Below, one piece after another: positions 1 to 64,000 of a stretch of DNA of 64,000 bases. The DNA comes from Staphylococcus carnosus (GTDB taxonomy: Bacteria > Bacillota > Bacilli > Staphylococcales > Staphylococcaceae): contig NZ_UHCT01000001.1 of NCBI RefSeq assembly GCF_900458435.1, forward strand, positions 124,001-188,000, read 5' to 3'. Below the pieces are notes generated by a model. It ran no database searches. It had not been told where the DNA came from and worked only from the letters and a program-made list of their open reading frames with translations. The first letter of the stretch is position 1. Each line of letters begins with the position of its first letter. The translations under genes and the position numbers were made by a program.

Positions 1-125
1 AAATACTTTAAATATAATAGTTCCATATCAATTCTCCTATAAGTTGTAGTTTATAGTTCTATCAATTTTATATATTATTATATATAAGTTAGGGGCGTTA
101 TAATAGCATTAAGAGGTGAAGGAAA

Positions 126-1154
126 ATGAATATAGCAATTTATGGGGCAGGTTCATTAGGAACAATTATGGGAGCATTCCTTTCTGAATCTGATGCTAAT
201 GTAGATTTAATAGATGTAAACCAAGCACATGTGGATAAATTAAATGAAGAAGGCGCTCATGTTGTAGGGGCAACAGATTATCGTCACGCGGTACATGCTA
301 TTACACCTGATGAAGTCAATAAGCGATACGATATAATCTTGCTTTTAACAAAACAAGTGTTTAATCAACAAGTCATTCCGAAAGTCAGAGATATTTTGAA
401 ATTTAATGGTACAGTTGTATCATTACAAAATGGTATTCCTGAAGAGTTGATTCAAGAAGTATTGCCACCAGCTAATATTGTAGCGGGATCTGTAGAGTTC
501 GGAGCAACTTTCGAAGGTCCTGGTATTTCACGTTTAACAACTGAATTCGATACATTTAAAAACAACGCAATTCAAATCGGGGAATTAGATGGAGCAGTTA
601 CAGAACGCACAAAAGCAATCCAAAAAGCATTAGAACCTATCGGCGGTATTTCTGTATCAGATAATTTACCTGGTACAAAATGGGCTAAATTAATTATTAA
701 TAGCGCATTAAGCGGTATGTCTGCTGCAACAAACAGCACATATGGAGACGTTATGGATGATCCGATTGGTGCTAAAGCTGCAGTATATGCAATGAATGAA
801 GTAGTAAAAGTAGGTAAAAGTAATGGCATAGAATTTGAAAAACTAAGTGTATTAAATCCAGAAGCATTTGCAGAAATTACAGACGAAAAAGCGCAAATTG
901 AAATCATGAAAGAATCATTAAAAGCTTCAAGATCAATCGAAGCAAGTATGCTGCAAGATTTAAGAAAAGGAAGAGCCACAGAAATTAATTACATTAATGG
1001 AGCTGTCACTAAAATAGGTAAAGCAAATGGTATTTTAACTCCGGTAAATGATTTAATTGTAGACATTGTATCTAAAGCTCAAGATAACAAAAAAGTACCT
1101 GACTTTGATGAAAGTATGGGACAATTTAAAAAGTTATTTGATACAAACAAATAG
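126..1154 (+). CDS. Ketopantoate reductase-family (PanE/ApbA) oxidoreductase
   Basis: Predicted cytoplasmic NADP-dependent 2-oxo-acid reductase of 342 aa, a normal length for the family. The N-terminus is a Rossmann fold opening with IAIYGAGSLGTIMGAFL. The middle keeps the family pattern VVSLQNGIPEE, and the segment GTKWAKLIINSALSGMSA (about residues 180-200) holds the catalytic-lysine region followed by the all-helical C-terminal domain. The start has a good ribosome site (AAGAGGTGAAGG just upstream). An acetoacetate-decarboxylase-like gene follows after 14 bases, so the two are probably cotranscribed. That pairing does not fit plain pantothenate synthesis, and the true substrate is probably another 2-oxo acid or beta-keto compound. 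Family is secure; substrate is unknown. Confidence 0.85.
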   Translation: MNIAIYGAGSLGTIMGAFLSESDANVDLIDVNQAHVDKLNEEGAHVVGATDYRHAVHAITPDEVNKRYDIILLLTKQVFNQQVIPKVRDILKFNGTVVSLQNGIPEELIQEVLPPANIVAGSVEFGATFEGPGISRLTTEFDTFKNNAIQIGELDGAVTERTKAIQKALEPIGGISVSDNLPGTKWAKLIINSALSGMSAATNSTYGDVMDDPIGAKAAVYAMNEVVKVGKSNGIEFEKLSVLNPEAFAEITDEKAQIEIMKESLKASRSIEASMLQDLRKGRATEINYINGAVTKIGKANGILTPVNDLIVDIVSKAQDNKKVPDFDESMGQFKKLFDTNK

Positions 1155-1168
1155 TTAAGGAGTGAAGC

Positions 1169-1906
1169 ATGATGGATAAAGAACAAGTTAAAAATATATC
1201 AGCAACACCGATTAACGCACCTGTCTTTCCGATGACAGAAATTAAGTTCAGAAATAGAGAATATCTCAATATTATTTATGAAACAGATAAAGCTGCTTTA
1301 GAAGAAATAGTACCTGAACCATTAAAAGTTACAAGCAACCGTATTAAATTTGAAGTTATCAATATGCCGGATAGTACTGGATTAGGGAGCTATAAAGAAG
1401 CAGGACATGTAATACCTGTTGAATATAACGGTGAAAAAGGTGAATTTTATCTGTCTATGTATGTTAGTAATCAAGCAGCAATTGCAAGCGGCAGAGAGAT
1501 TGCAGCTTTTCCTAAAAAAGCTGGAAATCCTGATTTATTTGTAGACAATGATACACTTGTTGGAACACTTGATTATAACTCTTTACGTGTTGCGCAAGCC
1601 ACAATGGCTTATAAATATTATAAAATGACAGATGAAGAAGCCCTAGCAGATGTTACTGCCCCTCAATTCATGTTAAAGTCTGTCAGAGACTATGATGGCA
1701 GTTTATTACGCTGTGAATTAACAAGAAGCCAAATTACGGATATAAAATTGAAAGAAGCTTATAGAGGACTAGCACGTTTGCAATTATTTGAACATGTAAT
1801 GGCACCGCTAGCAGATTTCCCTGTAAGAAAAATTGTAGATGCACATCATATTATTGCTGATTTAACATTAGGACAACCAAGCCCCGTTTACGATTACTTG
1901 AAATAA
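1169..1906 (+). CDS. Acetoacetate decarboxylase-family protein
   Basis: A 245-aa protein matching the acetoacetate decarboxylase (ADC) family in length and motifs. The segment EIAAFPKKAGNP corresponds to the active-site region of ADC, where adjacent lysines form the Schiff base with a beta-keto acid. It lies 14 bases after the PanE-like gene, preceded by AAGGAG, and two ATGs in a row (1169, 1172) could both serve as start. A Rho-independent terminator follows, so this is the last gene of a two-gene operon. It may decarboxylate acetoacetate or act as an ADC-like aldolase/dehydratase. Many family members do not decarboxylate acetoacetate, so the reaction is inferred only at family level. Confidence 0.85.
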   Translation: MMDKEQVKNISATPINAPVFPMTEIKFRNREYLNIIYETDKAALEEIVPEPLKVTSNRIKFEVINMPDSTGLGSYKEAGHVIPVEYNGEKGEFYLSMYVSNQAAIASGREIAAFPKKAGNPDLFVDNDTLVGTLDYNSLRVAQATMAYKYYKMTDEEALADVTAPQFMLKSVRDYDGSLLRCELTRSQITDIKLKEAYRGLARLQLFEHVMAPLADFPVRKIVDAHHIIADLTLGQPSPVYDYLK

Positions 1907-1927
1907 AATATAAAGCAGTTTAAACAG

Positions 1928-1961
1928 AGAACCTGTACTAAAAAGTATAGGTTCTTTTTTT
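1928..1961 (+). terminator. Rho-independent terminator of the PanE/ADC operon
   Basis: AGAACCTGTACT (1928-1939) pairs with AGTATAGGTTCT (1944-1955), with one G-U pair. A loop of four A residues separates the arms and a run of T follows. Confidence 0.9.
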
Positions 1962-2022
1962 ACAGTAAAAACAGAAGTAAATTCATTTATATATCTGCAC
2001 ACAAATGCATTTCTTCACAAAT

Positions 2023-2051
2023 TTGACAATCGCTAAAGTGAAATAGATAAT
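2023..2051 (+). promoter_or_regulatory. Sigma-A promoter of the sensor kinase gene
   Basis: A consensus -35 box TTGACA (2023-2028) lies 17 bases before GATAAT (2046-2051). A nearby TATAAT (2056-2061) is 27 bases from the -35 box and so too far. Transcription would start near 2058, leaving a leader of about 150 bases before the first in-frame ATG of the kinase at 2205. Confidence 0.6.
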
Positions 2052-2204
2052 AGTATATAATTATGAATAATCATAATATTCTAATCTTTGCACTTTTGGG
2101 AATGATGCGATATAGAAAATGTTCGAGAAATATGTAAACAACACACAAATTTAACAGAAGATGAAATTAAAGAAATTGAAGAATTATCGAAACACTTACC
2201 GACT

Positions 2205-3530
2205 ATGGCAAATCTTAATGAAGCCAGTGTTTTTATTGATTGTCCTACTGAAAATAACGATCATATCATTGTAGTAGCAGAAGCCATGCCAGATCAAAAT
2301 GACGTTTTATATCATAATTCAGTCATTAAACAGAATGCTTATGAAAGATTTGAACCAGCTGTGTTCGAAGTTTTTAAAACTAAGAAAAGTGTATATCATC
2401 ATAGAGGAATGTCACAAGAGGGTAAAGTGATTGAACAAAATGTCACTCCTATTATTCATAATAATCGAGTGATTGCTGCATTGATTATGGAAAAAGATAT
2501 CAGCAACCAATTGCTTGAGGAAAATAAAATGAAAGCATTGACTGAAGCAACCTATACGTTGAGTCAAATCGTATCACATCCGAGTGAGAAACAGCTATTT
2601 TTCTCAGATATGATTGATGAAAGTTTGTTTGATATCGATCAAGACTTGATTATCCGTTATTTTAATCTAACAGCAGAAAAACTAGTAAAAGATATTGTTG
2701 GTATTGATTGCAAAATGGGACTTTCTTTCGTCGAGTTGTTTCCTAACATAGAAGAAATGTTAACAGATGGGCAAGTGATTACAATTAAAGAACGAAAGCT
2801 GCAAGGTCATTACTTTCAAGTAAAGTGTATTCGATTATTTGATGATTTAGGGAATGTATCAGGACACATCATCATGTTACATGACATTACTGACTTAAAG
2901 GAAAAGGAGAAAGAACTTGTTTCTAAATCTGTTGCACTTCGTGAAGTACATCACCGTGTGAAAAACAATCTACAAACAGTTGCGAGCTTATTAAGGTTAC
3001 AAATGCGTCGTGGCATACCTGATGAAAGCAAGCATTATTTTGAAGAGAGTTTAAATAGAATCCTTAGTATTGCCTCTGTATATGAAGTGATATTAGATGG
3101 GGCGTATGCTGATCAAGTTGATATTGGCAAATTGATTGTTAAAATCGGGAATATGCTTGTAAGTACAGGGAACGCGCAACATTTACATATTCATTATGAC
3201 ATCCAAGAAACATTTTATCTGTCATCTAATATTGCAGTCTCAGTCGCTTTGATTGCTAATGAATTGATTACAAATTGTGTCACTCATGCTTTTAATGAAC
3301 AAGAAGAAGGTCATATTGATGTTGTTTTTGAAAAAAATAACAAAACTGGGAAAATACTATTAATGGTGCAAGATGATGGGAAGGAAGAACAAGGAGATTA
3401 TAAGCAATCGTTTGGACTAAATATCATAAATACAATTACTGAGAATGATTTAGAAGGAAAATTTACAATTGGTCGCAATCATCTCGGCACTTTGGGAAAG
3501 GTGGTATTTGATGAGTGGGGGAGTCACTAA
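2205..3530 (+). CDS. EutW/PdtaS-like sensor histidine kinase (5' end uncertain)
   Basis: Cytosolic histidine kinase of at least 441 aa. It has no membrane segment and resembles EutW/PdtaS. In order it has an H_kinase_N-type sensor domain (about 1-105), a PAS domain (about 145-235), a HisKA_2 dimerisation box with LREVHHRVKNNLQTVASLL (phospho-acceptor H in VHHRVKNN), and a HATPase_c domain (N box ANELITNCV, G box QDDG). It overlaps the ANTAR response regulator by 20 bases, so the two form one two-component pair. In known cases ethanolamine triggers EutW autophosphorylation and transfer to EutV. The ATG at 2205 has no ribosome site. The same frame stays open and protein-like (REICKQHTNLTEDEIKEIEE) back to 2106 without an ATG, GTG or TTG. 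The real start was therefore probably upstream, and a TA slip or an unusual start codon may be involved. Confidence 0.85.
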   Translation: MANLNEASVFIDCPTENNDHIIVVAEAMPDQNDVLYHNSVIKQNAYERFEPAVFEVFKTKKSVYHHRGMSQEGKVIEQNVTPIIHNNRVIAALIMEKDISNQLLEENKMKALTEATYTLSQIVSHPSEKQLFFSDMIDESLFDIDQDLIIRYFNLTAEKLVKDIVGIDCKMGLSFVELFPNIEEMLTDGQVITIKERKLQGHYFQVKCIRLFDDLGNVSGHIIMLHDITDLKEKEKELVSKSVALREVHHRVKNNLQTVASLLRLQMRRGIPDESKHYFEESLNRILSIASVYEVILDGAYADQVDIGKLIVKIGNMLVSTGNAQHLHIHYDIQETFYLSSNIAVSVALIANELITNCVTHAFNEQEEGHIDVVFEKNNKTGKILLMVQDDGKEEQGDYKQSFGLNIINTITENDLEGKFTIGRNHLGTLGKVVFDEWGSH

Positions 3531-4101
3531 ATTTAAGAAAATTATTGTTGCTGAAGATGATTCAATTGTCCGTTTAGATATCGTTGAAATGTTGAAAGAT
3601 GCAGGTTATGATGTTGCCTCTGCTGTGGGAAATGGAGAAAAAGCAATTGAATTGAATGAAACAGAAAAACCAGATTTAATTATTATGGATATTAAGATGC
3701 CAAAACTAAATGGTTTAAAGGCAAGTAAGATTATCAGTCAGCGTCATAATGTACCTATCTTAATCGTATCAGCATTCAACCAAAGCGAATATATTGAACA
3801 AGCTAAAGATGCTAATATTGTAGGATATATCATCAAACCGATTTCAGAATCTCAGTTATTGACTGCAGTTGAAATTGCTCTAGCACAATCTGTGAAGATG
3901 TCAGCACTTAGACAAGAGTCGAATGCGGCAAAAGAGGAAGTTGAAAATCGTAAACTCATAGAAAAAGCAAAAGGATTGTTGATGACTAAAATGGAATTAG
4001 ATGAAGAAGCGGCTTATCAGAAGTTACGCAAATTGAGTATGAACCATCATATTTCAATGGAGAAAGTAGCCGCAAAAGTCATTAAGCAGTTGACTAAATG
4101 A
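3511..4101 (+). CDS. EutV-like response regulator with ANTAR RNA-binding domain
   Basis: 196-aa response regulator that acts on RNA rather than DNA. The receiver domain (about 1-120) has the acidic pocket AEDD, the phosphoacceptor Asp in LIIMDIKMPKLNG, and the conserved Lys in IIKPISES. After a coiled linker comes an ANTAR domain (about 135-190: RKLIEKAKGLLMTKMELDEE...AYQKLRKLSM), the fold of EutV, NasR and AmiR. ANTAR dimers bind paired hexaloop hairpins in leader RNAs and block a terminator. I place the start at 3511, preceded by AAAGGTGG, within the 3' end of the kinase gene. Two candidate targets lie in this window: the eutH leader just downstream and the leader of the aldehyde dehydrogenase operon. 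Confidence 0.92.
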   Translation: MSGGVTKFKKIIVAEDDSIVRLDIVEMLKDAGYDVASAVGNGEKAIELNETEKPDLIIMDIKMPKLNGLKASKIISQRHNVPILIVSAFNQSEYIEQAKDANIVGYIIKPISESQLLTAVEIALAQSVKMSALRQESNAAKEEVENRKLIEKAKGLLMTKMELDEEAAYQKLRKLSMNHHISMEKVAAKVIKQLTK

Positions 4102-4266
4102 CATAAATTATAAAAGTGAATAGCATATAAAGCAAAGATGCTTACATTGACCGAGAGGTCTGTAGGCATCTTTTTGCATTTTAGGAGGTGGTTTAAAAAC
4201 AGTATATCCAAGAATTGAAACAATGTTATTGCTAATAAACTCAACGATTTAATGGGGGAATGCTTT
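4102..4266 (+). promoter_or_regulatory. eutH leader with ANTAR-type antiterminator/terminator switch
   Basis: Untranslated stretch between the ANTAR regulator and eutH. A hairpin AAGC-AAAGAT-GCTT (4130-4143) has a six-base loop with A at position 1 and G at position 4, the signature of ANTAR targets. Its 3' side overlaps the 5' arm of a strong intrinsic terminator (4137-4175), so the two structures exclude each other. Upstream is AAGTGAAT (4114-4121), which also precedes the equivalent hairpin in the leader at 9429-9543. A first hexaloop hairpin there (AAAGTG at 4113-4118) would have only a weak A-U stem with a mismatch, so the dual-hairpin form is not proven. AGCAT (4122-4126) can also pair with ATGCT (4138-4142) as an alternative antiterminator. 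Confidence 0.75.
4137..4175 (+). terminator. Regulated intrinsic terminator in the eutH leader
   Basis: GATGCTTACA (4137-4146) pairs with TGTAGGCATC (4161-4170), and inside it GACC-GAGA-GGTC (4149-4160) forms the tip. TTTTT follows. It sits before eutH, not after a gene end, and overlaps the ANTAR hexaloop hairpin. Confidence 0.85.
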
Positions 4267-5550
4267 ATGGAACATATTGGTACAGTAATCATATATATCA
4301 TCATGATTTGTGCAGTATTGGGCGCTTTTGGAGCAATCAGGAATCCTGAAGTTGGAATCGGTAAAGAATTTATGGAAGGGATATTTACAATTGGTCCTAT
4401 CTTTGCCAATTCAGCAGGAATTATGGCATCTATTCCGTTTATTTCACGTTTTATTGAGCAAGTATTCGGGCCGTTATTTCATAAAATAGGCGCTGACCCA
4501 GCCATTGCTGCAACTTCAATATTAGCCACAGATATGGGTGGATACCAATTAGCAAATGTCTTAAAAGAAAGTTATGAAGGATGGATTATGGCAATGATTG
4601 TAGGATTTATGGCAGGCGCTACAATTGTATTCTCTATTCCTTTAGGGTTGCCGATGTTAGAAAAAAGGGATCATAAATATATGGCATTAGGGATATTGTC
4701 TGGATTATTAGCAATTCCTTTTGGTGTATTTATTTCTACATTTATTATGATTATGAGTCATGTAAAAATAAGAACAACTATAGAAACAGTGGGCGCAGCC
4801 ACACATGTATTTTCAATTAGTTTTTCTACAGTGTTATTGAATTTATTGCCTTTACTCATTTTTGTTGTCGTCACAGCAGCAGGTTTATATTTCTTCTCAG
4901 ATATTATGATTAAAGGATTTATCATTTTCGGTAAAATTTTAGATGTTTGTATCAAACTCGTCTTTGTATTCTCAGTAGTACAGATTTTCACTGGATTTTT
5001 CACAAATGTATTTGGTGTATGGGGATTTGATCCCATCATGGCAGATGATAAAGACAAATTCAGAGCTTTGGAAAATGCTGGGAATATCGCAATTATGCTT
5101 TCCGGAGCATTTCCGATGGTTTACTTAATTAGAAAATACTTTTCAAATGCTTTAACACGATTTGGACAAAAAGTAGGACTGAGTGAAGTGGGAAGTGCAG
5201 GGATTATTGCTACAATGGCTAATATTTTAGCAATGTTTAAATTGGTTAAAGATATGCCGCCTAAAGATAAAGTTATAAATATTTCATTTGGTGTATGTTC
5301 AGCTTTCTTGCTTGGAGACCATCTCTCTTACACCGCTAATTTCCAACCCAATTTAATCCCGGCAGTCATGATTGGTAAATTCAGTGCTGGACTCATTGCT
5401 ATTGGGTTTGCTTATCTCTTATGTTTGCCTAAAGCAAGAAAATTGGAAGAAATTGATCGACGTGCAGGTATTATTAAACCCGATGAATATTTAGAAGAAG
5501 AAGCAATTGAACGCGGTGAAGCAGTTCCAGAAACAAAATCTAAAATATAA
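4267..5550 (+). CDS. eutH: Ethanolamine permease EutH
   Basis: Polytopic inner-membrane protein of 428 aa with about 10-11 hydrophobic segments, matching the EutH family that brings ethanolamine into the cell. Family-typical stretches are FGAIRNPEVGIGKEFMEG near the N-terminus, ATDMGGYQLA around residue 85, and FLLGDHLSYTANFQP around 360. I choose ATG 4267 because GGGGGA lies 7 bases before it; the in-frame ATG at 4252 would place that ribosome site inside the gene. It follows the ANTAR regulator and a leader switch, the order seen in enterococcal and listerial eut loci, but eutABC and shell genes are missing here. Expression is probably induced by antitermination. Confidence 0.92.
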   Translation: MEHIGTVIIYIIMICAVLGAFGAIRNPEVGIGKEFMEGIFTIGPIFANSAGIMASIPFISRFIEQVFGPLFHKIGADPAIAATSILATDMGGYQLANVLKESYEGWIMAMIVGFMAGATIVFSIPLGLPMLEKRDHKYMALGILSGLLAIPFGVFISTFIMIMSHVKIRTTIETVGAATHVFSISFSTVLLNLLPLLIFVVVTAAGLYFFSDIMIKGFIIFGKILDVCIKLVFVFSVVQIFTGFFTNVFGVWGFDPIMADDKDKFRALENAGNIAIMLSGAFPMVYLIRKYFSNALTRFGQKVGLSEVGSAGIIATMANILAMFKLVKDMPPKDKVINISFGVCSAFLLGDHLSYTANFQPNLIPAVMIGKFSAGLIAIGFAYLLCLPKARKLEEIDRRAGIIKPDEYLEEEAIERGEAVPETKSKI

Positions 5551-5562
5551 ATCCAATCTATC

Positions 5563-5608
5563 AAAACTGCCTAAGCATCATTTACTTAATTTTGTTTAGG
5601 CAGTTTTA
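5563..5608. terminator. Bidirectional terminator after eutH
   Basis: AAACTGCCTAA (5564-5574) pairs with TTAGGCAGTTT (5596-5606), with T/A-rich flanks on both sides. It ends the eutH transcript. Confidence 0.85.
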
Positions 5609-5632
5609 ATAGAGATAACAGGACTATAAAAC

Positions 5633-5678
5633 AAATTAAAACAGAGCTGAAGGGAGTTGATCAGCTCTGTTTTAATTT
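5633..5678. terminator. Terminator with 18-bp perfect stem, mainly for the convergent operon
   Basis: The arms 5633-5650 and 5661-5678 are exact inverted repeats (core ACAGAGCTGA / TCAGCTCTGT) around a 10-base loop, with A/T-rich ends. It lies downstream of the minus-strand short-chain dehydrogenase gene and would end that operon. Confidence 0.85.
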
Positions 5679-5729
5679 AGGTTTGCTTATTTTATTTAGG
5701 AAGGTTTTAGGAGTAATTTCAGGTTATTC

Positions 5730-6497
5730 TTAGAAATAATTAGCAGTTATACCGCCATCTACATTAATATTTGCACCATTTGTCCAATTTGATTCATCTG
5801 AAGCAAGATAGATGGCACAATTGACAATATCTTCAGGTTTGCCGAAACGTCCTGCAGGTTGGCGGCCTAGACGGACTGCTTTGGCTTCTTCATCAGATAC
5901 AAGCCATTCCATTAATAAAGGTGTTTCTATAGGACCTGGGCTGATAGCATTGGTTCTGATACCTTTAGGTCGGAATTGAATAGCTAATGATTTTGTTAAT
6001 GCGACTACTGCCCCTTTAGATGCAGTATAGGCATCCTGAGGAACCGAACAACCCATTTGAGCTACAAAAGAAGCAATATTAATAATAGATCCGGATTCTT
6101 GTTTTTCCATAACTGGAATAACATATTTTGTCATCAAGAAAATACCTTTAACATTGATATTCATCACTAAGTCCCAAACTGCTTGATCAGTATTGATAAC
6201 AGAGTTGTCAGCTTCTGGCATCACACCTGCATTATTGTATAACACATCAATACGACCATATTCTTCAACAACCTTGTCTACTGCGTTTTTTACAGCATCT
6301 TCATCAATAATATCGACTTCATAGAAAGAGGCTTCACCGCCATCTTGCTTGATTTGATCCACAACTTGTTTTCCTGCTTTTTGATCTCTTTCAAATACAG
6401 CAACTTTCGCACCTTCTTTAGAAAACATCTCTGCTGCGACTTTACCCATGCCGCCGCCAGCACCTGTTATAATGCATACTTTATCTTTTAATCTCAT
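5730..6497 (-). CDS. Short-chain dehydrogenase/reductase, last gene of the amine operon
   Basis: 255-aa classical SDR. The cofactor motif is TGAGGGMG near residue 14, followed by NNAG near 90, a catalytic Ser in NIASF and YTASKGAVVAL (YxxxK). The C-terminal part has ISPGPIETPL, as in NAD-dependent alcohol dehydrogenases of this class. The start is taken at 6497, where AAGGAGGC lies 7 bases upstream; a longer reading would begin at 6521. It is the third gene of the aldehyde dehydrogenase / ligase / SDR operon. If the ligase makes a gamma-glutamyl amino alcohol, this enzyme is the natural candidate to oxidise its hydroxyl group to the aldehyde. Family is certain; that substrate is inference. 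Confidence 0.85.
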   Translation of the reverse strand: MRLKDKVCIITGAGGGMGKVAAEMFSKEGAKVAVFERDQKAGKQVVDQIKQDGGEASFYEVDIIDEDAVKNAVDKVVEEYGRIDVLYNNAGVMPEADNSVINTDQAVWDLVMNINVKGIFLMTKYVIPVMEKQESGSIINIASFVAQMGCSVPQDAYTASKGAVVALTKSLAIQFRPKGIRTNAISPGPIETPLLMEWLVSDEEAKAVRLGRQPAGRFGKPEDIVNCAIYLASDESNWTNGANINVDGGITANYF

Positions 6498-6546
6498 ATG
6501 AATAGCCTCCTTAATAATCAATGTTGAAATTTATATAGCAATAAGA

Positions 6547-7968
6547 TTAACCTTGTTCAAAGTAACGCGCACGTTCCCAAGTTGTTACAAATGAATCGTA
6601 TTCATCTTGTTCTGTTTGCGCTGCATGTAAATAGTGTTTTGCTACTTCTTCGCCAAGAACTTCTTTTACAACGTCACTGTTTTTCCATTCTAAAATAGCT
6701 TGGTGAAGAGAAGATGGAATACGATCCACTTCGTTTTGTTCATACGCATTTCCTTTTAACTCATCAGTTAAAGTTTCTTTATGTTCAATACCATATAAAC
6801 CAGCACCGATTAAAGCGGCATAAGCAAGATATGGATTCATGTCTGCCCCGCAAATACGAGATTCAAAACGTAAAGCATTGCCATCACCTACAACACGATA
6901 ACCAGCAGAACGGTTATCTTTACTCCATGCTATACTCACTGGTGCCCAACTATTAGGAGCAAATCGTTTATAAGAATTGATATTCGGAGCAAACATCAAT
7001 GCAAAATCTTTTGTATATTTGATAACACCCGCTAAGAAATGCTGCATTGTTTCTGACATTGGATTTGATGCATCATCGCCTGCATAAAAAGCATTTTTGC
7101 CAGTTTTTGTATCCATCATACTTAGATGAATATGACCGCTTGAACCTGTCCATTCTTCAAAAGGTTTAGCCATAAAAGTGACAGATTTATCATTTTGAAT
7201 ACAGATTTCTTTCATCCCATGTTTGAACATCAAATGTTGATCTGCTGCATTGATTGCATCTGAATATTTTAAGTTGATTTCGTGTTGTCCTTTGTAAGCT
7301 TCGCCTTTAGAAGATTCAACGATAATGTCCATAAGGCTCATCTGGCGACGAATTTCTTGATAAAGCGGTTCGTTTTTTGAACCTTGCAATAAATTGTAGT
7401 CTTCGTTTAAATGACCTGCTGGTTCTAATTCATCATAGCCTTGTGTATTAATATCTTTGAAAGAATCATTAAATAAATAAAATTCTAATTCACTGGCCAT
7501 ATGAGGAGATAGACCATAAGCTTCAGCTTTTTTGATTTGGTGTTGTAAGATGTTGCGTGGTGCAACGCTAATCGGTTCACTGCCGTCTACAGTGTATACA
7601 TCTGCGAAAACCATAGCTGTACGTGACATCCAAGGAATTACTTTTAAGGTGTTCCAATCTGGTAGTGCTAAATAATCACCATATCCTTTGTCCCAATTCA
7701 TGAAGTCATAGCCATCATCCGTATCCATTTCGAAGTTTGTACCTAAGAGATAGTTACAAAAATGTGTGCCCTCTGAAATGTCATTTTCTAAAATGAAATC
7801 GCCTGTGATACGTTTCCCCATCAAGCGTCCTTGCATATCGCAAAAACCAAGTACTAAAGTATCAATTTCGCCTTTATCAATCATTTCCATCATTTCATCT
7901 TTTGTGATGTTTCCAGTTTTCTTTTTGTTACGACGATGTTTGTTAAAATCATTAATTTCTCTAAACAT
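6547..7968 (-). CDS. Glutamine synthetase-like gamma-glutamyl-amine ligase
   Basis: 473-aa type-I-like glutamine synthetase homologue. It retains the metal/ATP residues: SELEFYLF (Glu), GQHEINLKYSDA (Glu/His region), SSGHIHLSM (His), NSYKRF and the Arg-rich VVGDGNALRFESRICGAD. The N-terminal TLVLGFCDMQGRLMGKRI is typical of the subfamily that glutamylates amines (PuuA, IpuC, GlnA3/GlnA4) rather than ammonia. It lacks the Bacillus GlnA context (no glnR beside it). It lies 20 bases after an aldehyde dehydrogenase gene and before an SDR, and opposite eutH and an ANTAR system. I infer ATP-dependent gamma-glutamylation of ethanolamine or a similar amine, as shown for Streptomyces GlnA4. Ribosome site GGGGGCG precedes ATG 7968. 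Confidence 0.8.
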   Translation of the reverse strand: MFREINDFNKHRRNKKKTGNITKDEMMEMIDKGEIDTLVLGFCDMQGRLMGKRITGDFILENDISEGTHFCNYLLGTNFEMDTDDGYDFMNWDKGYGDYLALPDWNTLKVIPWMSRTAMVFADVYTVDGSEPISVAPRNILQHQIKKAEAYGLSPHMASELEFYLFNDSFKDINTQGYDELEPAGHLNEDYNLLQGSKNEPLYQEIRRQMSLMDIIVESSKGEAYKGQHEINLKYSDAINAADQHLMFKHGMKEICIQNDKSVTFMAKPFEEWTGSSGHIHLSMMDTKTGKNAFYAGDDASNPMSETMQHFLAGVIKYTKDFALMFAPNINSYKRFAPNSWAPVSIAWSKDNRSAGYRVVGDGNALRFESRICGADMNPYLAYAALIGAGLYGIEHKETLTDELKGNAYEQNEVDRIPSSLHQAILEWKNSDVVKEVLGEEVAKHYLHAAQTEQDEYDSFVTTWERARYFEQG

Positions 7969-7988
7969 TTGAAACGCCCCCTTAATAT

Positions 7989-9428
7989 TTATGCATCTAA
8001 TGAAAGTGAAATATATTTCAATTCTAAGAAACCATCTAATCCATAATGTCCGCCTTCACGTCCCATCCCGCTTTCTTTGATACCGCCGAATGGTGCTTGT
8101 GGGACACTTAATTGAGTACCATTTACACCAATCATTCCGAAATCTAATTGTTCACTGACTTGATAGACAGTATTTACATTGTTTGAGAAGAAGTAAGCTG
8201 CTAAACCATACGGAGAAGCATTAGCAATTTTAATAGCTTCAGCAATTGTATCGAAAGAAATAATGGGTGCTACGGGTCCGAATATTTCTTCTTTAGCAAT
8301 AGACATCTCTGGTTTAACATTTGTGACGACTGTAGGTTGATAAAACAAGTCAGAAGGTGAATTCTCAACTTTTTTACCGCCAGTAGCAATATTTGCACCC
8401 GCTTTTTCAGCTTCACTTACGAGTTTTTCAACTTTTTCGATAGCTCCTGAATTAATTAATGGACCGACTTGAACATCCTTTTGATTACCAGGACCAACTC
8501 TTAACTGTGTCACACGCTCAATAACCTTAGTTATAAGTTCATCTTTAACTTCGCTTTGCGCAAGCACTGTATTAATGCCATTGCACATCTGCCCTGTATT
8601 TTCGAATTTATTTTCTACAATTGCATCTGCTGCTTTATCTAAGTCTGCATCATTTAACACGATAACTGGTGCATTTCCGCCAAGTTCTAAAGAGATACGT
8701 TTCACTTGATCAGCAGCTTTTTTCATCAATAACTTTCCAATGTCTGTAGAGCCGGTGAAAGAAATTTTGCTGACACGACGGTCATTTAAAAGTGTCTCAG
8801 AAATAAGTGATGACTTGCCTGTTATCAAATTTGCTGCACCATTATCGATGCCAGTTGCCATTAATTCATCCAAAATAGCAATCGCTATACGCGGTGTTTC
8901 ACTAGACGGTTTAACGATAACTGTACATCCTGCTGCAAGTGCGGGTGATACTTTTCTAGCTACCATAGCACCTGGGAAATTCCATGGTGTGATAAGTGCG
9001 CAAACCCCTACAGGTTGTTTAATGACTGAAATTCGTTGGTTAGGTGAAGAGGGTGGAATAATCTCACCGTATATCCGTTTTCCTTCTTCAGCATTCCATT
9101 TAATGAATTGAGCACACCCTTCAATCTCTCCTAAAGATTCGCCATAAGGCTTACCTTGTTCTTCAGTCATGATAGAAGCGAGTTTTTCTTTTTTTTGAAG
9201 TAAGTTATCAGCCCATGCATGTAAATATTCAGCACGTTCAGCAGCTGTTAATTTTGACCAAGAAGAGAACGCTTGATATGAAGCATCAATTGCATCATTG
9301 ATTAAACCTTCAGTTACGCTAGGCACTTCTCCGATCACTTCGTTTGTTGCTGGGTTAGTGACTTTCAAGGTGTTGTCAGTTTGAACTTTCTTGCCATTAA
9401 TCCAATTATGATTCAAATTATCTACCAT
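7989..9428 (-). CDS. NAD(P)-dependent aldehyde dehydrogenase
   Basis: 479-aa aldehyde dehydrogenase close to the GabD/PuuC class. The cofactor motif is FTGSTDIG (about residue 225), the general base Glu is in SLELGGNAP (about 250), and the catalytic Cys is in NTGQMCNG (about 285). EEIFGPVAPI and the C-terminal PFGGIKESGMGREGG are also present. It is the first gene of the operon with the glutamine-synthetase-like ligase and SDR, and is preceded by AAGGAGG. Its leader contains a terminator and ANTAR-type hexaloop like the one before eutH. In a gamma-glutamylation route it would oxidise the gamma-glutamyl aldehyde to the acid. Class is sure; substrate is inference from context. Confidence 0.9.
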   Translation of the reverse strand: MVDNLNHNWINGKKVQTDNTLKVTNPATNEVIGEVPSVTEGLINDAIDASYQAFSSWSKLTAAERAEYLHAWADNLLQKKEKLASIMTEEQGKPYGESLGEIEGCAQFIKWNAEEGKRIYGEIIPPSSPNQRISVIKQPVGVCALITPWNFPGAMVARKVSPALAAGCTVIVKPSSETPRIAIAILDELMATGIDNGAANLITGKSSLISETLLNDRRVSKISFTGSTDIGKLLMKKAADQVKRISLELGGNAPVIVLNDADLDKAADAIVENKFENTGQMCNGINTVLAQSEVKDELITKVIERVTQLRVGPGNQKDVQVGPLINSGAIEKVEKLVSEAEKAGANIATGGKKVENSPSDLFYQPTVVTNVKPEMSIAKEEIFGPVAPIISFDTIAEAIKIANASPYGLAAYFFSNNVNTVYQVSEQLDFGMIGVNGTQLSVPQAPFGGIKESGMGREGGHYGLDGFLELKYISLSLDA

Positions 9429-9543
9429 ATAAATCTCCTCCTTAACACAAAAAGAGGCCTACACAGATATCCTTTAAGGATACTGTATAAGCCTCTTTGC
9501 TCAATTAAATTCACTTGTATATTTCAGAAAGTCTAGCGACTTA
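9429..9543 (-). promoter_or_regulatory. ANTAR-type leader of the aldehyde dehydrogenase/ligase/SDR operon
   Basis: On the minus strand, a hairpin GAGC-AAAGAG-GCTT (9502 down to 9489) has a hexaloop with A at position 1 and G at 4. It overlaps the 5' arm of an intrinsic terminator. AAGTGAAT (9516 down to 9509) lies 6 bases upstream. The same blocks in the same order occur in the eutH leader (AAGTGAAT, then AGCAAAGAtGCTTA), although the terminator stems otherwise differ in sequence. This points to control of both transcripts by the ANTAR protein encoded at 3511-4101. Confidence 0.75.
9449..9495 (-). terminator. Regulated leader terminator upstream of the aldehyde dehydrogenase gene
   Basis: Read on the minus strand, GAGGC (9495-9491) pairs with GCCTC (9458-9454), with further pairing inside (TATCC / GGATA at the tip), followed by TTTTT (9453-9449). 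The ribosome site AAGGAGG of the dehydrogenase gene comes right after it, so this terminator controls entry into the operon. Confidence 0.8.
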
Positions 9544-9549
9544 AAAACA

Positions 9550-9600
9550 ATGTTACTAAATATTCAGAACCTTGTCAATATTCAATCTCTAGATTATACT
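9550..9600. promoter_or_regulatory. Overlapping divergent promoters sharing a -35 region
   Basis: Minus strand: TTGACA (9578-9573), 17 bases, then TAACAT (9555-9550), driving the aldehyde dehydrogenase operon. Plus strand: TTGTCA (9572-9577), 17 bases, then TATACT (9595-9600), driving the M20 gene at 9633. The two -35 boxes are the two strands of the same seven bases, so the two units would compete or share control. Confidence 0.6.
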
Positions 9601-9632
9601 GTGACCTAACTTAAAAGAGAGAAGGGATTTCT

Positions 9633-10712
9633 ATGACAAAGACATTAGACTTATTGAAATCGTTAATTGAATTTGACAGTTCAACCAAAGATGAAGCGAA
9701 TAAAACACTCCAATTTTGTAAAAATTGGTTGGAGCAAGAAGGACTAGAACCCGTACGATTATCCAACGAAGGATTTGATTCTCTTATTTGTAATGTTGGA
9801 GCAGGAGAAAAAAGATTAATTTTGAATGGTCATTTAGATGTAGTGAGTGGTAATCCTAATCAATTTGAACCTAAGGTTGAAGGGAATAAGATTTATGGTC
9901 GCGGATCAGCAGACATGAAAGCAGGTGTAAGTGCCATGATGAGTGCTCTGAGCGAGTTGCAACATAAAGATTTAGGTAATACATCTGTTCAGTTGCAGCT
10001 TGTAACGGATGAAGAAATCGGCGGAAAACATGGTGCTAATTTCTTAACAGATCAAGGTTATTTAGGGGATTTTGTCATTTGTGGAGAACCGACTCAATTA
10101 GGAATCGGTTACCAAGCTAAGGGAATATTGCAAGTGGATATTCATTTGAAGGGAAAATCTGCACATGGCAGCCGACCTTGGGAAGGGGATAATGCAATTG
10201 AAAAGGCATTGGAAACATATCAAAAAATATTGAATTTGCCTTTTGCTAAAGAATCTACAGAATTGTTTGAAGGTCCATCTATTAATCTAGCCAAAATAAG
10301 AGGGGGATCTGTTTATAACAAAGTGCCGGATGAAGCGGTTATTTCGTATGATATAAGATTTTTGCCAGGTCAAAGCGAAAAAGAAATTTTAAAGCAAATT
10401 GAAAATGAAATTGATGGTGAAATTTCAATTCATTTGTCTGGTGCTTCAGTAATGAATGAAACAGATAATCCGTTCATACAAAAATTGGTTACAGAAATTT
10501 CGCAAGAAACGCATCAATCACCTGAATCAGTGAAGTTATTCGGACAACACGGATTTGCAGATACAAGATATTTCGCTAGATTTGGAACGCCAGCCGTTGA
10601 ATTTGGTCCGTCAGGTGCAGCTTGGCATGGAGATGGTGAGTATGCAGAGATTGATTCTATAAAAATCTATAAAGATATCTTAGTGAGATTTGCAGAATCT
10701 TTTTCAAATTAA
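9633..10712 (+). CDS. M20 family metallo-amidohydrolase (ArgE/DapE type)
   Basis: 359-aa zinc amidohydrolase. It shows the M20 metal ligands in order: LNGHLDVV (HxD), GRGSADMKAG (bridging Asp), DEEIGG (catalytic Glu-Glu), GEPT, and a late His in GAAWHGDGE. A dimerisation domain, with SAHGSRPWEGDNAIE, lies at about residues 170-280. The family removes acyl or aminoacyl groups from amino acids. The gene is divergent from the aldehyde dehydrogenase operon with an overlapping promoter, so it may cleave the end product (for example a gamma-glutamyl amino acid). A second, very similar gene lies at 39116-40219. Family secure; substrate unknown. Confidence 0.85.
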   Translation: MTKTLDLLKSLIEFDSSTKDEANKTLQFCKNWLEQEGLEPVRLSNEGFDSLICNVGAGEKRLILNGHLDVVSGNPNQFEPKVEGNKIYGRGSADMKAGVSAMMSALSELQHKDLGNTSVQLQLVTDEEIGGKHGANFLTDQGYLGDFVICGEPTQLGIGYQAKGILQVDIHLKGKSAHGSRPWEGDNAIEKALETYQKILNLPFAKESTELFEGPSINLAKIRGGSVYNKVPDEAVISYDIRFLPGQSEKEILKQIENEIDGEISIHLSGASVMNETDNPFIQKLVTEISQETHQSPESVKLFGQHGFADTRYFARFGTPAVEFGPSGAAWHGDGEYAEIDSIKIYKDILVRFAESFSN

Positions 10713-10720
10713 TTATGTAA

Positions 10721-10762
10721 AAAAGTGTGAATGCTTAGGAAAAATGACATTCATACTTTTAA
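10721..10762 (+). terminator. Terminator after the first M20 gene
   Basis: AAAGTGTGAATG (10722-10733) pairs with CATTCATACTTT (10748-10759) with one G-U pair. T-rich sequence follows. Confidence 0.8.
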
Positions 10763-10891
10763 TTTTTAAATTTTTAAAGTAATTGAAAATAAAATACATT
10801 TCAAATCTGAATATTCACAATATTAAAACGTTATGGTATTCTATATCTATTCGAAAGGGCTTACAAAAGAATATAAACAAGGGGCGATTTT

Positions 10892-12199
10892 ATGAATTTA
10901 GCGATTTTAGGATTCATCATGATTATCGTGTTTATGGTTTTAATCATGAGCAGAAAAATGTCAGCATTAGTGGCATTAATTGTAGTACCAGTAGTTTTTG
11001 GCTTAATCGGGGGATTTTATTCAAGCTTAGGAAAAGACATTTTAGAGGGCTTAACAACTGTAGCTCCAACTGGAATTATGTTGATATTTGCAATTTTGTA
11101 TTTTGGAGTCATGATTGATGCAGGGTTATTCAACCCCATCATCCGTATCATTATGAAAGGAGTTAAAGGAGACCCAGTTAAAATTACAATTGGAACAGTA
11201 GCTTTGGCTTCCATCGTTGCATTAGATGGGGATGGCACGACAACATTTATTATCACAGTCACAGCAATGATGCCGCTTTATAAGAAAATGGGGATGAACC
11301 TATACATATTATCTACATTAGCTTTATTATCAATTGGTGTAATGAATATGACACCTTGGGGAGGACCGACAGCACGTGCAATTTCTTCCTTACAGCTTAC
11401 CACTGAAGAAGTCTTTACCCCTATTATTCCAGTGATGGTTGCAGGTATTTTATTTGCTTTCTTTGCCGCATATGTTTTAGGTACACGTGAAAGAAAAAGA
11501 ATTGGTATTCAAAATAATTTATCTCTTACATTAGACGAAATGAATAATGCTAATGGTACAGACGAAGACGATAAAGAACTTTTAAGACCGAAATTGACAA
11601 TTATTAATGCTGTATTAACAATTGCGTTGTTGGTCGCATTGATTACTAGCTTTTTGCCAATTCCTGTTCTCTTTATGCTTGGCTTTGCAGTGGCGCTTAT
11701 TATTAATTACCCACATTTGAATATACAATCTGAAATTATCAAACGCCATGCAGGAAATGTTTTAGCTGTTGTAAGTTTAGTTTTTGCATCAGGAGTTTTC
11801 ACTGGTGTAATGAGTGGGACAAAAATGGTGGATGCAATGGCTGGCTCTTTAGTAAATATTGTGCCAGATGCAATGGGAAATCATTTTGCTTTAATTACCG
11901 CAGTTTTGAGTATGCCTTTTACTTACTTCATGGCTAATGATCCATTTTATTATGGTATCCTTCCGATACTGGCGGAATCTGCACATCAATTTGGAATCTC
12001 TAAAGCCATGATGGCAAGAGCATCTATTTTAGGACAACCTTTACACGTGCTAAGCCCGTTATATGCAGCAGGTTATTTATTGGTTGGTATGCTTGGTATC
12101 GATTATGGTACTAACCAAAAAATTGTCATGAAGTGGGCAATAGGGTCATCATTATTTATGATTTTAGTGGCCGGTTTGATAGGGATTATTGCATTTTAA
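10892..12199 (+). CDS. CitMHS-family metal-carboxylate:proton symporter
   Basis: 435-aa membrane protein with about 11-12 hydrophobic helices, matching the CitMHS family (Bacillus CitM/CitH), which imports citrate or related carboxylates as metal complexes. Conserved stretches include LIFAILYFGVMIDAGLF (about 65-80), IVALDGDGTTTFIIT (about 108) and MTPWGGPTARA (about 150). A charged cytoplasmic loop (DEDDKELLRPK) lies in the middle. The ribosome site AAGGGGCG precedes ATG 10892. It stands alone between two terminators. The cargo might be citrate, or a carboxylate made by the preceding catabolic genes; the sequence does not decide. Confidence 0.85.
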   Translation: MNLAILGFIMIIVFMVLIMSRKMSALVALIVVPVVFGLIGGFYSSLGKDILEGLTTVAPTGIMLIFAILYFGVMIDAGLFNPIIRIIMKGVKGDPVKITIGTVALASIVALDGDGTTTFIITVTAMMPLYKKMGMNLYILSTLALLSIGVMNMTPWGGPTARAISSLQLTTEEVFTPIIPVMVAGILFAFFAAYVLGTRERKRIGIQNNLSLTLDEMNNANGTDEDDKELLRPKLTIINAVLTIALLVALITSFLPIPVLFMLGFAVALIINYPHLNIQSEIIKRHAGNVLAVVSLVFASGVFTGVMSGTKMVDAMAGSLVNIVPDAMGNHFALITAVLSMPFTYFMANDPFYYGILPILAESAHQFGISKAMMARASILGQPLHVLSPLYAAGYLLVGMLGIDYGTNQKIVMKWAIGSSLFMILVAGLIGIIAF

Positions 12200-12214
12200 A
12201 TTAAAAAGAAGACA

Positions 12215-12252
12215 AAAGATGGTAACAACATTTAAAAGGTTACCATCTTTTT
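12215..12252 (+). terminator. Terminator after the CitMHS transporter
   Basis: AAAGATGGTAAC (12215-12226) and GTTACCATCTTT (12239-12250) are exact inverted repeats, followed by T residues. Confidence 0.9.
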
Positions 12253-12318
12253 ATTTGTCAAATAAATCTGAAAAATGGTAACGTACTTTTAATTATAAAA
12301 AATAAGGGAGGTTATGGA

Positions 12319-13233
12319 ATGCAACAACTATTAAAATGGAGACCTTATATTTTAACAATAATAGGTGCAGCCTGTTGGGGAATAATTGGATTGTTTATTC
12401 AACCATTGTACAACAGAGGGTTTACAGCTTGGGATGTGGTTACTATTCGAGGTGTATTGACGTTTATTTTTTTAATTGTATTTATGCTAGTGTCAAATCC
12501 CAAATCATTAAAATCAAGATGGCAAGATCACTTTTATTTTGCAGGTGCAGGAATTTTAAGTATGGTATTCTTCAATTATTTATATTTTGAAATATTTTCA
12601 CAATCTTCTTTATCACTTGCGGTAACTTTGCTTTATACAGGCCCTATTTTTGTAACCATACTTAGTCGAATTTTCTTCAAAGAATCCTTGAATTCTAATA
12701 AAATTATTGCGCTGATTTTATCTATAACAGGGTGTGGTTTCGTTGTTGGATTATTGCCTTCATTCAAAGTTGAAGTAAGCATTAAGATAATTGTGACAGG
12801 TATTCTTTCAGGGGTATGTTATTCACTTTATACAATTTTAACAAAGCCTGTGACAAAGCGTTATTCTGCTTTAACGATTACGACTTATAACTTTCTATAT
12901 ACTAGCCTCTTCATGATAATTTTCAGTAAAACACCTTCTAAAATTCAAAAATTTGCACATCCAGACGTTATTGGTGCTTCTATCGGTCTGGCATTTATTT
13001 CAACAGTAATGGCTTATATTCTTTATACAGCAGGCCTTAAACATCTAGAAGCCAGTAAAGCTTCAATTCTGGCAACACTAGAACCAATTGTAGCGATTTT
13101 ATGCGGAGTTATTTTTTTAGGAGATATATTAAATACGTGGCAAATTTTGGGGATTATCACTGTAATGTGTGCAACTATTATTGTAGGTAAAAATCCTCGT
13201 GTAAAAGGGCAAGAAGCTTTAAGTAGATATTAA
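12319..13233 (+). CDS. EamA/DMT-family permease
   Basis: 304-aa protein with ten hydrophobic segments arranged as two EamA repeats. The first repeat has AACWGIIGLFIQPLY, the second GILSGVCYSLYTILTKP, and the family end TLEPIVAILCGVIFLGD is near residue 255. These drug/metabolite-type transporters usually export amino acids or metabolites. GGGAGG lies before ATG 12319. A parS-like site and a TetR gene on the same strand follow. Substrate unknown. Confidence 0.85.
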   Translation: MQQLLKWRPYILTIIGAACWGIIGLFIQPLYNRGFTAWDVVTIRGVLTFIFLIVFMLVSNPKSLKSRWQDHFYFAGAGILSMVFFNYLYFEIFSQSSLSLAVTLLYTGPIFVTILSRIFFKESLNSNKIIALILSITGCGFVVGLLPSFKVEVSIKIIVTGILSGVCYSLYTILTKPVTKRYSALTITTYNFLYTSLFMIIFSKTPSKIQKFAHPDVIGASIGLAFISTVMAYILYTAGLKHLEASKASILATLEPIVAILCGVIFLGDILNTWQILGIITVMCATIIVGKNPRVKGQEALSRY

Positions 13234-13252
13234 TCATTAATGTCCGAAAAAA

Positions 13253-13268
13253 TGTTTCGCGTGAAACT
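13253..13268. other. parS-like chromosome-segregation site
   Basis: TGTTTCGCGTGAAACT matches the 16-base Firmicute parS consensus TGTTTCACGTGAAACA at 14 positions, and 13 of the 14 core positions. It lies in an intergenic gap, as many parS sites do. ParB (Spo0J) would bind it, and such sites cluster around the replication origin. This is a one-copy match read by eye and could be a degenerate or chance site. Confidence 0.5.
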
Positions 13269-13400
13269 TCTTCTTTCAATCTATACTATATAATTAACTG
13301 TACAATGTAGATTAAAAGTGTTTTAATATCATTATAATTTGATTTTATTATATAGGAAACGTCTGTCATAGAAGAGACACAGTAGAAAGAGTGGGTTAAG

Positions 13401-13952
13401 ATGAATAAATTAGATTTACGTGTCGTGCGTACAAGAAAATTATTATTAGGCGGTTTATATGAATTGCTGGAAGAAAAAGAGTTTTCTAAACTTACTATCG
13501 ACCAAATTTGCGATCGTTCTATGGTTCACAGAACAACCTTTTATAAGCATTTTCACGATAAATACGAATTGCTCGAAGTGCTGTTGAATAACTTGAGCGA
13601 AGAGTACTTTTCATATGATTTCAAGGAGCGAATCAATCACCCATTTAGAGTGAAAGAGAATGCTTTTGAAGGTTCAAAGGAATTTCATCGTATACTGATT
13701 AAGCAAAAAAATGACAAAGAATTTAACGATTTAATATTTTCACATTTCATTAAACTCATACAGCAAGACGTGAAAGATAATATGGAACTTATAGAAAAAG
13801 ATCCATCTGTGCCAGATGATTTAGTTTTCTATTTGTATGGTGGTGCTATTAAAGGATTTTCAAAATGGATTGAAAATAGCAGCGCAAAAATCACGGCAGA
13901 AGAAGCAGATGATGTTTTTCATAAGATGGTAAATATAAAAGCAAAAGAATAA
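13401..13952 (+). CDS. TetR-family transcriptional regulator
   Basis: 183-aa regulator. The N-terminal helix-turn-helix (about residues 10-58: LTIDQICDRSMVHRTTFYKHFHDKYELL) is classic TetR, and the C-terminal helical part resembles TetR_C-type ligand domains. The start has AGAAAGAGTG upstream. It has its own terminator. It follows the EamA permease on the same strand, so it may control that exporter or itself; no operator is clear by eye. Confidence 0.85.
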   Translation: MNKLDLRVVRTRKLLLGGLYELLEEKEFSKLTIDQICDRSMVHRTTFYKHFHDKYELLEVLLNNLSEEYFSYDFKERINHPFRVKENAFEGSKEFHRILIKQKNDKEFNDLIFSHFIKLIQQDVKDNMELIEKDPSVPDDLVFYLYGGAIKGFSKWIENSSAKITAEEADDVFHKMVNIKAKE

Positions 13953-13963
13953 TGGTTAATATA

Positions 13964-14004
13964 AATGTGCAGCTCTATAAACACTGGAGTTGTGCATTTT
14001 TTAA
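13964..14004 (+). terminator. Terminator after the TetR gene
   Basis: AATGTGCAGCTC (13964-13975) pairs with GAGTTGTGCATT (13987-13998), including three G-U pairs, and is followed by TTTT. Confidence 0.75.
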
Positions 14005-14020
14005 TTAGGGGGGGTAAGTG

Positions 14021-14050
14021 TGAGGTTTGTCTGAAGTAAGACTGAAGGAG
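14021..14050 (+). repeat. Interspersed short repeat, copy 1
   Basis: Contains GGTTTGTCTGAAGT followed by AAGACTGAAG, lying just after the TetR terminator. The same two blocks occur in inverted orientation at 40300-40334. Confidence 0.5.
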
Positions 14051-14189
14051 GCTTAAAAACTCGTTTTTCTAAAAGAATGACATAATAAAAGATACTAGAT
14101 AAATTATTAAATTAAATTCAAAGAAATATAGCGGACATAAACTAATTTAACTATAATAAAGATAATACATCATTGGAGGAAAACAGCTT

Positions 14190-14825
14190 ATGAAAAATTA
14201 TAAAAGTACGGAAGATTCTAAAACGCATTCTCATTCTGAAACTTCAAATCATAAACCGTCAGATTCGACAAAGAAAATGATATTTTGGATTATTATAGGA
14301 ATAATAGGTGCAGCATTGATTATAGGAATTGTGTATATTGCCTTTATGATTTTCAGTCAAGAAAATCATAGTGAACACAAAAGTAATAATCAGACTAAAA
14401 ATAAAACTGAAAAACAACTGCCGAAAACACATAAAGTTAATATCAATGTAAAGTCTCAAGAATTTAATCAGAACTTTATGCAATCACCTAACCCAGAAGG
14501 ATATAAAGGTTTTAAAATCGGTACTTCTAAATCAAAGATTGAAAAGAAATTTGGTAAATCTGAAGGAGTTAGAGAAGTAAATGGCAACGATGCTCAACAA
14601 TATGGTGATATTGCTATAAGTTATAATTTAGAAGATAAGGTAGACCATGTATATGTAGCACCACGTCAAATGACTAAAAAAGAATTCACAAAACTTTATG
14701 ATGAACCAGATGAAATTAAAGGGGATATTTGGTACTATAACGCAAATTATTATAATGGTTTCACCATTAAAGTTTTTACAAGTCAACAATATATCAAAGC
14801 TATAGAGAATGTACCGCAAATATAA
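14190..14825 (+). CDS. Single-pass membrane protein with extracellular domain shared with the 46.3-kb protein
   Basis: 211 aa. A short polar N-terminus is followed by one membrane helix (about residues 30-55: MIFWIIIGIIGAALIIGIVY), a low-complexity Lys/Asn linker, and an exported C-terminal domain of about 120 residues. That domain (GFKIGTSKSKIEKKFGKSEG, then NDAQQYGDIAISY, then ENVPQI at the end) is clearly homologous to the C-terminal half of the protein at 46289-47026. The repeated G-x-x-I-G-x-(S/T)-K pattern resembles SmpA/OmlA-like folds. It lacks the zinc ribbon of the other copy. GGAGG precedes ATG 14190. Function unknown; a role in the cell envelope is likely. Confidence 0.75.
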   Translation: MKNYKSTEDSKTHSHSETSNHKPSDSTKKMIFWIIIGIIGAALIIGIVYIAFMIFSQENHSEHKSNNQTKNKTEKQLPKTHKVNINVKSQEFNQNFMQSPNPEGYKGFKIGTSKSKIEKKFGKSEGVREVNGNDAQQYGDIAISYNLEDKVDHVYVAPRQMTKKEFTKLYDEPDEIKGDIWYYNANYYNGFTIKVFTSQQYIKAIENVPQI

Positions 14826-15126
14826 TAATTAAAAGCAACCTGTAAAAGGAGAACTTAAAGAAAGAATAGTTATCCATTTATAGGTTGTATTTTGTTTAGA
14901 ACAATAAATGTGAATATAAATATAAAGAAAACGTAAAGGATAGATTAACAATTTATGTAGATTTTAAATTTTCGTTGAAATCGCATTATTATTGGAATAA
15001 CGTTGTTAAATAATTAGAAATTGAAGTCATTTTAAATTTTTTTGGAAAAATTTGAAATTTACATACAAAAGAGTGACACAATACTATATAATTATATTGA
15101 TAATACATATATTGCGGAGGGAAATT
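14826..15126. other. Intergenic region upstream of the capsule operon
   Basis: About 300 bases with no coding sequence. A weak CAACCT/AGGTTG hairpin with a long loop (about 14838-14888) may end the preceding gene. TATAAT (15087-15092) could be the -10 box of the capsule promoter, but no good -35 box lies 16-18 bases before it, as for an activator-dependent promoter. I see no further structure. Confidence 0.4.
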
Positions 15127-15798
15127 ATGGAAAAAACGATTGACTTAAGTAAGTTGATTAAAATTCTTAAGAAAAATTTGAAATGGTTGATTATTTTACC
15201 TTTGGTTTTTCTTGTAGTAGGTATGATTCTGACATTTTTTGTTATCAAACCAGAATATGAAGCATCAACACAAGTTCTAGTGAATCAAAAAGAAAAGAAT
15301 AGTGACATGATGGCTCAACAAGTACAATCCAATATTCAATTAGTTAAAACATACTCTGAGATTATTAAAAGTCCAAGAATACTGGATAAAGTTTCAAAAA
15401 AATTAAATGGAAAATATTCAAGTAAAGAAATATCTGGAATGTTAACAGTTAATAACCAAGCAGAATCTCAAATAATGAATATCACAGTAAAAAGTAAAAA
15501 CAAAAAAGATGCGAAAAACATTGCTAATACAATTGCCAAAGTATTCAGTAAAGACGCTGACCAAATAATGAGTATTGATAACGTTTCAATTCTTTCTAAA
15601 GCCGATTCTGCTACAAAAGTAAGCCCTAAACCTGCTATAAATGCAATTATTAGTTTATTTTTGGGAATCATAGTAGCCCTTGTTTTGATTTCATTTAAAG
15701 AAATATTAGATAGAAGAATTAAAACAGAAGAAGAGGCAGAAGAATTATTAGATTTACCAGTATTAGGATCTATTCCAGAATTTATGAAAAACAAATAG
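15127..15798 (+). CDS. capA: CapA: capsule chain-length regulator and kinase activator
   Basis: 223-aa Wzz-type membrane protein. It has a short cytoplasmic N-terminus, TM1 (about 20-42), an extracellular domain (45-165), TM2 (about 170-190: AINAIISLFLGIIVALVLISF) and a cytoplasmic tail that in staphylococci activates the CapB tyrosine kinase. YEASTQVLVNQKE after TM1 is family-typical. ATG 15127 is chosen because GGAGGG lies just before it; a longer in-frame reading from 15052 has no ribosome site. It is the first gene of a rightward capsule operon with capB close behind. Confidence 0.9.
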   Translation: MEKTIDLSKLIKILKKNLKWLIILPLVFLVVGMILTFFVIKPEYEASTQVLVNQKEKNSDMMAQQVQSNIQLVKTYSEIIKSPRILDKVSKKLNGKYSSKEISGMLTVNNQAESQIMNITVKSKNKKDAKNIANTIAKVFSKDADQIMSIDNVSILSKADSATKVSPKPAINAIISLFLGIIVALVLISFKEILDRRIKTEEEAEELLDLPVLGSIPEFMKNK

Positions 15799-15816
15799 AG
15801 GAGTTTGTATGAAATT

Positions 15817-16515
15817 ATGAGTAAAAAAAATAAAACTACAGTGACAACGAACCCTTTGATAACATCTCATCAACCGAGAGCTGTAACGAGTGAAAAATTC
15901 AGAGGTATTCGTACTAATATTACATTTTCCACTGCTGATAAAGATGTTAAGGGAATTGTATTTACTTCTGAAAAGCCTTCAGCAGGTAAACCCACTATCT
16001 CAGCAAATGTAGCAATTACATTTGCACAAGCGGGCCACAAAACATTGCTATTAGATGGTGATATGAGAAAACCAACACAACATTATCTCTTTAATGTTCC
16101 TAATATTTTAGGATTATCAAACTTGATTACTCAAAATGAAAGTTTGGAAAATGTAATTAATCGTACAGATATTGAAAACTTAGATATTTTGACTTCTGGA
16201 CCTATACCACCGAATCCATCTGAATTAATAGGTTCTGTACAATTTCAGAAAATTTATGAAGAATTAAATAAGGTGTATGACCATATCATAATTGATACCC
16301 CTCCTATCAACACAGTAACAGATGCTCAATTATATGCTGAGACAAGTGGACATGTTGTTTATGTACTTGATGCTAAGAGTAACGATAGAAACTCTGTGAA
16401 AAAAGGGAAAGAATTGATTGAAAAAACAGGAGCTAAAATTCTAGGAGTAGTATTAAATAGAGCCTCATCTGATAAATCTTCAAGCTACTATTCATATTAT
16501 GGAGAAGAAGAATAA
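15817..16515 (+). CDS. capB: CapB: bacterial tyrosine kinase of the capsule system (altered P-loop)
   Basis: 232-aa BY-kinase, the cytoplasmic partner of CapA. EKFRGIRTNITFS, Walker A' LLLDGDMRKPT and Walker B IIIDTPPINTVTDAQ are normal, and the C-terminal tyrosine cluster SSYYSYYGEEE is present. The Walker A motif, however, reads EKPSAGKPT where staphylococcal CapB has EKPGAGKST. The Ser that binds Mg-ATP is replaced by Pro and a loop Gly by Ser. This should weaken or abolish ATP binding. ATG 15817 (MSKKNK) matches the S. aureus start; a TTG at 15805 is an alternative. The stop codon overlaps the start of capC by one base. Confidence 0.88.
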   Translation: MSKKNKTTVTTNPLITSHQPRAVTSEKFRGIRTNITFSTADKDVKGIVFTSEKPSAGKPTISANVAITFAQAGHKTLLLDGDMRKPTQHYLFNVPNILGLSNLITQNESLENVINRTDIENLDILTSGPIPPNPSELIGSVQFQKIYEELNKVYDHIIIDTPPINTVTDAQLYAETSGHVVYVLDAKSNDRNSVKKGKELIEKTGAKILGVVLNRASSDKSSSYYSYYGEEE

Positions 16516-17279
16516 TGATAGATATTCACAATCATATTATTTCAGGCATAGATGATGGACCTAAAAATGAAGAGAGTATGTTAGATCTAATCAAGCAAGC
16601 AGCTAACCAAGGAATTAAAGGGATAGTTGCAACCCCTCACCATTTGCATACAAAATATTCAAATGATTTTACGAACGTTGAAAAAAGAGTTGATAAGCTA
16701 AATGATTCTTTAGAAATAAAAGAATTGGGGATTACAATCTATACTGGGCAAGAAATCAGAGTATCAGATCAAATCTTAAGTGATATTGATGATGGCAAAA
16801 TTCAAGGGGTTAATTACTCTAAGTATTTATTAATAGAGTTGCCATCTCATAAAGTTCCACATTTTACTCAACGATTAATTTACGAAATTCAGACTCGTGG
16901 ATATATACCAGTAATTGTTCATCCAGAACGTAATAAAGCCATTGCTCAAGACGTTAATTTGTTGTTTGAGTTAATTAATATTGGCGCGCTAAGTCAATTG
17001 ACTGCATCTTCACTTACTGGTAAATCAGGGAAAAACATTCAAAAGTTATCTTTCCAAATGATAGAACATAACCTAGTGCATTTTGTTGCTTCAGATGCAC
17101 ATAGTACAGAACAAAGACCATTTGATTTCGGTGATTTATTTAAAACACCACGATTAGACAATTATCAAACTGTAATTCAAACATTCCTCAAAAACAATGA
17201 AGCGATGGTATTAGATGAAAATATTGTTGCATCACGACCGATTGAATACCGTAAGAAAAAGTTTTTGGGGTTATTTTAA
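16515..17279 (+). CDS. capC: CapC: manganese-dependent protein-tyrosine phosphatase (PHP family)
   Basis: 254-aa PHP-domain phosphatase of the CpsB/YwqE type that dephosphorylates CapB. Metal-binding residues are visible: the N-terminal IDIHNHIISGIDDGP, VATPHHLH, the Glu in YTGQEIRVS, the His/Glu in VIVHPERN, and the late FVASDAHSTEQRP. It starts within the capB stop codon (TAATG), which indicates translational coupling. Confidence 0.92.
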   Translation: MIDIHNHIISGIDDGPKNEESMLDLIKQAANQGIKGIVATPHHLHTKYSNDFTNVEKRVDKLNDSLEIKELGITIYTGQEIRVSDQILSDIDDGKIQGVNYSKYLLIELPSHKVPHFTQRLIYEIQTRGYIPVIVHPERNKAIAQDVNLLFELINIGALSQLTASSLTGKSGKNIQKLSFQMIEHNLVHFVASDAHSTEQRPFDFGDLFKTPRLDNYQTVIQTFLKNNEAMVLDENIVASRPIEYRKKKFLGLF

Positions 17280-17302
17280 ACAAAGAAATAGAGGAATGAA
17301 AA

Positions 17303-19108
17303 TTGGAAAAAGTTTCAGTTAAACAACGGCGCATTCTTTTATGGATAATAGATTCCATTATTGTGACGTTTTCGGTATTTATTGGATATTTTATATTAGA
17401 ACCTTACTTTGAAAGTTACTCTCCAAGAATATTAATTCTAACATCAATTGTATTATTAATATCTCATCATATTTTTGCTCAGATTTTCGATTTATATCAC
17501 AGAGCTTGGGAATACGCGAGTGTTAGCGAATTAATGTTGATTGTAAAAGCAGTGACTGCATCAATTTTAGCTACAATGATAATAGTATGTTTAATCACAT
17601 TAAAAGGCCCTTTTTTACGATTATATTTTATTACTTGGATGATGCACTTACTATTAATAGGTGGTTCTAGATTATCGTAGAGAATATTTAGAAAACAATT
17701 CATCAAGAAAAGTGGCAAAAAGAAACCTACTTTGGTAGTAGGTGCAGGTCGTGGTGGTTACTTTTTAATTCGTCAAATGTTAACTACATCAAATATGGGA
17801 TTAGAACCAGTTTTAGCGGTTGATGATGATCCGAATAAACAGAATATCTCGATAACTATGGGGGTCAAAGTTCAAGGTTATATTAATGATATTCCAGAAC
17901 TTGTTAATAAGTTCAAAATTAAAAAAATTATTATTGCTATTCCAACGTTATCGCAAAAAAGATTAAGAGAAATTACTGAATTATGTAAGAATTTAAATGT
18001 TGAAGTTCTAATTATGCCTGATATTGAAAGCGTAATGACAGGTGAATTAGAAGTTAATCAACTCAAGAAAGTAGACGTTGAAGATTTGCTTGGACGTGAT
18101 CCTGTTGAACTCGATATGAAAATGATATCTGAAGAATTGACGAACAAAACAATCTTAGTAACGGGAGCAGGTGGCTCTATAGGATCGGAGATTTGTCGTC
18201 AAGTATGTAAGTTCGCACCTAAAAAGATAGTACTTTTAGGACATGGTGAGAACAGTATCTATTTAATTCACCGAGAATTATTGAAACAGTACAGAGATGA
18301 AATTGAAATTGTTCCTGTCATCGCAGATGTTCAAGATAGAGAAAGAATAATGAATGTGATGAAAACACACAAACCATATTTTGTATATCACGCTGCGGCT
18401 CACAAGCATGTACCAATGATGGAATATAATCCAGAAGAAGCAGTTAAGAATAATGTAATAGGAACTAAAAATGCTGCTGAGTCAGCTCAACTTGCTGAGG
18501 TAAGCAAATTTGTCATGATATCAACTGATAAAGCAGTCAATCCACCTAACGTCATGGGAGCATCAAAAAGAATTGCTGAAATGATAATCCAAAACTTAAA
18601 TACAAGACCTGGAAATACAGATTTTGTGGCGGTTCGTTTTGGTAACGTTTTAGGATCAAGAGGCTCAGTTATTCCTTTATTTAAAGAGCAAATTGCAGCT
18701 GGTGGTCCCGTTACAGTTACCCACCCAGAAATGACTCGTTACTTTATGACAATACCTGAAGCAGCTAGACTTGTATTACAAGCAGGTGCTTTGGCAACAG
18801 GTGGAGAAATATTTGTATTAGATATGGGTGAACCAGTAAAAATTGTTGATTTAGCCAAAAATTTAATTAGGCTAAGTGGGTTTAAAGAAGAGGACATAGA
18901 TATCGAATTCAGTGGTGTCAGACCAGGTGAAAAATTATATGAAGAATTATTAAATGAAAAAGAAATTCATCCTGAACAAGTCTACGAAAAAATTTATCGA
19001 GGAAAAGTGACAAGTGTAGATACGGAAAGTTTGAACAGAATTCTAGATATCTTATTAAACCATTTTACAAAACAACAAATTATAAATATAGCTAATGGAA
19101 AGTATTGA
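17303..19108 (+). pseudogene. capD: CapD: nucleotide-sugar 4,6-dehydratase, interrupted by an amber codon
   Basis: Read in one frame this is a full-length CapD/FlaA1-type membrane dehydratase of about 600 aa. It has four N-terminal TM helices (about 10-125), a CoA-binding-like Rossmann domain (from VVGAGRGGYF) and the catalytic SDR domain (TGAGGSIGSEICRQ, AAAHKHVPMMEY, ISTDKAVNP). TAG at 17678-17680 interrupts it in the segment where S. aureus CapD has GGSRLFWR; here it reads GGSRLS-stop-R, so Trp (TGG) probably became TAG. The frame is otherwise intact on both sides. The 3' part has no ribosome site of its own. CapD makes the UDP-4-keto-6-deoxy sugar for the first capsule sugar, so the break should block capsule. 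It begins with TTG behind GAGG. Confidence 0.88.
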
Positions 19109-19132
19109 AATTAGAAAAGGTTAAGGTATTTT

Positions 19133-20434
19133 ATGAAAAAGCTATTATTTTATTTAAATGTGCTTCTTATATTTTTATTACAATTTATAAGTGAAGTTGT
19201 GACTCCGATTCCTTCAGCATTATTTGCTTTATTATGTGTCACTGCTTTTTTGTTAGTAAGACCAAGTCATATTATGGGATTATATTTATATTTAATACTT
19301 CTATCAAGTGGGGGAGTATTGTACTTAGTTAATGTGATGTTTTTTATTATGGTAATTATTTATTTCTATAATGAAATGACAATGGACAATTCTATTGTAT
19401 TCATATTAGGCATTATCATTATAGAGAGCGTACATGTATTAATAAATAATTCCTTTGGATTGGATGAAAGTATAATTAAGTTGTTCGGTTTCTCAATATG
19501 TTTACTGTTATTTGGTTTCGTAAGATCTTTAGGTAAAGTTATTGATATCAAAGCAACTCTCAACTTTTTAATATTTGGCTTATTAGGTTTCACGATGATA
19601 ACTACGGGAATTTATTTGTTTAAATATAGTATTAGTAATTATTTTACTGAAATAAAAAGATTTGGTTTTGTTCCCTATAAAACCGAAGACGGAATAGGTG
19701 GATTAATAATAAATCCTAACACGTTAGGAAAATATTGTGCGTTTGTTATTGCATCGATTCTTGCTTTAAGCTCTTTTAGAAAAATCAAACTTAATATTTG
19801 GTATATATTTGCACTTGGAGTAGCAGCGGTGGTCGGTTTATTAACTTTATCGAGAACATTTTTATTAGTAATGGCATTGGTAATGTTAATTTATTTATTC
19901 ACAAGTGTAGGAGCTAGGAACATATTTTCCATCTTTACTTTTATTGCTGTTATTTTAATATTTATCATAATATTATATAGCAATGAAGGTTTATATGATT
20001 CTCTTTATAATAGAATATTCGAAACTGATGATATATCGGGATCAAGATTTTTAATATATAGTCAATATACTGCTATTTTATTCAGTCATTTTTCAATATT
20101 GCTTTTTGGCGTAGGAATGCAAAATTACATGGAAAAATTTTCTGAATTAGATAATTTAATTAATCAATCTACTCACAATGTTTTATTAGAAGTGTTGTCA
20201 TCATGGGGAGTAATAGGTTTATTAATAGTCATTATATTATTTAGTTTGATTATCATGCAATCTAAAGTGAAAAAATTGAAAAACAGTAAAAGAATTATAA
20301 TACTTTTACCTTTTTTAGTAGTAGTTTTATCTGCATTTTTTGGACAATTTTTCATTTCATATTATCATACTTTTAGTATTACGATTTTTAGTTTAGTTAT
20401 TTTATATAGTGATGGAGTAATCAATCATGATTAA
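19133..20434 (+). CDS. Capsule repeat-unit polymerase (Wzy-like)
   Basis: 433-aa integral membrane protein with about 12 hydrophobic helices and a large loop near residues 185-200. LLTLSRTFLLVMALVML and the later THNVLLEVLSSWGVIGLL fit the O-antigen ligase/polymerase fold (Wzy/WaaL). Sequence identity within this family is low, so assignment rests on topology, these short motifs and position between capD and the flippase gene, which it overlaps by 8 bases. It would join lipid-linked repeats on the outer face of the membrane. Confidence 0.8.
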   Translation: MKKLLFYLNVLLIFLLQFISEVVTPIPSALFALLCVTAFLLVRPSHIMGLYLYLILLSSGGVLYLVNVMFFIMVIIYFYNEMTMDNSIVFILGIIIIESVHVLINNSFGLDESIIKLFGFSICLLLFGFVRSLGKVIDIKATLNFLIFGLLGFTMITTGIYLFKYSISNYFTEIKRFGFVPYKTEDGIGGLIINPNTLGKYCAFVIASILALSSFRKIKLNIWYIFALGVAAVVGLLTLSRTFLLVMALVMLIYLFTSVGARNIFSIFTFIAVILIFIIILYSNEGLYDSLYNRIFETDDISGSRFLIYSQYTAILFSHFSILLFGVGMQNYMEKFSELDNLINQSTHNVLLEVLSSWGVIGLLIVIILFSLIIMQSKVKKLKNSKRIIILLPFLVVVLSAFFGQFFISYYHTFSITIFSLVILYSDGVINHD

Positions 20435-21794
20435 AGATAGTTTTTATTATTTTATTTCCAAAATATTACCGGCCGTATTGAGCTTTGGAATTTTGTTTAT
20501 CTATTTAGCTAATATGAATTCGAAGGATTATGGTGTTTTTAGTATAGTAATTCTAACAGTTGGTTTAATAAATATTGTTTCATCTCAATGGATACGTTCT
20601 GGTATGCTCAGATATTATAATGTTGATGCTAAAGTGATTAATACTTCTATTGCTGCACAAATAATATTAGTAGTGATCATTGCCATTATTGCATCCATAG
20701 TATTAATTATTATAAAGATTGATATACTTTCCACTATATTAATTGTGGTTATTCTCATCAACTTTATATTTAATGAGTTTTTGAATAATTACTTTAGAAT
20801 GATAATACAGCCGAAAAAAGTATTGATGGGTAATATAATCAAAAACATTCTATACATTTTACCCTTGCTTATATATCTTTTTATTTATAGTGGAATCAAT
20901 TTAAAAATGGCGTTACTTAGTTTTTTAATAGGATTATTATCTTCAAACGTATATTACTTAATTTATTGGAAAGATCAAGTTAATTTTTCTATTGATAAAG
21001 TAGTATTAAAGAAATTTTTATTTTATGGCGTACCGTTAACAGTTTCTTTTGCTTTAGGAGTACTTCTGCAAAATATTGATAAGTATATGATAACGTATCA
21101 ACTAGGCGCAGCACGCAATGGTAACTATTCATTAGTATATGATTTTGTACATAATTCTTTGTATATGGTAATGGGTGCCCTTGGAATGGCATCTTTGCCT
21201 AGAATATTAAAATTTCCTGCACTTCAACAACAAATTAAAGAATTTGATAAATATGTATTGATTTTGTATGTAATATCTTATCCTATGTTAGGTTGTTTTA
21301 TAGTTGTATCACCAGAATTAGCACAAATTTTTAATAGCTTTGGATATAAAACAAGTACATTAATAGTTTTGATTATTATTTTATTAACTTTTGTACATGG
21401 AATTAATTCATATTTATACGGCCAGGCAATTCAAATAATGGAAAAAACAAAAATTATTTTTATACCATCTGCAGTTGCAGTATTATTGGATATCGTTTTA
21501 AATTTAATTTTGCTTTCAAAAATAGGTTTAGTTAGTGCGGCAATATCAGGTTTGGTTTCTTTCTTAGTTTCAAATGGTTTGCTGTATATTTTAATAGTGA
21601 AAAAATTCCCAATCAATTTTTTCCCCAGAAAAATCTGGTATCTATTTATTATAATGACGATTACAATTTTATTAACAATGAAAATAAATTTAGGTAATGA
21701 TTACTTAACTCTTTTAATTAAAGGAACTTTAGCTCTGTTTTTTCAAATAATACCAATTGTCTTATTGATTAAGAAAAGGATCATTAACTTTTAA
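20427..21794 (+). CDS. Capsule repeat-unit flippase (Wzx-like)
   Basis: 455-aa protein with 12-14 hydrophobic helices. An N-terminal helix (FISKILPAVLSFGILFIYLA) is typical of the polysaccharide-biosynthesis (MATE-like) flippases, and the pattern GVPLTVSFALGVLLQNIDKYMI around residue 205 marks the start of the second half. It overlaps the polymerase gene by 8 bases. It would move undecaprenyl-linked repeats across the membrane. Confidence 0.85.
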   Translation: MIKDSFYYFISKILPAVLSFGILFIYLANMNSKDYGVFSIVILTVGLINIVSSQWIRSGMLRYYNVDAKVINTSIAAQIILVVIIAIIASIVLIIIKIDILSTILIVVILINFIFNEFLNNYFRMIIQPKKVLMGNIIKNILYILPLLIYLFIYSGINLKMALLSFLIGLLSSNVYYLIYWKDQVNFSIDKVVLKKFLFYGVPLTVSFALGVLLQNIDKYMITYQLGAARNGNYSLVYDFVHNSLYMVMGALGMASLPRILKFPALQQQIKEFDKYVLILYVISYPMLGCFIVVSPELAQIFNSFGYKTSTLIVLIIILLTFVHGINSYLYGQAIQIMEKTKIIFIPSAVAVLLDIVLNLILLSKIGLVSAAISGLVSFLVSNGLLYILIVKKFPINFFPRKIWYLFIIMTITILLTMKINLGNDYLTLLIKGTLALFFQIIPIVLLIKKRIINF

Positions 21795-21809
21795 AATGAG
21801 GTGTGTAAC

Positions 21810-22862
21810 GTGAAAGTTTTACATATTATTACAAGCTTAGAAAGTGGCGGAGCTGAAAGAATGTTATCAAATATTGTTAATTATGATACTAATAATGAAC
21901 ACATTATAATAACCTTATTAAAAGCCGAACCACATTATGAATTAGCAGATCACGTGACATTGTATAGTTTAGAATTAGATAACAATAAATTTAATAAATT
22001 GAAAATACCAATATTATTAAATCGTTTTATTAAAAAGATTAAACCAGATATTGTACAAACTTGGATGAAATCAAATTATTATGCCCCGTTACTTAAGATA
22101 TTTAATAAAAACGTATATTTTCTATTAAATATTAGACATGGGGTAAAAAATAAAATAAAAAAGATTAAAGCAAAATTAATTCGATTTTATTTAAAAAATT
22201 CAGATGGTGTAATATTTGTTTCTAATTCTGCTATTCAAGAATTTGGAAGAGTAGGCATTTCGTTTGAAAATAGCTTAGTAATAACAAATGGGTTTAACAA
22301 AAGAGATTTTGAATATATTAGACCGAAAAATGACAAAAAAATAAGATATGGTTATGTTGGAAGATTTCATGAAATCAAGAATCAATCACTACTAATTGAT
22401 TCTTTTAATGACTTTGCAAAAGATAAAGATGTTACTTTGGAAATAGCCGGAAAAGGAATGGAATATAATAAATTTAAGCATTTAATAGATAGTAGCAACA
22501 AGGATAAATTTATATGGAGAGGTGAAGTTATAAACTCGTTTGATATTTATAATAATATTGACGTTTTGTTATTAACTTCTAGAAGTGAAGGGTTTCCAAA
22601 TGTTATTGGAGAAGCAATGTCAGTTGGTGTGCCTGTAATATCAACAGATGCGGGAGAAAGCTATAACATAATAGGTGACTCAGGTTACAAAGTTGGTTCA
22701 AATAAACATTCAGTATTAGAAGCTTTGAATAACACTTACAGTAATACAGAAGAATTAACCCATAAATCAAAACTTGCATATCAAAGGATTAGGGAAAATT
22801 ATTCTATGTCAGTAATTGTAGATAATTATTTAAACTATTATAAAAAAGTTTTGGAGGAATAG
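21810..22862 (+). CDS. Glycosyltransferase, GT4 family
   Basis: 350-aa cytosolic glycosyltransferase with two Rossmann-like domains. The N-terminal donor-site glycine loop is in SLESGGAERMLSNI. The C-terminal domain has GYVGRFHEIKN and the E-x7-E motif in SRSEGFPNVIGEAMSVGVPVI. The start is set at GTG 21810 behind GAGGTG; GTG 21801 would put the ribosome site inside the gene. It lies 2 bases before the epimerase gene. It adds one sugar of the capsule repeat; donor unknown. Confidence 0.88.
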   Translation: MKVLHIITSLESGGAERMLSNIVNYDTNNEHIIITLLKAEPHYELADHVTLYSLELDNNKFNKLKIPILLNRFIKKIKPDIVQTWMKSNYYAPLLKIFNKNVYFLLNIRHGVKNKIKKIKAKLIRFYLKNSDGVIFVSNSAIQEFGRVGISFENSLVITNGFNKRDFEYIRPKNDKKIRYGYVGRFHEIKNQSLLIDSFNDFAKDKDVTLEIAGKGMEYNKFKHLIDSSNKDKFIWRGEVINSFDIYNNIDVLLLTSRSEGFPNVIGEAMSVGVPVISTDAGESYNIIGDSGYKVGSNKHSVLEALNNTYSNTEELTHKSKLAYQRIRENYSMSVIVDNYLNYYKKVLEE

Positions 22863-22864
22863 AA

Positions 22865-23878
22865 ATGAGAATTTTAATAACAGGTGCAGCAGGTTTTATC
22901 GGTTCACATTTAGCTAAGAAATTAATTAGTCAAGGTTATGAAGTTATCGGCGTAGATAACATTAATGATTATTATGATCCCCAATTAAAAGAGGATCGAT
23001 TAGCATCAATAGGAAAAGACAACTTCAAGTTTTATAAAACAGACCTAGAAAATTTTGGAGAATTAAATGCAATTTTCATTAAAAATAAGCCTGAGGTAGT
23101 GGTGAATTTAGCTGCGCAAGCAGGTGTAAGATACAGTCTTGAAAATCCTATGGCATATATTGATTCAAATATCGTCGGTTTTGTAAATATTTTAGAGTGT
23201 TGTCGTCACCATGAAGTGAAACATCTTATTTATGCTTCTTCAAGTTCAGTCTATGGAGCTAATACCTCTAAACCATTTGCTACAACAGATAATATTGATC
23301 ATCCATTAAGTTTATATGCTGCGACTAAAAAATCAAATGAATTAATGGCTCACACATACAGTCACTTGTACAATTTACCAACAACTGGATTAAGATTTTT
23401 CACAGTTTATGGACCTTGGGGCAGACCAGATATGGCTTTATTTAAATTTACTAAGGCAATAGTAAATGATGAAGAAATTGACGTGTATAATCATGGCAAT
23501 ATGATGAGAGATTTTACTTATGTGGACGATATTGTTGAAGCGATTAGTCGACTTCTAAAAAGACCAGCACAACCAAATCCAGAATGGAGTGGAGATAACC
23601 CAGATCCAAGTTCATCTTATGCGCCTTACAAAATTTATAATATTGGAAATAACAGTCCTGTGAGATTGATGGAATTTGTTGAAGCTATTGAAAATAAGCT
23701 GGACAAAACAGCCAAAAAGAACTATATGGATTTACAACCAGGCGATGTTCCGGAAACTTATGCTAATGTCGATGATTTATATAATAATATTGATTTCAAA
23801 CCAGAAACAACAATTCAAGATGGTGTGAATAAATTTATAGATTGGTACTTAAATTATTATTCGATTAACAAAAAATAG
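22865..23878 (+). CDS. UDP-glucuronate 4-epimerase (CapI type)
   Basis: 337-aa extended SDR. TGAAGFIGSH binds NAD, YAATKKSNE holds the catalytic YxxxK with SSSSVYG before it, and AAQAGVRYSLENPMAYIDSN is typical of UDP-glucuronate 4-epimerases that make UDP-galacturonate. Substrate loop residues FTVYGPWGRPDMALF agree. With the neighbouring UDP-sugar dehydrogenase it suggests a capsule with uronic acids. The overlap-free junction (2 bases) with the preceding gene points to one operon. Confidence 0.88.
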   Translation: MRILITGAAGFIGSHLAKKLISQGYEVIGVDNINDYYDPQLKEDRLASIGKDNFKFYKTDLENFGELNAIFIKNKPEVVVNLAAQAGVRYSLENPMAYIDSNIVGFVNILECCRHHEVKHLIYASSSSVYGANTSKPFATTDNIDHPLSLYAATKKSNELMAHTYSHLYNLPTTGLRFFTVYGPWGRPDMALFKFTKAIVNDEEIDVYNHGNMMRDFTYVDDIVEAISRLLKRPAQPNPEWSGDNPDPSSSYAPYKIYNIGNNSPVRLMEFVEAIENKLDKTAKKNYMDLQPGDVPETYANVDDLYNNIDFKPETTIQDGVNKFIDWYLNYYSINKK

Positions 23879-23925
23879 TATCTAAACGGTTTAAAAAAAC
23901 TTAGAAAAAAGAGAGAGGTATTGTT

Positions 23926-25200
23926 ATGGATAGAAAAATTGCTGTTGTGGGATTAGGGTATGTAGGATTACCTGTTGCTGTAGCTTTTGGAAAACAGCAA
24001 CCTGTAATAGGATTTGATATTAACGAAAAAAGAATTGAAGAATTAAAGAGTAATTATGATAGAACAAATGAAGTAACAACAGAAGATTTAAAAGAAACAA
24101 AAATAACATTTACAAATAACATTGATGAGTTAAGTAAAGCAGACTTTATTATTGTTGCAGTACCAACTCCGATTAATAAACATAATCAACCAGATTTAAC
24201 GCCGTTACTTAAAGCGAGTGAAACAGTTGGTAAAGCATTAAAAGAAGGAACTATCGTTGTGTATGAATCAACTGTATATCCTGGTGCGACTGAAGAAGAT
24301 TGTGTTCCTATTCTAGAGAGATTTTCTGGATTGCAAAGTGGTAAAGACTTTTTTGTTGGTTATTCACCAGAACGTATTAATCCAGGAGATAAAGTACATA
24401 CATTTGAAACAATTACAAAAGTGGTATCTGGTCAAACGCCTGAAGTTTTAGATATTGTAGCAGAGGTATATAGTTCAGTTGTGAACGCTGGAGTTCATAA
24501 AGCATCATCTATTAAAGTAGCTGAAGCTGCTAAAGTTATTGAAAATACACAACGCGATGTGAATATCGCGTTAATGAATGAATTTGCTGTGATTTTCGAT
24601 AAAGTCGGTATTGATACTAATGAAGTTTTAGAAGCATCTGGAACAAAATGGAATTTCTTAAATTTCAAACCTGGTCTAGTTGGTGGTCATTGTATCGGTG
24701 TGGATCCTTATTATCTTACTCATAAAGCCCAAGAATTAGGACACCATCCAGAAATTATTTTAGCGGGTAGAAGAATTAACGATAATATGGCTGAACACGT
24801 TGCAACTAATGTGGTAAAAGAATTACTTAAAAAAGGTTTAGAAGTGAATGGAATGACAATCAATTTACTTGGCCTAACATTCAAAGAGAACTGTCCTGAC
24901 TTAAGAAATACTAAAGTCATTGATATTATCAGAGAGTTAGAAGAATATGGAATTAATGTAATTGTAAATGATGTAGAAGCGGATAAAGAAACTGCTAAAC
25001 AACTGTATAATATCGATTTAAAAGACGTAGAAGATATGGAAGTCTCAGACGCTTTAATCTTTGCAGTGCCGCATAAAACTTATATCGAAGACAAAGATAA
25101 ATATTTAAGATTATTATCAGATAATGGTGTCATCTTTGATATTAAAGGTTTGATTAATAAAAATAACCTTAATGAAAATCAAAGTATTTGGAGTCTTTAA
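23926..25200 (+). CDS. UDP-N-acetylhexosamine / UDP-sugar 6-dehydrogenase (WbpO/TviB type)
   Basis: 424-aa nucleotide-sugar dehydrogenase. It has the N-terminal NAD-binding VVGLGYVGLPVA, AVPTPIN, ESTVYPGATEEDCV, the catalytic Lys/Asn region KVIENTQRDVNIA and the catalytic Cys in GGHCIGVDPYYL. The C-terminal UDP-binding domain has LTFKENCPDLRNTKV. These features place it with the TviB/WbpO dehydrogenases that oxidise UDP-N-acetylhexosamines to uronic acids, though UDP-glucose cannot be excluded. A strong GAGAGAGG ribosome site precedes ATG 23926. Confidence 0.88.
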   Translation: MDRKIAVVGLGYVGLPVAVAFGKQQPVIGFDINEKRIEELKSNYDRTNEVTTEDLKETKITFTNNIDELSKADFIIVAVPTPINKHNQPDLTPLLKASETVGKALKEGTIVVYESTVYPGATEEDCVPILERFSGLQSGKDFFVGYSPERINPGDKVHTFETITKVVSGQTPEVLDIVAEVYSSVVNAGVHKASSIKVAEAAKVIENTQRDVNIALMNEFAVIFDKVGIDTNEVLEASGTKWNFLNFKPGLVGGHCIGVDPYYLTHKAQELGHHPEIILAGRRINDNMAEHVATNVVKELLKKGLEVNGMTINLLGLTFKENCPDLRNTKVIDIIRELEEYGINVIVNDVEADKETAKQLYNIDLKDVEDMEVSDALIFAVPHKTYIEDKDKYLRLLSDNGVIFDIKGLINKNNLNENQSIWSL

Positions 25201-25201
25201 A

Positions 25202-26158
25202 ATGTTTTTTAAAGTAAAGAAGAAATTAAGAAAATTATTTTATAAAGGGCCAACGAAATCGCTATATTCTTTAGCTAGTAAAATTAAAATAAAATATTAT
25301 AGTAGATTGTCAGATGAAGATTTTTTAGCAAAAAATTTAAAACAAAATACTGGTTTGGATGTGAACTTTAAAAATCCGGAATTGTTATATGAGAAAGTAT
25401 TATGGATTAAAAGTAATTACAGAAATCCATTAATGACAGAGTGTACTGATAAATATGAGGTTAGAAAATATATTCAAGATAAAGGTTATGATTATATCTT
25501 AACGGATATTATCGGAGTTTATGAAGACTTTGATGATATTAACTTTCATGATTTACCAGACAAAGTATTTCTAAAAAGCACACATGCTTCTGGAATAAAT
25601 CAAATTGTTGAAAAAAATCGCACCGATTTAAAAATGGTAAGAAAAATTTTTAAAGATGCTAAGAAAATAAACTATTTTTATAAATCAAGAGAATGGAATT
25701 ATAAAAATGTTAAACCGAGAATTTTAGTGGAACCATTTTTAGATATGACACAATTTAACGATTATAAATTTTTTGTTATTAATGGGAAAGTAGAATATTT
25801 TGCTGTGGTCAAAGATATCAATGATGATAAAGGAAACCAAAATTTAAAATCAAAATTTAATTTGTATAATCTCGATTTTGAAAAAATGCAAACGTATATT
25901 AAAAGAGAGAGATTTGATGATTCTAATTTTATTTTTAGTAAAAGATTAAAAGAAATAATGAAAATTGCTGAAGATTTAGCTGAACCATTTCCTTTTTGCA
26001 GAGTTGATTTTTTAGTCTCAGAAAATGATGTGAAGTTTGGAGAAATTACTTTCTTTCCTAACGGGGGAAATATGGTTTTGTCAAAACATGAAGAAGAAAT
26101 TTATTATGGGAAAAAATTAGATTTATCACAAATTAGTGAGAAATATATTAGGAAGTGA
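25202..26158 (+). CDS. TupA-like ATP-grasp protein of capsule synthesis
   Basis: 318-aa protein of the ATPgrasp_TupA family found in polysaccharide and teichuronopeptide loci. LPDKVFLKSTHASGIN (nucleotide-binding Lys), ILVEPFLDM, YKFFVINGKVEYFAVV and the late acidic ligands FCRVDFLVS...FGEITFFPNGG are the ATP-grasp signatures. It may ligate an amino acid or other carboxylate-amine bond onto a uronic acid of the capsule. The start is set at ATG 25202, with GGAG 8 bases upstream; an in-frame ATG at 25172 overlaps the previous gene. Confidence 0.8.
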   Translation: MFFKVKKKLRKLFYKGPTKSLYSLASKIKIKYYSRLSDEDFLAKNLKQNTGLDVNFKNPELLYEKVLWIKSNYRNPLMTECTDKYEVRKYIQDKGYDYILTDIIGVYEDFDDINFHDLPDKVFLKSTHASGINQIVEKNRTDLKMVRKIFKDAKKINYFYKSREWNYKNVKPRILVEPFLDMTQFNDYKFFVINGKVEYFAVVKDINDDKGNQNLKSKFNLYNLDFEKMQTYIKRERFDDSNFIFSKRLKEIMKIAEDLAEPFPFCRVDFLVSENDVKFGEITFFPNGGNMVLSKHEEEIYYGKKLDLSQISEKYIRK

Positions 26159-26162
26159 TTAA

Positions 26163-27323
26163 TTGAAAATTGTTCAAGTAACAGCAATAGATATGACGAT
26201 GAATAACTTTCTCACACCGTTAAATAAAGGAACAAAAGAAGCAGGTCATGAAGTCCATTGTGTATGTTCCAAAGGCCCTTATGAAAATGAAATAAAAGAA
26301 AATGGATTTTATTTTTATGATATCAAAATAGATAGAAAGATAGATTTTAAAAGTAATTTAAAATCTATCTTGATGATGAAGAAAGCTTTTGAAATTATTA
26401 AGCCGGATATTGTTCACGTGCATACACCAGTTGCTGCTGTATTAGGTCGCATCGCTGCAAAATTGGCTAAAGTACCGACAATAATTTATTCAGCACACGG
26501 ATTTTATTTTCATGAAGGAATGTCTAAGAAAAAATACAATGTTTTCTTCAATATCGAAAAATATATTGGGAGATACTTCACAGATTATATCTTTACTCAA
26601 AGTGAAGAGGATTTCTTGACTGCTAAAAACAATAAGTTTCTTAAAAATCCGTCTAATTACGTGCACATCAGCAATGGAATCGATTTAGATGAAAAATTTA
26701 ATGTTGAAATTTTTAATGAAGAAAACAATAAGGCACTACGCAGTAAATATGGTATTGATGAAAATGATATAGTTGTTTCATTTATTGGAAGATTAGTTAA
26801 AGAAAAAGGGATTATTGATCTCTTGGAAGCTTATAATCTTTTAAAATCAAAAAATGTTAAATTTCTTATTATGGGAGGAGTCCCACAAGGTGAACGTGAT
26901 ACGGAAACACAAGCGTTGCTAGAAAAATATAAAAACAATGACAATATTATTTTCACGGGTCATATTGAGAATATTAACGAACATCTTTACATGAGTGACA
27001 TATTCTGTTTACCTTCGTATAGAGAAGGTATGCCTAGATCTATTATAGAAGCAATGGCTATGAAAAATGCAATTTTAGCGACTGATATAAGAGGATCAAG
27101 AGAAGAAGTTGTTCATGAAGAAACAGGATATTTATTCCCAATCAATGATAGCTTTAAGATTGCTGAGTACATTGACTTATTGGCAAAAGATAAAAGTTTG
27201 TTGAACGAATTAAAAGAAAAAGGTTTAGAGAGAGCTAAAAAATTATATGATGAAAATGACGTGGTTAAAAAGCAATTAAATATATTTGAGAAGTGTGAAA
27301 ACGAAAAGAGGGTTCAATCATGA
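26163..27323 (+). CDS. Glycosyltransferase, GT4 family (CapL-like position)
   Basis: 386-aa glycosyltransferase. The N-terminal domain has PDIVHVHTPVAAVLGR and YSAHGFYFHEG. The C-terminal domain has VVSFIGRLVKEKGIIDLLEAY and the E-x7-E motif PSYREGMPRSIIEAMAMK. It begins with TTG four bases after the previous stop and overlaps the next gene by four bases (ATGA), so translation is coupled. It probably adds the second sugar of the repeat to the lipid-linked primer made by CapM. Confidence 0.86.
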   Translation: MKIVQVTAIDMTMNNFLTPLNKGTKEAGHEVHCVCSKGPYENEIKENGFYFYDIKIDRKIDFKSNLKSILMMKKAFEIIKPDIVHVHTPVAAVLGRIAAKLAKVPTIIYSAHGFYFHEGMSKKKYNVFFNIEKYIGRYFTDYIFTQSEEDFLTAKNNKFLKNPSNYVHISNGIDLDEKFNVEIFNEENNKALRSKYGIDENDIVVSFIGRLVKEKGIIDLLEAYNLLKSKNVKFLIMGGVPQGERDTETQALLEKYKNNDNIIFTGHIENINEHLYMSDIFCLPSYREGMPRSIIEAMAMKNAILATDIRGSREEVVHEETGYLFPINDSFKIAEYIDLLAKDKSLLNELKEKGLERAKKLYDENDVVKKQLNIFEKCENEKRVQS

Positions 27324-28210
27324 AATTACTCGTCACAGGGGCAAACGGACATTCTGGCAGGTTGTTTTTACAAAAATTGAATAATGAAAATCCAAATAAA
27401 TTTTCTGAGGTTCACGTAGTAGTAAGAAATAATTTTCCAGATGAAACTATAAGATTAAATAATTTAAATATTATTGTGCATAAAGGTGATTTAACAGATA
27501 CAGCCTTTTTACAAGAAGTAACTAGAGATATAGATACGATTTTGCATATTGCTGGGATTCAAATGAGTAAAGAATTATTTAAGGCTGCGCTTGAAAATAA
27601 AGTAGATTGGATAATTGCTGTACATACAACAGGAAGATATTCAAAATTTAAGATGGCTTCTGCGGAATATATAGAGATAGAAGATGAATTATTGAAACTT
27701 CGAGATAAAATAAATATTACTATATTAAGACCTACAATGATTTATGGTTCTTCTAGAGATAGAAATATGTATAGATTAATTAAATTTATCGATAAAAGCC
27801 CAATTTTTCCTTTGTTTGGAAATGGTAATAATTTGATGCAACCTGTTACTGCATATGATTTAGCGAATGCATATTACCAAGTATTAAATCACAAGCAAAT
27901 AACGGTCAATCAAAATTACAATCTTTCAGGAAAATATCCTATTAAATATAAAAATTTGATTCAAACAGTTGCTGAGAAATTGAATAAAAATATCACATTA
28001 ATAAAGATACCAATTAAGCTTTCATATTATAGTGCACTACTTGCAAATAAAGTACTTCCGAAGTTTCCTATCAATGAAGAACAAGTATTAAGAATGCAAG
28101 AAAACAAAGATTTTACTTACTTAAAGGCACAAAAAGACTTTGGATATAATCCGCTAAGCTTTGAAGAGGGAATCACTAGAGAAGTTAAGGAATATAAGGG
28201 AGATAGATAA
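27320..28210 (+). CDS. NAD-dependent sugar epimerase/reductase (CapN-like)
   Basis: 296-aa extended SDR. The N-terminal motif is KLLVTGANGHSGRLFL and the middle keeps RPTMIYGSSRDRNMYRLIKFI. The usual YxxxK is replaced by TGRYSKFKMA near residue 112, so the active site differs from standard epimerases. Its place directly before capM matches where S. aureus keeps capN next to capM, and it may act on the 4-keto sugar from CapD. It starts in the ATGA overlap and ends next to the GTG of capM. Confidence 0.75.
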   Translation: MKLLVTGANGHSGRLFLQKLNNENPNKFSEVHVVVRNNFPDETIRLNNLNIIVHKGDLTDTAFLQEVTRDIDTILHIAGIQMSKELFKAALENKVDWIIAVHTTGRYSKFKMASAEYIEIEDELLKLRDKINITILRPTMIYGSSRDRNMYRLIKFIDKSPIFPLFGNGNNLMQPVTAYDLANAYYQVLNHKQITVNQNYNLSGKYPIKYKNLIQTVAEKLNKNITLIKIPIKLSYYSALLANKVLPKFPINEEQVLRMQENKDFTYLKAQKDFGYNPLSFEEGITREVKEYKGDR

Positions 28211-28768
28211 GTGAAACGTATTTTCGATTTTTTAAGTTCTTTATTCGTCATTATTATAGCTGCTCCAGTATTTGTTATTACTGCATTAGCTATTAAAGCA
28301 GAGTCAAAGGGACCAATTATTTTTAAGCAAAAAAGACCAGGCATCAATAATACCATATTTAATATCTATAAATTCAGATCTATGAAAATAGATACACCTA
28401 ATGTAGCAACTGATTTGATTGATCCATCAACATATATAACAAAGTCTGGTAAATTTATCAGACGTACTTCAATAGATGAGCTGCCTCAACTTTTTAATAT
28501 TTTAAAAGGTGACATGTCAGTTGTTGGTCCTAGACCAGCATTATATAATCAATATGAGTTGATTGAAAAGCGTACTAAAAAAGATGTCCACCTTGTAAGA
28601 CCTGGTTTGACAGGGTTAGCACAGGTAATGGGAAGAGACAATATTAGTGATGACCAAAAGGTTCAATACGATAAGTATTATGTCGACAACCAAACATTCT
28701 TATTAGATATGTTTATCATATATAAGACAATTAAAAACACTATTACTTCCGAAGGAGTAAGCCATTAA
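28211..28768 (+). CDS. capM: CapM: undecaprenyl-phosphate sugar-1-phosphate transferase
   Basis: 185-aa initiating transferase with one N-terminal membrane helix (about 8-28) and the catalytic bacterial sugar transferase domain. IFKQKRPGINN, IYKFRSMK, TSIDELPQLFNILKGDMS and VGPRPALYNQYEL are family signatures, and the protein is very close along its length to S. aureus Cap5M/Cap8M. It would place the first deoxy-sugar phosphate, derived from CapD product, on the lipid carrier. It starts with GTG right after the previous stop and is the last gene of the capsule operon. Confidence 0.93.
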   Translation: MKRIFDFLSSLFVIIIAAPVFVITALAIKAESKGPIIFKQKRPGINNTIFNIYKFRSMKIDTPNVATDLIDPSTYITKSGKFIRRTSIDELPQLFNILKGDMSVVGPRPALYNQYELIEKRTKKDVHLVRPGLTGLAQVMGRDNISDDQKVQYDKYYVDNQTFLLDMFIIYKTIKNTITSEGVSH

Positions 28769-28775
28769 TATTAAC

Positions 28776-28818
28776 CACCCTGAACTTTAGATCATTACCT
28801 ATTGTTCAGGATGTTTTT
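28776..28818 (+). terminator. Terminator of the capsule operon
   Basis: CACCCTGAAC (28776-28785) pairs with GTTCAGGATG (28804-28813), with one mismatch, and is followed by TTTTT. Confidence 0.8.
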
Positions 28819-28859
28819 CTTCAGCTAGCAGATGTAGTACCTTCAGAATATCTTCTTTA

Positions 28860-29450
28860 TTAATATGTCCAACTTGTTTTTTTTAATACTTCAATAAACT
28901 GTTCTGCTGGAATATGATTTTCAGGATGTAACCAGTTTAGAAACATATTGATGATACCAGCTAAATGATAAGTAGTAATTAATCTATCTTTTGGGCTGTT
29001 AATATAAATGCCGTCCATGTTGAGTATACGAAATTGAACCCGTGTAAGATATTTCAACACTACATTATAGAGACCCAGTTCCATCACTTCTAATACATAC
29101 GTACAATTTGTAAATACATAATGATAAACCTCATTTTCACTACTGCCATTTTCAATCATTTGAGTAATACACCCTAAATCTGTTTCTAATTGTTTGATGA
29201 CAATATCCTCTTTGTTTTCATAATTGCGGTAAAAAGTAGAACGGTTGATGCCGGCTTTGTCACAGATCTTTGTAATAGTAATTTTGTCGAAGTTTTCTTT
29301 TTCTAGTAAGAGCATTAAGGATTGGAAAACCCATTCTTGTGTACCGCTCTTTTCTAATTTCACTCTTTTATTGTGCAACAAATCACCCCATTTTGTTGAC
29401 TTCGGTCGAGTACCGCCGTCTTTAAATTGAATTTCTATTTTATTCCTCAT
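28860..29450 (-). CDS. TetR-family regulator divergent from the beta-glucosidase
   Basis: 196-aa protein. After about 35 polar residues comes a TetR helix-turn-helix (about 45-92: DKITITKICDKAGINRSTFYRNYENKEDIV), followed by a helical C-terminal domain. Divergent from the GH3 gene with only 64 bases between the two starts, it is a likely regulator of that gene. No clear ribosome site precedes ATG 29450. Regulation of the glucosidase is inferred from position only. Confidence 0.82.
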   Translation of the reverse strand: MRNKIEIQFKDGGTRPKSTKWGDLLHNKRVKLEKSGTQEWVFQSLMLLLEKENFDKITITKICDKAGINRSTFYRNYENKEDIVIKQLETDLGCITQMIENGSSENEVYHYVFTNCTYVLEVMELGLYNVVLKYLTRVQFRILNMDGIYINSPKDRLITTYHLAGIINMFLNWLHPENHIPAEQFIEVLKKTSWTY

Positions 29451-29514
29451 ATACTTCGAAGTGTAAAGAGAAATAGTGCCTTATGACTTAATTATAAACA
29501 AGGTGGAGATGACA

Positions 29515-31758
29515 ATGAAACAAGAAGCAGATTACAGAGCACAATTGGAACAATTATCGCTCGAAGATAAAGCCACATTATTAACAGGTGCGAACTTTTG
29601 GAATACAGCGAGAGTTCCAGGTGTAAATGAGATATTACTGTCAGACGGCCCGTCAGGTATTCGTAAACAAACAGAAGGCGGCGATGCACTGGGTTTAACA
29701 GGCAGTGTTGAGACAATCGCATTCCCATGTTTAGCTTTGATAGCGAGTACTTTTGATAAAGATTTATTACGTAAATACGGAGAGTATTTAGGGCAAATCG
29801 CAAAAGCAGAAAAAGTAAATGTATTGTTAGGACCGGGTATGAACATTAAACGCAGTCCATTGGCAGGTCGTAATTTTGAATATTTTTCAGAAGATCCGTT
29901 CTTAACAGCCGAACTTGCTATTCAATATATCAAAGGGGTTGAATCACAAGGTATCGGTACAAGTCCAAAACACTTCGCAGCAAATAATAGAGAGAATGAA
30001 CGTTTTACATCATCTTCGAATATCCAACCGCGTTCATTACATGAAATCTATCTCAGTGCTTTCAAACGTGTTGTAGAAGAAGCACAACCTGCTACGATTA
30101 TGAATTCGTATAACAAGGTGAATCATGTTTTAGTAGCTGAAAATAACTATCTCTTAACTGATTTATTGAGAAACCAATGGAATTTTGATGGTGTAGTTGT
30201 ATCAGATTGGGGCGCAGTAAAAGATCGTGTTGCTTCTGTTCGTGCAGGTCTTGATTTAGAAATGCCTGGACAACCTGACTATTCTATTCCGCAAGTAGTT
30301 GAAGCAGTGAGAAGTGGTAAATTGGATGAGGCATTAGTGGATCGTTCAGTATTACGATTATTGAAATTAATAGATCGATATACGTTAGAAGGTGAAATGC
30401 CTAATTATAATAAAGATAATTATCATGAATTTGCGCGTTCTATTGCTGCACAAAGCATAGTGTTATTGCAGAATGAAGATAAGATTTTGCCGCTGAAAGA
30501 CAACAGCAGTAAAGCAGTTATCGGGGCATTTGCGAAACATCCTAGATATCAAGCAGGTGGTTCAAGTAAAGTAAATGCTTATAAAGTTGTGACGCCGTTT
30601 GATGCTTTGGAAGCGGTGTATGGTGATTTTGCTTATGCAGACGGTTATGAATTTGAAAACCTTGATGCCAATCAGAAATTGATAGATGAAGCGGTGGAAG
30701 CAGCAAAAGGTAAAGATGAAGTCATCTTATTTGCAGGATTTCCAGAAAATATAGAGTCGGAAGGATTTGATAAAACTTCAATCGATTTGCCTGATAACCA
30801 AATTACTTTAATCCAAGCTGTAGCGGAAGTGAATCCGAATGTAGTTGTAGTACTGTAAAATGGTAGCGCAGTAGCAACGCCCTGGAGAAATAAGGTGAAA
30901 GGTCTAGTTGAGACTTATTTAGCAGGTGAAGCAGTGGGAGAGGCTACAGTAGATGTACTTTCAGGCAAAGTGAATCCTTCAGGTAAACTTGCAGAAACTT
31001 TCCCGGAACGTATTCAAGATACGCCTTCTTATCTGACATTCAATCGCAGTACTGAAGAAGAAAATTATATGGAAGGTATCTTTGTGGGTTACCGCTATTA
31101 TGCAACGAAAGATATGTCGGTTGCTTTCCCATTCGGTCATGGTTTGAGTTATACAGATTTTGAATATACAGACAGCAATGTAAAAGTTGATAATGACAAA
31201 GATCAAATTCAAATCGATGTGACTGTAAAAAATATAGGGGAAGTACAAGGTGCTGAAGTAGTTCAAATCTATTTACAAAATCGTGCGAGCAACATTGAGA
31301 TGGCAGCGAAAGAATTGAAGTCATTTGAAAGAGTGGAATTAGAAGCAGGTGAAAGCAAAACAGTTAAACTTGTGATTCCATTCGAACGCTTGAAGTGGTT
31401 TAATCCTCAAACGAGCTTGTGGCAAATTGATAATGGTGATTATACTGTGCATGTTGGCAGCTCAGTTAATGATATCCATTCACAGCATGATTTTGAAATT
31501 ACAAGTATTGATGAACCGCCAATCCAATTATCATTAGATTCATCATTGAAAGATATCATCGATCTTCAAGATACATTATCTCATGAAATTGATGAATTCG
31601 GTTTTGACCAAATGATTTATAAGATGACGAGTGAACCTAACTTACGTGTACTTGCGGAACCAGCTCCTATACGTATGCTCGTGATGTTCGGCTTGAAATT
31701 GAGTGATTTAGTGAAATTTGTAGAGAAATGTAATGTGAGATTGAAAACGGGAGAATGA
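29515..31758 (+). pseudogene. GH3 beta-glucosidase interrupted by an ochre codon
   Basis: One frame encodes a 748-residue GH3 glycosidase with a TAA at 30856-30858. The first part (448 aa) has the (alpha/beta)8 domain with KHFAANNRENER and the nucleophile Asp in GVVVSDWGAV, and enters the second domain. It stops in PNVVVVL, where relatives continue with Q-N-G-S; the frame resumes as NGSAVATPWRNKVKG. A Gln codon CAA therefore probably became TAA. The rest holds the end of the second domain (FPFGHGLSYTDFEY) and a C-terminal fibronectin-III-like domain. AAGGTGGAG precedes ATG 29515. It should be inactive unless read through. Confidence 0.88.
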
Positions 31759-31806
31759 ACAATAGTTACATTTAGATGATTTAAATAATGAATTGAATTA
31801 ACTAGT

Positions 31807-31843
31807 AGACAGAACATTTGAAAGGTGAATGTTCTGTCTTTTT
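31807..31843 (+). terminator. Terminator after the beta-glucosidase
   Basis: AGACAGAACATT (31807-31818) and AATGTTCTGTCT (31828-31839) are exact inverted repeats, followed by TTTT. Confidence 0.88.
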
Positions 31844-32163
31844 GTTCAGCTGATTTTTAAAAAGGAAATGTATTTTGAAGAAGACAACAATTAGGCAGAG
31901 AGACTAAACAAGTAAGAAAAATGAATTATTTCTTCGTCGATATTTGTTTGCTTTTATCTAACTAATTATAGTATGACGATGATACTATTTATTAATGTTT
32001 TAATGATAATTAGTTATTTTTTGTATATTGTACGGTTTCTCCAGTATACAAAAAGCAACAAGGAGTAAAGTAAGAAATTTTTGACGTAAATATAAAGTGA
32101 AGTTTCTGATGGTAAAAGATACCCTTGTTATTTCCCGAGAAATAATCGGTATTTATTCAACTA
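31844..32163. other. Intergenic region between beta-glucosidase and MscS genes
   Basis: About 320 bases without a convincing gene. A seven-base inverted repeat TTATTTC-CCGA-GAAATAA lies at 32128-32145. AAGGAG (around 32060) is followed by no open frame of useful length. I see nothing else. Confidence 0.4.
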
Positions 32164-32194
32164 AAAAAAGCCGATACCTAGGAGTATCAGCTTA
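32164..32194 (-). terminator. Terminator of the first MscS gene
   Basis: On the minus strand AGCTGATAC pairs with GTATCGGCT (one G-U pair), followed by a run of seven T residues (32163-32169). It lies just downstream of the channel gene stop. Confidence 0.82.
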
Positions 32195-32208
32195 GCGAAA
32201 AGTTATAT

Positions 32209-33111
32209 TCAATTATCCATTTCAATGTGGATACGTTCACCTATAAGTTCAATGCTGGCTTCTGCATTCAGTAACGGTAAAATACGTTTGTTCAATTCTG
32301 ATTTTACATCACTGGCTTTTGGATAATCAGATGGGAAATAGCAACTTAGTACAGCCATATCTTTATCGATTAACAGATGGACTTTATAATCTAATTTTCC
32401 GTCGAATAATGAGATTTTTGCTTTGATACGTTGCAATTGTTCTTCAGAATAATGGGATAGGAAATCTTCCATATAGTCATCTAATGCTTTTTCACAAATT
32501 GAAACGGCTGTTTGCCAATCACTGTCGATTGCTAGATTGTAATCGACTTCATACCAGTTGATATGAGAAGCGGCACTGTAATTGGTAATGGGCTCTTCTA
32601 ATAATACATGATTAGGGATAGTAATGATTTTACCCGTTGCACCTTCGGTTGAAAGATAATTCCCACGTTCTGCAATTTTAAAATGCAAAGGTGAAATTTT
32701 GATAACATCACCAAGGTGACCGCTGATTTCAATACGGTCGTACATTTTAAAGAGGCGACGATTCATTAATAAGAAATAACCGACAATCTCCATTGCTAGG
32801 TTTTTCAATGAGAAAGCCACCAAACCGACGATTAACAAAGCGACTACAATAACTGAATTAGCTGCATTAATCCAAATGCCCAGAATACATACAATGGCAA
32901 TAAACCAAATAAACTGGCGGATACTTTTCAATACGAGGGTAAAGCGCTTGGCATTTGTAGCGCGTTGCACTAAATATTTTGTAACGATGTAATGCAGCCA
33001 AAAGGTTACAAGTAAAATAACAATCGTAAAGATAATTTTATGTGATAAATTTTGGCCGTCAAATGCACCTTTAAACAGGTTTTCGATATAGGATGTAATT
33101 TGTTCAATCAA
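32209..33111 (-). CDS. MscS-family small-conductance mechanosensitive channel
   Basis: About 301-aa MscS-type channel. Three membrane helices fill the first half; the pore-lining helix is around VVALLIVGLVAFSLKNLAMEIVGY. The beta domain follows with YDRIEISGHLGDVIKISPLHF and a long cytoplasmic C-terminus. It opens under membrane tension to release solutes. I set the start at TTG 33111, 9 bases after GAGG, because it aligns with the start MDEQI of the paralogue at 56555-57484; in-frame ATGs at 33126 and 33174 lack a ribosome site. The two channels share most motifs. Confidence 0.85.
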   Translation of the reverse strand: MIEQITSYIENLFKGAFDGQNLSHKIIFTIVILLVTFWLHYIVTKYLVQRATNAKRFTLVLKSIRQFIWFIAIVCILGIWINAANSVIVVALLIVGLVAFSLKNLAMEIVGYFLLMNRRLFKMYDRIEISGHLGDVIKISPLHFKIAERGNYLSTEGATGKIITIPNHVLLEEPITNYSAASHINWYEVDYNLAIDSDWQTAVSICEKALDDYMEDFLSHYSEEQLQRIKAKISLFDGKLDYKVHLLIDKDMAVLSCYFPSDYPKASDVKSELNKRILPLLNAEASIELIGERIHIEMDN

Positions 33112-33199
33112 TAATATAGACCTCATTTCTTCAATCCATTTACACAACTTAATTTTACCAAAATAAATGACCAAGCACCTGTAAAAGATGGCTTGATCA

Positions 33200-33958
33200 T
33201 TAAAAAATTAATTCTGTTATCGCAATTACAATTAGAATACTGATGATTGCTTTTTGAACAATATTAGGTAAAAGACGTCCGACTTTTAAACCAATCGGCG
33301 CAAATATCACACTGCCGACGATTAAAAATATCGCATTGCCGAGCGGCACATAACCTTGCATTAATTTAATCGCAAATGATCCGATGGCAGATACGCAAGC
33401 AATGACGATACTATTTGTTACGACTGTATTCATTGGCAGTTTAAAAATAGCAAGCAGGACTGGGATAATAATAAAAGCGCCACCAGCACCGATGATACCT
33501 GCAACTAAACCAATCACAGCACCCACTGCGATTAATAGCCAGTGATTGTATGAATGACCAGCATCAGCGTGGGGTTTTACTTTAATAAACATCAAAATTA
33601 AAGCCAGAATTGCTACACCGATATAAACAGCGTTAATAACTGGTGTAGTCAGCAGATTGGCAACCATGGCACCTGCTACACTGCCACCCAGCATACCACC
33701 ACCCATATATAAAACCAGTGGCGCATTGAAATCAGGTTCTTTAATAGCTTTGATTGAACCGCTTAATGTACTGAAGAATACTTGGCTGGATGTTAATCCA
33801 GATGCAATATAAGCACTATATTCAGGTGTTCCGAATAAAGGCGGTAATAATAATATCGCTGGATAGATGATGATAGAACCTCCGATACCGACTAATCCCG
33901 CAATAAATCCGCCGCCTACACCGATTGAAAGCATTAATAATATATGTATTATTGTCAT
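33200..33958 (-). CDS. TauE/SafE (TSUP) family membrane exporter
   Basis: 252-aa protein with eight hydrophobic helices in two repeats. Each begins with a glycine-rich motif: GGGFIAGLVGIGGSIIIYP near the N-terminus and IGLVAGIIGAGGAFIIIP in the middle. These are the TauE/SafE signatures of transporters for sulfite, sulfoacetate, thiosulfate or other sulfur compounds. ATG 33958 overlaps the stop of a 17-codon ORF that carries the only good ribosome site, so its translation is probably coupled. Substrate unknown; sulfur oxyanion export is the family expectation. Confidence 0.87.
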   Translation of the reverse strand: MTIIHILLMLSIGVGGGFIAGLVGIGGSIIIYPAILLLPPLFGTPEYSAYIASGLTSSQVFFSTLSGSIKAIKEPDFNAPLVLYMGGGMLGGSVAGAMVANLLTTPVINAVYIGVAILALILMFIKVKPHADAGHSYNHWLLIAVGAVIGLVAGIIGAGGAFIIIPVLLAIFKLPMNTVVTNSIVIACVSAIGSFAIKLMQGYVPLGNAIFLIVGSVIFAPIGLKVGRLLPNIVQKAIISILIVIAITELIF

Positions 33959-34008
33959 TTTTCGCACACAACCGTTGAAAAGAATAACAATTTATCGTTA
34001 AAAATCAT
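33955..34008 (-). CDS. 17-codon leader ORF coupled to the TSUP exporter
   Basis: The reading is ATG (34008) to TGA (33955) and encodes MIFNDKLLFFSTVVCEK. CTGGAGG lies 8 bases upstream. The stop overlaps the exporter start (ATGA), and the exporter itself has no ribosome site. It could be a leader peptide that couples or regulates translation, or a small membrane peptide. The single Cys near its end is notable beside a sulfur-type transporter. Confidence 0.55.
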   Translation of the reverse strand: MIFNDKLLFFSTVVCEK

Positions 34009-34016
34009 AACTGAAT

Positions 34017-34056
34017 CCTCCAGTATTTCTGCCCTATAAATTTATAGTAAAGGAGG
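34017..34056 (-). promoter_or_regulatory. Possible ribosome-site-sequestering hairpin before the TSUP leader ORF
   Basis: On the minus strand CCTCC (34056-34052) can pair with the ribosome site GGAGG (34021-34017). Between them is a perfect 14-base palindrome CTATAAATTTATAG (34034-34047). The arrangement could hide the ribosome site or be an operator. This is a fold read by eye. Confidence 0.35.
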
Positions 34057-34319
34057 GGAATAACTACCGTCAAATGTTGCATATCGCCTATAAATCCTAT
34101 CATTTTAATCATATTAAGGAGGTTTAGATTATATATTGTTTGGCTGAACAATAATAGAAACGTAACAGTTAAAGATTAGTATTTTGAAACTTCATTATAT
34201 TTTAATACAGTTTTTACAAAACGGTATTACATAGTACTACAACTATGATAATATCATGTTAAATAAATTTATTATATAAATAGAATGAGTGAAACATGAA
34301 ATAAGAAAGGAGAATAATC

Positions 34320-35240
34320 TTGAACTATGAACTGAATGAAAGTATGAAACAAACGCAGAAAGAGTCATATCGTAAAAAACCTTCCTTATGGGGCGCGACG
34401 TTTATTTGTATTGGATTATTTATAGGAGGTCCTATTGTTTTGGGGCTCTTAGTAGCAGTTTTTGTAGTGCCGTTTATTATTTTTACACATAAATCTTTTA
34501 GTGAGTTATTCTTTTCAAATACTATGATGTTTGTTGCTTCTATGCTCGTATTTCCGATATTATTGTTCTTTATTTTATTGATAAATAAAAAACATTACCA
34601 TAAAACATACGAGTCGCTCGGGTTTTATAAAACAGAATGGAAGAAAAAATATGTAATTGGTGCAGGGTTAGGCATTGCTGCAATTGTCATTGTTTATTTA
34701 TGTAATCTTATTTTTCAAGCTGTATCCATTAATATTAATCACGGCTTTAATTTTGGGATATTGATAGCAGTGTTAATTGGTTATATGATTCAAGGCATGA
34801 CAGAAGAAGTCTTATTCCGCGGTTTTATTATGAATATCTTCAGCAGCCAAAAAGGCGTAGTATTCGGTATTATCATGAGTTCTATTTTCTTTGCGATAAT
34901 GCACATAGGCAATCCAGGATCACAATTTCTTGCTATCATCAATACCTTTATTTTCGGTCTCGTATTCGGACTGCTTTTCTATTGGAGCAATAATATTTGG
35001 CTGACAGGTGCAGCACATAGTTTTTGGAACTTTACAATGGGCTCTGTCTTGGACATTCCGGTGAGTGGTCAAAGAGATGTCACTTCCATTTTCAAAACGA
35101 ATGTCTTTAATAGTAAGTCATTCATCAATGGTGGTACTTTTGGTCTTGAAGGCGGTATTATCGTCACAATTTTTGGGATTATCTTATGCATTGTACTTTG
35201 GAAATTATGTCAGAAAAAAGGGCTTATTACTAAAAATTAA
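34320..35240 (+). CDS. CPBP-family intramembrane metalloprotease (Abi/CaaX type)
   Basis: 306-aa protein with about eight membrane helices. The CPBP motifs are MTEEVLFRGFIMNIF (motif 1, EExxxR), FFAIMHIGNPG (motif 2, FxxxH) and the later NIWLTGAAHSFWNF (motif 3). These residues form the intramembrane active site of Rce1-like proteases and bacteriocin-immunity (Abi) proteins. It starts with TTG behind AAAGGAG. It stands alone. Substrate unknown. Confidence 0.87.
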   Translation: MNYELNESMKQTQKESYRKKPSLWGATFICIGLFIGGPIVLGLLVAVFVVPFIIFTHKSFSELFFSNTMMFVASMLVFPILLFFILLINKKHYHKTYESLGFYKTEWKKKYVIGAGLGIAAIVIVYLCNLIFQAVSININHGFNFGILIAVLIGYMIQGMTEEVLFRGFIMNIFSSQKGVVFGIIMSSIFFAIMHIGNPGSQFLAIINTFIFGLVFGLLFYWSNNIWLTGAAHSFWNFTMGSVLDIPVSGQRDVTSIFKTNVFNSKSFINGGTFGLEGGIIVTIFGIILCIVLWKLCQKKGLITKN

Positions 35241-35252
35241 AATAAGCTAAAA

Positions 35253-35290
35253 GAAGCTGGGCACTCCGTAAAAGAAGTACCCAGCTTTTC
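35253..35290. terminator. Shared terminator between CPBP and bacterial-PH genes
   Basis: AGCTGGG (35255-35261) pairs with CCCAGCT (35280-35286), extended by ACT/AGT, with T-rich sequence after it. It would serve both converging genes. Confidence 0.82.
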
Positions 35291-35293
35291 TAA

Positions 35294-35614
35294 TTATTTG
35301 TTTTGAATATAATCCACGAATTGTTCAGCCTCTTCATAATTAAAATCTTTCAGAGTAAACGTTCCAATTTCGAAAGTAATATCTAAAGCTTCTTCAGTTA
35401 ATTTCACATTTTGAATTTCATTATAACCGATATTACGATAATAAAATTCGCCTGCCATATCAACGTTTAAAATTAATCGTTCATTTGTGGCAACGTATGC
35501 GGCTTCAAATATTTTGATCTCACCGTTCATCGGATATGCCATCTTTCCGAGTACTGAACTTTCTATTTGTTCTGTCGGGAATAAGTCATTTGGATTAATT
35601 TTATCTAAAATCAT
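35294..35614 (-). CDS. Bacterial PH-domain (YokE-like) protein
   Basis: 106-aa cytosolic protein. The pattern YVATNERLILNVDMAGEF, the following NIGYNEIQNVKL and GTFTLKDFN match the bacterial PH domain of the YokE/bPH_3 type. There is no membrane segment. The start is set at ATG 35614, nine bases after AAGGTG; an in-frame TTG lies at 35635. It is upstream of and convergent with the CPBP gene, and 68 bases after katA on the same strand. Function unknown. Confidence 0.75.
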   Translation of the reverse strand: MILDKINPNDLFPTEQIESSVLGKMAYPMNGEIKIFEAAYVATNERLILNVDMAGEFYYRNIGYNEIQNVKLTEEALDITFEIGTFTLKDFNYEEAEQFVDYIQNK

Positions 35615-35651
35615 CAGCGACCACACCTTGTTCAATTTATTCTTTATCGAA

Positions 35652-35681
35652 AAAGAAAGGTATGCGGGAAAGCATGCAGAA
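35652..35681 (-). terminator. Possible terminator after katA
   Basis: On the minus strand GCATGC and GCATAC form an imperfect stem around TTTCCC, followed by a CTTTCTTTTT run. The stem is weak, with one mismatch. Confidence 0.45.
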
Positions 35682-35682
35682 A

Positions 35683-37179
35683 TTAATCTGCTGCTTCTAA
35701 GTCCACATCATTAATATCAATGCCTAAAGCTTTTGCTACACCTTTACCATAGTCTGGATCAGCTTTATAGCAATGACGGATATGACGATATTTCACTTCG
35801 TCTGTTGTACCTTCCATTTCATTTGCAGTGTTTGTGAACATACGCTCTTGTTGTTCTGGTGATTGTAAACGGAATAATTTTCCGGGTTGTTCGAAGTAGT
35901 TATCATCGTCTTCGCGGAAGTTATATTCATAAGCTTGACCATCAACAACATCCATTGGCGCACGTTTATATTCAGGTTGGCTTTCCATAGCACCAGTACT
36001 ATTAGGATAATAGTGTGTTTTACCGCCTTGGTTGCCATCTAAGAAACGACCTTGACCATCACGGCTGAATGGGCAAATGTTTTCAACACCTACACCTTGA
36101 GGTTGGTTGACTGGAATTTGCCAGTGGTTCACACCTAAACGATAACGTTGTGCATCGCCATAAGAGAATAAACGACCTTGCAGCATTTTATCAGGTGAGA
36201 AATCAATACCTGGTACAATGTTTGTCGGTGCGAATGCAGCTTGTTCAACATCCATAAAGTAGTTATCAGGGTTACGATTCAATTCAAATTCTCCGACTTC
36301 AATAAGTGGATATTCATCTTTGAACCATACTTTAGTTAAATCGAATGGATTGTCTTTGTGATTGCGTGCTTGTTCTTCTGTCATAACTTGAATGTACATT
36401 TTCCATTTCGGGAAATTGCCTTCTTCAATCGCATTAAATAAATCACGTTGAGATGATTCGCGGTCTTTTGCGATTACTTGTTCAGCTTCTTCAGCACTAT
36501 AATTTTCAATACCTTGTTGTGTACGGAAATGGAATTTTACCCAAACACGTTCGTTTTGATCATTTACTAAAGAATAAGTATGGGAACCGAATCCATGCAT
36601 ATGTCTGAAACCTCTAGGAATACCACGGTCTGTCATTAAAATTGTAACTTGATGCAATGCTTCAGGTAATGAAGTCCAGAAGTCCCAGTTATTTTGTGCA
36701 CTACGCATGTTTGTACGTGGATCACGTTTAACGGCATGGTTTAAACTCGCGAACAATTTAGGATCACGGAAGAAGAAGACAGGCGTATTATTGCCGACTA
36801 AGTCCCAGTTACCTTGGTCTGTATAGAACTTTAATGCGAATCCGCGGATATCACGTTCAGCATCTGCGGCACCTCGTTCACCTGCAACTGTAGAGAAACG
36901 TGCAAACATTGGTGTTTGTTTACCGACTTCAGAGAAAATACTTGCGACAGAGTATTCTGTGATATCGTTTGTTACTGTGAATGTACCGAATGCACCTGAA
37001 CCTTTCGCATGCATACGACGTTCTGGAATTACTTCGCGATCAAAATGTGCTAATTGTTCCAACAAATATACATCTTGCATTAAGACAGGCCCACGAGGTC
37101 CTGCAGTCATTGAATTCTCACGATCACCGACTGGACGACCGAATAAACCTGTTAACTTCGATTCATCTTTTTTACTCAT
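35683..37179 (-). CDS. katA: Catalase KatA
   Basis: 498-aa monofunctional haem catalase that removes hydrogen peroxide. The distal catalytic His is in [13 protein letters not shown], the NADPH/haem region in [17 protein letters not shown], and the proximal Tyr ligand in [15 protein letters not shown]. Length is standard for clade-3 catalases. ATG 37179 has GGGAAG upstream; GTG 37188 is an alternative. A PerR-box-like sequence lies just upstream, as expected for staphylococcal katA. Confidence 0.96.
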
Positions 37180-37197
37180 ATCGAACACTTCCCTTAT

Positions 37198-37212
37198 TTA
37201 GAATAATTATAA
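37198..37212. promoter_or_regulatory. PerR box upstream of katA
   Basis: TTAGAATAATTATAA differs at one base from the 7-1-7 PerR consensus TTATAATNATTATAA. It lies 19 bases before the katA start. PerR would repress katA and release it under peroxide stress. Confidence 0.75.
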
Positions 37213-37340
37213 TTAAATACTACCATATCTATTTAACGGAACATAATTAAATGTACTTAATATTTCGGAAATTATTAATTGCTGATTTGTAAAGCGTCTT
37301 TTAAATAACTAAACAAATTATTTCAAAAATGACTTCATGA

Positions 37341-37371
37341 AAAAAGACGGAAAGCATTTGCTTTCCGTCTT
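37341..37371. terminator. Terminator after the butanediol-type dehydrogenase
   Basis: AAGACGGAAAGC (37344-37355) and GCTTTCCGTCTT (37360-37371) are exact inverted repeats around ATTT. On the minus strand a run of T follows, so it ends the gene at 37403-38455. Confidence 0.9.
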
Positions 37372-37402
37372 CATTCAATCATCTCACTTAATATGAGTTT
37401 AA

Positions 37403-38455
37403 TTAGACTTGATCACCGTTTAATTCAACTAAGATTTTCGCTTGAGATTTATCGCTAACTAATTTTTCGAATCCAGCTTCAACGATATCTTCTAATACGA
37501 TTTCATCTGTTATTACAGGTTTAACATTTAAGTTGCCTTCGCTGATTAAATCAATTGTTTGTTGGAATGTTGTTGGTGTATATGCAATTGTAGAAGTCAG
37601 TTTCACACCTGTATTTGTCAATTGCATAGGATCAAACTGAATAGGGTGACTGAAAATAGAAACAATTACTACAGTACCGCGAGGACGCGTAATATCAATA
37701 GATTGTGCTAAAGTCGCAGCCACACCTGCAACTTCAAATGTCACATCTACACCATTTTCAGTGTGCTCATTAATGAAGTCAACAGGGTCTACCTCACCTG
37801 AGTTCACTACATACGTAGCTCCTACTTCTTTTGCTTTTTCTAAACGTTCATCTGATAAATCAAATGCAAAGATTTTACTTGCCCCTGCTGCTTTTGCGGC
37901 AATAATATTTAACAATCCGATTGGACCAGCACCGATTACAGCAACTGTATCTCCAAACAGTACTTCGCCTTCTTTGATCGCTTGAACTGCTACTGCAGTC
38001 GGTTCAACTAATGCGCCTTCTTTTGCGGATACGTTATCGGGTAAATGGTATACATTTCCTTCTGGTGCATTTGCATAGTGCGCAAAGCCGCCATCTGCAC
38101 CTAATCCGATAAATGAATATCCATCATAAAGGTCAATGTTTTCTTCTTTTTCTTGTTTAGAAACTGTAGGGTTCACTACTACACGGTCACCTTTTTTATA
38201 AGCTGTTACAGCACTTCCTACTTCGTCTACTACACCTGAGAATTCATGACCTAGTGTAACTGGAGCTTTTTGGCCTAGAAGTGGATCGGGTTCATCTGTC
38301 GCAATAAAAACAGGCCCTTCTAAATATTCATGTAAATCTGTTCCGCAAATTCCTGTCCAAGAGACTTTCACACGGACTTCATTATCTTTTAACGGCTTAC
38401 TTTCACGTTCCTCAACACGTACATCCTTTTGACCATACCAAACTGCTGCTTTCAT
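37403..38455 (-). CDS. Zinc-dependent (R,R)-2,3-butanediol-type dehydrogenase
   Basis: 350-aa medium-chain zinc alcohol dehydrogenase. It shows GICGTDLHEYLEGP (catalytic-zinc Cys), TLGHEFSGVVDEVG (His-Glu), NPTVSK where related enzymes carry the structural zinc Cys cluster, and the NAD motif VIGAGPIGLLNI. The structural-zinc loop lacks the usual four Cys. Overall it is closest to bacterial (R,R)-butanediol dehydrogenases, which interconvert acetoin and 2,3-butanediol. It is monocistronic. An inverted repeat AACCG/CGGTT lies upstream around 38485-38503. Confidence 0.85.
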   Translation of the reverse strand: MKAAVWYGQKDVRVEERESKPLKDNEVRVKVSWTGICGTDLHEYLEGPVFIATDEPDPLLGQKAPVTLGHEFSGVVDEVGSAVTAYKKGDRVVVNPTVSKQEKEENIDLYDGYSFIGLGADGGFAHYANAPEGNVYHLPDNVSAKEGALVEPTAVAVQAIKEGEVLFGDTVAVIGAGPIGLLNIIAAKAAGASKIFAFDLSDERLEKAKEVGATYVVNSGEVDPVDFINEHTENGVDVTFEVAGVAATLAQSIDITRPRGTVVIVSIFSHPIQFDPMQLTNTGVKLTSTIAYTPTTFQQTIDLISEGNLNVKPVITDEIVLEDIVEAGFEKLVSDKSQAKILVELNGDQV

Positions 38456-38834
38456 AAAATAATCGCTCCTTCTTTGATCGTACCAACCGGAAACATTCGG
38501 TTAGAACTGTTGTTTTAAATCTTAATGCTTGGTAACACACACTTGCAATTTGTAACACTTAATAATATTTGGATGAAATGTCTTTCTTCTCTTTTATTAT
38601 ACCTTTTATTTATGTAATGAACAATGTTTTATATATTTAATAATAAAATAAGAGTTTTTGTAGATGGGTGTAAACTAAAATTGTTGTGAAGTATAAAAAA
38701 TTTAATTGAGGGGATAAATAGTGACACTCTAATCTGCTTTAATTAAGGTTATTGAAAAAGTTGTATAAAATTTAAAAAAAGATAAGAATTTATTCTTAAT
38801 AAAAAAACGACAAAGGAAAGTTTGAAAAATATAA
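38456..38834. other. Intergenic region upstream of the butanediol-type dehydrogenase
   Basis: About 380 bases with no intact gene. The part next to the dehydrogenase holds its ribosome site and an AACCG-N8-CGGTT repeat. The part near 38700-38830 leads into a decayed Clp-ATPase gene but shows no recognisable protein in any frame. Confidence 0.4.
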
Positions 38835-38975
38835 CAGTGCATTACAAAATTGATTGAAGACAATCTCACAGACAAGATATTAAGTGGTGAACTCGAAGAA
38901 GGCGGCACAATTTTTATTGATGTGGATAATGAAAATGAGATAACTATCACAGTATCTGACCAAAATGATAAATAA
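38835..38975 (+). pseudogene. Remnant C-terminus of a Clp/HSP100 ATPase
   Basis: Only about 46 codons remain. They read ...KLIEDNLTDKILSGELEEG, then an acidic beta-strand tail ending ITVSDQNDK and a stop at 38975. I-E-D-x-L-x-D-K-x-L-x-G-E is the hallmark of the extreme C-terminus of ClpB/ClpC/ClpL proteins. There is no start codon in frame after the stop at 38832-38834. A good terminator directly follows, as it would for a real gene end. The rest of the gene has been deleted or has decayed. Confidence 0.7.
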
Positions 38976-38990
38976 ATATATATGATATGA

Positions 38991-39019
38991 CTGACAACTC
39001 GGAAGTTGTCAGTTTTTTT
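38991..39019 (+). terminator. Terminator after the Clp remnant
   Basis: CTGACAACT (38991-38999) and AGTTGTCAG (39004-39012) are exact inverted repeats, followed by seven T residues. Confidence 0.9.
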
Positions 39020-39115
39020 AATTCTTATTTACATTTTCTCTATATAAAAAGGTAATATAACTATATATAGATTAGAGAGACAGTGGTGATGATAGATAAT
39101 TTAGGAGGGGAAAAT

Positions 39116-40219
39116 ATGGGACAAACATTAGAGCTACTTGAAACATTGATACAATTCGAAGGTTCGAACTTAGGAAACGCAAACGACACGATTGATTTTT
39201 GTAAAGAATGGTTGGAAAGTAATGGTTTGCATCCAGAAATAATTACAAACCAAGGGTACAAAATGTTGGTGTGTACAGTCGGCAATGGCAAGAACAGACT
39301 TATTTTTAACGGACATGTTGATGTGGTTAGCGGTCAGCCAGAACAATTCGAACCCAAAATTAAAGGTGACAAAATTTATGGACGCGGGTCAGTAGATATG
39401 AAAGCAGGCGTCAGTGCGATGATGAATGCTGTTTCAGAATTGCAGAACAAGGATTTAGGTGAGACCTCAGTACAGCTTCAACTTGTAACAGATGAAGAAA
39501 TCGGAGGTATCTATTGTTCATCTTACCTTACAGATCATGGTTATCTTGGTGATTTTGTTATCTGTGGTGAACCTACGCAACTCGGTATTGGATATAAAGC
39601 AAAAGGTATTTTACAAGCAGATCTTCATTTCACAGGAAAAGCTGCACATGGCAGTCGTCCATGGGAAGGTGAAAATGCGATTGTGAAAGCATATAAAGCA
39701 TACGAAGCTATCTTAGACTTGCCATTTGCTAAAGAGTCAGATGATCTTTACGATGGTCCTTCTATTAACCTGGCACAAATTAAAGGTGGCGAAGCTTATA
39801 ATGTTGTTCCGGATGCATGTGAAATGTCTATTGATATTCGCTACCTCCCTAAACAGTCTAAAGAATCAATTTTAAAAGAAATTCAAAGTGTGACTGATGC
39901 AGATATAGAAATACACCACGCTTCAATTCCAGTAGATAATGATATCAATGACCCTCATATCCAATTATTGTTAAGCAGTATTGAACAAACAACAGGCGAA
40001 CCGCCCCCTAAAGTATTTGGTCAACATGGATATGCTGATACAGGTTATTTCATGAAGCATGGTGTACCTGCAATAGAATTTGGTCCATCAGGTGCGAATT
40101 GGCACGGTGATGATGAATATGCTGATATTCAATCAGTAGATACGTATAAAGATATACTAGTTGATTTCGCACAAAGATTCTCTGATGGTGATACGACTTT
40201 TGCTAGAGAAATGGAGTAG
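39116..40219 (+). CDS. M20 family metallo-amidohydrolase, second copy
   Basis: 367-aa ArgE/DapE-type enzyme, closely similar along its length to the one at 9633-10712. Metal and catalytic residues are all present: FNGHVDVV, GRGSVDMKAG, DEEIGG, GEPT, and GANWHGDDEYA. The dimerisation domain has KAAHGSRPWEGENAI. ATG 39116 is preceded by TTTAGGAGGGG; an in-frame ATG at 39083 would lie before that site. It stands alone after the Clp remnant. Substrate unknown; the pair may have diverged in substrate. Confidence 0.86.
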   Translation: MGQTLELLETLIQFEGSNLGNANDTIDFCKEWLESNGLHPEIITNQGYKMLVCTVGNGKNRLIFNGHVDVVSGQPEQFEPKIKGDKIYGRGSVDMKAGVSAMMNAVSELQNKDLGETSVQLQLVTDEEIGGIYCSSYLTDHGYLGDFVICGEPTQLGIGYKAKGILQADLHFTGKAAHGSRPWEGENAIVKAYKAYEAILDLPFAKESDDLYDGPSINLAQIKGGEAYNVVPDACEMSIDIRYLPKQSKESILKEIQSVTDADIEIHHASIPVDNDINDPHIQLLLSSIEQTTGEPPPKVFGQHGYADTGYFMKHGVPAIEFGPSGANWHGDDEYADIQSVDTYKDILVDFAQRFSDGDTTFAREME

Positions 40220-40247
40220 GGGAGAAGCCCATAAGTAAAGATAATAT

Positions 40248-40290
40248 AAAAAGCATGCGTATCCTTCAACGTAGGAAACGCATGCTTTTT
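40248..40290 (+). terminator. Terminator after the second M20 gene
   Basis: AAAAAGCATGCGT (40248-40260) pairs exactly with ACGCATGCTTTTT (40278-40290). Confidence 0.9.
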
Positions 40291-40299
40291 AACACGTCT

Positions 40300-40334
40300 G
40301 TCACTCTAACTTCAGACAAACTTCAGTCTTACCT
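40300..40334 (-). repeat. Interspersed short repeat, copy 2
   Basis: On the minus strand it reads GGTAAGACTGAAG, then TTTGTCTGAAGTTAGAGTGA. It shares AAGACTGAAG and GTTTGTCTGAAGT with the copy at 14021-14050. It sits immediately after the stop of the hydrolase gene. Confidence 0.5.
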
Positions 40335-41273
40335 CTATTTATACTTTTTAACAAACTGATTAATCGCTTCAACCAATTGATCAAGTGCCGGTTGTTCTAC
40401 AGGATAGTGACCGCCATTTGTTAAATCTACAATTTCATGGTCCGCTTTCTTCAAACCTGAAAGTACAGGGATGCTTAAAAATTTAGGAGTCCAACGATCT
40501 AAACTTGGTTGTGTCAGCAATAAAGGGCAAGTATCGAATTCTTCCGGTTCCATAGCTGGTTGATAATTGCCATATGAATCTAAGAAAGTCATTGTAGCTA
40601 AATTACCAGCTGACGTTTTATCATGCAGCATGACTTGTAAAACATCATCATTGTTTACTAGAGTATACATCTTAGAGGCTACTTTCATCGGAATTTTAAT
40701 ACCGCCTAATCCGATTTTACGCATTACCCCAGCAGCCGGAATGCCGACACGGCTCATAAAGATGTCATGGGCTGTTTCATCTCGTACCATTTGTTTTCTT
40801 TGATCTAAGAATGTCATGCCAATAATGCCTTTTACTTTTTTGTTTTTAGCAGCAACATGATACGTTTCCATACCACCTGCACTTAGTCCGTATAAGAAAA
40901 TAGGGCGATTATCTTTTTGGCTTTCTTCATCAATGTAGTCTGATGCTAGATTCACCCAGTCATCGTACGTAACTACTGTCCCTTTTTTAACTTGGGTCAT
41001 ACCATAAGTCGGCATATCAATTGCGATCGTTTCATAACCTAATTTAGATAAAGGACCACCGGCGATTAAAGAGAGTTGTCGTCCGTTTGTACCAACACCA
41101 TGTAATAAAATGATTTTAGCATCCGCATTTTTATTACGGAACGTATCTAAATGTGCACGGTGTCCTTTCCAATTCCACCATTCTTCTTCAGGTTTGTAGT
41201 TTTCGTTAAAGTGAAATTTTTCAGGTAAATGTGCTTCGATTGCTTTCCATGCTTTTTGATTTGTATAAGCCAT
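40335..41273 (-). CDS. Alpha/beta hydrolase
   Basis: 312-aa serine hydrolase. The oxyanion region is LLHGVGTNGRQ (about residue 58), the nucleophile elbow is YGLSAGGME (about 147), the acid is probably the Asp in SLDRWTPKF, and the His is in TNGGHYPVE near the end. There is no signal peptide. It is the last gene of an ArsR / old-yellow-enzyme / hydrolase operon. GGAG precedes two consecutive ATGs (41276, 41273); spacing favours the second. Substrate unknown; an ester or lactone is plausible. Confidence 0.82.
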   Translation of the reverse strand: MAYTNQKAWKAIEAHLPEKFHFNENYKPEEEWWNWKGHRAHLDTFRNKNADAKIILLHGVGTNGRQLSLIAGGPLSKLGYETIAIDMPTYGMTQVKKGTVVTYDDWVNLASDYIDEESQKDNRPIFLYGLSAGGMETYHVAAKNKKVKGIIGMTFLDQRKQMVRDETAHDIFMSRVGIPAAGVMRKIGLGGIKIPMKVASKMYTLVNNDDVLQVMLHDKTSAGNLATMTFLDSYGNYQPAMEPEEFDTCPLLLTQPSLDRWTPKFLSIPVLSGLKKADHEIVDLTNGGHYPVEQPALDQLVEAINQFVKKYK

Positions 41274-41318
41274 CATTAACTCCTCGCTTTTTGATGTGGT
41301 TTTGTCTTGGTGTCTTTG

Positions 41319-42551
41319 TTATCCTCTTCTTTGCGTGAAAGCAGTTGTGCCATTTTTCTTAATACTATTCCATAAACCTTTCCATACGCTCAAATGCATA
41401 TCAGGTTGTTTGCCATGTGCCATTAAATCAAATTGTTTTTCATACCAGCTTAGTTCAAGTACAGAAGACAATTTTTTATCTAGTGCTTTTATTCCAGTAG
41501 TAATCTTAGGTAATTCAATCGTTTCATAAGTACCATTTAATATTTGGTTTGGCAGGTCAGGATCTACTGCGAAGGGTTTTGCAATGCCGACCATATCAAT
41601 AGAACCGCCTTCAAGAGCATCTTCCATACCTTCAGCAGAGCGGAAACCACCAGTAACGACAATAGGTGCTTTGACTAATTTACGTGCTTTATCAGCATAA
41701 TCTAAGAAATAAGCTTCACGTTTTTTAGAACTTTCGCGTACGTTGCTACCTTCAAACATGACAGGATTTTCATAGTTGCCGCCTGAAATTTCTATCAAAT
41801 CAATACCTGCTTTATCGATAGCTTCTAACACTTGCATTGATTCTTCTTCAGTAAATCCGCCGCGTTGGAAGTCTGCAGAATTTAATTTAATCGCAATAGG
41901 GAAATTTTCTCCAACTTGGCGACGCATTTCACGATACACTTCCATCAAGAAGCGCATACGATTTTCTGCATTGCCTCCCCATTGATCATTACGTTGGTTA
42001 TGATGCGGAGATAAAAATTGATTGATTAAATAACCGTGTGCTGCGTGAATTTGTACGCCTGTGAATCCTGCTTTTTTCGCAATACGAGCAGTATTGCCAA
42101 ACCGTTTAATTAAATCTAAAATTTCTTCTTCTGTTAACGCACGTGGTGGGTTGAATGCCCCTTCAATTCCACCTGATAATGGGATAGCACTTGGTGCTAC
42201 CGGTTGTTTGGATAGACTTTTTGGAGATTGTTTGCCTGGATGATTAATCTGCATCCATAGTTCTGTATTTACTTGTGTTCCAGCTTGTGCCCACCGTTTC
42301 AACATTGGTAAATCACGCTCATCTTCAATAACGATGTTGCCAGGTTCGCCTAATGCATTACGGTCAATCATGACATTCCCTGTCATCAATAAGCCAGCAC
42401 CGCCTCGAGACCAGCGACGATATAAATTTACAATACTCACTGTAGGACTGTTATGACTATCTCCTAATGTTTCGCTCATAGATGCTTTGTAAAAACGATT
42501 TTTAGTTGTGAAATTCGGTTGTTCTAATTTTGTACCTAATAAATTTGTCAT
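41319..42551 (-). CDS. Old-yellow-enzyme NADH:flavin oxidoreductase
   Basis: 410-aa FMN-dependent ene-reductase-type enzyme. KNRFYKASMSETLGD binds FMN. HAAHGYLINQFLSPHHNQRNDQWGG is the strongly conserved active-site and barrel segment. PIVVTGGFRS binds the phosphate. It has no C-terminal FeS/FAD domain, unlike 2,4-dienoyl-CoA reductases. It begins one base after the ArsR stop, behind GGAG, so the regulator and enzyme are cotranscribed. It probably reduces electrophilic alkenes or nitro compounds and is derepressed by such a signal. Confidence 0.88.
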   Translation of the reverse strand: MTNLLGTKLEQPNFTTKNRFYKASMSETLGDSHNSPTVSIVNLYRRWSRGGAGLLMTGNVMIDRNALGEPGNIVIEDERDLPMLKRWAQAGTQVNTELWMQINHPGKQSPKSLSKQPVAPSAIPLSGGIEGAFNPPRALTEEEILDLIKRFGNTARIAKKAGFTGVQIHAAHGYLINQFLSPHHNQRNDQWGGNAENRMRFLMEVYREMRRQVGENFPIAIKLNSADFQRGGFTEEESMQVLEAIDKAGIDLIEISGGNYENPVMFEGSNVRESSKKREAYFLDYADKARKLVKAPIVVTGGFRSAEGMEDALEGGSIDMVGIAKPFAVDPDLPNQILNGTYETIELPKITTGIKALDKKLSSVLELSWYEKQFDLMAHGKQPDMHLSVWKGLWNSIKKNGTTAFTQRRG

Positions 42552-42552
42552 A

Positions 42553-42915
42553 TTAAAACGCTCCTTCTTCACGTGGTTCATAATATTCTTCAATATAATC
42601 ATTCATGTGATTAATTAGTTTTTGTAAAGATTTGATACTCGTATTTTCAGGGTTAATGGAATAAAAATTCATTGTGCCGACTTTTTCTACTGTTACAACA
42701 TTAGCTTCTTTTAATACGCGTAAGTGATAAGAAACAGCTGGGCGAGATAAATGTGTCTTCTCTGTAATTTCACCAACACGCATTCCTTCATTGCAGCCGA
42801 TTTCTATTAGTGCCATCATAATTGCTTGGCGTGTTGCATCACCAATCGCAATTAATACATCCTGACATTCTTGAAACTCATTTGTTAGTTTTTGTAATCC
42901 TTCAGGATTTTTCAT
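42553..42915 (-). CDS. ArsR-family winged-helix repressor
   Basis: 120-aa ArsR/SmtB-type regulator. The DNA-binding helices are in MRVGEITEKTHLSRPAVSYHLRVLKEANVV. The family's metal-binding ELCVCDL motif is absent: the helix reads EIGCNEGMRVGEI, with one Cys. It may therefore sense an organic or redox signal through Cys rather than a metal. It heads the operon with the flavin oxidoreductase. Upstream, TTCAA/TTGAA repeats at about 42938-42961 are a possible operator. Confidence 0.85.
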   Translation of the reverse strand: MKNPEGLQKLTNEFQECQDVLIAIGDATRQAIMMALIEIGCNEGMRVGEITEKTHLSRPAVSYHLRVLKEANVVTVEKVGTMNFYSINPENTSIKSLQKLINHMNDYIEEYYEPREEGAF

Positions 42916-43265
42916 TAAAACTCCTCCGTTCGTTCAAAGAATTAAACCATTGAACAATTGAACTATAACACGATTACATCCTTTATACACATTGAGAAAG
43001 CAAACGTAGACGTTTAAATTTTGAATAAGATAATAAGATGAGTAGTTCGATTTAGGAAAAATGAAATGATTATATAGAAAATAAGTGGTAGTGACACAAA
43101 GAAATATTAATTTTAACTACTACCATAATTTGATTTAGCATCCAAATGTGAATTAAATAGTTTAAAGTTACTAATAGAGATTTTTATCTTAAATAACTAT
43201 ATAGCCTTATCATTATTTTCAACCAATAATTTTATATTATGATACAAAAAGTAGGAGTTGAATAA
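42916..43265. other. Divergent intergenic region between ArsR and lipoprotein genes
   Basis: About 350 bases with no gene. Next to arsR, TTCAA (42940-42944) and TTGAA (42957-42961) form an inverted repeat suitable for an ArsR operator. Upstream of the lipoprotein there is AT-rich sequence with a possible -10 box (TATTAT near 43233) and the ribosome site GTAGGAG. Confidence 0.4.
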
Positions 43266-43661
43266 ATGAAAAGAATCTGGATGTTGAGCGTGTTTTTAGT
43301 TGCTTTATTAGTTGGATGTGGGAAGAATGAAGAATATAAATTTTTAGAAGGGTCATGGAAGAACACATCGTTGAAAACAGGAGAAAATAACTATCTAGTT
43401 TTTAAAAGTAATAGAGTTATGAAAAGATTCTCAGATAAAAACTTTAGTTATAAATACCAAAATGAATATAAGTATACTGTTGAAAACACTAATGAAAATG
43501 ATAAATTTATAGTTAAAGAAGAATCACCAAATATGGTAATGGAATCAACATTTAAAAAGATAGATAAAAATATAATTAAAAGAGAATACGTGAGAATTTC
43601 TAGTGGTGAATTAAGCCATGAAGGACCTGATGACGAAATGTTTTATAGATTGAAAAAGTAA
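43266..43661 (+). CDS. Small exported lipoprotein
   Basis: 131-aa protein with a lipoprotein signal peptide: KR, then a hydrophobic stretch, then the lipobox LLVGCG with Cys at residue 18. The mature part is rich in Lys, Asn and Ser, with EGSWKN and YLVFKSNRVMKR, suggesting a small beta-rich lipocalin-like fold. GTAGGAG precedes ATG 43266. No close family recognised. Confidence 0.78.
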   Translation: MKRIWMLSVFLVALLVGCGKNEEYKFLEGSWKNTSLKTGENNYLVFKSNRVMKRFSDKNFSYKYQNEYKYTVENTNENDKFIVKEESPNMVMESTFKKIDKNIIKREYVRISSGELSHEGPDDEMFYRLKK

Positions 43662-43703
43662 CATTAGAACTTTTTGATTAATACATAGTAGATTTAAAAA
43701 TTA

Positions 43704-43736
43704 AAACTGCCCAGACCTTAAAGTCTGAGCAGTTTC
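43704..43736. terminator. Bidirectional terminator between lipoprotein and TcaA-like genes
   Basis: AAACTGCCCAGAC (43704-43716) pairs with GTCTGAGCAGTTT (43723-43735), with one mismatch. A/T runs lie on both sides. Confidence 0.82.
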
Positions 43737-43738
43737 TA

Positions 43739-45043
43739 TTAATCTCCGTAACCAGAATCGATTTCATCGCCATGTTCGTCGTATTTTCTGACATATCCAT
43801 CGCTATCGATTTTATAAGATCCGGCTAAATCGCCGTCTTTGTCAGTGTATGAGAAGCCCCATCCACCGCCTGTTTTTTCTGGTTCTTTGAAAGTATATTC
43901 ATCTGTATCTAAAAGGTGACCTTCGAATGATTCAACTTTGTCGATAACATTGTCGCGAGTTACTTCGTCATGACTTGAACTACTGTCATCGTCGTCATCT
44001 TTGCTGCTTTCTTTGTCTTTAGCTTCGATATGTTTTGAAATAGCATTATCATCGAATGATAAGTCTACATTTTCTGTAGAATCGCCATCTCCAGAGATTT
44101 TGACAATTTCTTTATCAGAAGTAAAGTTTTTACCTTCTACATCAGCCACCGCATATACTTCAACTTTTTCATCTGGAGGATAAGGTCCATATTCCTCACT
44201 TGAATCCATTTCATGTTTTTCATTATTAATGTATAGCGTTGTATCTGATTCATTTATATCTGAGTTGTCGATGTTCACGTAGAATTTAATTTGTTTAAAG
44301 TTTGGATTAGCTTGTTTCGTGTGTTGAGAAGAGAAGACTTGGAGTTGTCCTTTATAATCTTTTCCATTCTCAGTTTTAGTTGCTTTCAGTTCATAATAAC
44401 CAAGCGGGAAATCTCCAACTTTACCATTATCCCCGACAGTATGAGTTTTACCATCACGTGTAAATTTCAGTTCGTCGATATCAGACATGCTGTCCACATA
44501 AATATTGTATCTTGGAATATCAAATTTATAATCCTTAAAGAAAAGCCATTTGCGGCCTTCTTGTTTAATATCCATGACTTTCTCGCCGTTATATTCAACT
44601 AAGCCGCTGTCATGATGGTTGTCTTGCATGCTTTTAGCTTTGTCTTTCACTTGGTTTGCCATTTTGTTGTTTAATTCAGATTCATTCATTAAATTTAAAA
44701 AGGCTTTGGCTTCTTCTTTAGTTAAAGGTTTGCCGTCAGAAGTAACATTATTTTTCAGTTGGTCAGCATTCTCATTTTTAATCGCAGAAGCGACTGAATC
44801 TGCTTTTTTAGTCACACTCATTTGTGTTTTGCCGACAAAGAATATAATAACCGCAATGATTGCGATAGCGATCAGCAATGCGATAATGACCCAAGCTAAA
44901 GGTGACATCGGTTTACGCGGTGAATGGTTGTTGTGTTGTGATGCACGACTAGGGTGCTGATGTTGATCGACTGGCGTTCCGCATTGCGTACAGACCTTTT
45001 GACCATCTTTAATTTCGTGTCCGCAATTTTTACAGTAACGCAT
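43739..45043 (-). CDS. TcaA/YvbJ-like zinc-ribbon membrane protein
   Basis: 434 aa. The N-terminal zinc ribbon is MRYCKNCGHE...VCTQCGTPV (four Cys), followed by a basic linker, one TM helix (about 48-70: LAWVIIALLIAIAIIAVIIFF) and a large extracellular part. That part has repeated immunoglobulin-like beta segments, an acidic/serine patch (SSKDDDDDSSSS) and a C-terminal beta-rich domain. The layout and YINNEKHEMDSSEEYGPYPP match TcaA of S. aureus, a membrane protein linked to glycopeptide sensitivity. It starts in a one-base overlap (TAATG) with the preceding gene, so the two are coupled. Confidence 0.82.
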   Translation of the reverse strand: MRYCKNCGHEIKDGQKVCTQCGTPVDQHQHPSRASQHNNHSPRKPMSPLAWVIIALLIAIAIIAVIIFFVGKTQMSVTKKADSVASAIKNENADQLKNNVTSDGKPLTKEEAKAFLNLMNESELNNKMANQVKDKAKSMQDNHHDSGLVEYNGEKVMDIKQEGRKWLFFKDYKFDIPRYNIYVDSMSDIDELKFTRDGKTHTVGDNGKVGDFPLGYYELKATKTENGKDYKGQLQVFSSQHTKQANPNFKQIKFYVNIDNSDINESDTTLYINNEKHEMDSSEEYGPYPPDEKVEVYAVADVEGKNFTSDKEIVKISGDGDSTENVDLSFDDNAISKHIEAKDKESSKDDDDDSSSSHDEVTRDNVIDKVESFEGHLLDTDEYTFKEPEKTGGGWGFSYTDKDGDLAGSYKIDSDGYVRKYDEHGDEIDSGYGD

Positions 45044-45996
45044 TAATAACCACCGCCAAACGGTGATAAGTCATCCATAATGTTTTTAAAGCTTTCCATT
45101 AAGGAATTACGTGCCATTTCACCATAAATCATTAAAACAATCAGCTGTAATGCTATGTAAAGCAAGATACCGAAAAATACTGGAATACGAATAGCGTGGA
45201 AGCTTGAGTATTTTGTAATGATATAAATTGCTGCTGAATAGAAGCTGATAATACCTAATAATGTTAGGAATGAACCGATTGAGATAATTTCCATTCTCAA
45301 AAGTAAAATACCTAGAATAAACAATATGAATGAGAATGTATTAACAAAGACGAAATCAGATAATAATTTTACAAAGCTGATTGAATCTTTAATTGTTAAG
45401 CGTGCAGTGAGTGCCAAAATACCATAGCCAAGTACGATAAAGAGTACAAGACTGAAGAAGAAATTAGAAACGACATCGCCTTTAGAGACACCGAGGTAAG
45501 ATACTTCTTTAGGTACTAAAATCATAATTACTAGTAATGTAATGATTAAGAAAACGGCTGATAATATGCCGATAAATTTAAGACTGAATGGTTTATCTTC
45601 AGCTACGACACTGTCGTGCGTTTTAAAGAGTTTGCTGAAGAAAGTAGAGCCTTCGTGTTTGATGTCATTTGCGTGCTGGTTGAATTTTTCTGAGTTGAAT
45701 GTAGGTTGTTGGTTTGAAGTTGCGGGTTGTCCTGTGTGGTTGTAATTTGTATGTTGTTCTTGTTGTGTATGGTTGGTGTGTGTTTCAATGTTGGGATGTT
45801 TAAGTGATTGGCTGTGATGTTGTGTTTCAGATTGCGTTTCAGCGTGTGATGTTGATGTGGCGTTTGTGCGGGAAGGGTCAGGTTGGTCTTGTTTTTTAGC
45901 AGCAGCTACTGGTTTTGACTTTGTCAGGTCAGTTCCACATTCGCCGCAGAAGCGGTCGTCCGGACCTACAGGCGCACCGCAATTAGGACAATGCAT
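45043..45996 (-). CDS. Zinc-ribbon multi-pass membrane protein coupled to the TcaA-like gene
   Basis: 317 aa. The zinc ribbon MHCPNCGAPVGPDDRFCGECG is followed by a long Gln/His/Asn/Thr-rich linker (about 25-110), then five or six membrane helices from about residue 140 to the end. The start is set at ATG 45996, behind GGGGG; a longer in-frame reading to 46044 has no ribosome site. It ends overlapping the TcaA-like start. Partners of TcaA with this layout occur in Bacillus-type yvbIJ pairs. Function unknown, probably cell-envelope stress. Confidence 0.75.
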   Translation of the reverse strand: MHCPNCGAPVGPDDRFCGECGTDLTKSKPVAAAKKQDQPDPSRTNATSTSHAETQSETQHHSQSLKHPNIETHTNHTQQEQHTNYNHTGQPATSNQQPTFNSEKFNQHANDIKHEGSTFFSKLFKTHDSVVAEDKPFSLKFIGILSAVFLIITLLVIMILVPKEVSYLGVSKGDVVSNFFFSLVLFIVLGYGILALTARLTIKDSISFVKLLSDFVFVNTFSFILFILGILLLRMEIISIGSFLTLLGIISFYSAAIYIITKYSSFHAIRIPVFFGILLYIALQLIVLMIYGEMARNSLMESFKNIMDDLSPFGGGY

Positions 45997-46288
45997 AGTT
46001 AGTTCCCCCTTGTTTACTTTTAAATTTTTATTTGTTTCGCACACAATATTGTATTACGATTAATTTCATAGTAGCATACTCATATATAGATATCTATATC
46101 ACAATAAAATTAATTATTTAAATTTTAGAAATGTCTTTTTTGATTGTAAATTTTTGTTTAAATCGATGTAAAACTCATGTTTTAATTTAATCTTAAAGAT
46201 ATGATTAAAAGAATTTTTTAATCTAGTATCTTGTTAGTGTTTTTCTTATAATTATTGTAATACAACCATTTTGAAAGGGGATTTAAAT

Positions 46289-47026
46289 GTGAAGTTCTGT
46301 ACGCACTGTGGAAAGCCTTTGGAGCCGGATGAGAAGTTTTGTTCCAAATGCGGGACAAAAGTACCAGAGAGTCAAAGAGAGAGACCGTCACGTTCAGATA
46401 TGAACAGAGGAGGTGCGGTTCCACAACAAAGACCATCTTCTAATCATAAGAAGCCTGCGTGGTTGTTTGTTGTGATTGGACTGGTGATTGCTTTATTGAT
46501 TTCTGGAATAGGTTATGCCGCTTATAATGCTTACAATAATAAAAATGCTGATAAAGGTCATAATCACCATTCAACAACATCTGACCAAAAACAAAGTACT
46601 ACGAATAAAGAAGATGAATTGCCAGAAACAAAACCTGTCACTATTAACGTCAATACTGATAGTTTTAGTGAAAATTATATGAATGCAGATAATAGCAGTG
46701 GCTATGATGGTTTTTATATTGGTGATACGAAAGACAGTATTGAACATAGTTATGGTAAACCAGAAGGTACCATGGATATTAATGGGAATGAAGCACATCA
46801 ATACGGCAATATTGCGGTAAGTTATGATAATAATAACCAAGTCGATCATGTTTTTGTGACACCGCATGATATGAGTACAAGTGAGTTTACAGACTTCCAT
46901 AATACACCTAACGAAAAACGCGGAGATACTTGGTACTATGATAAAAATAAAGATAATGGTTATACGATTAAAGTCTATACAGATGGCAGTGAAGTAAAAG
47001 CGATAGAGAATATAGACCAGATATAA
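46289..47026 (+). CDS. Zinc-ribbon single-pass membrane protein with exported domain
   Basis: 245 aa, starting with GTG behind AAAGGGG. The zinc ribbon KFCTHCGKPLEPDEKFCSKCG is followed by a linker, a TM helix (about 60-80: AWLFVVIGLVIALLISGIGY), a low-complexity region and an exported domain. That domain has GFYIGDTKDSIEHSYGKPEG and NEAHQYGNIAVSY, and is shared with the protein at 14190-14825. It is divergent from the two other zinc-ribbon genes (about 290 bases between starts), which makes a three-gene zinc-ribbon island. Confidence 0.78.
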   Translation: MKFCTHCGKPLEPDEKFCSKCGTKVPESQRERPSRSDMNRGGAVPQQRPSSNHKKPAWLFVVIGLVIALLISGIGYAAYNAYNNKNADKGHNHHSTTSDQKQSTTNKEDELPETKPVTINVNTDSFSENYMNADNSSGYDGFYIGDTKDSIEHSYGKPEGTMDINGNEAHQYGNIAVSYDNNNQVDHVFVTPHDMSTSEFTDFHNTPNEKRGDTWYYDKNKDNGYTIKVYTDGSEVKAIENIDQI

Positions 47027-47076
47027 AGATAGATTAGTGAAATTAATATAATAATATAATTTTTAGGAGACTTATA

Positions 47077-48255
47077 ATGTATATTTCAAATATGAAATTA
47101 ACTAATTTTCGTAGCTTCAACGGAAATAACGAATTACAATTTAATGATGGATTAAACTTTTTTGTTGGAAATAATAACTGTGGAAAAACTACAGTTTTTA
47201 AAGCTGTAGAATTTATACAGAATGGGAAAGATAAGTCGGAATTTATTACTATTGGAAAAGAAAACGAAGAGATAGCTGTAGAAATCACATTAAGCGGTGA
47301 TGATATAGAAGGCATTGTAAATAATAATGAATTGAAAAAATATAAAAATTATATATATGAAAAAAACGAAACTCTCAATATTACAATTAAGAGAAGTTCG
47401 AAAAATGATTCAATAGTCCAAAACGGTAGAAAAAAGGATTTAGATATTAAAAATATTCGGACTTGGAATAATGAAGAAAATCAATTTGAGAATCCCACTG
47501 GTATCGACAAAACGATAAATGCCCTGTTTGATGCTCAGTTTGTGTACTCGGATATAAAAAATGAAGAGTACCGAGATTTTGGAAAAACAAAAGTAATGGG
47601 AAAATTAATTAATAGTATAACTAAAGATTTTCAGCATTCGAAAGTTTATAAAGATTTAATTAAAGCTCATGAAAAAGCCTTTGGCGATGAAGGTTTGAAA
47701 AGCTCGCTACATGATACAGAAAAAGAGTTGCAAAAAATACTTGGTGAGCAATATGGTGAAGCAGAAGTTGAATTTAAATTCGAATTACCAGATATGAATA
47801 ATTTTTTAAAACATGGCACAATAAATTTAACTGAAAATAACATCACTACAGAAGTTAGTGAAAAAGGAACAGGAATGCAAAGAGCTTTAGCTATGAGCTT
47901 AATACAAGTATATTCTAATATAGTAAACAAAGAGAATGCTAAGCAACTTTTATTTTTTATAGACGAACCCGAAACTTTTTTGCACCCGAAAGCACAAGCT
48001 AAAATAATCAATGCTTTTAGAAAAATTTCTCGTGAAACACAGGTGTTTATAACTACTCATTCTCCCTATTTATTGAAACAGTTTGATAATGATATAGACG
48101 ATATTAAAATATTCAAAAGTGAAAGCGATAGAAAAGTAATTTGTAGTCAAAATATTAATTCGTTTCCATTTAGTCCTACATGGGGAGAAATAAATTACTT
48201 AGCTTTTGATATAGTGAATGTCGAATTTTTTAATGAATTATATGGTTATCTGTAA
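47077..48255 (+). CDS. OLD-type AAA ATPase, probably truncated at its C-terminus
   Basis: 392-aa ATPase of the ABC/SMC-like class. The P-loop is FFVGNNNCGKTTVFKA (about residue 30), the signature region is SEKGTGMQRALAMSLIQVYS (about 265), Walker B is LLFFIDEPETFLHPKAQ (about 292) and the switch His is in VFITTHSPYLLK. The protein stops at YGYL (TAA 48253-48255). The same frame continues for 17 codons as HISGEDRITSFDYYLKR, which looks like the family's normal continuation, before another stop at 48307. There is no TOPRIM nuclease domain. It precedes McrB- and McrC-like genes, which suggests phage defence. GGAG precedes ATG 47077. Confidence 0.82.
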   Translation: MYISNMKLTNFRSFNGNNELQFNDGLNFFVGNNNCGKTTVFKAVEFIQNGKDKSEFITIGKENEEIAVEITLSGDDIEGIVNNNELKKYKNYIYEKNETLNITIKRSSKNDSIVQNGRKKDLDIKNIRTWNNEENQFENPTGIDKTINALFDAQFVYSDIKNEEYRDFGKTKVMGKLINSITKDFQHSKVYKDLIKAHEKAFGDEGLKSSLHDTEKELQKILGEQYGEAEVEFKFELPDMNNFLKHGTINLTENNITTEVSEKGTGMQRALAMSLIQVYSNIVNKENAKQLLFFIDEPETFLHPKAQAKIINAFRKISRETQVFITTHSPYLLKQFDNDIDDIKIFKSESDRKVICSQNINSFPFSPTWGEINYLAFDIVNVEFFNELYGYL

Positions 48256-48379
48256 CATATATCTGGAGAAGACAGAATTACGAGCTTCGATTATTATTTG
48301 AAAAGATAAAACACATCTTTTAAAATTATATTGCAATTTAGAATATAAAACTTTTTCACGTGAAGAAGTTGAAAAAAGA

Positions 48380-49531
48380 TTGAATAGAGTTAAAGCTGAT
48401 ACTAAAAAAGAATACTCACTTTATTTATCTAAAAATGAATATTTATTATATAAGCATGATGCAGATTTAGAATTTGAAGCTGATAATGTTTTGAGAAAAG
48501 ATAGGAAAGCAAACAATGTGGAGAATGAAGTTAAAGCGGAATTAAAAACAAAGGGAATTAATCGTATTTATTTTGGTGCTCCAGGTACTGGGAAATCTTT
48601 TAATTTGAAAACATTTATTCAAAATAATGGAATAGAGAATTATTCTGATGAAATAAATCATCCTAATGTTTACCGAACAACCTTGCATCCAGAGTTCAGC
48701 TATTCGGATTTCATAGGACAAGTAATGCCTTCTGTTAAAAATAGCGGTAAAGATACTTCTGAAATAACTTATGATTTCGTACCAAATATATTTACAGAAG
48801 CATTAAAATCGGCAATTCAAAAACCCGAAGAGCCTGTTTTCTTAATTTTAGAAGAAATGAGCAGGGCTAATGTAGCTGCAGTTTTTGGAGATTTATTCCA
48901 ATTATTGGATCGAGATAATTTAGGGAAAAGCGAGTACCAAATTAATAACGCATTGATAGCTGAATATATTTATAAGGATAAAAATAAGAAAATTTTTATT
49001 CCGAGTAATTTATTTTTGTTAGGTACAGTCAATACAAGCGATCAAAATGTTTTTGTTATGGATACAGCCTTTAAAAGAAGATTTGAACACGTATATGTTT
49101 CAACAAAAATAAAAGAAGAAGACGAGAATTTGAATGATTTCAACTTTTCATTATTTCAAAATAATGGCGAGAAAATTTCAATGAGATGGGTTGATTTAAT
49201 TAGAACTTTGAATCATTTTATAGTTGCTCCTATGGAAAAAAATGGTTTGGAATTATCGGAAGATAAACAATTAGGCCAATTTTTTATAAAATTTAATAAT
49301 AAATATGAGAATTCTGAAGAAGCTCTTCTAAAAAATTATGAGCAAATAACAGGGAAGTTAATACATTATTTATGGACAGATGTCAATAAAGCATCATTTT
49401 CAGAAGTCAGCTTGTTTAACTCAGAAATTGATAGTTTTAGTACGTTATATGAGTGGGCAATAAACAAAAGAAATTTCTTTTCTACAACTTTCATGTCCTT
49501 ATACAATAGCTTTATTAATAACGAGGTATAG
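48380..49531 (+). CDS. McrB-like AAA+ GTPase/ATPase (N-terminus uncertain)
   Basis: 383-aa motor subunit of a McrBC/LlaJI-type restriction system. The P-loop is IYFGAPGTGKSF (about residue 75), Walker B is FLILEEMSRANVAAVFGDLFQLLD, the NTSDQ (about 220) matches the McrB NTxD motif, and the arginine-finger region is MDTAFKRRFEHV. GTP is the likely nucleotide, as in McrB. The first available start is TTG 48380, which has no ribosome site. The frame is open back to 48302 with no ATG, GTG or TTG, so the natural N-terminus (often a target-recognition domain) seems to be lost. The nuclease gene follows after 3 bases. Confidence 0.82.
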   Translation: MNRVKADTKKEYSLYLSKNEYLLYKHDADLEFEADNVLRKDRKANNVENEVKAELKTKGINRIYFGAPGTGKSFNLKTFIQNNGIENYSDEINHPNVYRTTLHPEFSYSDFIGQVMPSVKNSGKDTSEITYDFVPNIFTEALKSAIQKPEEPVFLILEEMSRANVAAVFGDLFQLLDRDNLGKSEYQINNALIAEYIYKDKNKKIFIPSNLFLLGTVNTSDQNVFVMDTAFKRRFEHVYVSTKIKEEDENLNDFNFSLFQNNGEKISMRWVDLIRTLNHFIVAPMEKNGLELSEDKQLGQFFIKFNNKYENSEEALLKNYEQITGKLIHYLWTDVNKASFSEVSLFNSEIDSFSTLYEWAINKRNFFSTTFMSLYNSFINNEV

Positions 49532-49534
49532 ATT

Positions 49535-50785
49535 ATGCAAGAAAAAATAAATTTTATTCAGGAAGGTAGAGAAATACCGACAGAAGTTTTTTCTGAGTTT
49601 GAGAATGCTTTTGAAAATGAAGATTATTATTTTTCAAAAGGAACAATTAAGTCTAATTTCACTGGTATTATAATTGAAAATGGGAAAGTTTTAGCTTGCT
49701 TTCCCAAACATTTTTTTGGAAAAGAAGAATTGAATAGAGAATATATAGAAAAAATCAAAGGAAAATATTATATTAGACTGCTGTTAAAAGTTATAATAAA
49801 GTCTGCCACCAAAAAATCTGAAAGAAGTTTAGGTATTGCAAAAGATGTATTTTCGTCTTTTCCATTTAAATCTTTTTATAGAATATACGAATACTATAAA
49901 AAATTCGGGCTTTTTTCAGAAACAATCGATAATTTTAAATATGGTTATAGCGGCAAAATTAATTGGAAGAAAACAATTGAAAATTCTCCTCTAATAGTTA
50001 ATGAAAAAAGTGTAATGTATCTTCCTATGGTTATTCAAAAAAAAGAAAATAAAGATGTATTTATAACAAAATGTATGGCTTTTGCTATAGACTCAACTAT
50101 AGATTTGATGAAATATATAATTAAATTTGATAAGACTGGAATTGATTATTCAAATATTGATTTTTCAAAAAAAGATATAATTTTGAAAAAGCTTCATAAA
50201 TATTCTAGAGAAGTATTCAAAGATAAAGATAAGATGTTAATTAAGAACTTAATAATTTTTTTTAAAAATATTGATGGTGGAAGTCAAAATCTATATATTA
50301 AGGCAAATACATTTAGTTTGATTTGGGAAGAAATGGTAGAAAATTATTTGAACAATTATTTTATAGGTATGGACTCAAAAGGACAATATTTGAAGTTTTC
50401 TGATACTCGTTTGACACCTAAATTGAATTTTGAAAACAGGTTATTTATACCTGATGCAAGTTCAGAGAATATTTATTCATTAGAACTTGACCATTATTTA
50501 AATGAAGATGAAAATGTATATATATTCGATTCTAAATATTATAATGAAATTAGCAAATTAGATTATAAGCAAGTTTCTTATTACTATTTGACTAGAGGAT
50601 TTGATTCTCATTTAGGAAAAAATATTTATAATGCATTAATAACTCCTCAAAGTGTAAATGGTAGAGGAAGTTTTAAAATTCATTTTAGATTGAAAAATGA
50701 GTTTAATAACGAAAATAGAGACTTTGTAATAACAGAGCAATATTTAAATATGAAAAAAGTAATGAAAGAATATATTTCTAGTTAA
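49535..50785 (+). CDS. McrC-like PD-(D/E)xK nuclease subunit
   Basis: 416-aa partner of the McrB-like protein. The N-terminal half resembles McrC/LlaJI adaptor domains. The nuclease core lies near residues 300-350: FIPDASSENIYSLELDHY, then VYIFDSKYY and DYKQVSYYYL, that is P-D, D-x-K and a following Lys/Gln, as in McrC enzymes. It should cut DNA when docked on the AAA+ ring. It is AT-rich even for this genome. ATG 49535 comes three bases after the McrB stop, so both are one operon. Confidence 0.82.
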   Translation: MQEKINFIQEGREIPTEVFSEFENAFENEDYYFSKGTIKSNFTGIIIENGKVLACFPKHFFGKEELNREYIEKIKGKYYIRLLLKVIIKSATKKSERSLGIAKDVFSSFPFKSFYRIYEYYKKFGLFSETIDNFKYGYSGKINWKKTIENSPLIVNEKSVMYLPMVIQKKENKDVFITKCMAFAIDSTIDLMKYIIKFDKTGIDYSNIDFSKKDIILKKLHKYSREVFKDKDKMLIKNLIIFFKNIDGGSQNLYIKANTFSLIWEEMVENYLNNYFIGMDSKGQYLKFSDTRLTPKLNFENRLFIPDASSENIYSLELDHYLNEDENVYIFDSKYYNEISKLDYKQVSYYYLTRGFDSHLGKNIYNALITPQSVNGRGSFKIHFRLKNEFNNENRDFVITEQYLNMKKVMKEYISS

Positions 50786-50902
50786 AAAGGTCATTGAAAT
50801 GTAGTATCAGGGCAAAAAACTCATCTCGAAATTTTCGACTTTTTTAAGCTTTTATATTAAATAGAAATGAAATATTACTATTTAATATGTACTATAAATG
50901 TC

Positions 50903-50938
50903 AAAAGACAACTCATCTTTCAAGATGAGTTGTCTTTT
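50903..50938. terminator. Bidirectional terminator between defence and sorbitol operons
   Basis: The 17-base arms 50903-50919 and 50922-50938 are exact inverted repeats (core GACAACTCATCTT), with T-rich ends on both strands. Confidence 0.9.
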
Positions 50939-50943
50939 GTATG

Positions 50944-51294
50944 CTACTTTATTGTTATCTTACTTCCAACATCTATGTTAGGAACCTCTGTATCTTCTAA
51001 ATATAATGTCCCTGATTGTTCCGCTTCCGTACTACCATCAAATTTCAATGTAATATGACCCAAGTTATTTAAATTTTTATTCACTGCATTACCAACTTTA
51101 GTAATCTCAAAAGTTTGATCATCAATAATTAATTTATTTGTTTCTGTAATATCTTCTTCAACAGGATTTACATTGATAATATAGCAATAATCTTCTAACT
51201 CTGCCGGCGCATTACTGCCGAATAGAATCACCATTTTTTCTTCAGCAAATGCATTTGCGTCCTGTCCTAAATTAATAACTTCAGTTTGGTACAT
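50944..51294 (-). CDS. srlB: PTS sorbitol-specific enzyme IIA
   Basis: 116-aa soluble phosphocarrier of the glucitol/sorbitol PTS. MVILFGSNAPAELEDYC and NLGHITLKFDG are typical of the family; the His in NLGHITL is in a conserved stretch. It is the last gene of the sorbitol operon and is followed by a terminator. It accepts phosphate from HPr and passes it to the IIB domain of the next-upstream gene. Confidence 0.9.
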   Translation of the reverse strand: MYQTEVINLGQDANAFAEEKMVILFGSNAPAELEDYCYIINVNPVEEDITETNKLIIDDQTFEITKVGNAVNKNLNNLGHITLKFDGSTEAEQSGTLYLEDTEVPNIDVGSKITIK

Positions 51295-51338
51295 AAATAT
51301 GACTCCTTTATATCTTTTTATTTATTTTGAGCAAATAG

Positions 51339-52358
51339 TTATTTATATAATCCGAAACTTGCTAACCAAGCAACGAATACCCTAGGCACACCATTTAAAA
51401 ATCTTGAATAGAGAACGGAAGGTACACCCACTTCAATTGTTTTTGTTTCTGCTTCTGCCAGCCCTAAACCAACAGGAATGAAGTCAGCAGCGTTTTGTGT
51501 ATTGATTGCGAATAAAGCAGGTAATGCCAAATTAGGAGGGATATTTCCTTTTCCAATTTCAACGCCAATTAGTGTTCCTAGTACTTGTCCGATTACACCG
51601 CCAGGTCCTAATAATGGACTTAAGAAAGGTAAGGAACAAATGAAACCGATTGCCATTAATCCCCAAATATTTCCTGCTAATGGAGACATAATTTTAGCGA
51701 ACAAATCTCCTATACCAGATCCTTGAATAATCCCGATTAATAATGCTACAAACCCCATGAATGGTATAACAGTAAAGAGCATAGTTTCTACTGCATCTCT
51801 AGCGGCTTGGTAGAACGTATTAATAACCTTACCTGCAGCTAAACCGATTTTTGTTAATAAACTTTTATTTTCTTGTTCGGCACGTGTTTCCATGATTTTT
51901 TTATCTTTAGAATATTTAGGCGTGCTTTCACTTTCTTTTTCACCTTGCTCTTTAGTAGCAGCAATTGTATTATTGTTCTCTGTAGATTCTTCAGAAAACG
52001 GAGAAACTTGTTCAACTCCTACGTTAGAAACATAAATGTTTTCAGTAATATATTGTCTTAAAGGACCACTTTTTCCTGTTGCCATAATATTGATTGTTGG
52101 AATTCCTTTTTTTGGATAAATACCACATCTTAAAGTACCGCCACAATCAATAATTACTGCCATAATTTCTTCTTCAGGAACAGAAGTTTCGAACCCATTG
52201 ACTGGTTCAGCTCCTGTAATATCAGCAATTTTATCTACAATTTCAGGGCGATGGCCCCCTGTGATATAAACAAGCTTATTTTTTTCGCCTGTTACACCAA
52301 TAATTAATGGACCTCCAAAACCACCAGAACCTTTTACAATTTTAGCCTTTTCATTCAT
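51339..52358 (-). CDS. srlE: PTS sorbitol-specific enzyme IIB/IIC2 (SrlE)
   Basis: 339 aa. The N-terminal IIB domain has KGSGGFGGPLIIG and the phospho-Cys region IDCGGTLRCGIYPKKGIPTIN. A charged linker (about 120-155) leads to a membrane domain of about four helices ending in VPSVLYSRFLNGVPRVFVAW. Length and motifs match SrlE. It lies 11 bases downstream of srlA. Confidence 0.92.
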   Translation of the reverse strand: MNEKAKIVKGSGGFGGPLIIGVTGEKNKLVYITGGHRPEIVDKIADITGAEPVNGFETSVPEEEIMAVIIDCGGTLRCGIYPKKGIPTINIMATGKSGPLRQYITENIYVSNVGVEQVSPFSEESTENNNTIAATKEQGEKESESTPKYSKDKKIMETRAEQENKSLLTKIGLAAGKVINTFYQAARDAVETMLFTVIPFMGFVALLIGIIQGSGIGDLFAKIMSPLAGNIWGLMAIGFICSLPFLSPLLGPGGVIGQVLGTLIGVEIGKGNIPPNLALPALFAINTQNAADFIPVGLGLAEAETKTIEVGVPSVLYSRFLNGVPRVFVAWLASFGLYK

Positions 52359-52369
52359 AGCAGCTCACC

Positions 52370-52921
52370 TTATCCTTCCATTTTAACTTCAGTACTTAAT
52401 TTAACGTTTTGTTGTTTTTCTACATAACTTGTTGTAAAGTCTGTAATCCAACCGCCAATGAAGTTCATAACTAAACCAACAAGGAGGTATCGTACAGCTA
52501 AATCTGCTGTTGGTAATCCTAGCTTTTCAATACCATGAGCGATTCCTAAGAAAATAAACAATTCAGCCGGGTTAATATGTGGAAAAATACCATTACTTGT
52601 ATGTGCGAATTGCGCAGCGGAAGCAAAATAACTTGGTTTGTACTTTTCAGGCATAAATCTTCCTAATGAGTGAACCATTGGATTAGCTAACATAAATGAA
52701 CCTAAAAATGGTAAAACTAAATATCTCATTAGTGGGTTCTTAGATGACTTTGTGGCAATAGTATTAATACGATCTTCACCAATTAATTGGATTAACGTAT
52801 TCATAGCAATTAATAACATTAACACTAAAGGTACAATAGAACCCATCCAGTCAATAAACGTATCTGCTCCTGTTTGGAATAATTTGATAAAACCTTCAGC
52901 GAATTTAACGATGTAATCCAT
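52370..52921 (-). CDS. srlA: PTS sorbitol-specific enzyme IIC (SrlA)
   Basis: 183-aa membrane protein with about four helices. VPLVLMLLIAMNTLIQLIGEDRI and PFLGSFMLANPMVHSLGRFMP are strongly conserved in SrlA. It forms the sorbitol channel with SrlE. Its start overlaps the end of gutM by 17 bases. Confidence 0.92.
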   Translation of the reverse strand: MDYIVKFAEGFIKLFQTGADTFIDWMGSIVPLVLMLLIAMNTLIQLIGEDRINTIATKSSKNPLMRYLVLPFLGSFMLANPMVHSLGRFMPEKYKPSYFASAAQFAHTSNGIFPHINPAELFIFLGIAHGIEKLGLPTADLAVRYLLVGLVMNFIGGWITDFTTSYVEKQQNVKLSTEVKMEG

Positions 52922-53378
52922 TTTTTAATCCCCTTTCGTTTTTAAATATACGATTTACTTTGTTTACTACCTTCATAATAGGAGAAGGTATTTTTTCGAT
53001 TGTGCCACCGTTTTGAATAACATTAAATGTGTGTTGAGCATCTAATATAGCTTTAATCAGTAATTTATTGTATTTAGTTAAATCTGTATCTTTGAGCTTT
53101 TTGATTTTTTTACCTTCTAACCCTTTGAGCTTTTTAATTTTGGAAAATACAGTAACACCTTGCATATATCGTGCATCTTCTATTTCATTTTTATTATTGA
53201 GTTGAAGTAAAACAAGCGTTCCTGCTTTAAAGATTGAAGGCCGTCTTCCGATAGCTACTCTGCCTTTAGAACGTAATTCAGTATAATGCTTGGTAAAATG
53301 TTTGATCTGTAAGAATCCTAAACCGTATTGAATTACAAAACCCACAGCAGCTAAAATAATTAACATAATAATAAACAC
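52905..53378 (-). CDS. gutM: GutM/SrlM-type activator of the sorbitol operon
   Basis: 157-aa protein with one N-terminal hydrophobic helix (MLIILAAVGFVIQYGLGFLQ), followed by the GutM domain with LRSKGRVAIGRRPSIFKAGTLVLLQL. GutM proteins accompany glucitol PTS genes and activate their expression. It lies between the PRD regulator (2 bases) and srlA (overlap), a usual order in Firmicutes. Confidence 0.88.
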   Translation of the reverse strand: MFIIMLIILAAVGFVIQYGLGFLQIKHFTKHYTELRSKGRVAIGRRPSIFKAGTLVLLQLNNKNEIEDARYMQGVTVFSKIKKLKGLEGKKIKKLKDTDLTKYNKLLIKAILDAQHTFNVIQNGGTIEKIPSPIMKVVNKVNRIFKNERGLKNGLHR

Positions 53379-53380
53379 GA

Positions 53381-55267
53381 TTAATCCCTCATCTCTTCGT
53401 TTAATAAATATACAAAATCCTCAAAATCAGTCTGATTTGTAATTTTCTTTGTTAAATACATGTTCTTAGTGATACTTAATACTTCTTCATAAATTCTGAT
53501 TAATAAAGCTTCATTATTTATAGTTTTTGGCGTAGCAATTAATATAACCATTTTCAAGTCGGGGTAACTTTTGATTGTATTATCTAACAAGGCTACTTTG
53601 ATTTGGATACCTTCCATTGAATGAGTAGCGTGAGGAAAACCCACAGCTTTATTTATTGTGGATTTTAATATTTCGCGCTCTATAATCGTTTGATCAAACT
53701 TACTATCTACGCGTTGCTCATCAATCATTTCTGAAGCTAAAAACTGAATAACTGAATAATAGTCATCGGCATCTGATAAATGATAAAAATCTCGTTCATT
53801 AATAAAATCTAATATTACGCTTCTATTAAAGACTTCTTTATTGCTAATATCTTTATAAATCAAAAATTGTTCAATGCGAAGCTTGAAGTGTTTTTCATTA
53901 AAGACATTTTCAATATATATAATTTTATTGAACAAACGATTTAGCGGTTGAGTAGAAATAATGAAATCATATTCAGATTCCACGATACTCAAATCAGCTT
54001 TTTCAATAGCTTCAATGGAAATATCTTTTCCAAATATTTTATAAAGATAACTAGAAAGCAATTTGATAGTACTTAGGCCGCCATCTGTATAAATACCTAT
54101 ATTTTTCATATCTGAAAATCTTTGCTCTAATTGTTCCAAATATACACTGAAATATATTGTTAAAAACCCTAATTCAGGTTTTGAAATAGATAATCCTGTA
54201 TATTTAGTAATACTATCACCTAAGATTTTTGAAAGTTCAAAGGCAAATGGAAATTGAATATCCATTTCAGCAGAAACATTATTTTCTAACTTAATATTAA
54301 AAATCAATCTATTGATAAGATGCTTGATGTGAAGTTTAATATCTTTGTTGAATAGATTTTCATCTATTTGGATATCGAAATATCTTTTTACATCTCTAAT
54401 GGTATTGTTAATTATTTTCATAATGAGTTTTTCATCTGATTCATTAATTATTTCTTCCATTAGTGAAGCTCTTCTGCCTAAAAGTTGTATAGCAATAAGA
54501 AGAAGTTCGTAATTTGAAGTACTACTTGTATAAGTTTGAGATATATACTCATTTAGAAAATTCAAGGTATTAAATTCATTGGATTTAAAAATGGCTGTAT
54601 CTGTATTTTTAAAGCTATCTTTTTCAATGAATTTGTGTTTGCTTAGTCTAAGCAATGTAATTTTGATTGAATTTTGAAGGTTGAAAAAGGTTTGAGTATC
54701 CAGATTCATAGTGTTTTTAAGATTATCTAATTTTTCGTTTAAAGGTTGAGGTAATTCTTCCTCATTGAGAATTTTCGGCAACTTTTCTATTGCAAATTTT
54801 CTAATATAAATTTCTTTGCCTTTTAAAGAAATCCCAACATTAGGCTTTCCTATGATTTGTAAATTGTATTCTTTTATTTTTTCTTTAAGTTCTGTTACTA
54901 ACGTGTTAAGTGCAGTTCTGCTTAAATATAGTTTCTCGCTCAAGTCATCAATAAGAGATATGTCATTTGTAATCAATTCATAGAATAATTTTCCTAAGCG
55001 ATTTGTTAAAATGCTTTCAGAATCATTATTTAAAAAGCTATCTTTATTCAATTCATCCCAAAATTTTTGATCATCCATAATAGTTAAAACTAAAAGAGAA
55101 TCTCTTTTTCTGATAGAAAAGATGTTTTCGAATTCTCGATTGATTTGTTTGATATAATTTGTAATTGTTTTTTCTGAAATATCTAATTCAACAGCTGCTT
55201 TATCTATTGGTAAATTTGACTTTAATAAAATTTGGACCAACTTAAAGTGTTTTTGATTTAGCGGCAT
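53381..55267 (-). CDS. PRD-containing transcriptional activator of sorbitol genes
   Basis: 628 aa. There are two N-terminal helix-turn-helix regions (about 1-60, KAAVELDISEKTITNYIKQI; and about 100-140, LYLSRTALNTLVTELKEKI). Two PTS-regulation domains follow (about 180-390, with conserved His in KLHIKHLINRL), then a IIB-like fold (NIGIYTDGGLSTIKLL) and a C-terminal fructose/mannitol-type IIA domain with active His in VGFPHATHSMEG. The IIB-like domain lacks the usual phospho-Cys. Phosphorylation by HPr and the PTS would tune it to sorbitol uptake. It lies in the operon it probably controls. Confidence 0.9.
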   Translation of the reverse strand: MPLNQKHFKLVQILLKSNLPIDKAAVELDISEKTITNYIKQINREFENIFSIRKRDSLLVLTIMDDQKFWDELNKDSFLNNDSESILTNRLGKLFYELITNDISLIDDLSEKLYLSRTALNTLVTELKEKIKEYNLQIIGKPNVGISLKGKEIYIRKFAIEKLPKILNEEELPQPLNEKLDNLKNTMNLDTQTFFNLQNSIKITLLRLSKHKFIEKDSFKNTDTAIFKSNEFNTLNFLNEYISQTYTSSTSNYELLLIAIQLLGRRASLMEEIINESDEKLIMKIINNTIRDVKRYFDIQIDENLFNKDIKLHIKHLINRLIFNIKLENNVSAEMDIQFPFAFELSKILGDSITKYTGLSISKPELGFLTIYFSVYLEQLEQRFSDMKNIGIYTDGGLSTIKLLSSYLYKIFGKDISIEAIEKADLSIVESEYDFIISTQPLNRLFNKIIYIENVFNEKHFKLRIEQFLIYKDISNKEVFNRSVILDFINERDFYHLSDADDYYSVIQFLASEMIDEQRVDSKFDQTIIEREILKSTINKAVGFPHATHSMEGIQIKVALLDNTIKSYPDLKMVILIATPKTINNEALLIRIYEEVLSITKNMYLTKKITNQTDFEDFVYLLNEEMRD

Positions 55268-55293
55268 ATTATACCCCCTCTATTTATTGGGGA

Positions 55294-56088
55294 TTAACCT
55301 CTTGATTTACCGCCTGAAATGTTAATAGTTGTTCCAGTGATATAACTAGATTTGTTTGAACTTAAGTAGCAAACTAAATCAGCTATGTCGGTTAATTTTC
55401 CTACTCTTCTTAAAGGAATAGACTTAGAATAATCCCCATTTAATTTTTCTACTGTGGTATTTCTGCAATAAGCTAAAGCATTTTCATATTCAGAAGTTCT
55501 TAAACCTGTTTCTTCAATTATTCCAGGGGCAATTGCGACAACATTTATATTGAACTTCCCTAATTCTTTTGCCCAGCTTCTTGTTAATCCAATAAGTGCT
55601 GCTTTTGTTCCTGAATATAGACTTTGTCCTTCTGACCCTTCTTGTCCAGCCTCACTTGAAACATTGATAATAGTACCGGAGTTATTTTCGATAAAATGTT
55701 CAGCAACTGATTGACTAAACCAAATCGGCCCTTTCAAGTTCACTGCAAACATTAAATCTAAATCTTTTTCATTTATTTCATACTCGGGTTTTTCTTTTTT
55801 AGAATCAGTTAGTAGACGAGGTAAGTTGATACCTGCATTATTTACTAGAACATCGATTTTTTTCTCATTTTGAATAACATCTTTAACAGTTTCTGAAACA
55901 TTTTCTTTGTTAGTTACATCTGTTTGGATAAAATGATAATTTTTATGAGATAAGTCGTTACCTTTAATATCTGCGTTATAAACTACGGCTCCATTATCTA
56001 ATAACTCTTTTACAATCACGTTTCCGATTCCTGAACTTCCCCCGGTTACAATAATCACTTTGTTTTCAATTTCTAGCCAATTTGACAT
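55294..56088 (-). CDS. srlD: Sorbitol-6-phosphate 2-dehydrogenase (SDR)
   Basis: 264-aa short-chain dehydrogenase. TGGSSGIGN binds NAD, NNAGIN follows near residue 90, and the catalytic Ser (NVSSEAG) and YSGTKAALIGL are present. IAPGIIEETGLRTSEYENALAYCR is a typical C-terminal loop of sorbitol-6-phosphate dehydrogenases. It converts sorbitol-6-phosphate from the PTS to fructose-6-phosphate. ATG 56088 is preceded by GGAGG; an in-frame start at 56103 is less likely. It is the first gene of the operon, behind a cre site. Confidence 0.88.
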   Translation of the reverse strand: MSNWLEIENKVIIVTGGSSGIGNVIVKELLDNGAVVYNADIKGNDLSHKNYHFIQTDVTNKENVSETVKDVIQNEKKIDVLVNNAGINLPRLLTDSKKEKPEYEINEKDLDLMFAVNLKGPIWFSQSVAEHFIENNSGTIINVSSEAGQEGSEGQSLYSGTKAALIGLTRSWAKELGKFNINVVAIAPGIIEETGLRTSEYENALAYCRNTTVEKLNGDYSKSIPLRRVGKLTDIADLVCYLSSNKSSYITGTTINISGGKSRG

Positions 56089-56128
56089 ATGACTGACCTC
56101 CAATTAAATTCTTTAATTTCATCTTAAA

Positions 56129-56142
56129 TTAAAGCGCTTTCA
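56129..56142. promoter_or_regulatory. cre site (CcpA operator) of the sorbitol operon
   Basis: On the minus strand the sequence reads TGAAAGCGCTTTAA, a near-perfect cre. It lies about 40 bases upstream of the srlD start, where CcpA would repress in the presence of glucose. Confidence 0.8.
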
Positions 56143-56554
56143 CAATTAATACACCATTATGTGGAATTTTTGGAAAATGATTGTATTAATTAATGGAGAA
56201 TAGAGTGAAACTTTTTTATGTCAGCAAATTATATTTTACCATGCGTATTGCAAGTTAATATTAGTAAGTTTTCGAAGTAGAAAAAATAATATTTCCAAAT
56301 ATGTATAATTATAGGAGGAGACTAAATATTTTCTTTTAAAGGGTTAATTTTATATAAAACTAATATTTTATATAAAAGTTCAGTATAATCAAATTATAAA
56401 ATTTAAAACCGAATAATAAGAGGAAGGTGCAACATGAAAGAACAAGCAAGTTTTGCTCATAAATAAACACCCCTAAATTTGAATTTTGGGGTTCAATTTT
56501 AGAGGGTCACTTCAGTACACAAATTGAGATGGTTCTTTTGCTTTTATAAAATAG
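56143..56554. other. Intergenic region between srlD and the second MscS gene
   Basis: About 410 bases of very AT-rich DNA. The srl promoter lies at the left. AGGAGGAG (around 56313) is followed by no useful frame. The only other feature is a 10-codon ORF with a strong ribosome site at 56434, followed by a CCCC/GGGG hairpin. Confidence 0.4.
56434..56466 (+). CDS. 10-codon ORF with strong ribosome site (gene remnant or peptide)
   Basis: ATG 56434 to TAA 56466 encodes MKEQASFAHK. AGGAAGGTG lies 4 bases upstream. A hairpin ACCCC-N13-GGGGT (about 56469-56492) with T-rich end follows at once. It may be a minimal peptide unit, or the two ends of a gene whose middle was deleted. Confidence 0.3.
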   Translation: MKEQASFAHK

Positions 56555-57484
56555 TCATTTCTCTTTCGGCCATTCCACAATATCCAAACGTAGTTTTTCT
56601 CCGATGAGTTCAATATTATTATCTCTTGTGAGATACGGTAATATTTTCTCATTCAGATCAGATTTAACAGTACTCCCATCTGTATAGTAAGCAGGGAAAT
56701 AGCAACTGATTACTATCATATTATCCTCTACAAGAAGCTTTGTCTTAGCTTCCAGTGAACCGTCGAAAAGAGAAATTTCAGCTTTGATTTCACTCAATTC
56801 CTTAGGAGAGTAACCTCCTTTAAATTCTTCAACATAATCTGCTAACACTTTATCACATATACGTTTAGCTGTTTGCCAATCGCTATCGACAGTTAAATGA
56901 TAATCTACTTCATGCCAATTAATTTGAGTTAAATTAGCGTAATTAGTAAGTGTTTTTTCTAGTAAAATGTGATTTGGAATATTAATCACTTTACCAGTTG
57001 GTGATTCAGTTGATAAACCAGCTGCACGTTCTGCAAGTTTAAAGTGTAAAGGAGATATTTTTATAACATCCCCGATATGACCATCAATTTCTACACGATC
57101 ATATAAACGAAATAGGCGCTTATTTAATAAGAGAACCCATGCGACCAGTTCTACAGCCAATTTTTTGACTGAAAAAATCACAAGTGCTGCAAATAATAAG
57201 ACGATAACCATCAACGAGTTCATCGCATTAATCCAAGTTGCTGAAAGCAAAATAATAGCGCCAACGATAATAATATTTTTGATAGATCTGCGTAAGAAAC
57301 GATAAATCTTAAGATCAGAAGCATATGTCTTTAAAAAACGTTGAATAATGAGATGAAGCCAAATTGAAACTACAATAATAAGTACTGTAAATATTATCTT
57401 ATGAGAAAGGTTTGAAGGGTCGTTTACACTACTCTCAATGTTTTTGAATAGTGTCTTGATAAAATGTTTAATTTGTTCGTCCAT
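56555..57484 (-). CDS. MscS-family mechanosensitive channel, second copy
   Basis: 309 aa, paralogous to the channel at 32209-33111 from end to end. The N-terminal MDEQIKHFIKTLFKN is followed by three TM helices, the pore helix with VVIFSVKKLAVELVAW and the beta domain YDRVEIDGHIGDVIKISPLHF. ATG 57484 has AGAAAGGAG just upstream; an in-frame start at 57526 lacks one. It is monocistronic. Having two channels of this subtype is unusual but not unique. Confidence 0.87.
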   Translation of the reverse strand: MDEQIKHFIKTLFKNIESSVNDPSNLSHKIIFTVLIIVVSIWLHLIIQRFLKTYASDLKIYRFLRRSIKNIIIVGAIILLSATWINAMNSLMVIVLLFAALVIFSVKKLAVELVAWVLLLNKRLFRLYDRVEIDGHIGDVIKISPLHFKLAERAAGLSTESPTGKVINIPNHILLEKTLTNYANLTQINWHEVDYHLTVDSDWQTAKRICDKVLADYVEEFKGGYSPKELSEIKAEISLFDGSLEAKTKLLVEDNMIVISCYFPAYYTDGSTVKSDLNEKILPYLTRDNNIELIGEKLRLDIVEWPKEK

Positions 57485-57580
57485 ACTGATGCTCCTTTCT
57501 GATGCTGTTATTGTAGAAACATGCAATATGCAATTAAACGCAGTATATCAGACAGTGAAATATTATACAAAATGGTCCCC

Positions 57581-57739
57581 TTATTGAATCATTCGGTTAA
57601 TCTCTACCTCTTTGCATAATTTAATAATCGGTTTTCTTTTGATTCGTGCATAATAAAAGTGTTTAGCAATCTTCTGGGCCAAGAAGTTATCATATTTCTT
57701 TTCTTTGTAAATAAGCTCATAGCGTTCGAATTTAATCAT
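57581..57739 (-). CDS. Small basic protein, 52 aa
   Basis: Reads from ATG 57739 (AGGTG six bases upstream) to TAA 57581. It begins MIKFERYELIYKEKKYDN and is rich in Lys, Arg and Tyr with no membrane helix. It is upstream of the MscS gene on the same strand and divergent from the GTPase gene. Coding looks likely because the ribosome site is good and the composition is protein-like, but no family is recognised. Confidence 0.5.
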   Translation of the reverse strand: MIKFERYELIYKEKKYDNFLAQKIAKHFYYARIKRKPIIKLCKEVEINRMIQ

Positions 57740-57856
57740 AGAAAACACCTACATATTTTTACGTTAAGTGTAAATAACAAGGTAGTCATTTTTTTGACTA
57801 GGTAGGATGATAAATTGAGATTATCACTTTGCAATTTTTAAATGGAGGGGAAATGT

Positions 57857-58822
57857 TTGGAAGAATATAAAGAAAAATATATTGAAAATAAAAATGAAAT
57901 TACGAGTGCGATTGAGGTTATATTAGAGTATATTAAACAAAGTAAATCAGATTTGAAATTGGGAGAAAACATCTCGGAAATTGAAAAAATTAAAGAAGCT
58001 TTTTCAATGAAAGACTTCAAAATCGTAGTTACAGGGAATAATGGTGTTGGGAAATCTACATTTATTAATACGTTAGTAAATCAAAACATACTGCCGATAA
58101 AGCCTACGAAAGTATTAACATATATCAAACATTCAGATCTGATACATGGGTTTGAGGTAACGAAACTTTATTTGAAGAACAAAGAAATCATTACAATTGA
58201 TAACGATAAATTAAATAGATTGAGTGAAAATGATTTAAGTGAAGTTGAATACTTGGAAATTTTTCTGGACTCAAATTTTTTGAAAGAAGATGTTGTTATT
58301 GTAGATACACCTAGTATTATGACACTCAGTAAAGTACAAGAAGAAAATATTGATACTCAAATTAAAGAAGCTGCTGCTCATATTTTTTTATGTAGTGCAG
58401 ACCATGCTGGATGTACAGCAGAAGTAGATTTTATTCAAGATAAAGAACAATATTTAAACAAAACATTATTTGTAGTAAATAAAATGGATCTTATCCATCC
58501 AGAAGAAGAGGAAGAAATTATTGATGCTATGATAATGAATTTTGACCTTAAAACTACTGAACACCTATTTTTAATGAGCATACACAATGATGACAATCCT
58601 ATGATAGCAATTAAACAACAGTTGGAACAGGTGATATTCGAGGACGACAAATTACAAAAAGAAATTGCTGAAGCATATAAGACAATAAATCGTCATTATG
58701 CTTTGCTAATGAAAGAAAATTTATTGAAAACGAATGAAGAACTAGAAAATGATGCATTCTTTAAGAAGATAGATGATGATATGAATGCTCTATTTAAAAA
58801 AATGAGAAATAATTTGAAGTAA
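57857..58822 (+). CDS. Dynamin-like/TrmE-class GTPase
   Basis: 321 aa. The G1 P-loop is VVTGNNGVGKSTFINTLVN (about residue 62), G2 is probably IKPTKV, G3 is VIVDTPSIM (the usual DTPG has Ser for Gly), and G4 is VVNKMDL. An N-terminal helix precedes the G domain. The protein ends after a helical stretch, so it lacks the long stalk of bacterial dynamins. TTG 57857 is placed eight bases after GGAGG; ATG 57842 would overlap that site. Its job is unknown; membrane remodelling or phage defence are possibilities for this family. Confidence 0.75.
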   Translation: MEEYKEKYIENKNEITSAIEVILEYIKQSKSDLKLGENISEIEKIKEAFSMKDFKIVVTGNNGVGKSTFINTLVNQNILPIKPTKVLTYIKHSDLIHGFEVTKLYLKNKEIITIDNDKLNRLSENDLSEVEYLEIFLDSNFLKEDVVIVDTPSIMTLSKVQEENIDTQIKEAAAHIFLCSADHAGCTAEVDFIQDKEQYLNKTLFVVNKMDLIHPEEEEEIIDAMIMNFDLKTTEHLFLMSIHNDDNPMIAIKQQLEQVIFEDDKLQKEIAEAYKTINRHYALLMKENLLKTNEELENDAFFKKIDDDMNALFKKMRNNLK

Positions 58823-58836
58823 ATAGAATATACACC

Positions 58837-58871
58837 AAACAAAGCAAGCCATCCCAAGGCTTGCTTTGTTT
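58837..58871. terminator. Bidirectional terminator after the GTPase gene
   Basis: AAACAAAGCAAGCC (58837-58850) and GGCTTGCTTTGTTT (58858-58871) are exact inverted repeats around ATCCCAA. It serves both converging genes. Confidence 0.9.
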
Positions 58872-58879
58872 AGGTTCTA

Positions 58880-59245
58880 CTATTTAATGATTGGAAGTGA
58901 GAATGGTACTACATAATCTTCGCCTTTGTTAACGGCAATAATAGCCATGATTGTATAAACAATACTTGCAATCGAGATAGCAATTAATGGAATGATACCT
59001 ATAATAATAAGAGTTAAAATGTACGAAACTACTCCGTAAATTGCATAACTAATAGCATAATTTAAATAGTTTTTACCTTGTTGGTTGATAAAAGGAGATT
59101 CATCTTTTTTCATTAACCAAATAATTAAAGGACCTATAAAACTTGTGAATAAACTTAAAATCCACATTACCATTGCCATTGTGCGATCATCTTTTGGTAC
59201 TTCTTGAAATCTTTGAGGATTTTCAGAACCGTTTTGAAAATTCAT
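58880..59245 (-). CDS. DUF4870-family membrane protein
   Basis: 121-aa protein with a polar N-terminus and three to four membrane helices. FIGPLIIWLMKKDESPFINQ followed by GKNYLNYAISYAIYG is the signature of the DUF4870 (YyaF/TM2-like) family. AAGGG lies before ATG 59245. It is monocistronic and convergent with the GTPase gene. Function unknown. Confidence 0.82.
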   Translation of the reverse strand: MNFQNGSENPQRFQEVPKDDRTMAMVMWILSLFTSFIGPLIIWLMKKDESPFINQQGKNYLNYAISYAIYGVVSYILTLIIIGIIPLIAISIASIVYTIMAIIAVNKGEDYVVPFSLPIIK

Positions 59246-59467
59246 TTCCCTTATCCCTTCTTTATTGTATTTTTTGCTTTTAGCAAAAGTAAGTATAAGT
59301 ACACTACAAAATACTTAATGCAATACTCTCATACATTTATTGTATATGTATAGATAGTCAATTTTTGTCTATATTGTGTAGTTTATTTGTATTTACAAAA
59401 ACTTAAAAATAAAATCATTAAATTTAATGATATAATTTGTTGAAATAGAGGGAATGGTGGTTTCAAA

Positions 59468-60424
59468 ATGGCGAAATCTATACAATTACTTGAATTATAT
59501 TTACGTTTTTTAGACGGCGAAAAACTTACAAAATCTACAATAAGTCAATATTTTGATAATAAGTTAGATAGAACAATCCAAAGGTATATTTCTGAGCTCA
59601 ATAAATTTATTAGTAGCTACGAGGCAACTGAACATTTATATATCAAATATGATTATAAAATTAATGCCTTTAAGATGTTTAATAACGGCAATCAAAACAT
59701 TGATCAAAAACAAGTACTGGCCATTATCAAAATGCTGATGGCAGCAAGAGGGCTTACTAAAGAAGAAATAGATAAAACAGTTGCACATTTAACAGAACGT
59801 CTAAAACCAGAGGACCGTATTATTATTGAGCAAGCAATCCTTTCTGAAATGACGCACTATCACCCCATGATTCATGAGGAACCGCTATTAGACAAAATAT
59901 GGGATATCAATCTCATTATTCAAAACGGTCAATCACTATCATTTGAATATTCGAATGCTATGAATATGGTTAAGCATCATGTAATCAAGCCAATGTATAT
60001 TACGTTTTCAGAACTTTATTTTTACGTTGTAGGTGTGAATGAGAAAGAACAAGTTATTATTTATCGTTTAGATCGGATTCTCGAATATGAAGGTATTAAA
60101 AAAAGAATTGCCACTCCAGATTCACCTTATTTTAAAGAAGGAGAACTGAAACAACGTATTTACTTTATGTATGGAGGAAAATGGCAGCGCGTAAGATTTG
60201 AATTCAATAATGGAATTATAGAATCAGTCATGGATCGCTTTCCAACTGCAAAATTACTTAAAAAAGATTATGAAAATAATCACTTTGAAGTTGAAATTGA
60301 AGTTATAGGTAACGGCATTATAATGTGGCTGCTTTCTCAAGGAAGTAAAGTGAAAGTATTATCTCCACAATCAGTAAAAGAATTATATTTAGAAGAGTTA
60401 AAAAAGATGATAGATCAATATTGA
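59468..60424 (+). CDS. WYL-domain transcriptional regulator
   Basis: 318 aa. The N-terminal winged helix (about 1-55: KLTKSTISQYFDNKLDRTIQRYISELNKF) is followed by a WYL ligand-binding domain (about 140-215: ILEYSNA-like SFEYSNAMNMVKHHVIKPMYI, YFYVVGVNEKEQVIIYRLDRI) and a C-terminal WCX domain. Such regulators often sit beside defence or DNA-repair genes and sense nucleic acids or nucleotides. It is followed at once by a 63-codon ORF and then by the unrecognised membrane pair. Confidence 0.85.
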   Translation: MAKSIQLLELYLRFLDGEKLTKSTISQYFDNKLDRTIQRYISELNKFISSYEATEHLYIKYDYKINAFKMFNNGNQNIDQKQVLAIIKMLMAARGLTKEEIDKTVAHLTERLKPEDRIIIEQAILSEMTHYHPMIHEEPLLDKIWDINLIIQNGQSLSFEYSNAMNMVKHHVIKPMYITFSELYFYVVGVNEKEQVIIYRLDRILEYEGIKKRIATPDSPYFKEGELKQRIYFMYGGKWQRVRFEFNNGIIESVMDRFPTAKLLKKDYENNHFEVEIEVIGNGIIMWLLSQGSKVKVLSPQSVKELYLEELKKMIDQY

Positions 60425-60454
60425 GGTAGACAAAATTTGTCTGGGGGCATGTGT

Positions 60455-60646
60455 ATGATACAAGTAATCCAAGATGAGAGGATGATATGCATGTTCAAGT
60501 TAACCGACGAACAAAAGAGAAAACTAATCGACATGATATTTGTAATAGAATATGACGAAAATCAAGATGAAGAAGAGTTCTATCGTGAATTAGAAAATGA
60601 ACTACGTGAAATTTTCGAAAAAATAAAGCGATTTTTTTGGGTTTAA
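60455..60646 (+). CDS. Small acidic helical protein downstream of the WYL gene
   Basis: About 63 aa if it starts at ATG 60455 (GGGGGC seven bases upstream), or 51 aa from ATG 60491 (behind AGAGGATG). The main part, KLTDEQKRKLIDMIF...DEEEFYRELENELREIFEKIKRFFWV, looks like two amphipathic helices with acidic residues. It lies 30 bases after the WYL regulator and is probably cotranscribed. No family recognised. Confidence 0.6.
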   Translation: MIQVIQDERMICMFKLTDEQKRKLIDMIFVIEYDENQDEEEFYRELENELREIFEKIKRFFWV

Positions 60647-60857
60647 AATGTAGTCATATTAGCTTCTGTATCTTGGAAGTTAATATATTTATATCTTCAT
60701 TAAGGCGTGACAACGCTAAAAAAATAACTTTTAAAATTACTAAGTTAGACAAATAATGACTATCTTAAATTTAGTAAGATATATAGTAAAATAACATTTA
60801 AAAGTAAGCGCTTTATTTAAAAGGAGTATCTCTAAAGATAGAAAGTGGGAGTAAGAA

Positions 60858-62294
60858 ATGGATTATATTAAAAAAATTAAAGAAGAATTATATGACATAA
60901 AAAGCCAAGCGAAAAAAGCAGATATTACAAAACTTCATATTGCCCCTAATATAGCAGAAAAAGTGTTGGGAAATGCAGAAAAAGTTACGAAAAAGTCTAT
61001 ATCAAAAGAATATCTATTAGGTATAATTGATACTTCTCTTACTGGAAGAGGTAAAGAAGGAATCTATTTTAGTGGAGAAAAAATAGTAATAAAAGAAATG
61101 CTAACAGAACCGGTTACTATCTATTTTTCAGAAATTGAAGAAGTTATTATAGAAAATAGAATAAAAAAAGATAAAAAACTACCTTATAATATTATCAAAT
61201 TTAAAAACGGTGATAAATATGAAATTTCAGATATTTCAAGTGATTATATAGATGCACATTTGTTTGCCAAATTAGTAAATGAAATTATAGTCGAAAATGC
61301 TGGAAATGATTTTTCGGAAAAAAATCAAATAACTCCACTTGAAGATTTGGGTGACAAGGAAAAATTTGCTTATATTAAAATACTTTGTAATTATGCGTTT
61401 TTTGATGATGATATTATTGATTCTAAAGAATATGAAGAAATAATCAACTTTGTTGTAAGAGTTAAACTTGATAAAAGTTTTAGAATTCCATTAAGAATGT
61501 ATATGATGAATGAGGAAAAAATGCAAAGTACGGATGAATTAATAAGTTATCTTGAGGAATCTTGTTATGAAGAAGAATTCGAATTGATCATAAAATCATT
61601 AGTTAAAGATATAATTTCAATATTTATGTTAAAGGAAAATAAATATTGGAAAGAAGATAAATTTTTAACAAAAATAATTAACGAATATAATGTGACAGAT
61701 GGACAAGTAGAATTCTTTATTATGTCTTACAAACAAACTCAAGATATTTTAACTAATAAGCTAGATGATAAAGAGATAGCAAAAAAATATAAAGATTTAA
61801 ATGCAAATGCAAAATTAGTAGGTATGCCCCTTGCTGCTTTGTTTCTTACAGGAACAGGTGGCGTCAGTGCAATAGGAATAACTTCGGGTTTTTCATTGCT
61901 TGGTATGGGGAGTCTAATAGGTATTTCTTCTCTTTTCACTGGTATTGGACCTATAGCAGTTGCTGGAATAGCCTCATATAAGGGTTTTCAAAATATTATA
62001 GGCACTAAAAATCAACAAAAAAACAATAAACATAGGGAACTAATGCTAAAAGAAATTGTAAAAAACAAGCAATTACAATTACAGTATCTAATAGAAGATA
62101 ATAATAGTTTAATTGAACAATTAGCTAATTCCATTTTGCAAAATAAAATAAACGACGCAAAAGTTAAAAAGTTAGCTAGAATAGCAAAAAAAGTAGGTAG
62201 AAGCCAAAAAAATGTTGCAAATGATGTAGTGAACTTAGGAGAAGAAAGTACATTAATAAATGTCCCTCAAAATAGTGAAATAGTAATAAATTAA
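60858..62294 (+). CDS. Unrecognised membrane-associated protein: PH-like, TerB-like and glycine-rich segments
   Basis: 478 aa. By eye, a PH-like beta domain (about 45-140: YLLGIIDTSLTGRGKEGIYF, then VTIYFSEIEEVIIE) is followed by a helical domain like TerB (about 165-310: FAYIKILCNYAFFDDDIIDSK, with acidic residues after the first helix). Then comes a glycine-rich hydrophobic hairpin (about 315-375: LFLTGTGGVSAIGITSGF, GLGMGSL-like turns) and a Lys/Gln-rich coiled tail. It reads as a soluble sensor with a membrane insert. GGGAG precedes ATG 60858, and a cre-like sequence (60803-60816) lies upstream. It is followed after 70 bases by a large protein of equal obscurity. Not identified; a defence or stress role is only possible. 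Confidence 0.6.
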   Translation: MDYIKKIKEELYDIKSQAKKADITKLHIAPNIAEKVLGNAEKVTKKSISKEYLLGIIDTSLTGRGKEGIYFSGEKIVIKEMLTEPVTIYFSEIEEVIIENRIKKDKKLPYNIIKFKNGDKYEISDISSDYIDAHLFAKLVNEIIVENAGNDFSEKNQITPLEDLGDKEKFAYIKILCNYAFFDDDIIDSKEYEEIINFVVRVKLDKSFRIPLRMYMMNEEKMQSTDELISYLEESCYEEEFELIIKSLVKDIISIFMLKENKYWKEDKFLTKIINEYNVTDGQVEFFIMSYKQTQDILTNKLDDKEIAKKYKDLNANAKLVGMPLAALFLTGTGGVSAIGITSGFSLLGMGSLIGISSLFTGIGPIAVAGIASYKGFQNIIGTKNQQKNNKHRELMLKEIVKNKQLQLQYLIEDNNSLIEQLANSILQNKINDAKVKKLARIAKKVGRSQKNVANDVVNLGEESTLINVPQNSEIVIN

Positions 62295-62364
62295 TTAATT
62301 GCCAAGTAATAGAATGACTGATTTGTTGATGTGTAAAGTAAAATTTTAGAAAGAAGAAAATCTT

Positions 62365-64000
62365 ATGATTAAAAAAAATAGAGTTGATGATGAAGAACTT
62401 GAACTTTTAGCACATTTGAATAATATTCAAGCTGACCAACAAGACAAACTTAGTTTGAGAATGAAAGAATTAGAGATAGAATTTGATAATTTAAATGAAG
62501 ATGCACTTAATACTTCAGAAGAATTAGATGAATTAATTGAAATATTCGAGGATATGGAAAAAAACCTAGATGATTATGAAATTAATTTTGCTGAGGAAGA
62601 CATAGAGGAAGCAATGACTTTAAACTCAGATGAACTGGAAGAGATAAATGCGAGCATAACCCAATATGAACAACTAGATTATGTTGAATTTAATGATGAT
62701 TGGGATGAATTTTTATTAAATAATAAGAATTATGCTAATGATTATTGGATAGACTTGCATGCAGACCCTTTTAAAGAATTATTAACGGAAGAAGAATTAA
62801 AAGAAATAGAAGATATTATTGATAATCAATACGGCTTGAAAGATTTGAAATTAGATAAGTATGATTATATGTATGCTTCTCTTTCTGGAATTTTATGTGG
62901 GTTAATCGATGTATTCATTATAGGAGAACCTTTAAAAGCGAAAAAAAGAAGATTCCGTGAAATAAAGGGTAAAAATATAAATAATCTTCAAGACTCTACT
63001 TTAAATCAAAAAGTTCAACAAGGGTTTGACAGCATAGTAAAAAAGTTTGCTGATTTTATATATGAATATGATAAAAAACATGGCAATTTGGTAAAGAATA
63101 AAACTAAAAAATTTGATTCTGTAAGTGGTGCCATAGGTTATTTAGAAGAGAGATTTAGTGTGAATTATGATGCGAGATATGCTAAAGACCTGGGGTTATC
63201 TAGTGATGATATAAAATTAAACCCTCTAAATCACCATCTTAAATCATTAGCTCATCAGCCCGATATAATAGGTTTATTTTTCTCTTTATTAGACCAATTC
63301 ATGGATACTACCACTGTAATAGATAACGGTAAAATAAAAATTATTAAAAATCCAAATGGAAAATTTGAACTAAAAGGTAAAGATTTTAAATCTAAAATTG
63401 TTTGTGGCTTTCTAAATTGGTTGGGACATTTATTTTCTGACGTAGCAGGTTCTAGCGGTACTAGGGGGCATGCGAATAAAATCGGAGCAGGTGTACCGGC
63501 ACCTTTTTACGCTTTAACTCAACTTATGACAGCTAATGTGAAAGATAAAAATGGAGTTCCAGTAACCTTTGCAAAAATAGCCGAAACAGTATTTAAAGAT
63601 GGGTACGATTTAAGATTTGCGACTACTTTAGCAATACCCGTCGCTCTAAACGAAATATTTATTAGAATATTTTGGTCTATCAAAGAAATTTTCTATCACA
63701 AAAGATCAGTCAAAGATATTTTGAAAATTAATAGAAGTAGAGAAATTGACAGATTACTACTCGTTGGTCATGGTTCCCTATGTATGGTTGATGGCATAGA
63801 TGCTTTTGCCCGTTCAGGTGGAGGCCAAAATTTGGTTGTGATGTTCTCTAGAATGAATATAGTTGGATGGGCTAGATTTGGTTTGGCTGCTTTTAAAGAA
63901 ACACTTAACGTTTATCAGTATCATTCTAATTTAAGAAAGTTAGACAATGATTTAGAAAAAGAGTGGAATGAATTACTAAACAATAGTAGAAGAATTATGT
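62365..64000 (+). CDS. Large acidic protein, incomplete at window end
   Basis: Open from ATG 62365 to the window edge (at least 545 codons). AGAAAGAAG lies upstream. The N-terminal 150 residues are very acidic and helical (EELDELIEIFEDMEKN, EELEEINASI). Two hydrophobic stretches follow: YMYASLSGILCGLIDVFIIG near residue 170 and PVALNEIFIRIFWSI near 430. The middle holds a helical region and a glycine-rich loop SDVAGSSGTRGHANKIG. RLLLVGHGSLCMVDGIDAFARSGGG near 475 is reminiscent of known unknowns that pair with TerB-like proteins, but I do not recognise the family. It is probably an operon with the preceding gene. Confidence 0.7.
   Translation, partial: MIKKNRVDDEELELLAHLNNIQADQQDKLSLRMKELEIEFDNLNEDALNTSEELDELIEIFEDMEKNLDDYEINFAEEDIEEAMTLNSDELEEINASITQYEQLDYVEFNDDWDEFLLNNKNYANDYWIDLHADPFKELLTEEELKEIEDIIDNQYGLKDLKLDKYDYMYASLSGILCGLIDVFIIGEPLKAKKRRFREIKGKNINNLQDSTLNQKVQQGFDSIVKKFADFIYEYDKKHGNLVKNKTKKFDSVSGAIGYLEERFSVNYDARYAKDLGLSSDDIKLNPLNHHLKSLAHQPDIIGLFFSLLDQFMDTTTVIDNGKIKIIKNPNGKFELKGKDFKSKIVCGFLNWLGHLFSDVAGSSGTRGHANKIGAGVPAPFYALTQLMTANVKDKNGVPVTFAKIAETVFKDGYDLRFATTLAIPVALNEIFIRIFWSIKEIFYHKRSVKDILKINRSREIDRLLLVGHGSLCMVDGIDAFARSGGGQNLVVMFSRMNIVGWARFGLAAFKETLNVYQYHSNLRKLDNDLEKEWNELLNNSRRIM

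Follow-up and report, generated by a model that had tools for sequence, protein, structure and literature searches.

A EutH and EutVW/ANTAR locus joined to a predicted gamma-glutamylation route for ethanolamine in Staphylococcus carnosus

The use of ethanolamine by Gram-positive bacteria is commonly taken to proceed through EutBC and vitamin B12, often with the addition of microcompartments. A locus in the 64,000 nucleotide stretch of Staphylococcus carnosus DNA analysed here (the window) raises the question of what a Eut-type sensing and import system serves when enzymes of another kind stand beside it. On the forward strand lie genes for a EutW-like sensor histidine kinase of the PdtaS/HisKA_2 type (2109..3530; GAF_PdtaS, HisKA_2 and ATPase domains by Pfam), a EutV-like response regulator with receiver and ANTAR RNA-binding domains (3511..4101; Pfam) and EutH (4252..5550), a predicted ethanolamine importer scoring 689.7 bits against the curated NF011668 subfamily cut-off of 575 bits; solved structures of EutH were sought by sequence, with no match at E values of up to 1. 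Convergent with these, on the reverse strand, is an operon encoding an aldehyde dehydrogenase (7989..9428), a glutamine synthetase-like ligase (6547..7968) and a short-chain dehydrogenase (SDR; 5730..6521), from which an M20 metallohydrolase gene (9633..10712, forward strand) diverges; all four were assigned by Pfam. This gene set and its positions agree with the preliminary description, except that the kinase start given there, at 2112, falls on an ATA codon. From 2109 onwards the frame encoding the kinase's conserved N-terminus is open, and no in-frame ATG, GTG or TTG precedes the ATG at 2205.

The order of these genes, with eutW-eutV-eutH facing sdr-ligase-aldh and m20 pointing away, is repeated in all 11 of the other same-genus loci seen whole, and in three of three further same-genus loci; a twelfth is broken at a contig end, with its ligase on another contig. 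Such retention of the arrangement is far from chance. Of 37 genus genomes, 13 have EutH, and it is these 13 that have the ligase. The absence of eutBC and shell genes, remarked upon earlier for the locus, was followed up across the whole 2.58 Mb genome, where searches that were positive in an E. coli control detected neither EutB nor a BMC shell protein. Extending the comparison to 57 Bacilli genomes that carry EutH of the NF011668 subfamily, all 16 from the same genus have the ligase and none has EutB; among the 41 from other genera, EutB is present in 39 and a ligase of at least 74% identity in none, although a distant ligase (38-39%) accompanies EutB in three. The sensing and import module appears to have retained its parts and exchanged its enzymes.

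Only one ANTAR protein was found in the whole-genome search, namely the EutV-like regulator of this locus. The genome contains two exact copies of the site AGCAAAGAKGCTTA, one upstream of eutH and the other upstream of the aldehyde dehydrogenase gene, and each overlaps a terminator. In the eutH leader, the hexaloop hairpin P2 (AGC-AAAGAT-GCT; 4131..4142, forward strand) is overlapped by an intrinsic terminator at 4134..4175 on the same strand (fold z -5.29; 0/200 shuffles equally stable). In the leader of aldh-ligase-sdr, P2 (AGC-AAAGAG-GCT; 9490..9501, reverse strand) runs into a terminator with a fold z of -5.28. All 25 leaders examined, which come from 13 staphylococcal genomes, share this design, in which a P2 hexaloop with A1 and G4 overlaps a terminator. 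ANTAR control had previously been deduced from the regulator alone, and it now has a site and a terminator in the ligase operon's own leader. A whole-genome motif search also returned a third site with one mismatch, while the reversed-pattern control returned none. Allowing two mismatches within the window gave two matches, a number reached in 41 of 100 shuffles and not above chance; the case for the ANTAR sites is built on their exactness and their position in leaders. The M20 gene in the window is without an ANTAR site of its own. An Rfam scan of positions 1-13000, at E values up to 5, gave four matches, all below their gathering scores and none to an ANTAR or cobalamin family.

Hairpin P1 is required in E. 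faecalis (PMC3369931). At the corresponding place the two leaders here carry the block AAGTGAAT (4114..4121, forward strand, before eutH; 9509-9516, reverse strand, before aldh-ligase-sdr), which takes the form AAGT[GA]AAT and stands 6-9 nt upstream of P2 in all 25 leaders. A1 is found in each of these blocks and G4 in 23 of the 25. The closing pair of a P1 stem can form in every leader and the next pair in two, leaving the stem unsupported. A canonical P1 hairpin was also sought across seven loop offsets about this conserved block; one gives A1, G4 and the closing pair, and the stem ends there.

The most probable reading of the locus, to which a probability of roughly three in four is attached, is that the EutH-family transporter gene, the EutW/EutV-like regulators and the matching ANTAR-type sites before eutH and the ligase operon are joined, in a genome with no detected EutB or shell gene, to enzymes that would use gamma-glutamylation to turn ethanolamine into glycine and glutamate. 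The substrate and every enzymatic step of this route are predicted. Ethanolamine would activate the EutW-like kinase, leading to phosphorylation of the EutV-like protein, which would bind the AGC-AAAGAK-GCT hairpin in both nascent leaders and prevent the overlapping terminators from forming, so that eutH and aldh-ligase-sdr are switched on. EutH would then import ethanolamine, and the ligase, a predicted gamma-glutamylethanolamide synthetase, would join it to glutamate at the expense of ATP. The SDR, as a putative gamma-glutamylethanolamide (alcohol) dehydrogenase, followed by the aldehyde dehydrogenase, as a putative gamma-glutamyl-aminoacetaldehyde dehydrogenase, would oxidise the product to gamma-glutamylglycine, an N-acyl amino acid; both genes are retained alongside the ligase. 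The divergent M20 enzyme, a predicted gamma-glutamylglycine hydrolase, would free glycine and return glutamate. The preliminary description had proposed gamma-glutamylation under ANTAR control, and this reading is supported: two of the three outcomes that it named as counting against the proposal, EutB elsewhere in the genome and a ligase grouping with ammonia-assimilating GlnA, were looked for and not seen, and the ANTAR site in the operon leader ties the control to the ligase genes, with the catalytic steps predicted.

The last of these steps admits a different enzyme. M20 enzymes cleave substrates of the N-acyl amino acid kind, the M20 gene adjoins the operon in 11 of 11 whole same-genus loci, and its predicted active-site residues are retained in 13 of 13 sequences, a count that omits the Fictibacillus and Scopulibacillus M20 rows as belonging to another subfamily. 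Other hydrolases in the genome could nevertheless act, among them a C26 PuuD-like enzyme at contig position 109285 (a strong match, 234.8 bits), in which case the route would run as proposed and the M20 enzyme would have another job. C26 enzymes adjoin the ligase in Paenibacillus, Embleya, Nonomuraea and Arthrobacter loci, and the Streptomyces cluster has an amidotransferase. Against this, no more than four of the 37 genus genomes contain a strong C26 match, and of these four two have EutH and two lack it, for which reason the C26 enzyme was set aside as a required last step in staphylococci. M20 genes of the other subfamily also adjoin the ligase in Fictibacillus, where the gene lies behind an ANTAR motif, and in Scopulibacillus. 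A final step by another hydrolase is accordingly judged rather unlikely.

The ligase retains the metal, glutamate and ATP residues, while the ammonia-flap glutamate is replaced by W341. Its pocket set, T274/E189/W341, differs from the E269/V189/F331 of GlnA4, a comparison made against the residue list in PMC6529630 (in which N264 corresponds to T274), the GlnA4 sequence itself being outside the compared set. In the tree, where Embleya, Nonomuraea and Arthrobacter sequences stand in by residue signature for S. coelicolor GlnA4 and PauA7, the ligase is separated from GlnA at 100/100 support, in line with the earlier expectation that it would not group with the ammonia-assimilating enzyme. PuuA and IpuC form long branches that meet, making their placement unsure. 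Identity is 27% to PuuA and 36% to IpuC, and the score of 208.5 bits against the PuuA model NF045547 falls short of its equivalog cut-off of 650. If the ligase were IpuC-like, its substrate might be another small amine (isopropylamine, ethylamine or 1-amino-2-propanol), which EutH and EutVW would sense and import. The ligase shares W341 with the protein annotated as IpuC in Paenarthrobacter aurescens TC1, the pocket is unlike that of GlnA4, and IpuC loci also contain an SDR and an amidotransferase. This reading appears improbable, however, as IpuC, at that identity, lies outside the ligase's group, albeit on a weak fork, and the same EutH subfamily accompanies EutBC in the 39 of 41 other-genus genomes. 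An Eat-type ethanolamine permease, moreover, is present in five of six scanned related loci without EutH (one annotated eat); in the S. meliloti locus the permease falls below the Eat cut-off. Among the best 80 named loci, EutV or EutW relatives adjoin the ligase operon in 21. That the ligase is a second ammonia-assimilating glutamine synthetase, nitrogen-controlled through the ANTAR regulator, has in its favour its PF00120 membership and a passage of PMC3369936 that in 2012 noted ANTAR leaders beside glutamine synthetase genes, but is scarcely credible given the lost flap glutamate, the split from GlnA, a score of 243.7 bits with the GlnA model (cut-off 429) and of 247.6 bits with the type III model (cut-off 470), an ordinary GlnA already encoded elsewhere in the genome, and the distribution shared with EutH.

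Returning to gamma-glutamylation of ethanolamine, EutH, EutW, EutV and the ANTAR leader probably constitute one portable module whose whole catabolic engine has been swapped: EutBC with B12 in 10 of 12 sampled genera, and a B12-free and shell-free gamma-glutamyl ligase route in staphylococci (and Siminovitchia), closed by an M20 enzyme where other bacteria use a C26 or, judging by locus context alone, an N-formylglutamate-amidohydrolase-type enzyme. If this is true, a group of staphylococci associated with animals and food has its own B12-free path for using ethanolamine, concealed by its annotation as 'glutamine synthetase', and the ANTAR regulon tracks the signal and not the enzymes. It would also provide a testable function for a widespread group of glutamine synthetase-like ligases in Bacilli and Chloroflexota.

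The chemistry is that proposed for GlnA4 of Streptomyces coelicolor, where an ethanolamine route by gamma-glutamylation was suggested for the cluster SCO1610-SCO1615 (PMC6529630). As the enzyme trio and an amidotransferase had already been put forward there, the novelty claimed in the preliminary description is narrowed to three points: the wiring through EutH, EutVW and ANTAR, the replacement of EutBC, and the use of an M20 hydrolase for the last step. Both systems have an SDR, an aldehyde dehydrogenase and a glutamine synthetase-like ligase in one cluster, with the same catalytic residues retained and the flap glutamate lost, and neither has EutBC or a shell; they differ in regulation (EutVW/ANTAR here, EpuRI there), in EutH, which the Streptomyces cluster lacks, and in the M20 enzyme, which stands in place of the amidotransferase. 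With the EutVW/ANTAR eut loci (E. faecalis; Bacilli locus L192) the locus shares EutW-EutV-EutH and ANTAR-type sites overlapping terminators; by contrast, it has the ligase, SDR and aldehyde dehydrogenase where those have EutA, EutB and EutC (plus EutP in L192), and P1 is unsupported. The IpuC and PuuA routes likewise glutamylate an amine, oxidise it and release the product by a hydrolase, but with other amines, oxidases and regulators and with ligases of the 36% and 27% identity given above. A ligase-SDR-eat locus of Thermomicrobium roseum encodes a ligase that is 51% identical and has the same T/E/W pocket set, with the SDR adjoining; there, Eat lies beside the SDR instead of EutH, and neither EutVW nor an ANTAR site was seen at that locus.

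Every gene named in the preliminary description, which had placed EutH and a glutamine-synthetase-like ligase operon under ANTAR control, is located where it was reported. The Staphylococcus genome carrying the window (contig 1, 124001-188000) is 2.58 Mb and 99.99% complete; whole-genome searches returned no match to EutB and none to a BMC shell protein, bearing out the proposed absence of eutBC and shell genes. The same genome has one ANTAR protein, the EutV-like protein of the locus, and two members of the glutamine synthetase family: besides the locus ligase there is an ordinary GlnA, encoded at 1.597 Mb. Among 60 genomes (this one, 36 of the same genus and 23 of the same order), EutH of this subfamily was above cut-off in 13, all of the same genus, and a ligase of at least 74% identity was found in exactly these 13 and in none of the other 47. 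Gene order is retained in 11 further whole loci, plus three in a second locus set. With two species set aside as nearly identical, the genus loci show the following identities to their counterparts in the window: EutH 82-88%, SDR 79-83%, ligase 74-82%, ANTAR protein 56-66% and kinase 40-65%; the aldehyde dehydrogenase (57-73%) and M20 enzyme (52-64%) were each compared over nine loci.

Across the Bacilli, this EutH is above cut-off in 48 of 398 genomes, to which nine extra genus genomes were added to give a set of 57. The genus genomes with this EutH have the ligase in 16/16 cases and EutB in 0/16, and those of other genera have EutB in 39/41 and a ligase of at least 74% identity in 0/41, with distant ligase matches (38-39%) in three of the 41. 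No relatives of the ligase, M20 enzyme or aldehyde dehydrogenase were seen in the 42 EutH loci taken from these 41 genomes (8 kb per side, less at contig ends). A loose ANTAR motif lies within 400 nt upstream of eutH in 29 of these loci and relatives of both eutW and eutV are near eutH in 11, one locus having the order eutW-eutV-eutH-eutP-eutA-eutB-eutC. The two genomes without EutB (G093 and G193, loci L221 and L222) also lack the ligase; in L221, an SDR and a CobT-type phosphoribosyltransferase are among the neighbours of EutH. Many eutH genes of Bacilli with EutBC (loci L181-L200 and others) have two upstream ANTAR motifs, approximately 70-150 nt apart; at these loci EutB lies outside the fetched stretch, elsewhere in the genome.

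Exact matches to AGCAAAGAKGCTTA occur twice in the genome, at 4131 of the window on the plus strand, upstream of eutH, and at 9501 on the minus strand, upstream of the aldehyde dehydrogenase gene. Allowing one mismatch adds a third genomic place, and the reversed-pattern control gave 0 matches in the genome. The eut leaders of E. faecalis have AGCAANGRRGCUY as a common motif that overlaps the terminator (PMC3369931); the aldehyde dehydrogenase site agrees with this consensus at every base, whereas the eutH site is one base off. At up to two mismatches the two matches in the window are no excess over chance (41/100 shuffles), hence the weight of the sites rests on their exactness and leader position. 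Both leaders fold as terminators (z of -5.29 for eutH and -5.28 for aldehyde dehydrogenase), with 0/200 shuffles equally stable in either case. In all 25 leaders compared from 13 staphylococcal genomes (13 eutH and 12 aldehyde dehydrogenase, one of the latter being missing at a contig end), there is an AGC-A..G..-GCT hairpin with a fourth stem pair, a second hairpin that includes this stem's 3' arm, and an AAGT[GA]AAT block 6-9 nt 5' of the former. A stem for P1, the second hairpin expected upstream of the former, is unsupported in these 25 leaders. As a 2022 structure paper argues that the minimal site is a single hexaloop (PMC8934654), whereas P1 deletion ablated induction in work from 2012 (PMC3369931), this remains a caveat.

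At 2094-2205 of the window, the conserved N-terminus of the kinase is encoded without an in-frame ATG, GTG or TTG upstream of 2205; an ATGATG is present, one base out of frame. Because a standard start is missing from five of 12 staphylococcal loci examined, and the ATG at 2205 is replaced by ATT in nine of the 12, the kinase may start at a non-standard codon (ATT or ATA), or its frame may be shifted.

Aligned with E. coli GlnA, the ligase retains the metal ligands E160, E162, E223, E230, H279 and E369, as well as R335, R371, H281 and R358, all common to the other 26 GS-like rows; it differs at N264, Y179 and the flap residue E327, which are replaced by T274, E189 and W341, respectively. The flap position is F in GlnA4 and W in PauA7 (PMC6529630), and the alignment gives W for IpuC as well. 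In a tree of 29 rows, with GlnA4 represented through rows bearing its signature, the ligase does not group with ammonia-assimilating GlnA, a grouping that would have refuted the preliminary description: GlnA is separated at 100/100, the ligase falls among rows from Bacilli and Chloroflexota (96/96), a nearby group consists of the GlnA4-signature rows (99/96), and the long branches of IpuC and PuuA are placed outside, at a weak fork (81/87). Among solved structures, the two closest are 11zs (E 9e-114) and 5dm3 (2.8e-109), the latter presumably a Chromohalobacter salexigens protein; the next, named glutamine synthetase, follows at 9.4e-57.

M20 enzymes cleave N-acyl amino acids, a substrate type that gamma-glutamylglycine would fit. 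Residues H67, D69, D94, E127, E128, E152 and H332, which from M20 motifs we take to be metal-binding and catalytic, are retained in 13/13 M20 sequences of the locus subfamily, and the closest relative with a solved structure is 2rb7, an uncharacterised M20 peptidase, followed by DapE- and ArgE-type enzymes. Outside the window, at 109285-109932 of contig 1 (locus L033), a PuuD-like C26 gamma-glutamyl hydrolase gene adjoins an amino-acid permease gene; it is found in four of 37 genus genomes, unlinked to EutH.

Named genomes were scanned for relatives of the ligase, and 439 encoded ones came to light. EutV or EutW relatives (at least 30% identity) occur in 21 of the 80 best of these ligase loci: nine of ten staphylococcal loci, the tenth being incomplete, together with Siminovitchia (two), Fictibacillus (four), Scopulibacillus (two) and one each in Pseudalkalibacillus, Alkalihalobacillus, Paenactinomyces and Alicyclobacillus. 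Both Siminovitchia loci also contain EutH (73%) and the M20 enzyme (59%). Each of these (L081, L100) encodes two EutV-like proteins, one with EutW beside EutH and the other immediately preceding the aldehyde dehydrogenase. In Fictibacillus (one locus scanned) and Scopulibacillus (two scanned), every scanned locus combines a permease above the Eat ethanolamine-permease cut-off with an M20 enzyme; a glycerate kinase gene near the ligase operon in L083 and L085, from these two genera, may hint at what becomes of the glycine. Two Thermomicrobium loci have a permease above the Eat cut-off, one annotated eat, and a C26 enzyme is present in the ligase loci of Paenibacillus, Embleya, Nonomuraea and Arthrobacter U41. 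Those of S. meliloti and Paracoccus contain an annotated N-formylglutamate amidohydrolase gene and an iron alcohol dehydrogenase, the S. meliloti permease being below the Eat cut-off. On a plasmid of Streptomyces sp. NBC_01455 (L258), a GS-like ligase (35%) has as neighbours an amino-acid permease and a RiPP cluster of the ATP-grasp type (tgm).

The combination had been put forward as one not known to be described. Within the literature collection searched, no title or abstract joining EutVW/ANTAR or EutH to this ligase was found, so the claim of novelty stands for the joining and for that collection; the enzymatic idea and the regulator are each known. Streptomyces GlnA4 glutamylates ethanolamine in vitro and is required for growth on this compound (PMC6529630). 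Bioinformatic and transcriptional analysis was the basis for assigning the SDR, aldehyde dehydrogenase and amidohydrolase steps, and the same steps were proposed for Chromohalobacter salexigens (PMC9397018); a perspective from 2012 records ANTAR leaders next to genes for glutamine synthetase (PMC3369936). The preliminary finding is thus a real one, with more support than its sequence-based description could offer: an enzymatic idea and a regulator, both already known, are joined in a way not found described, and the swap against the B12 route is clear.
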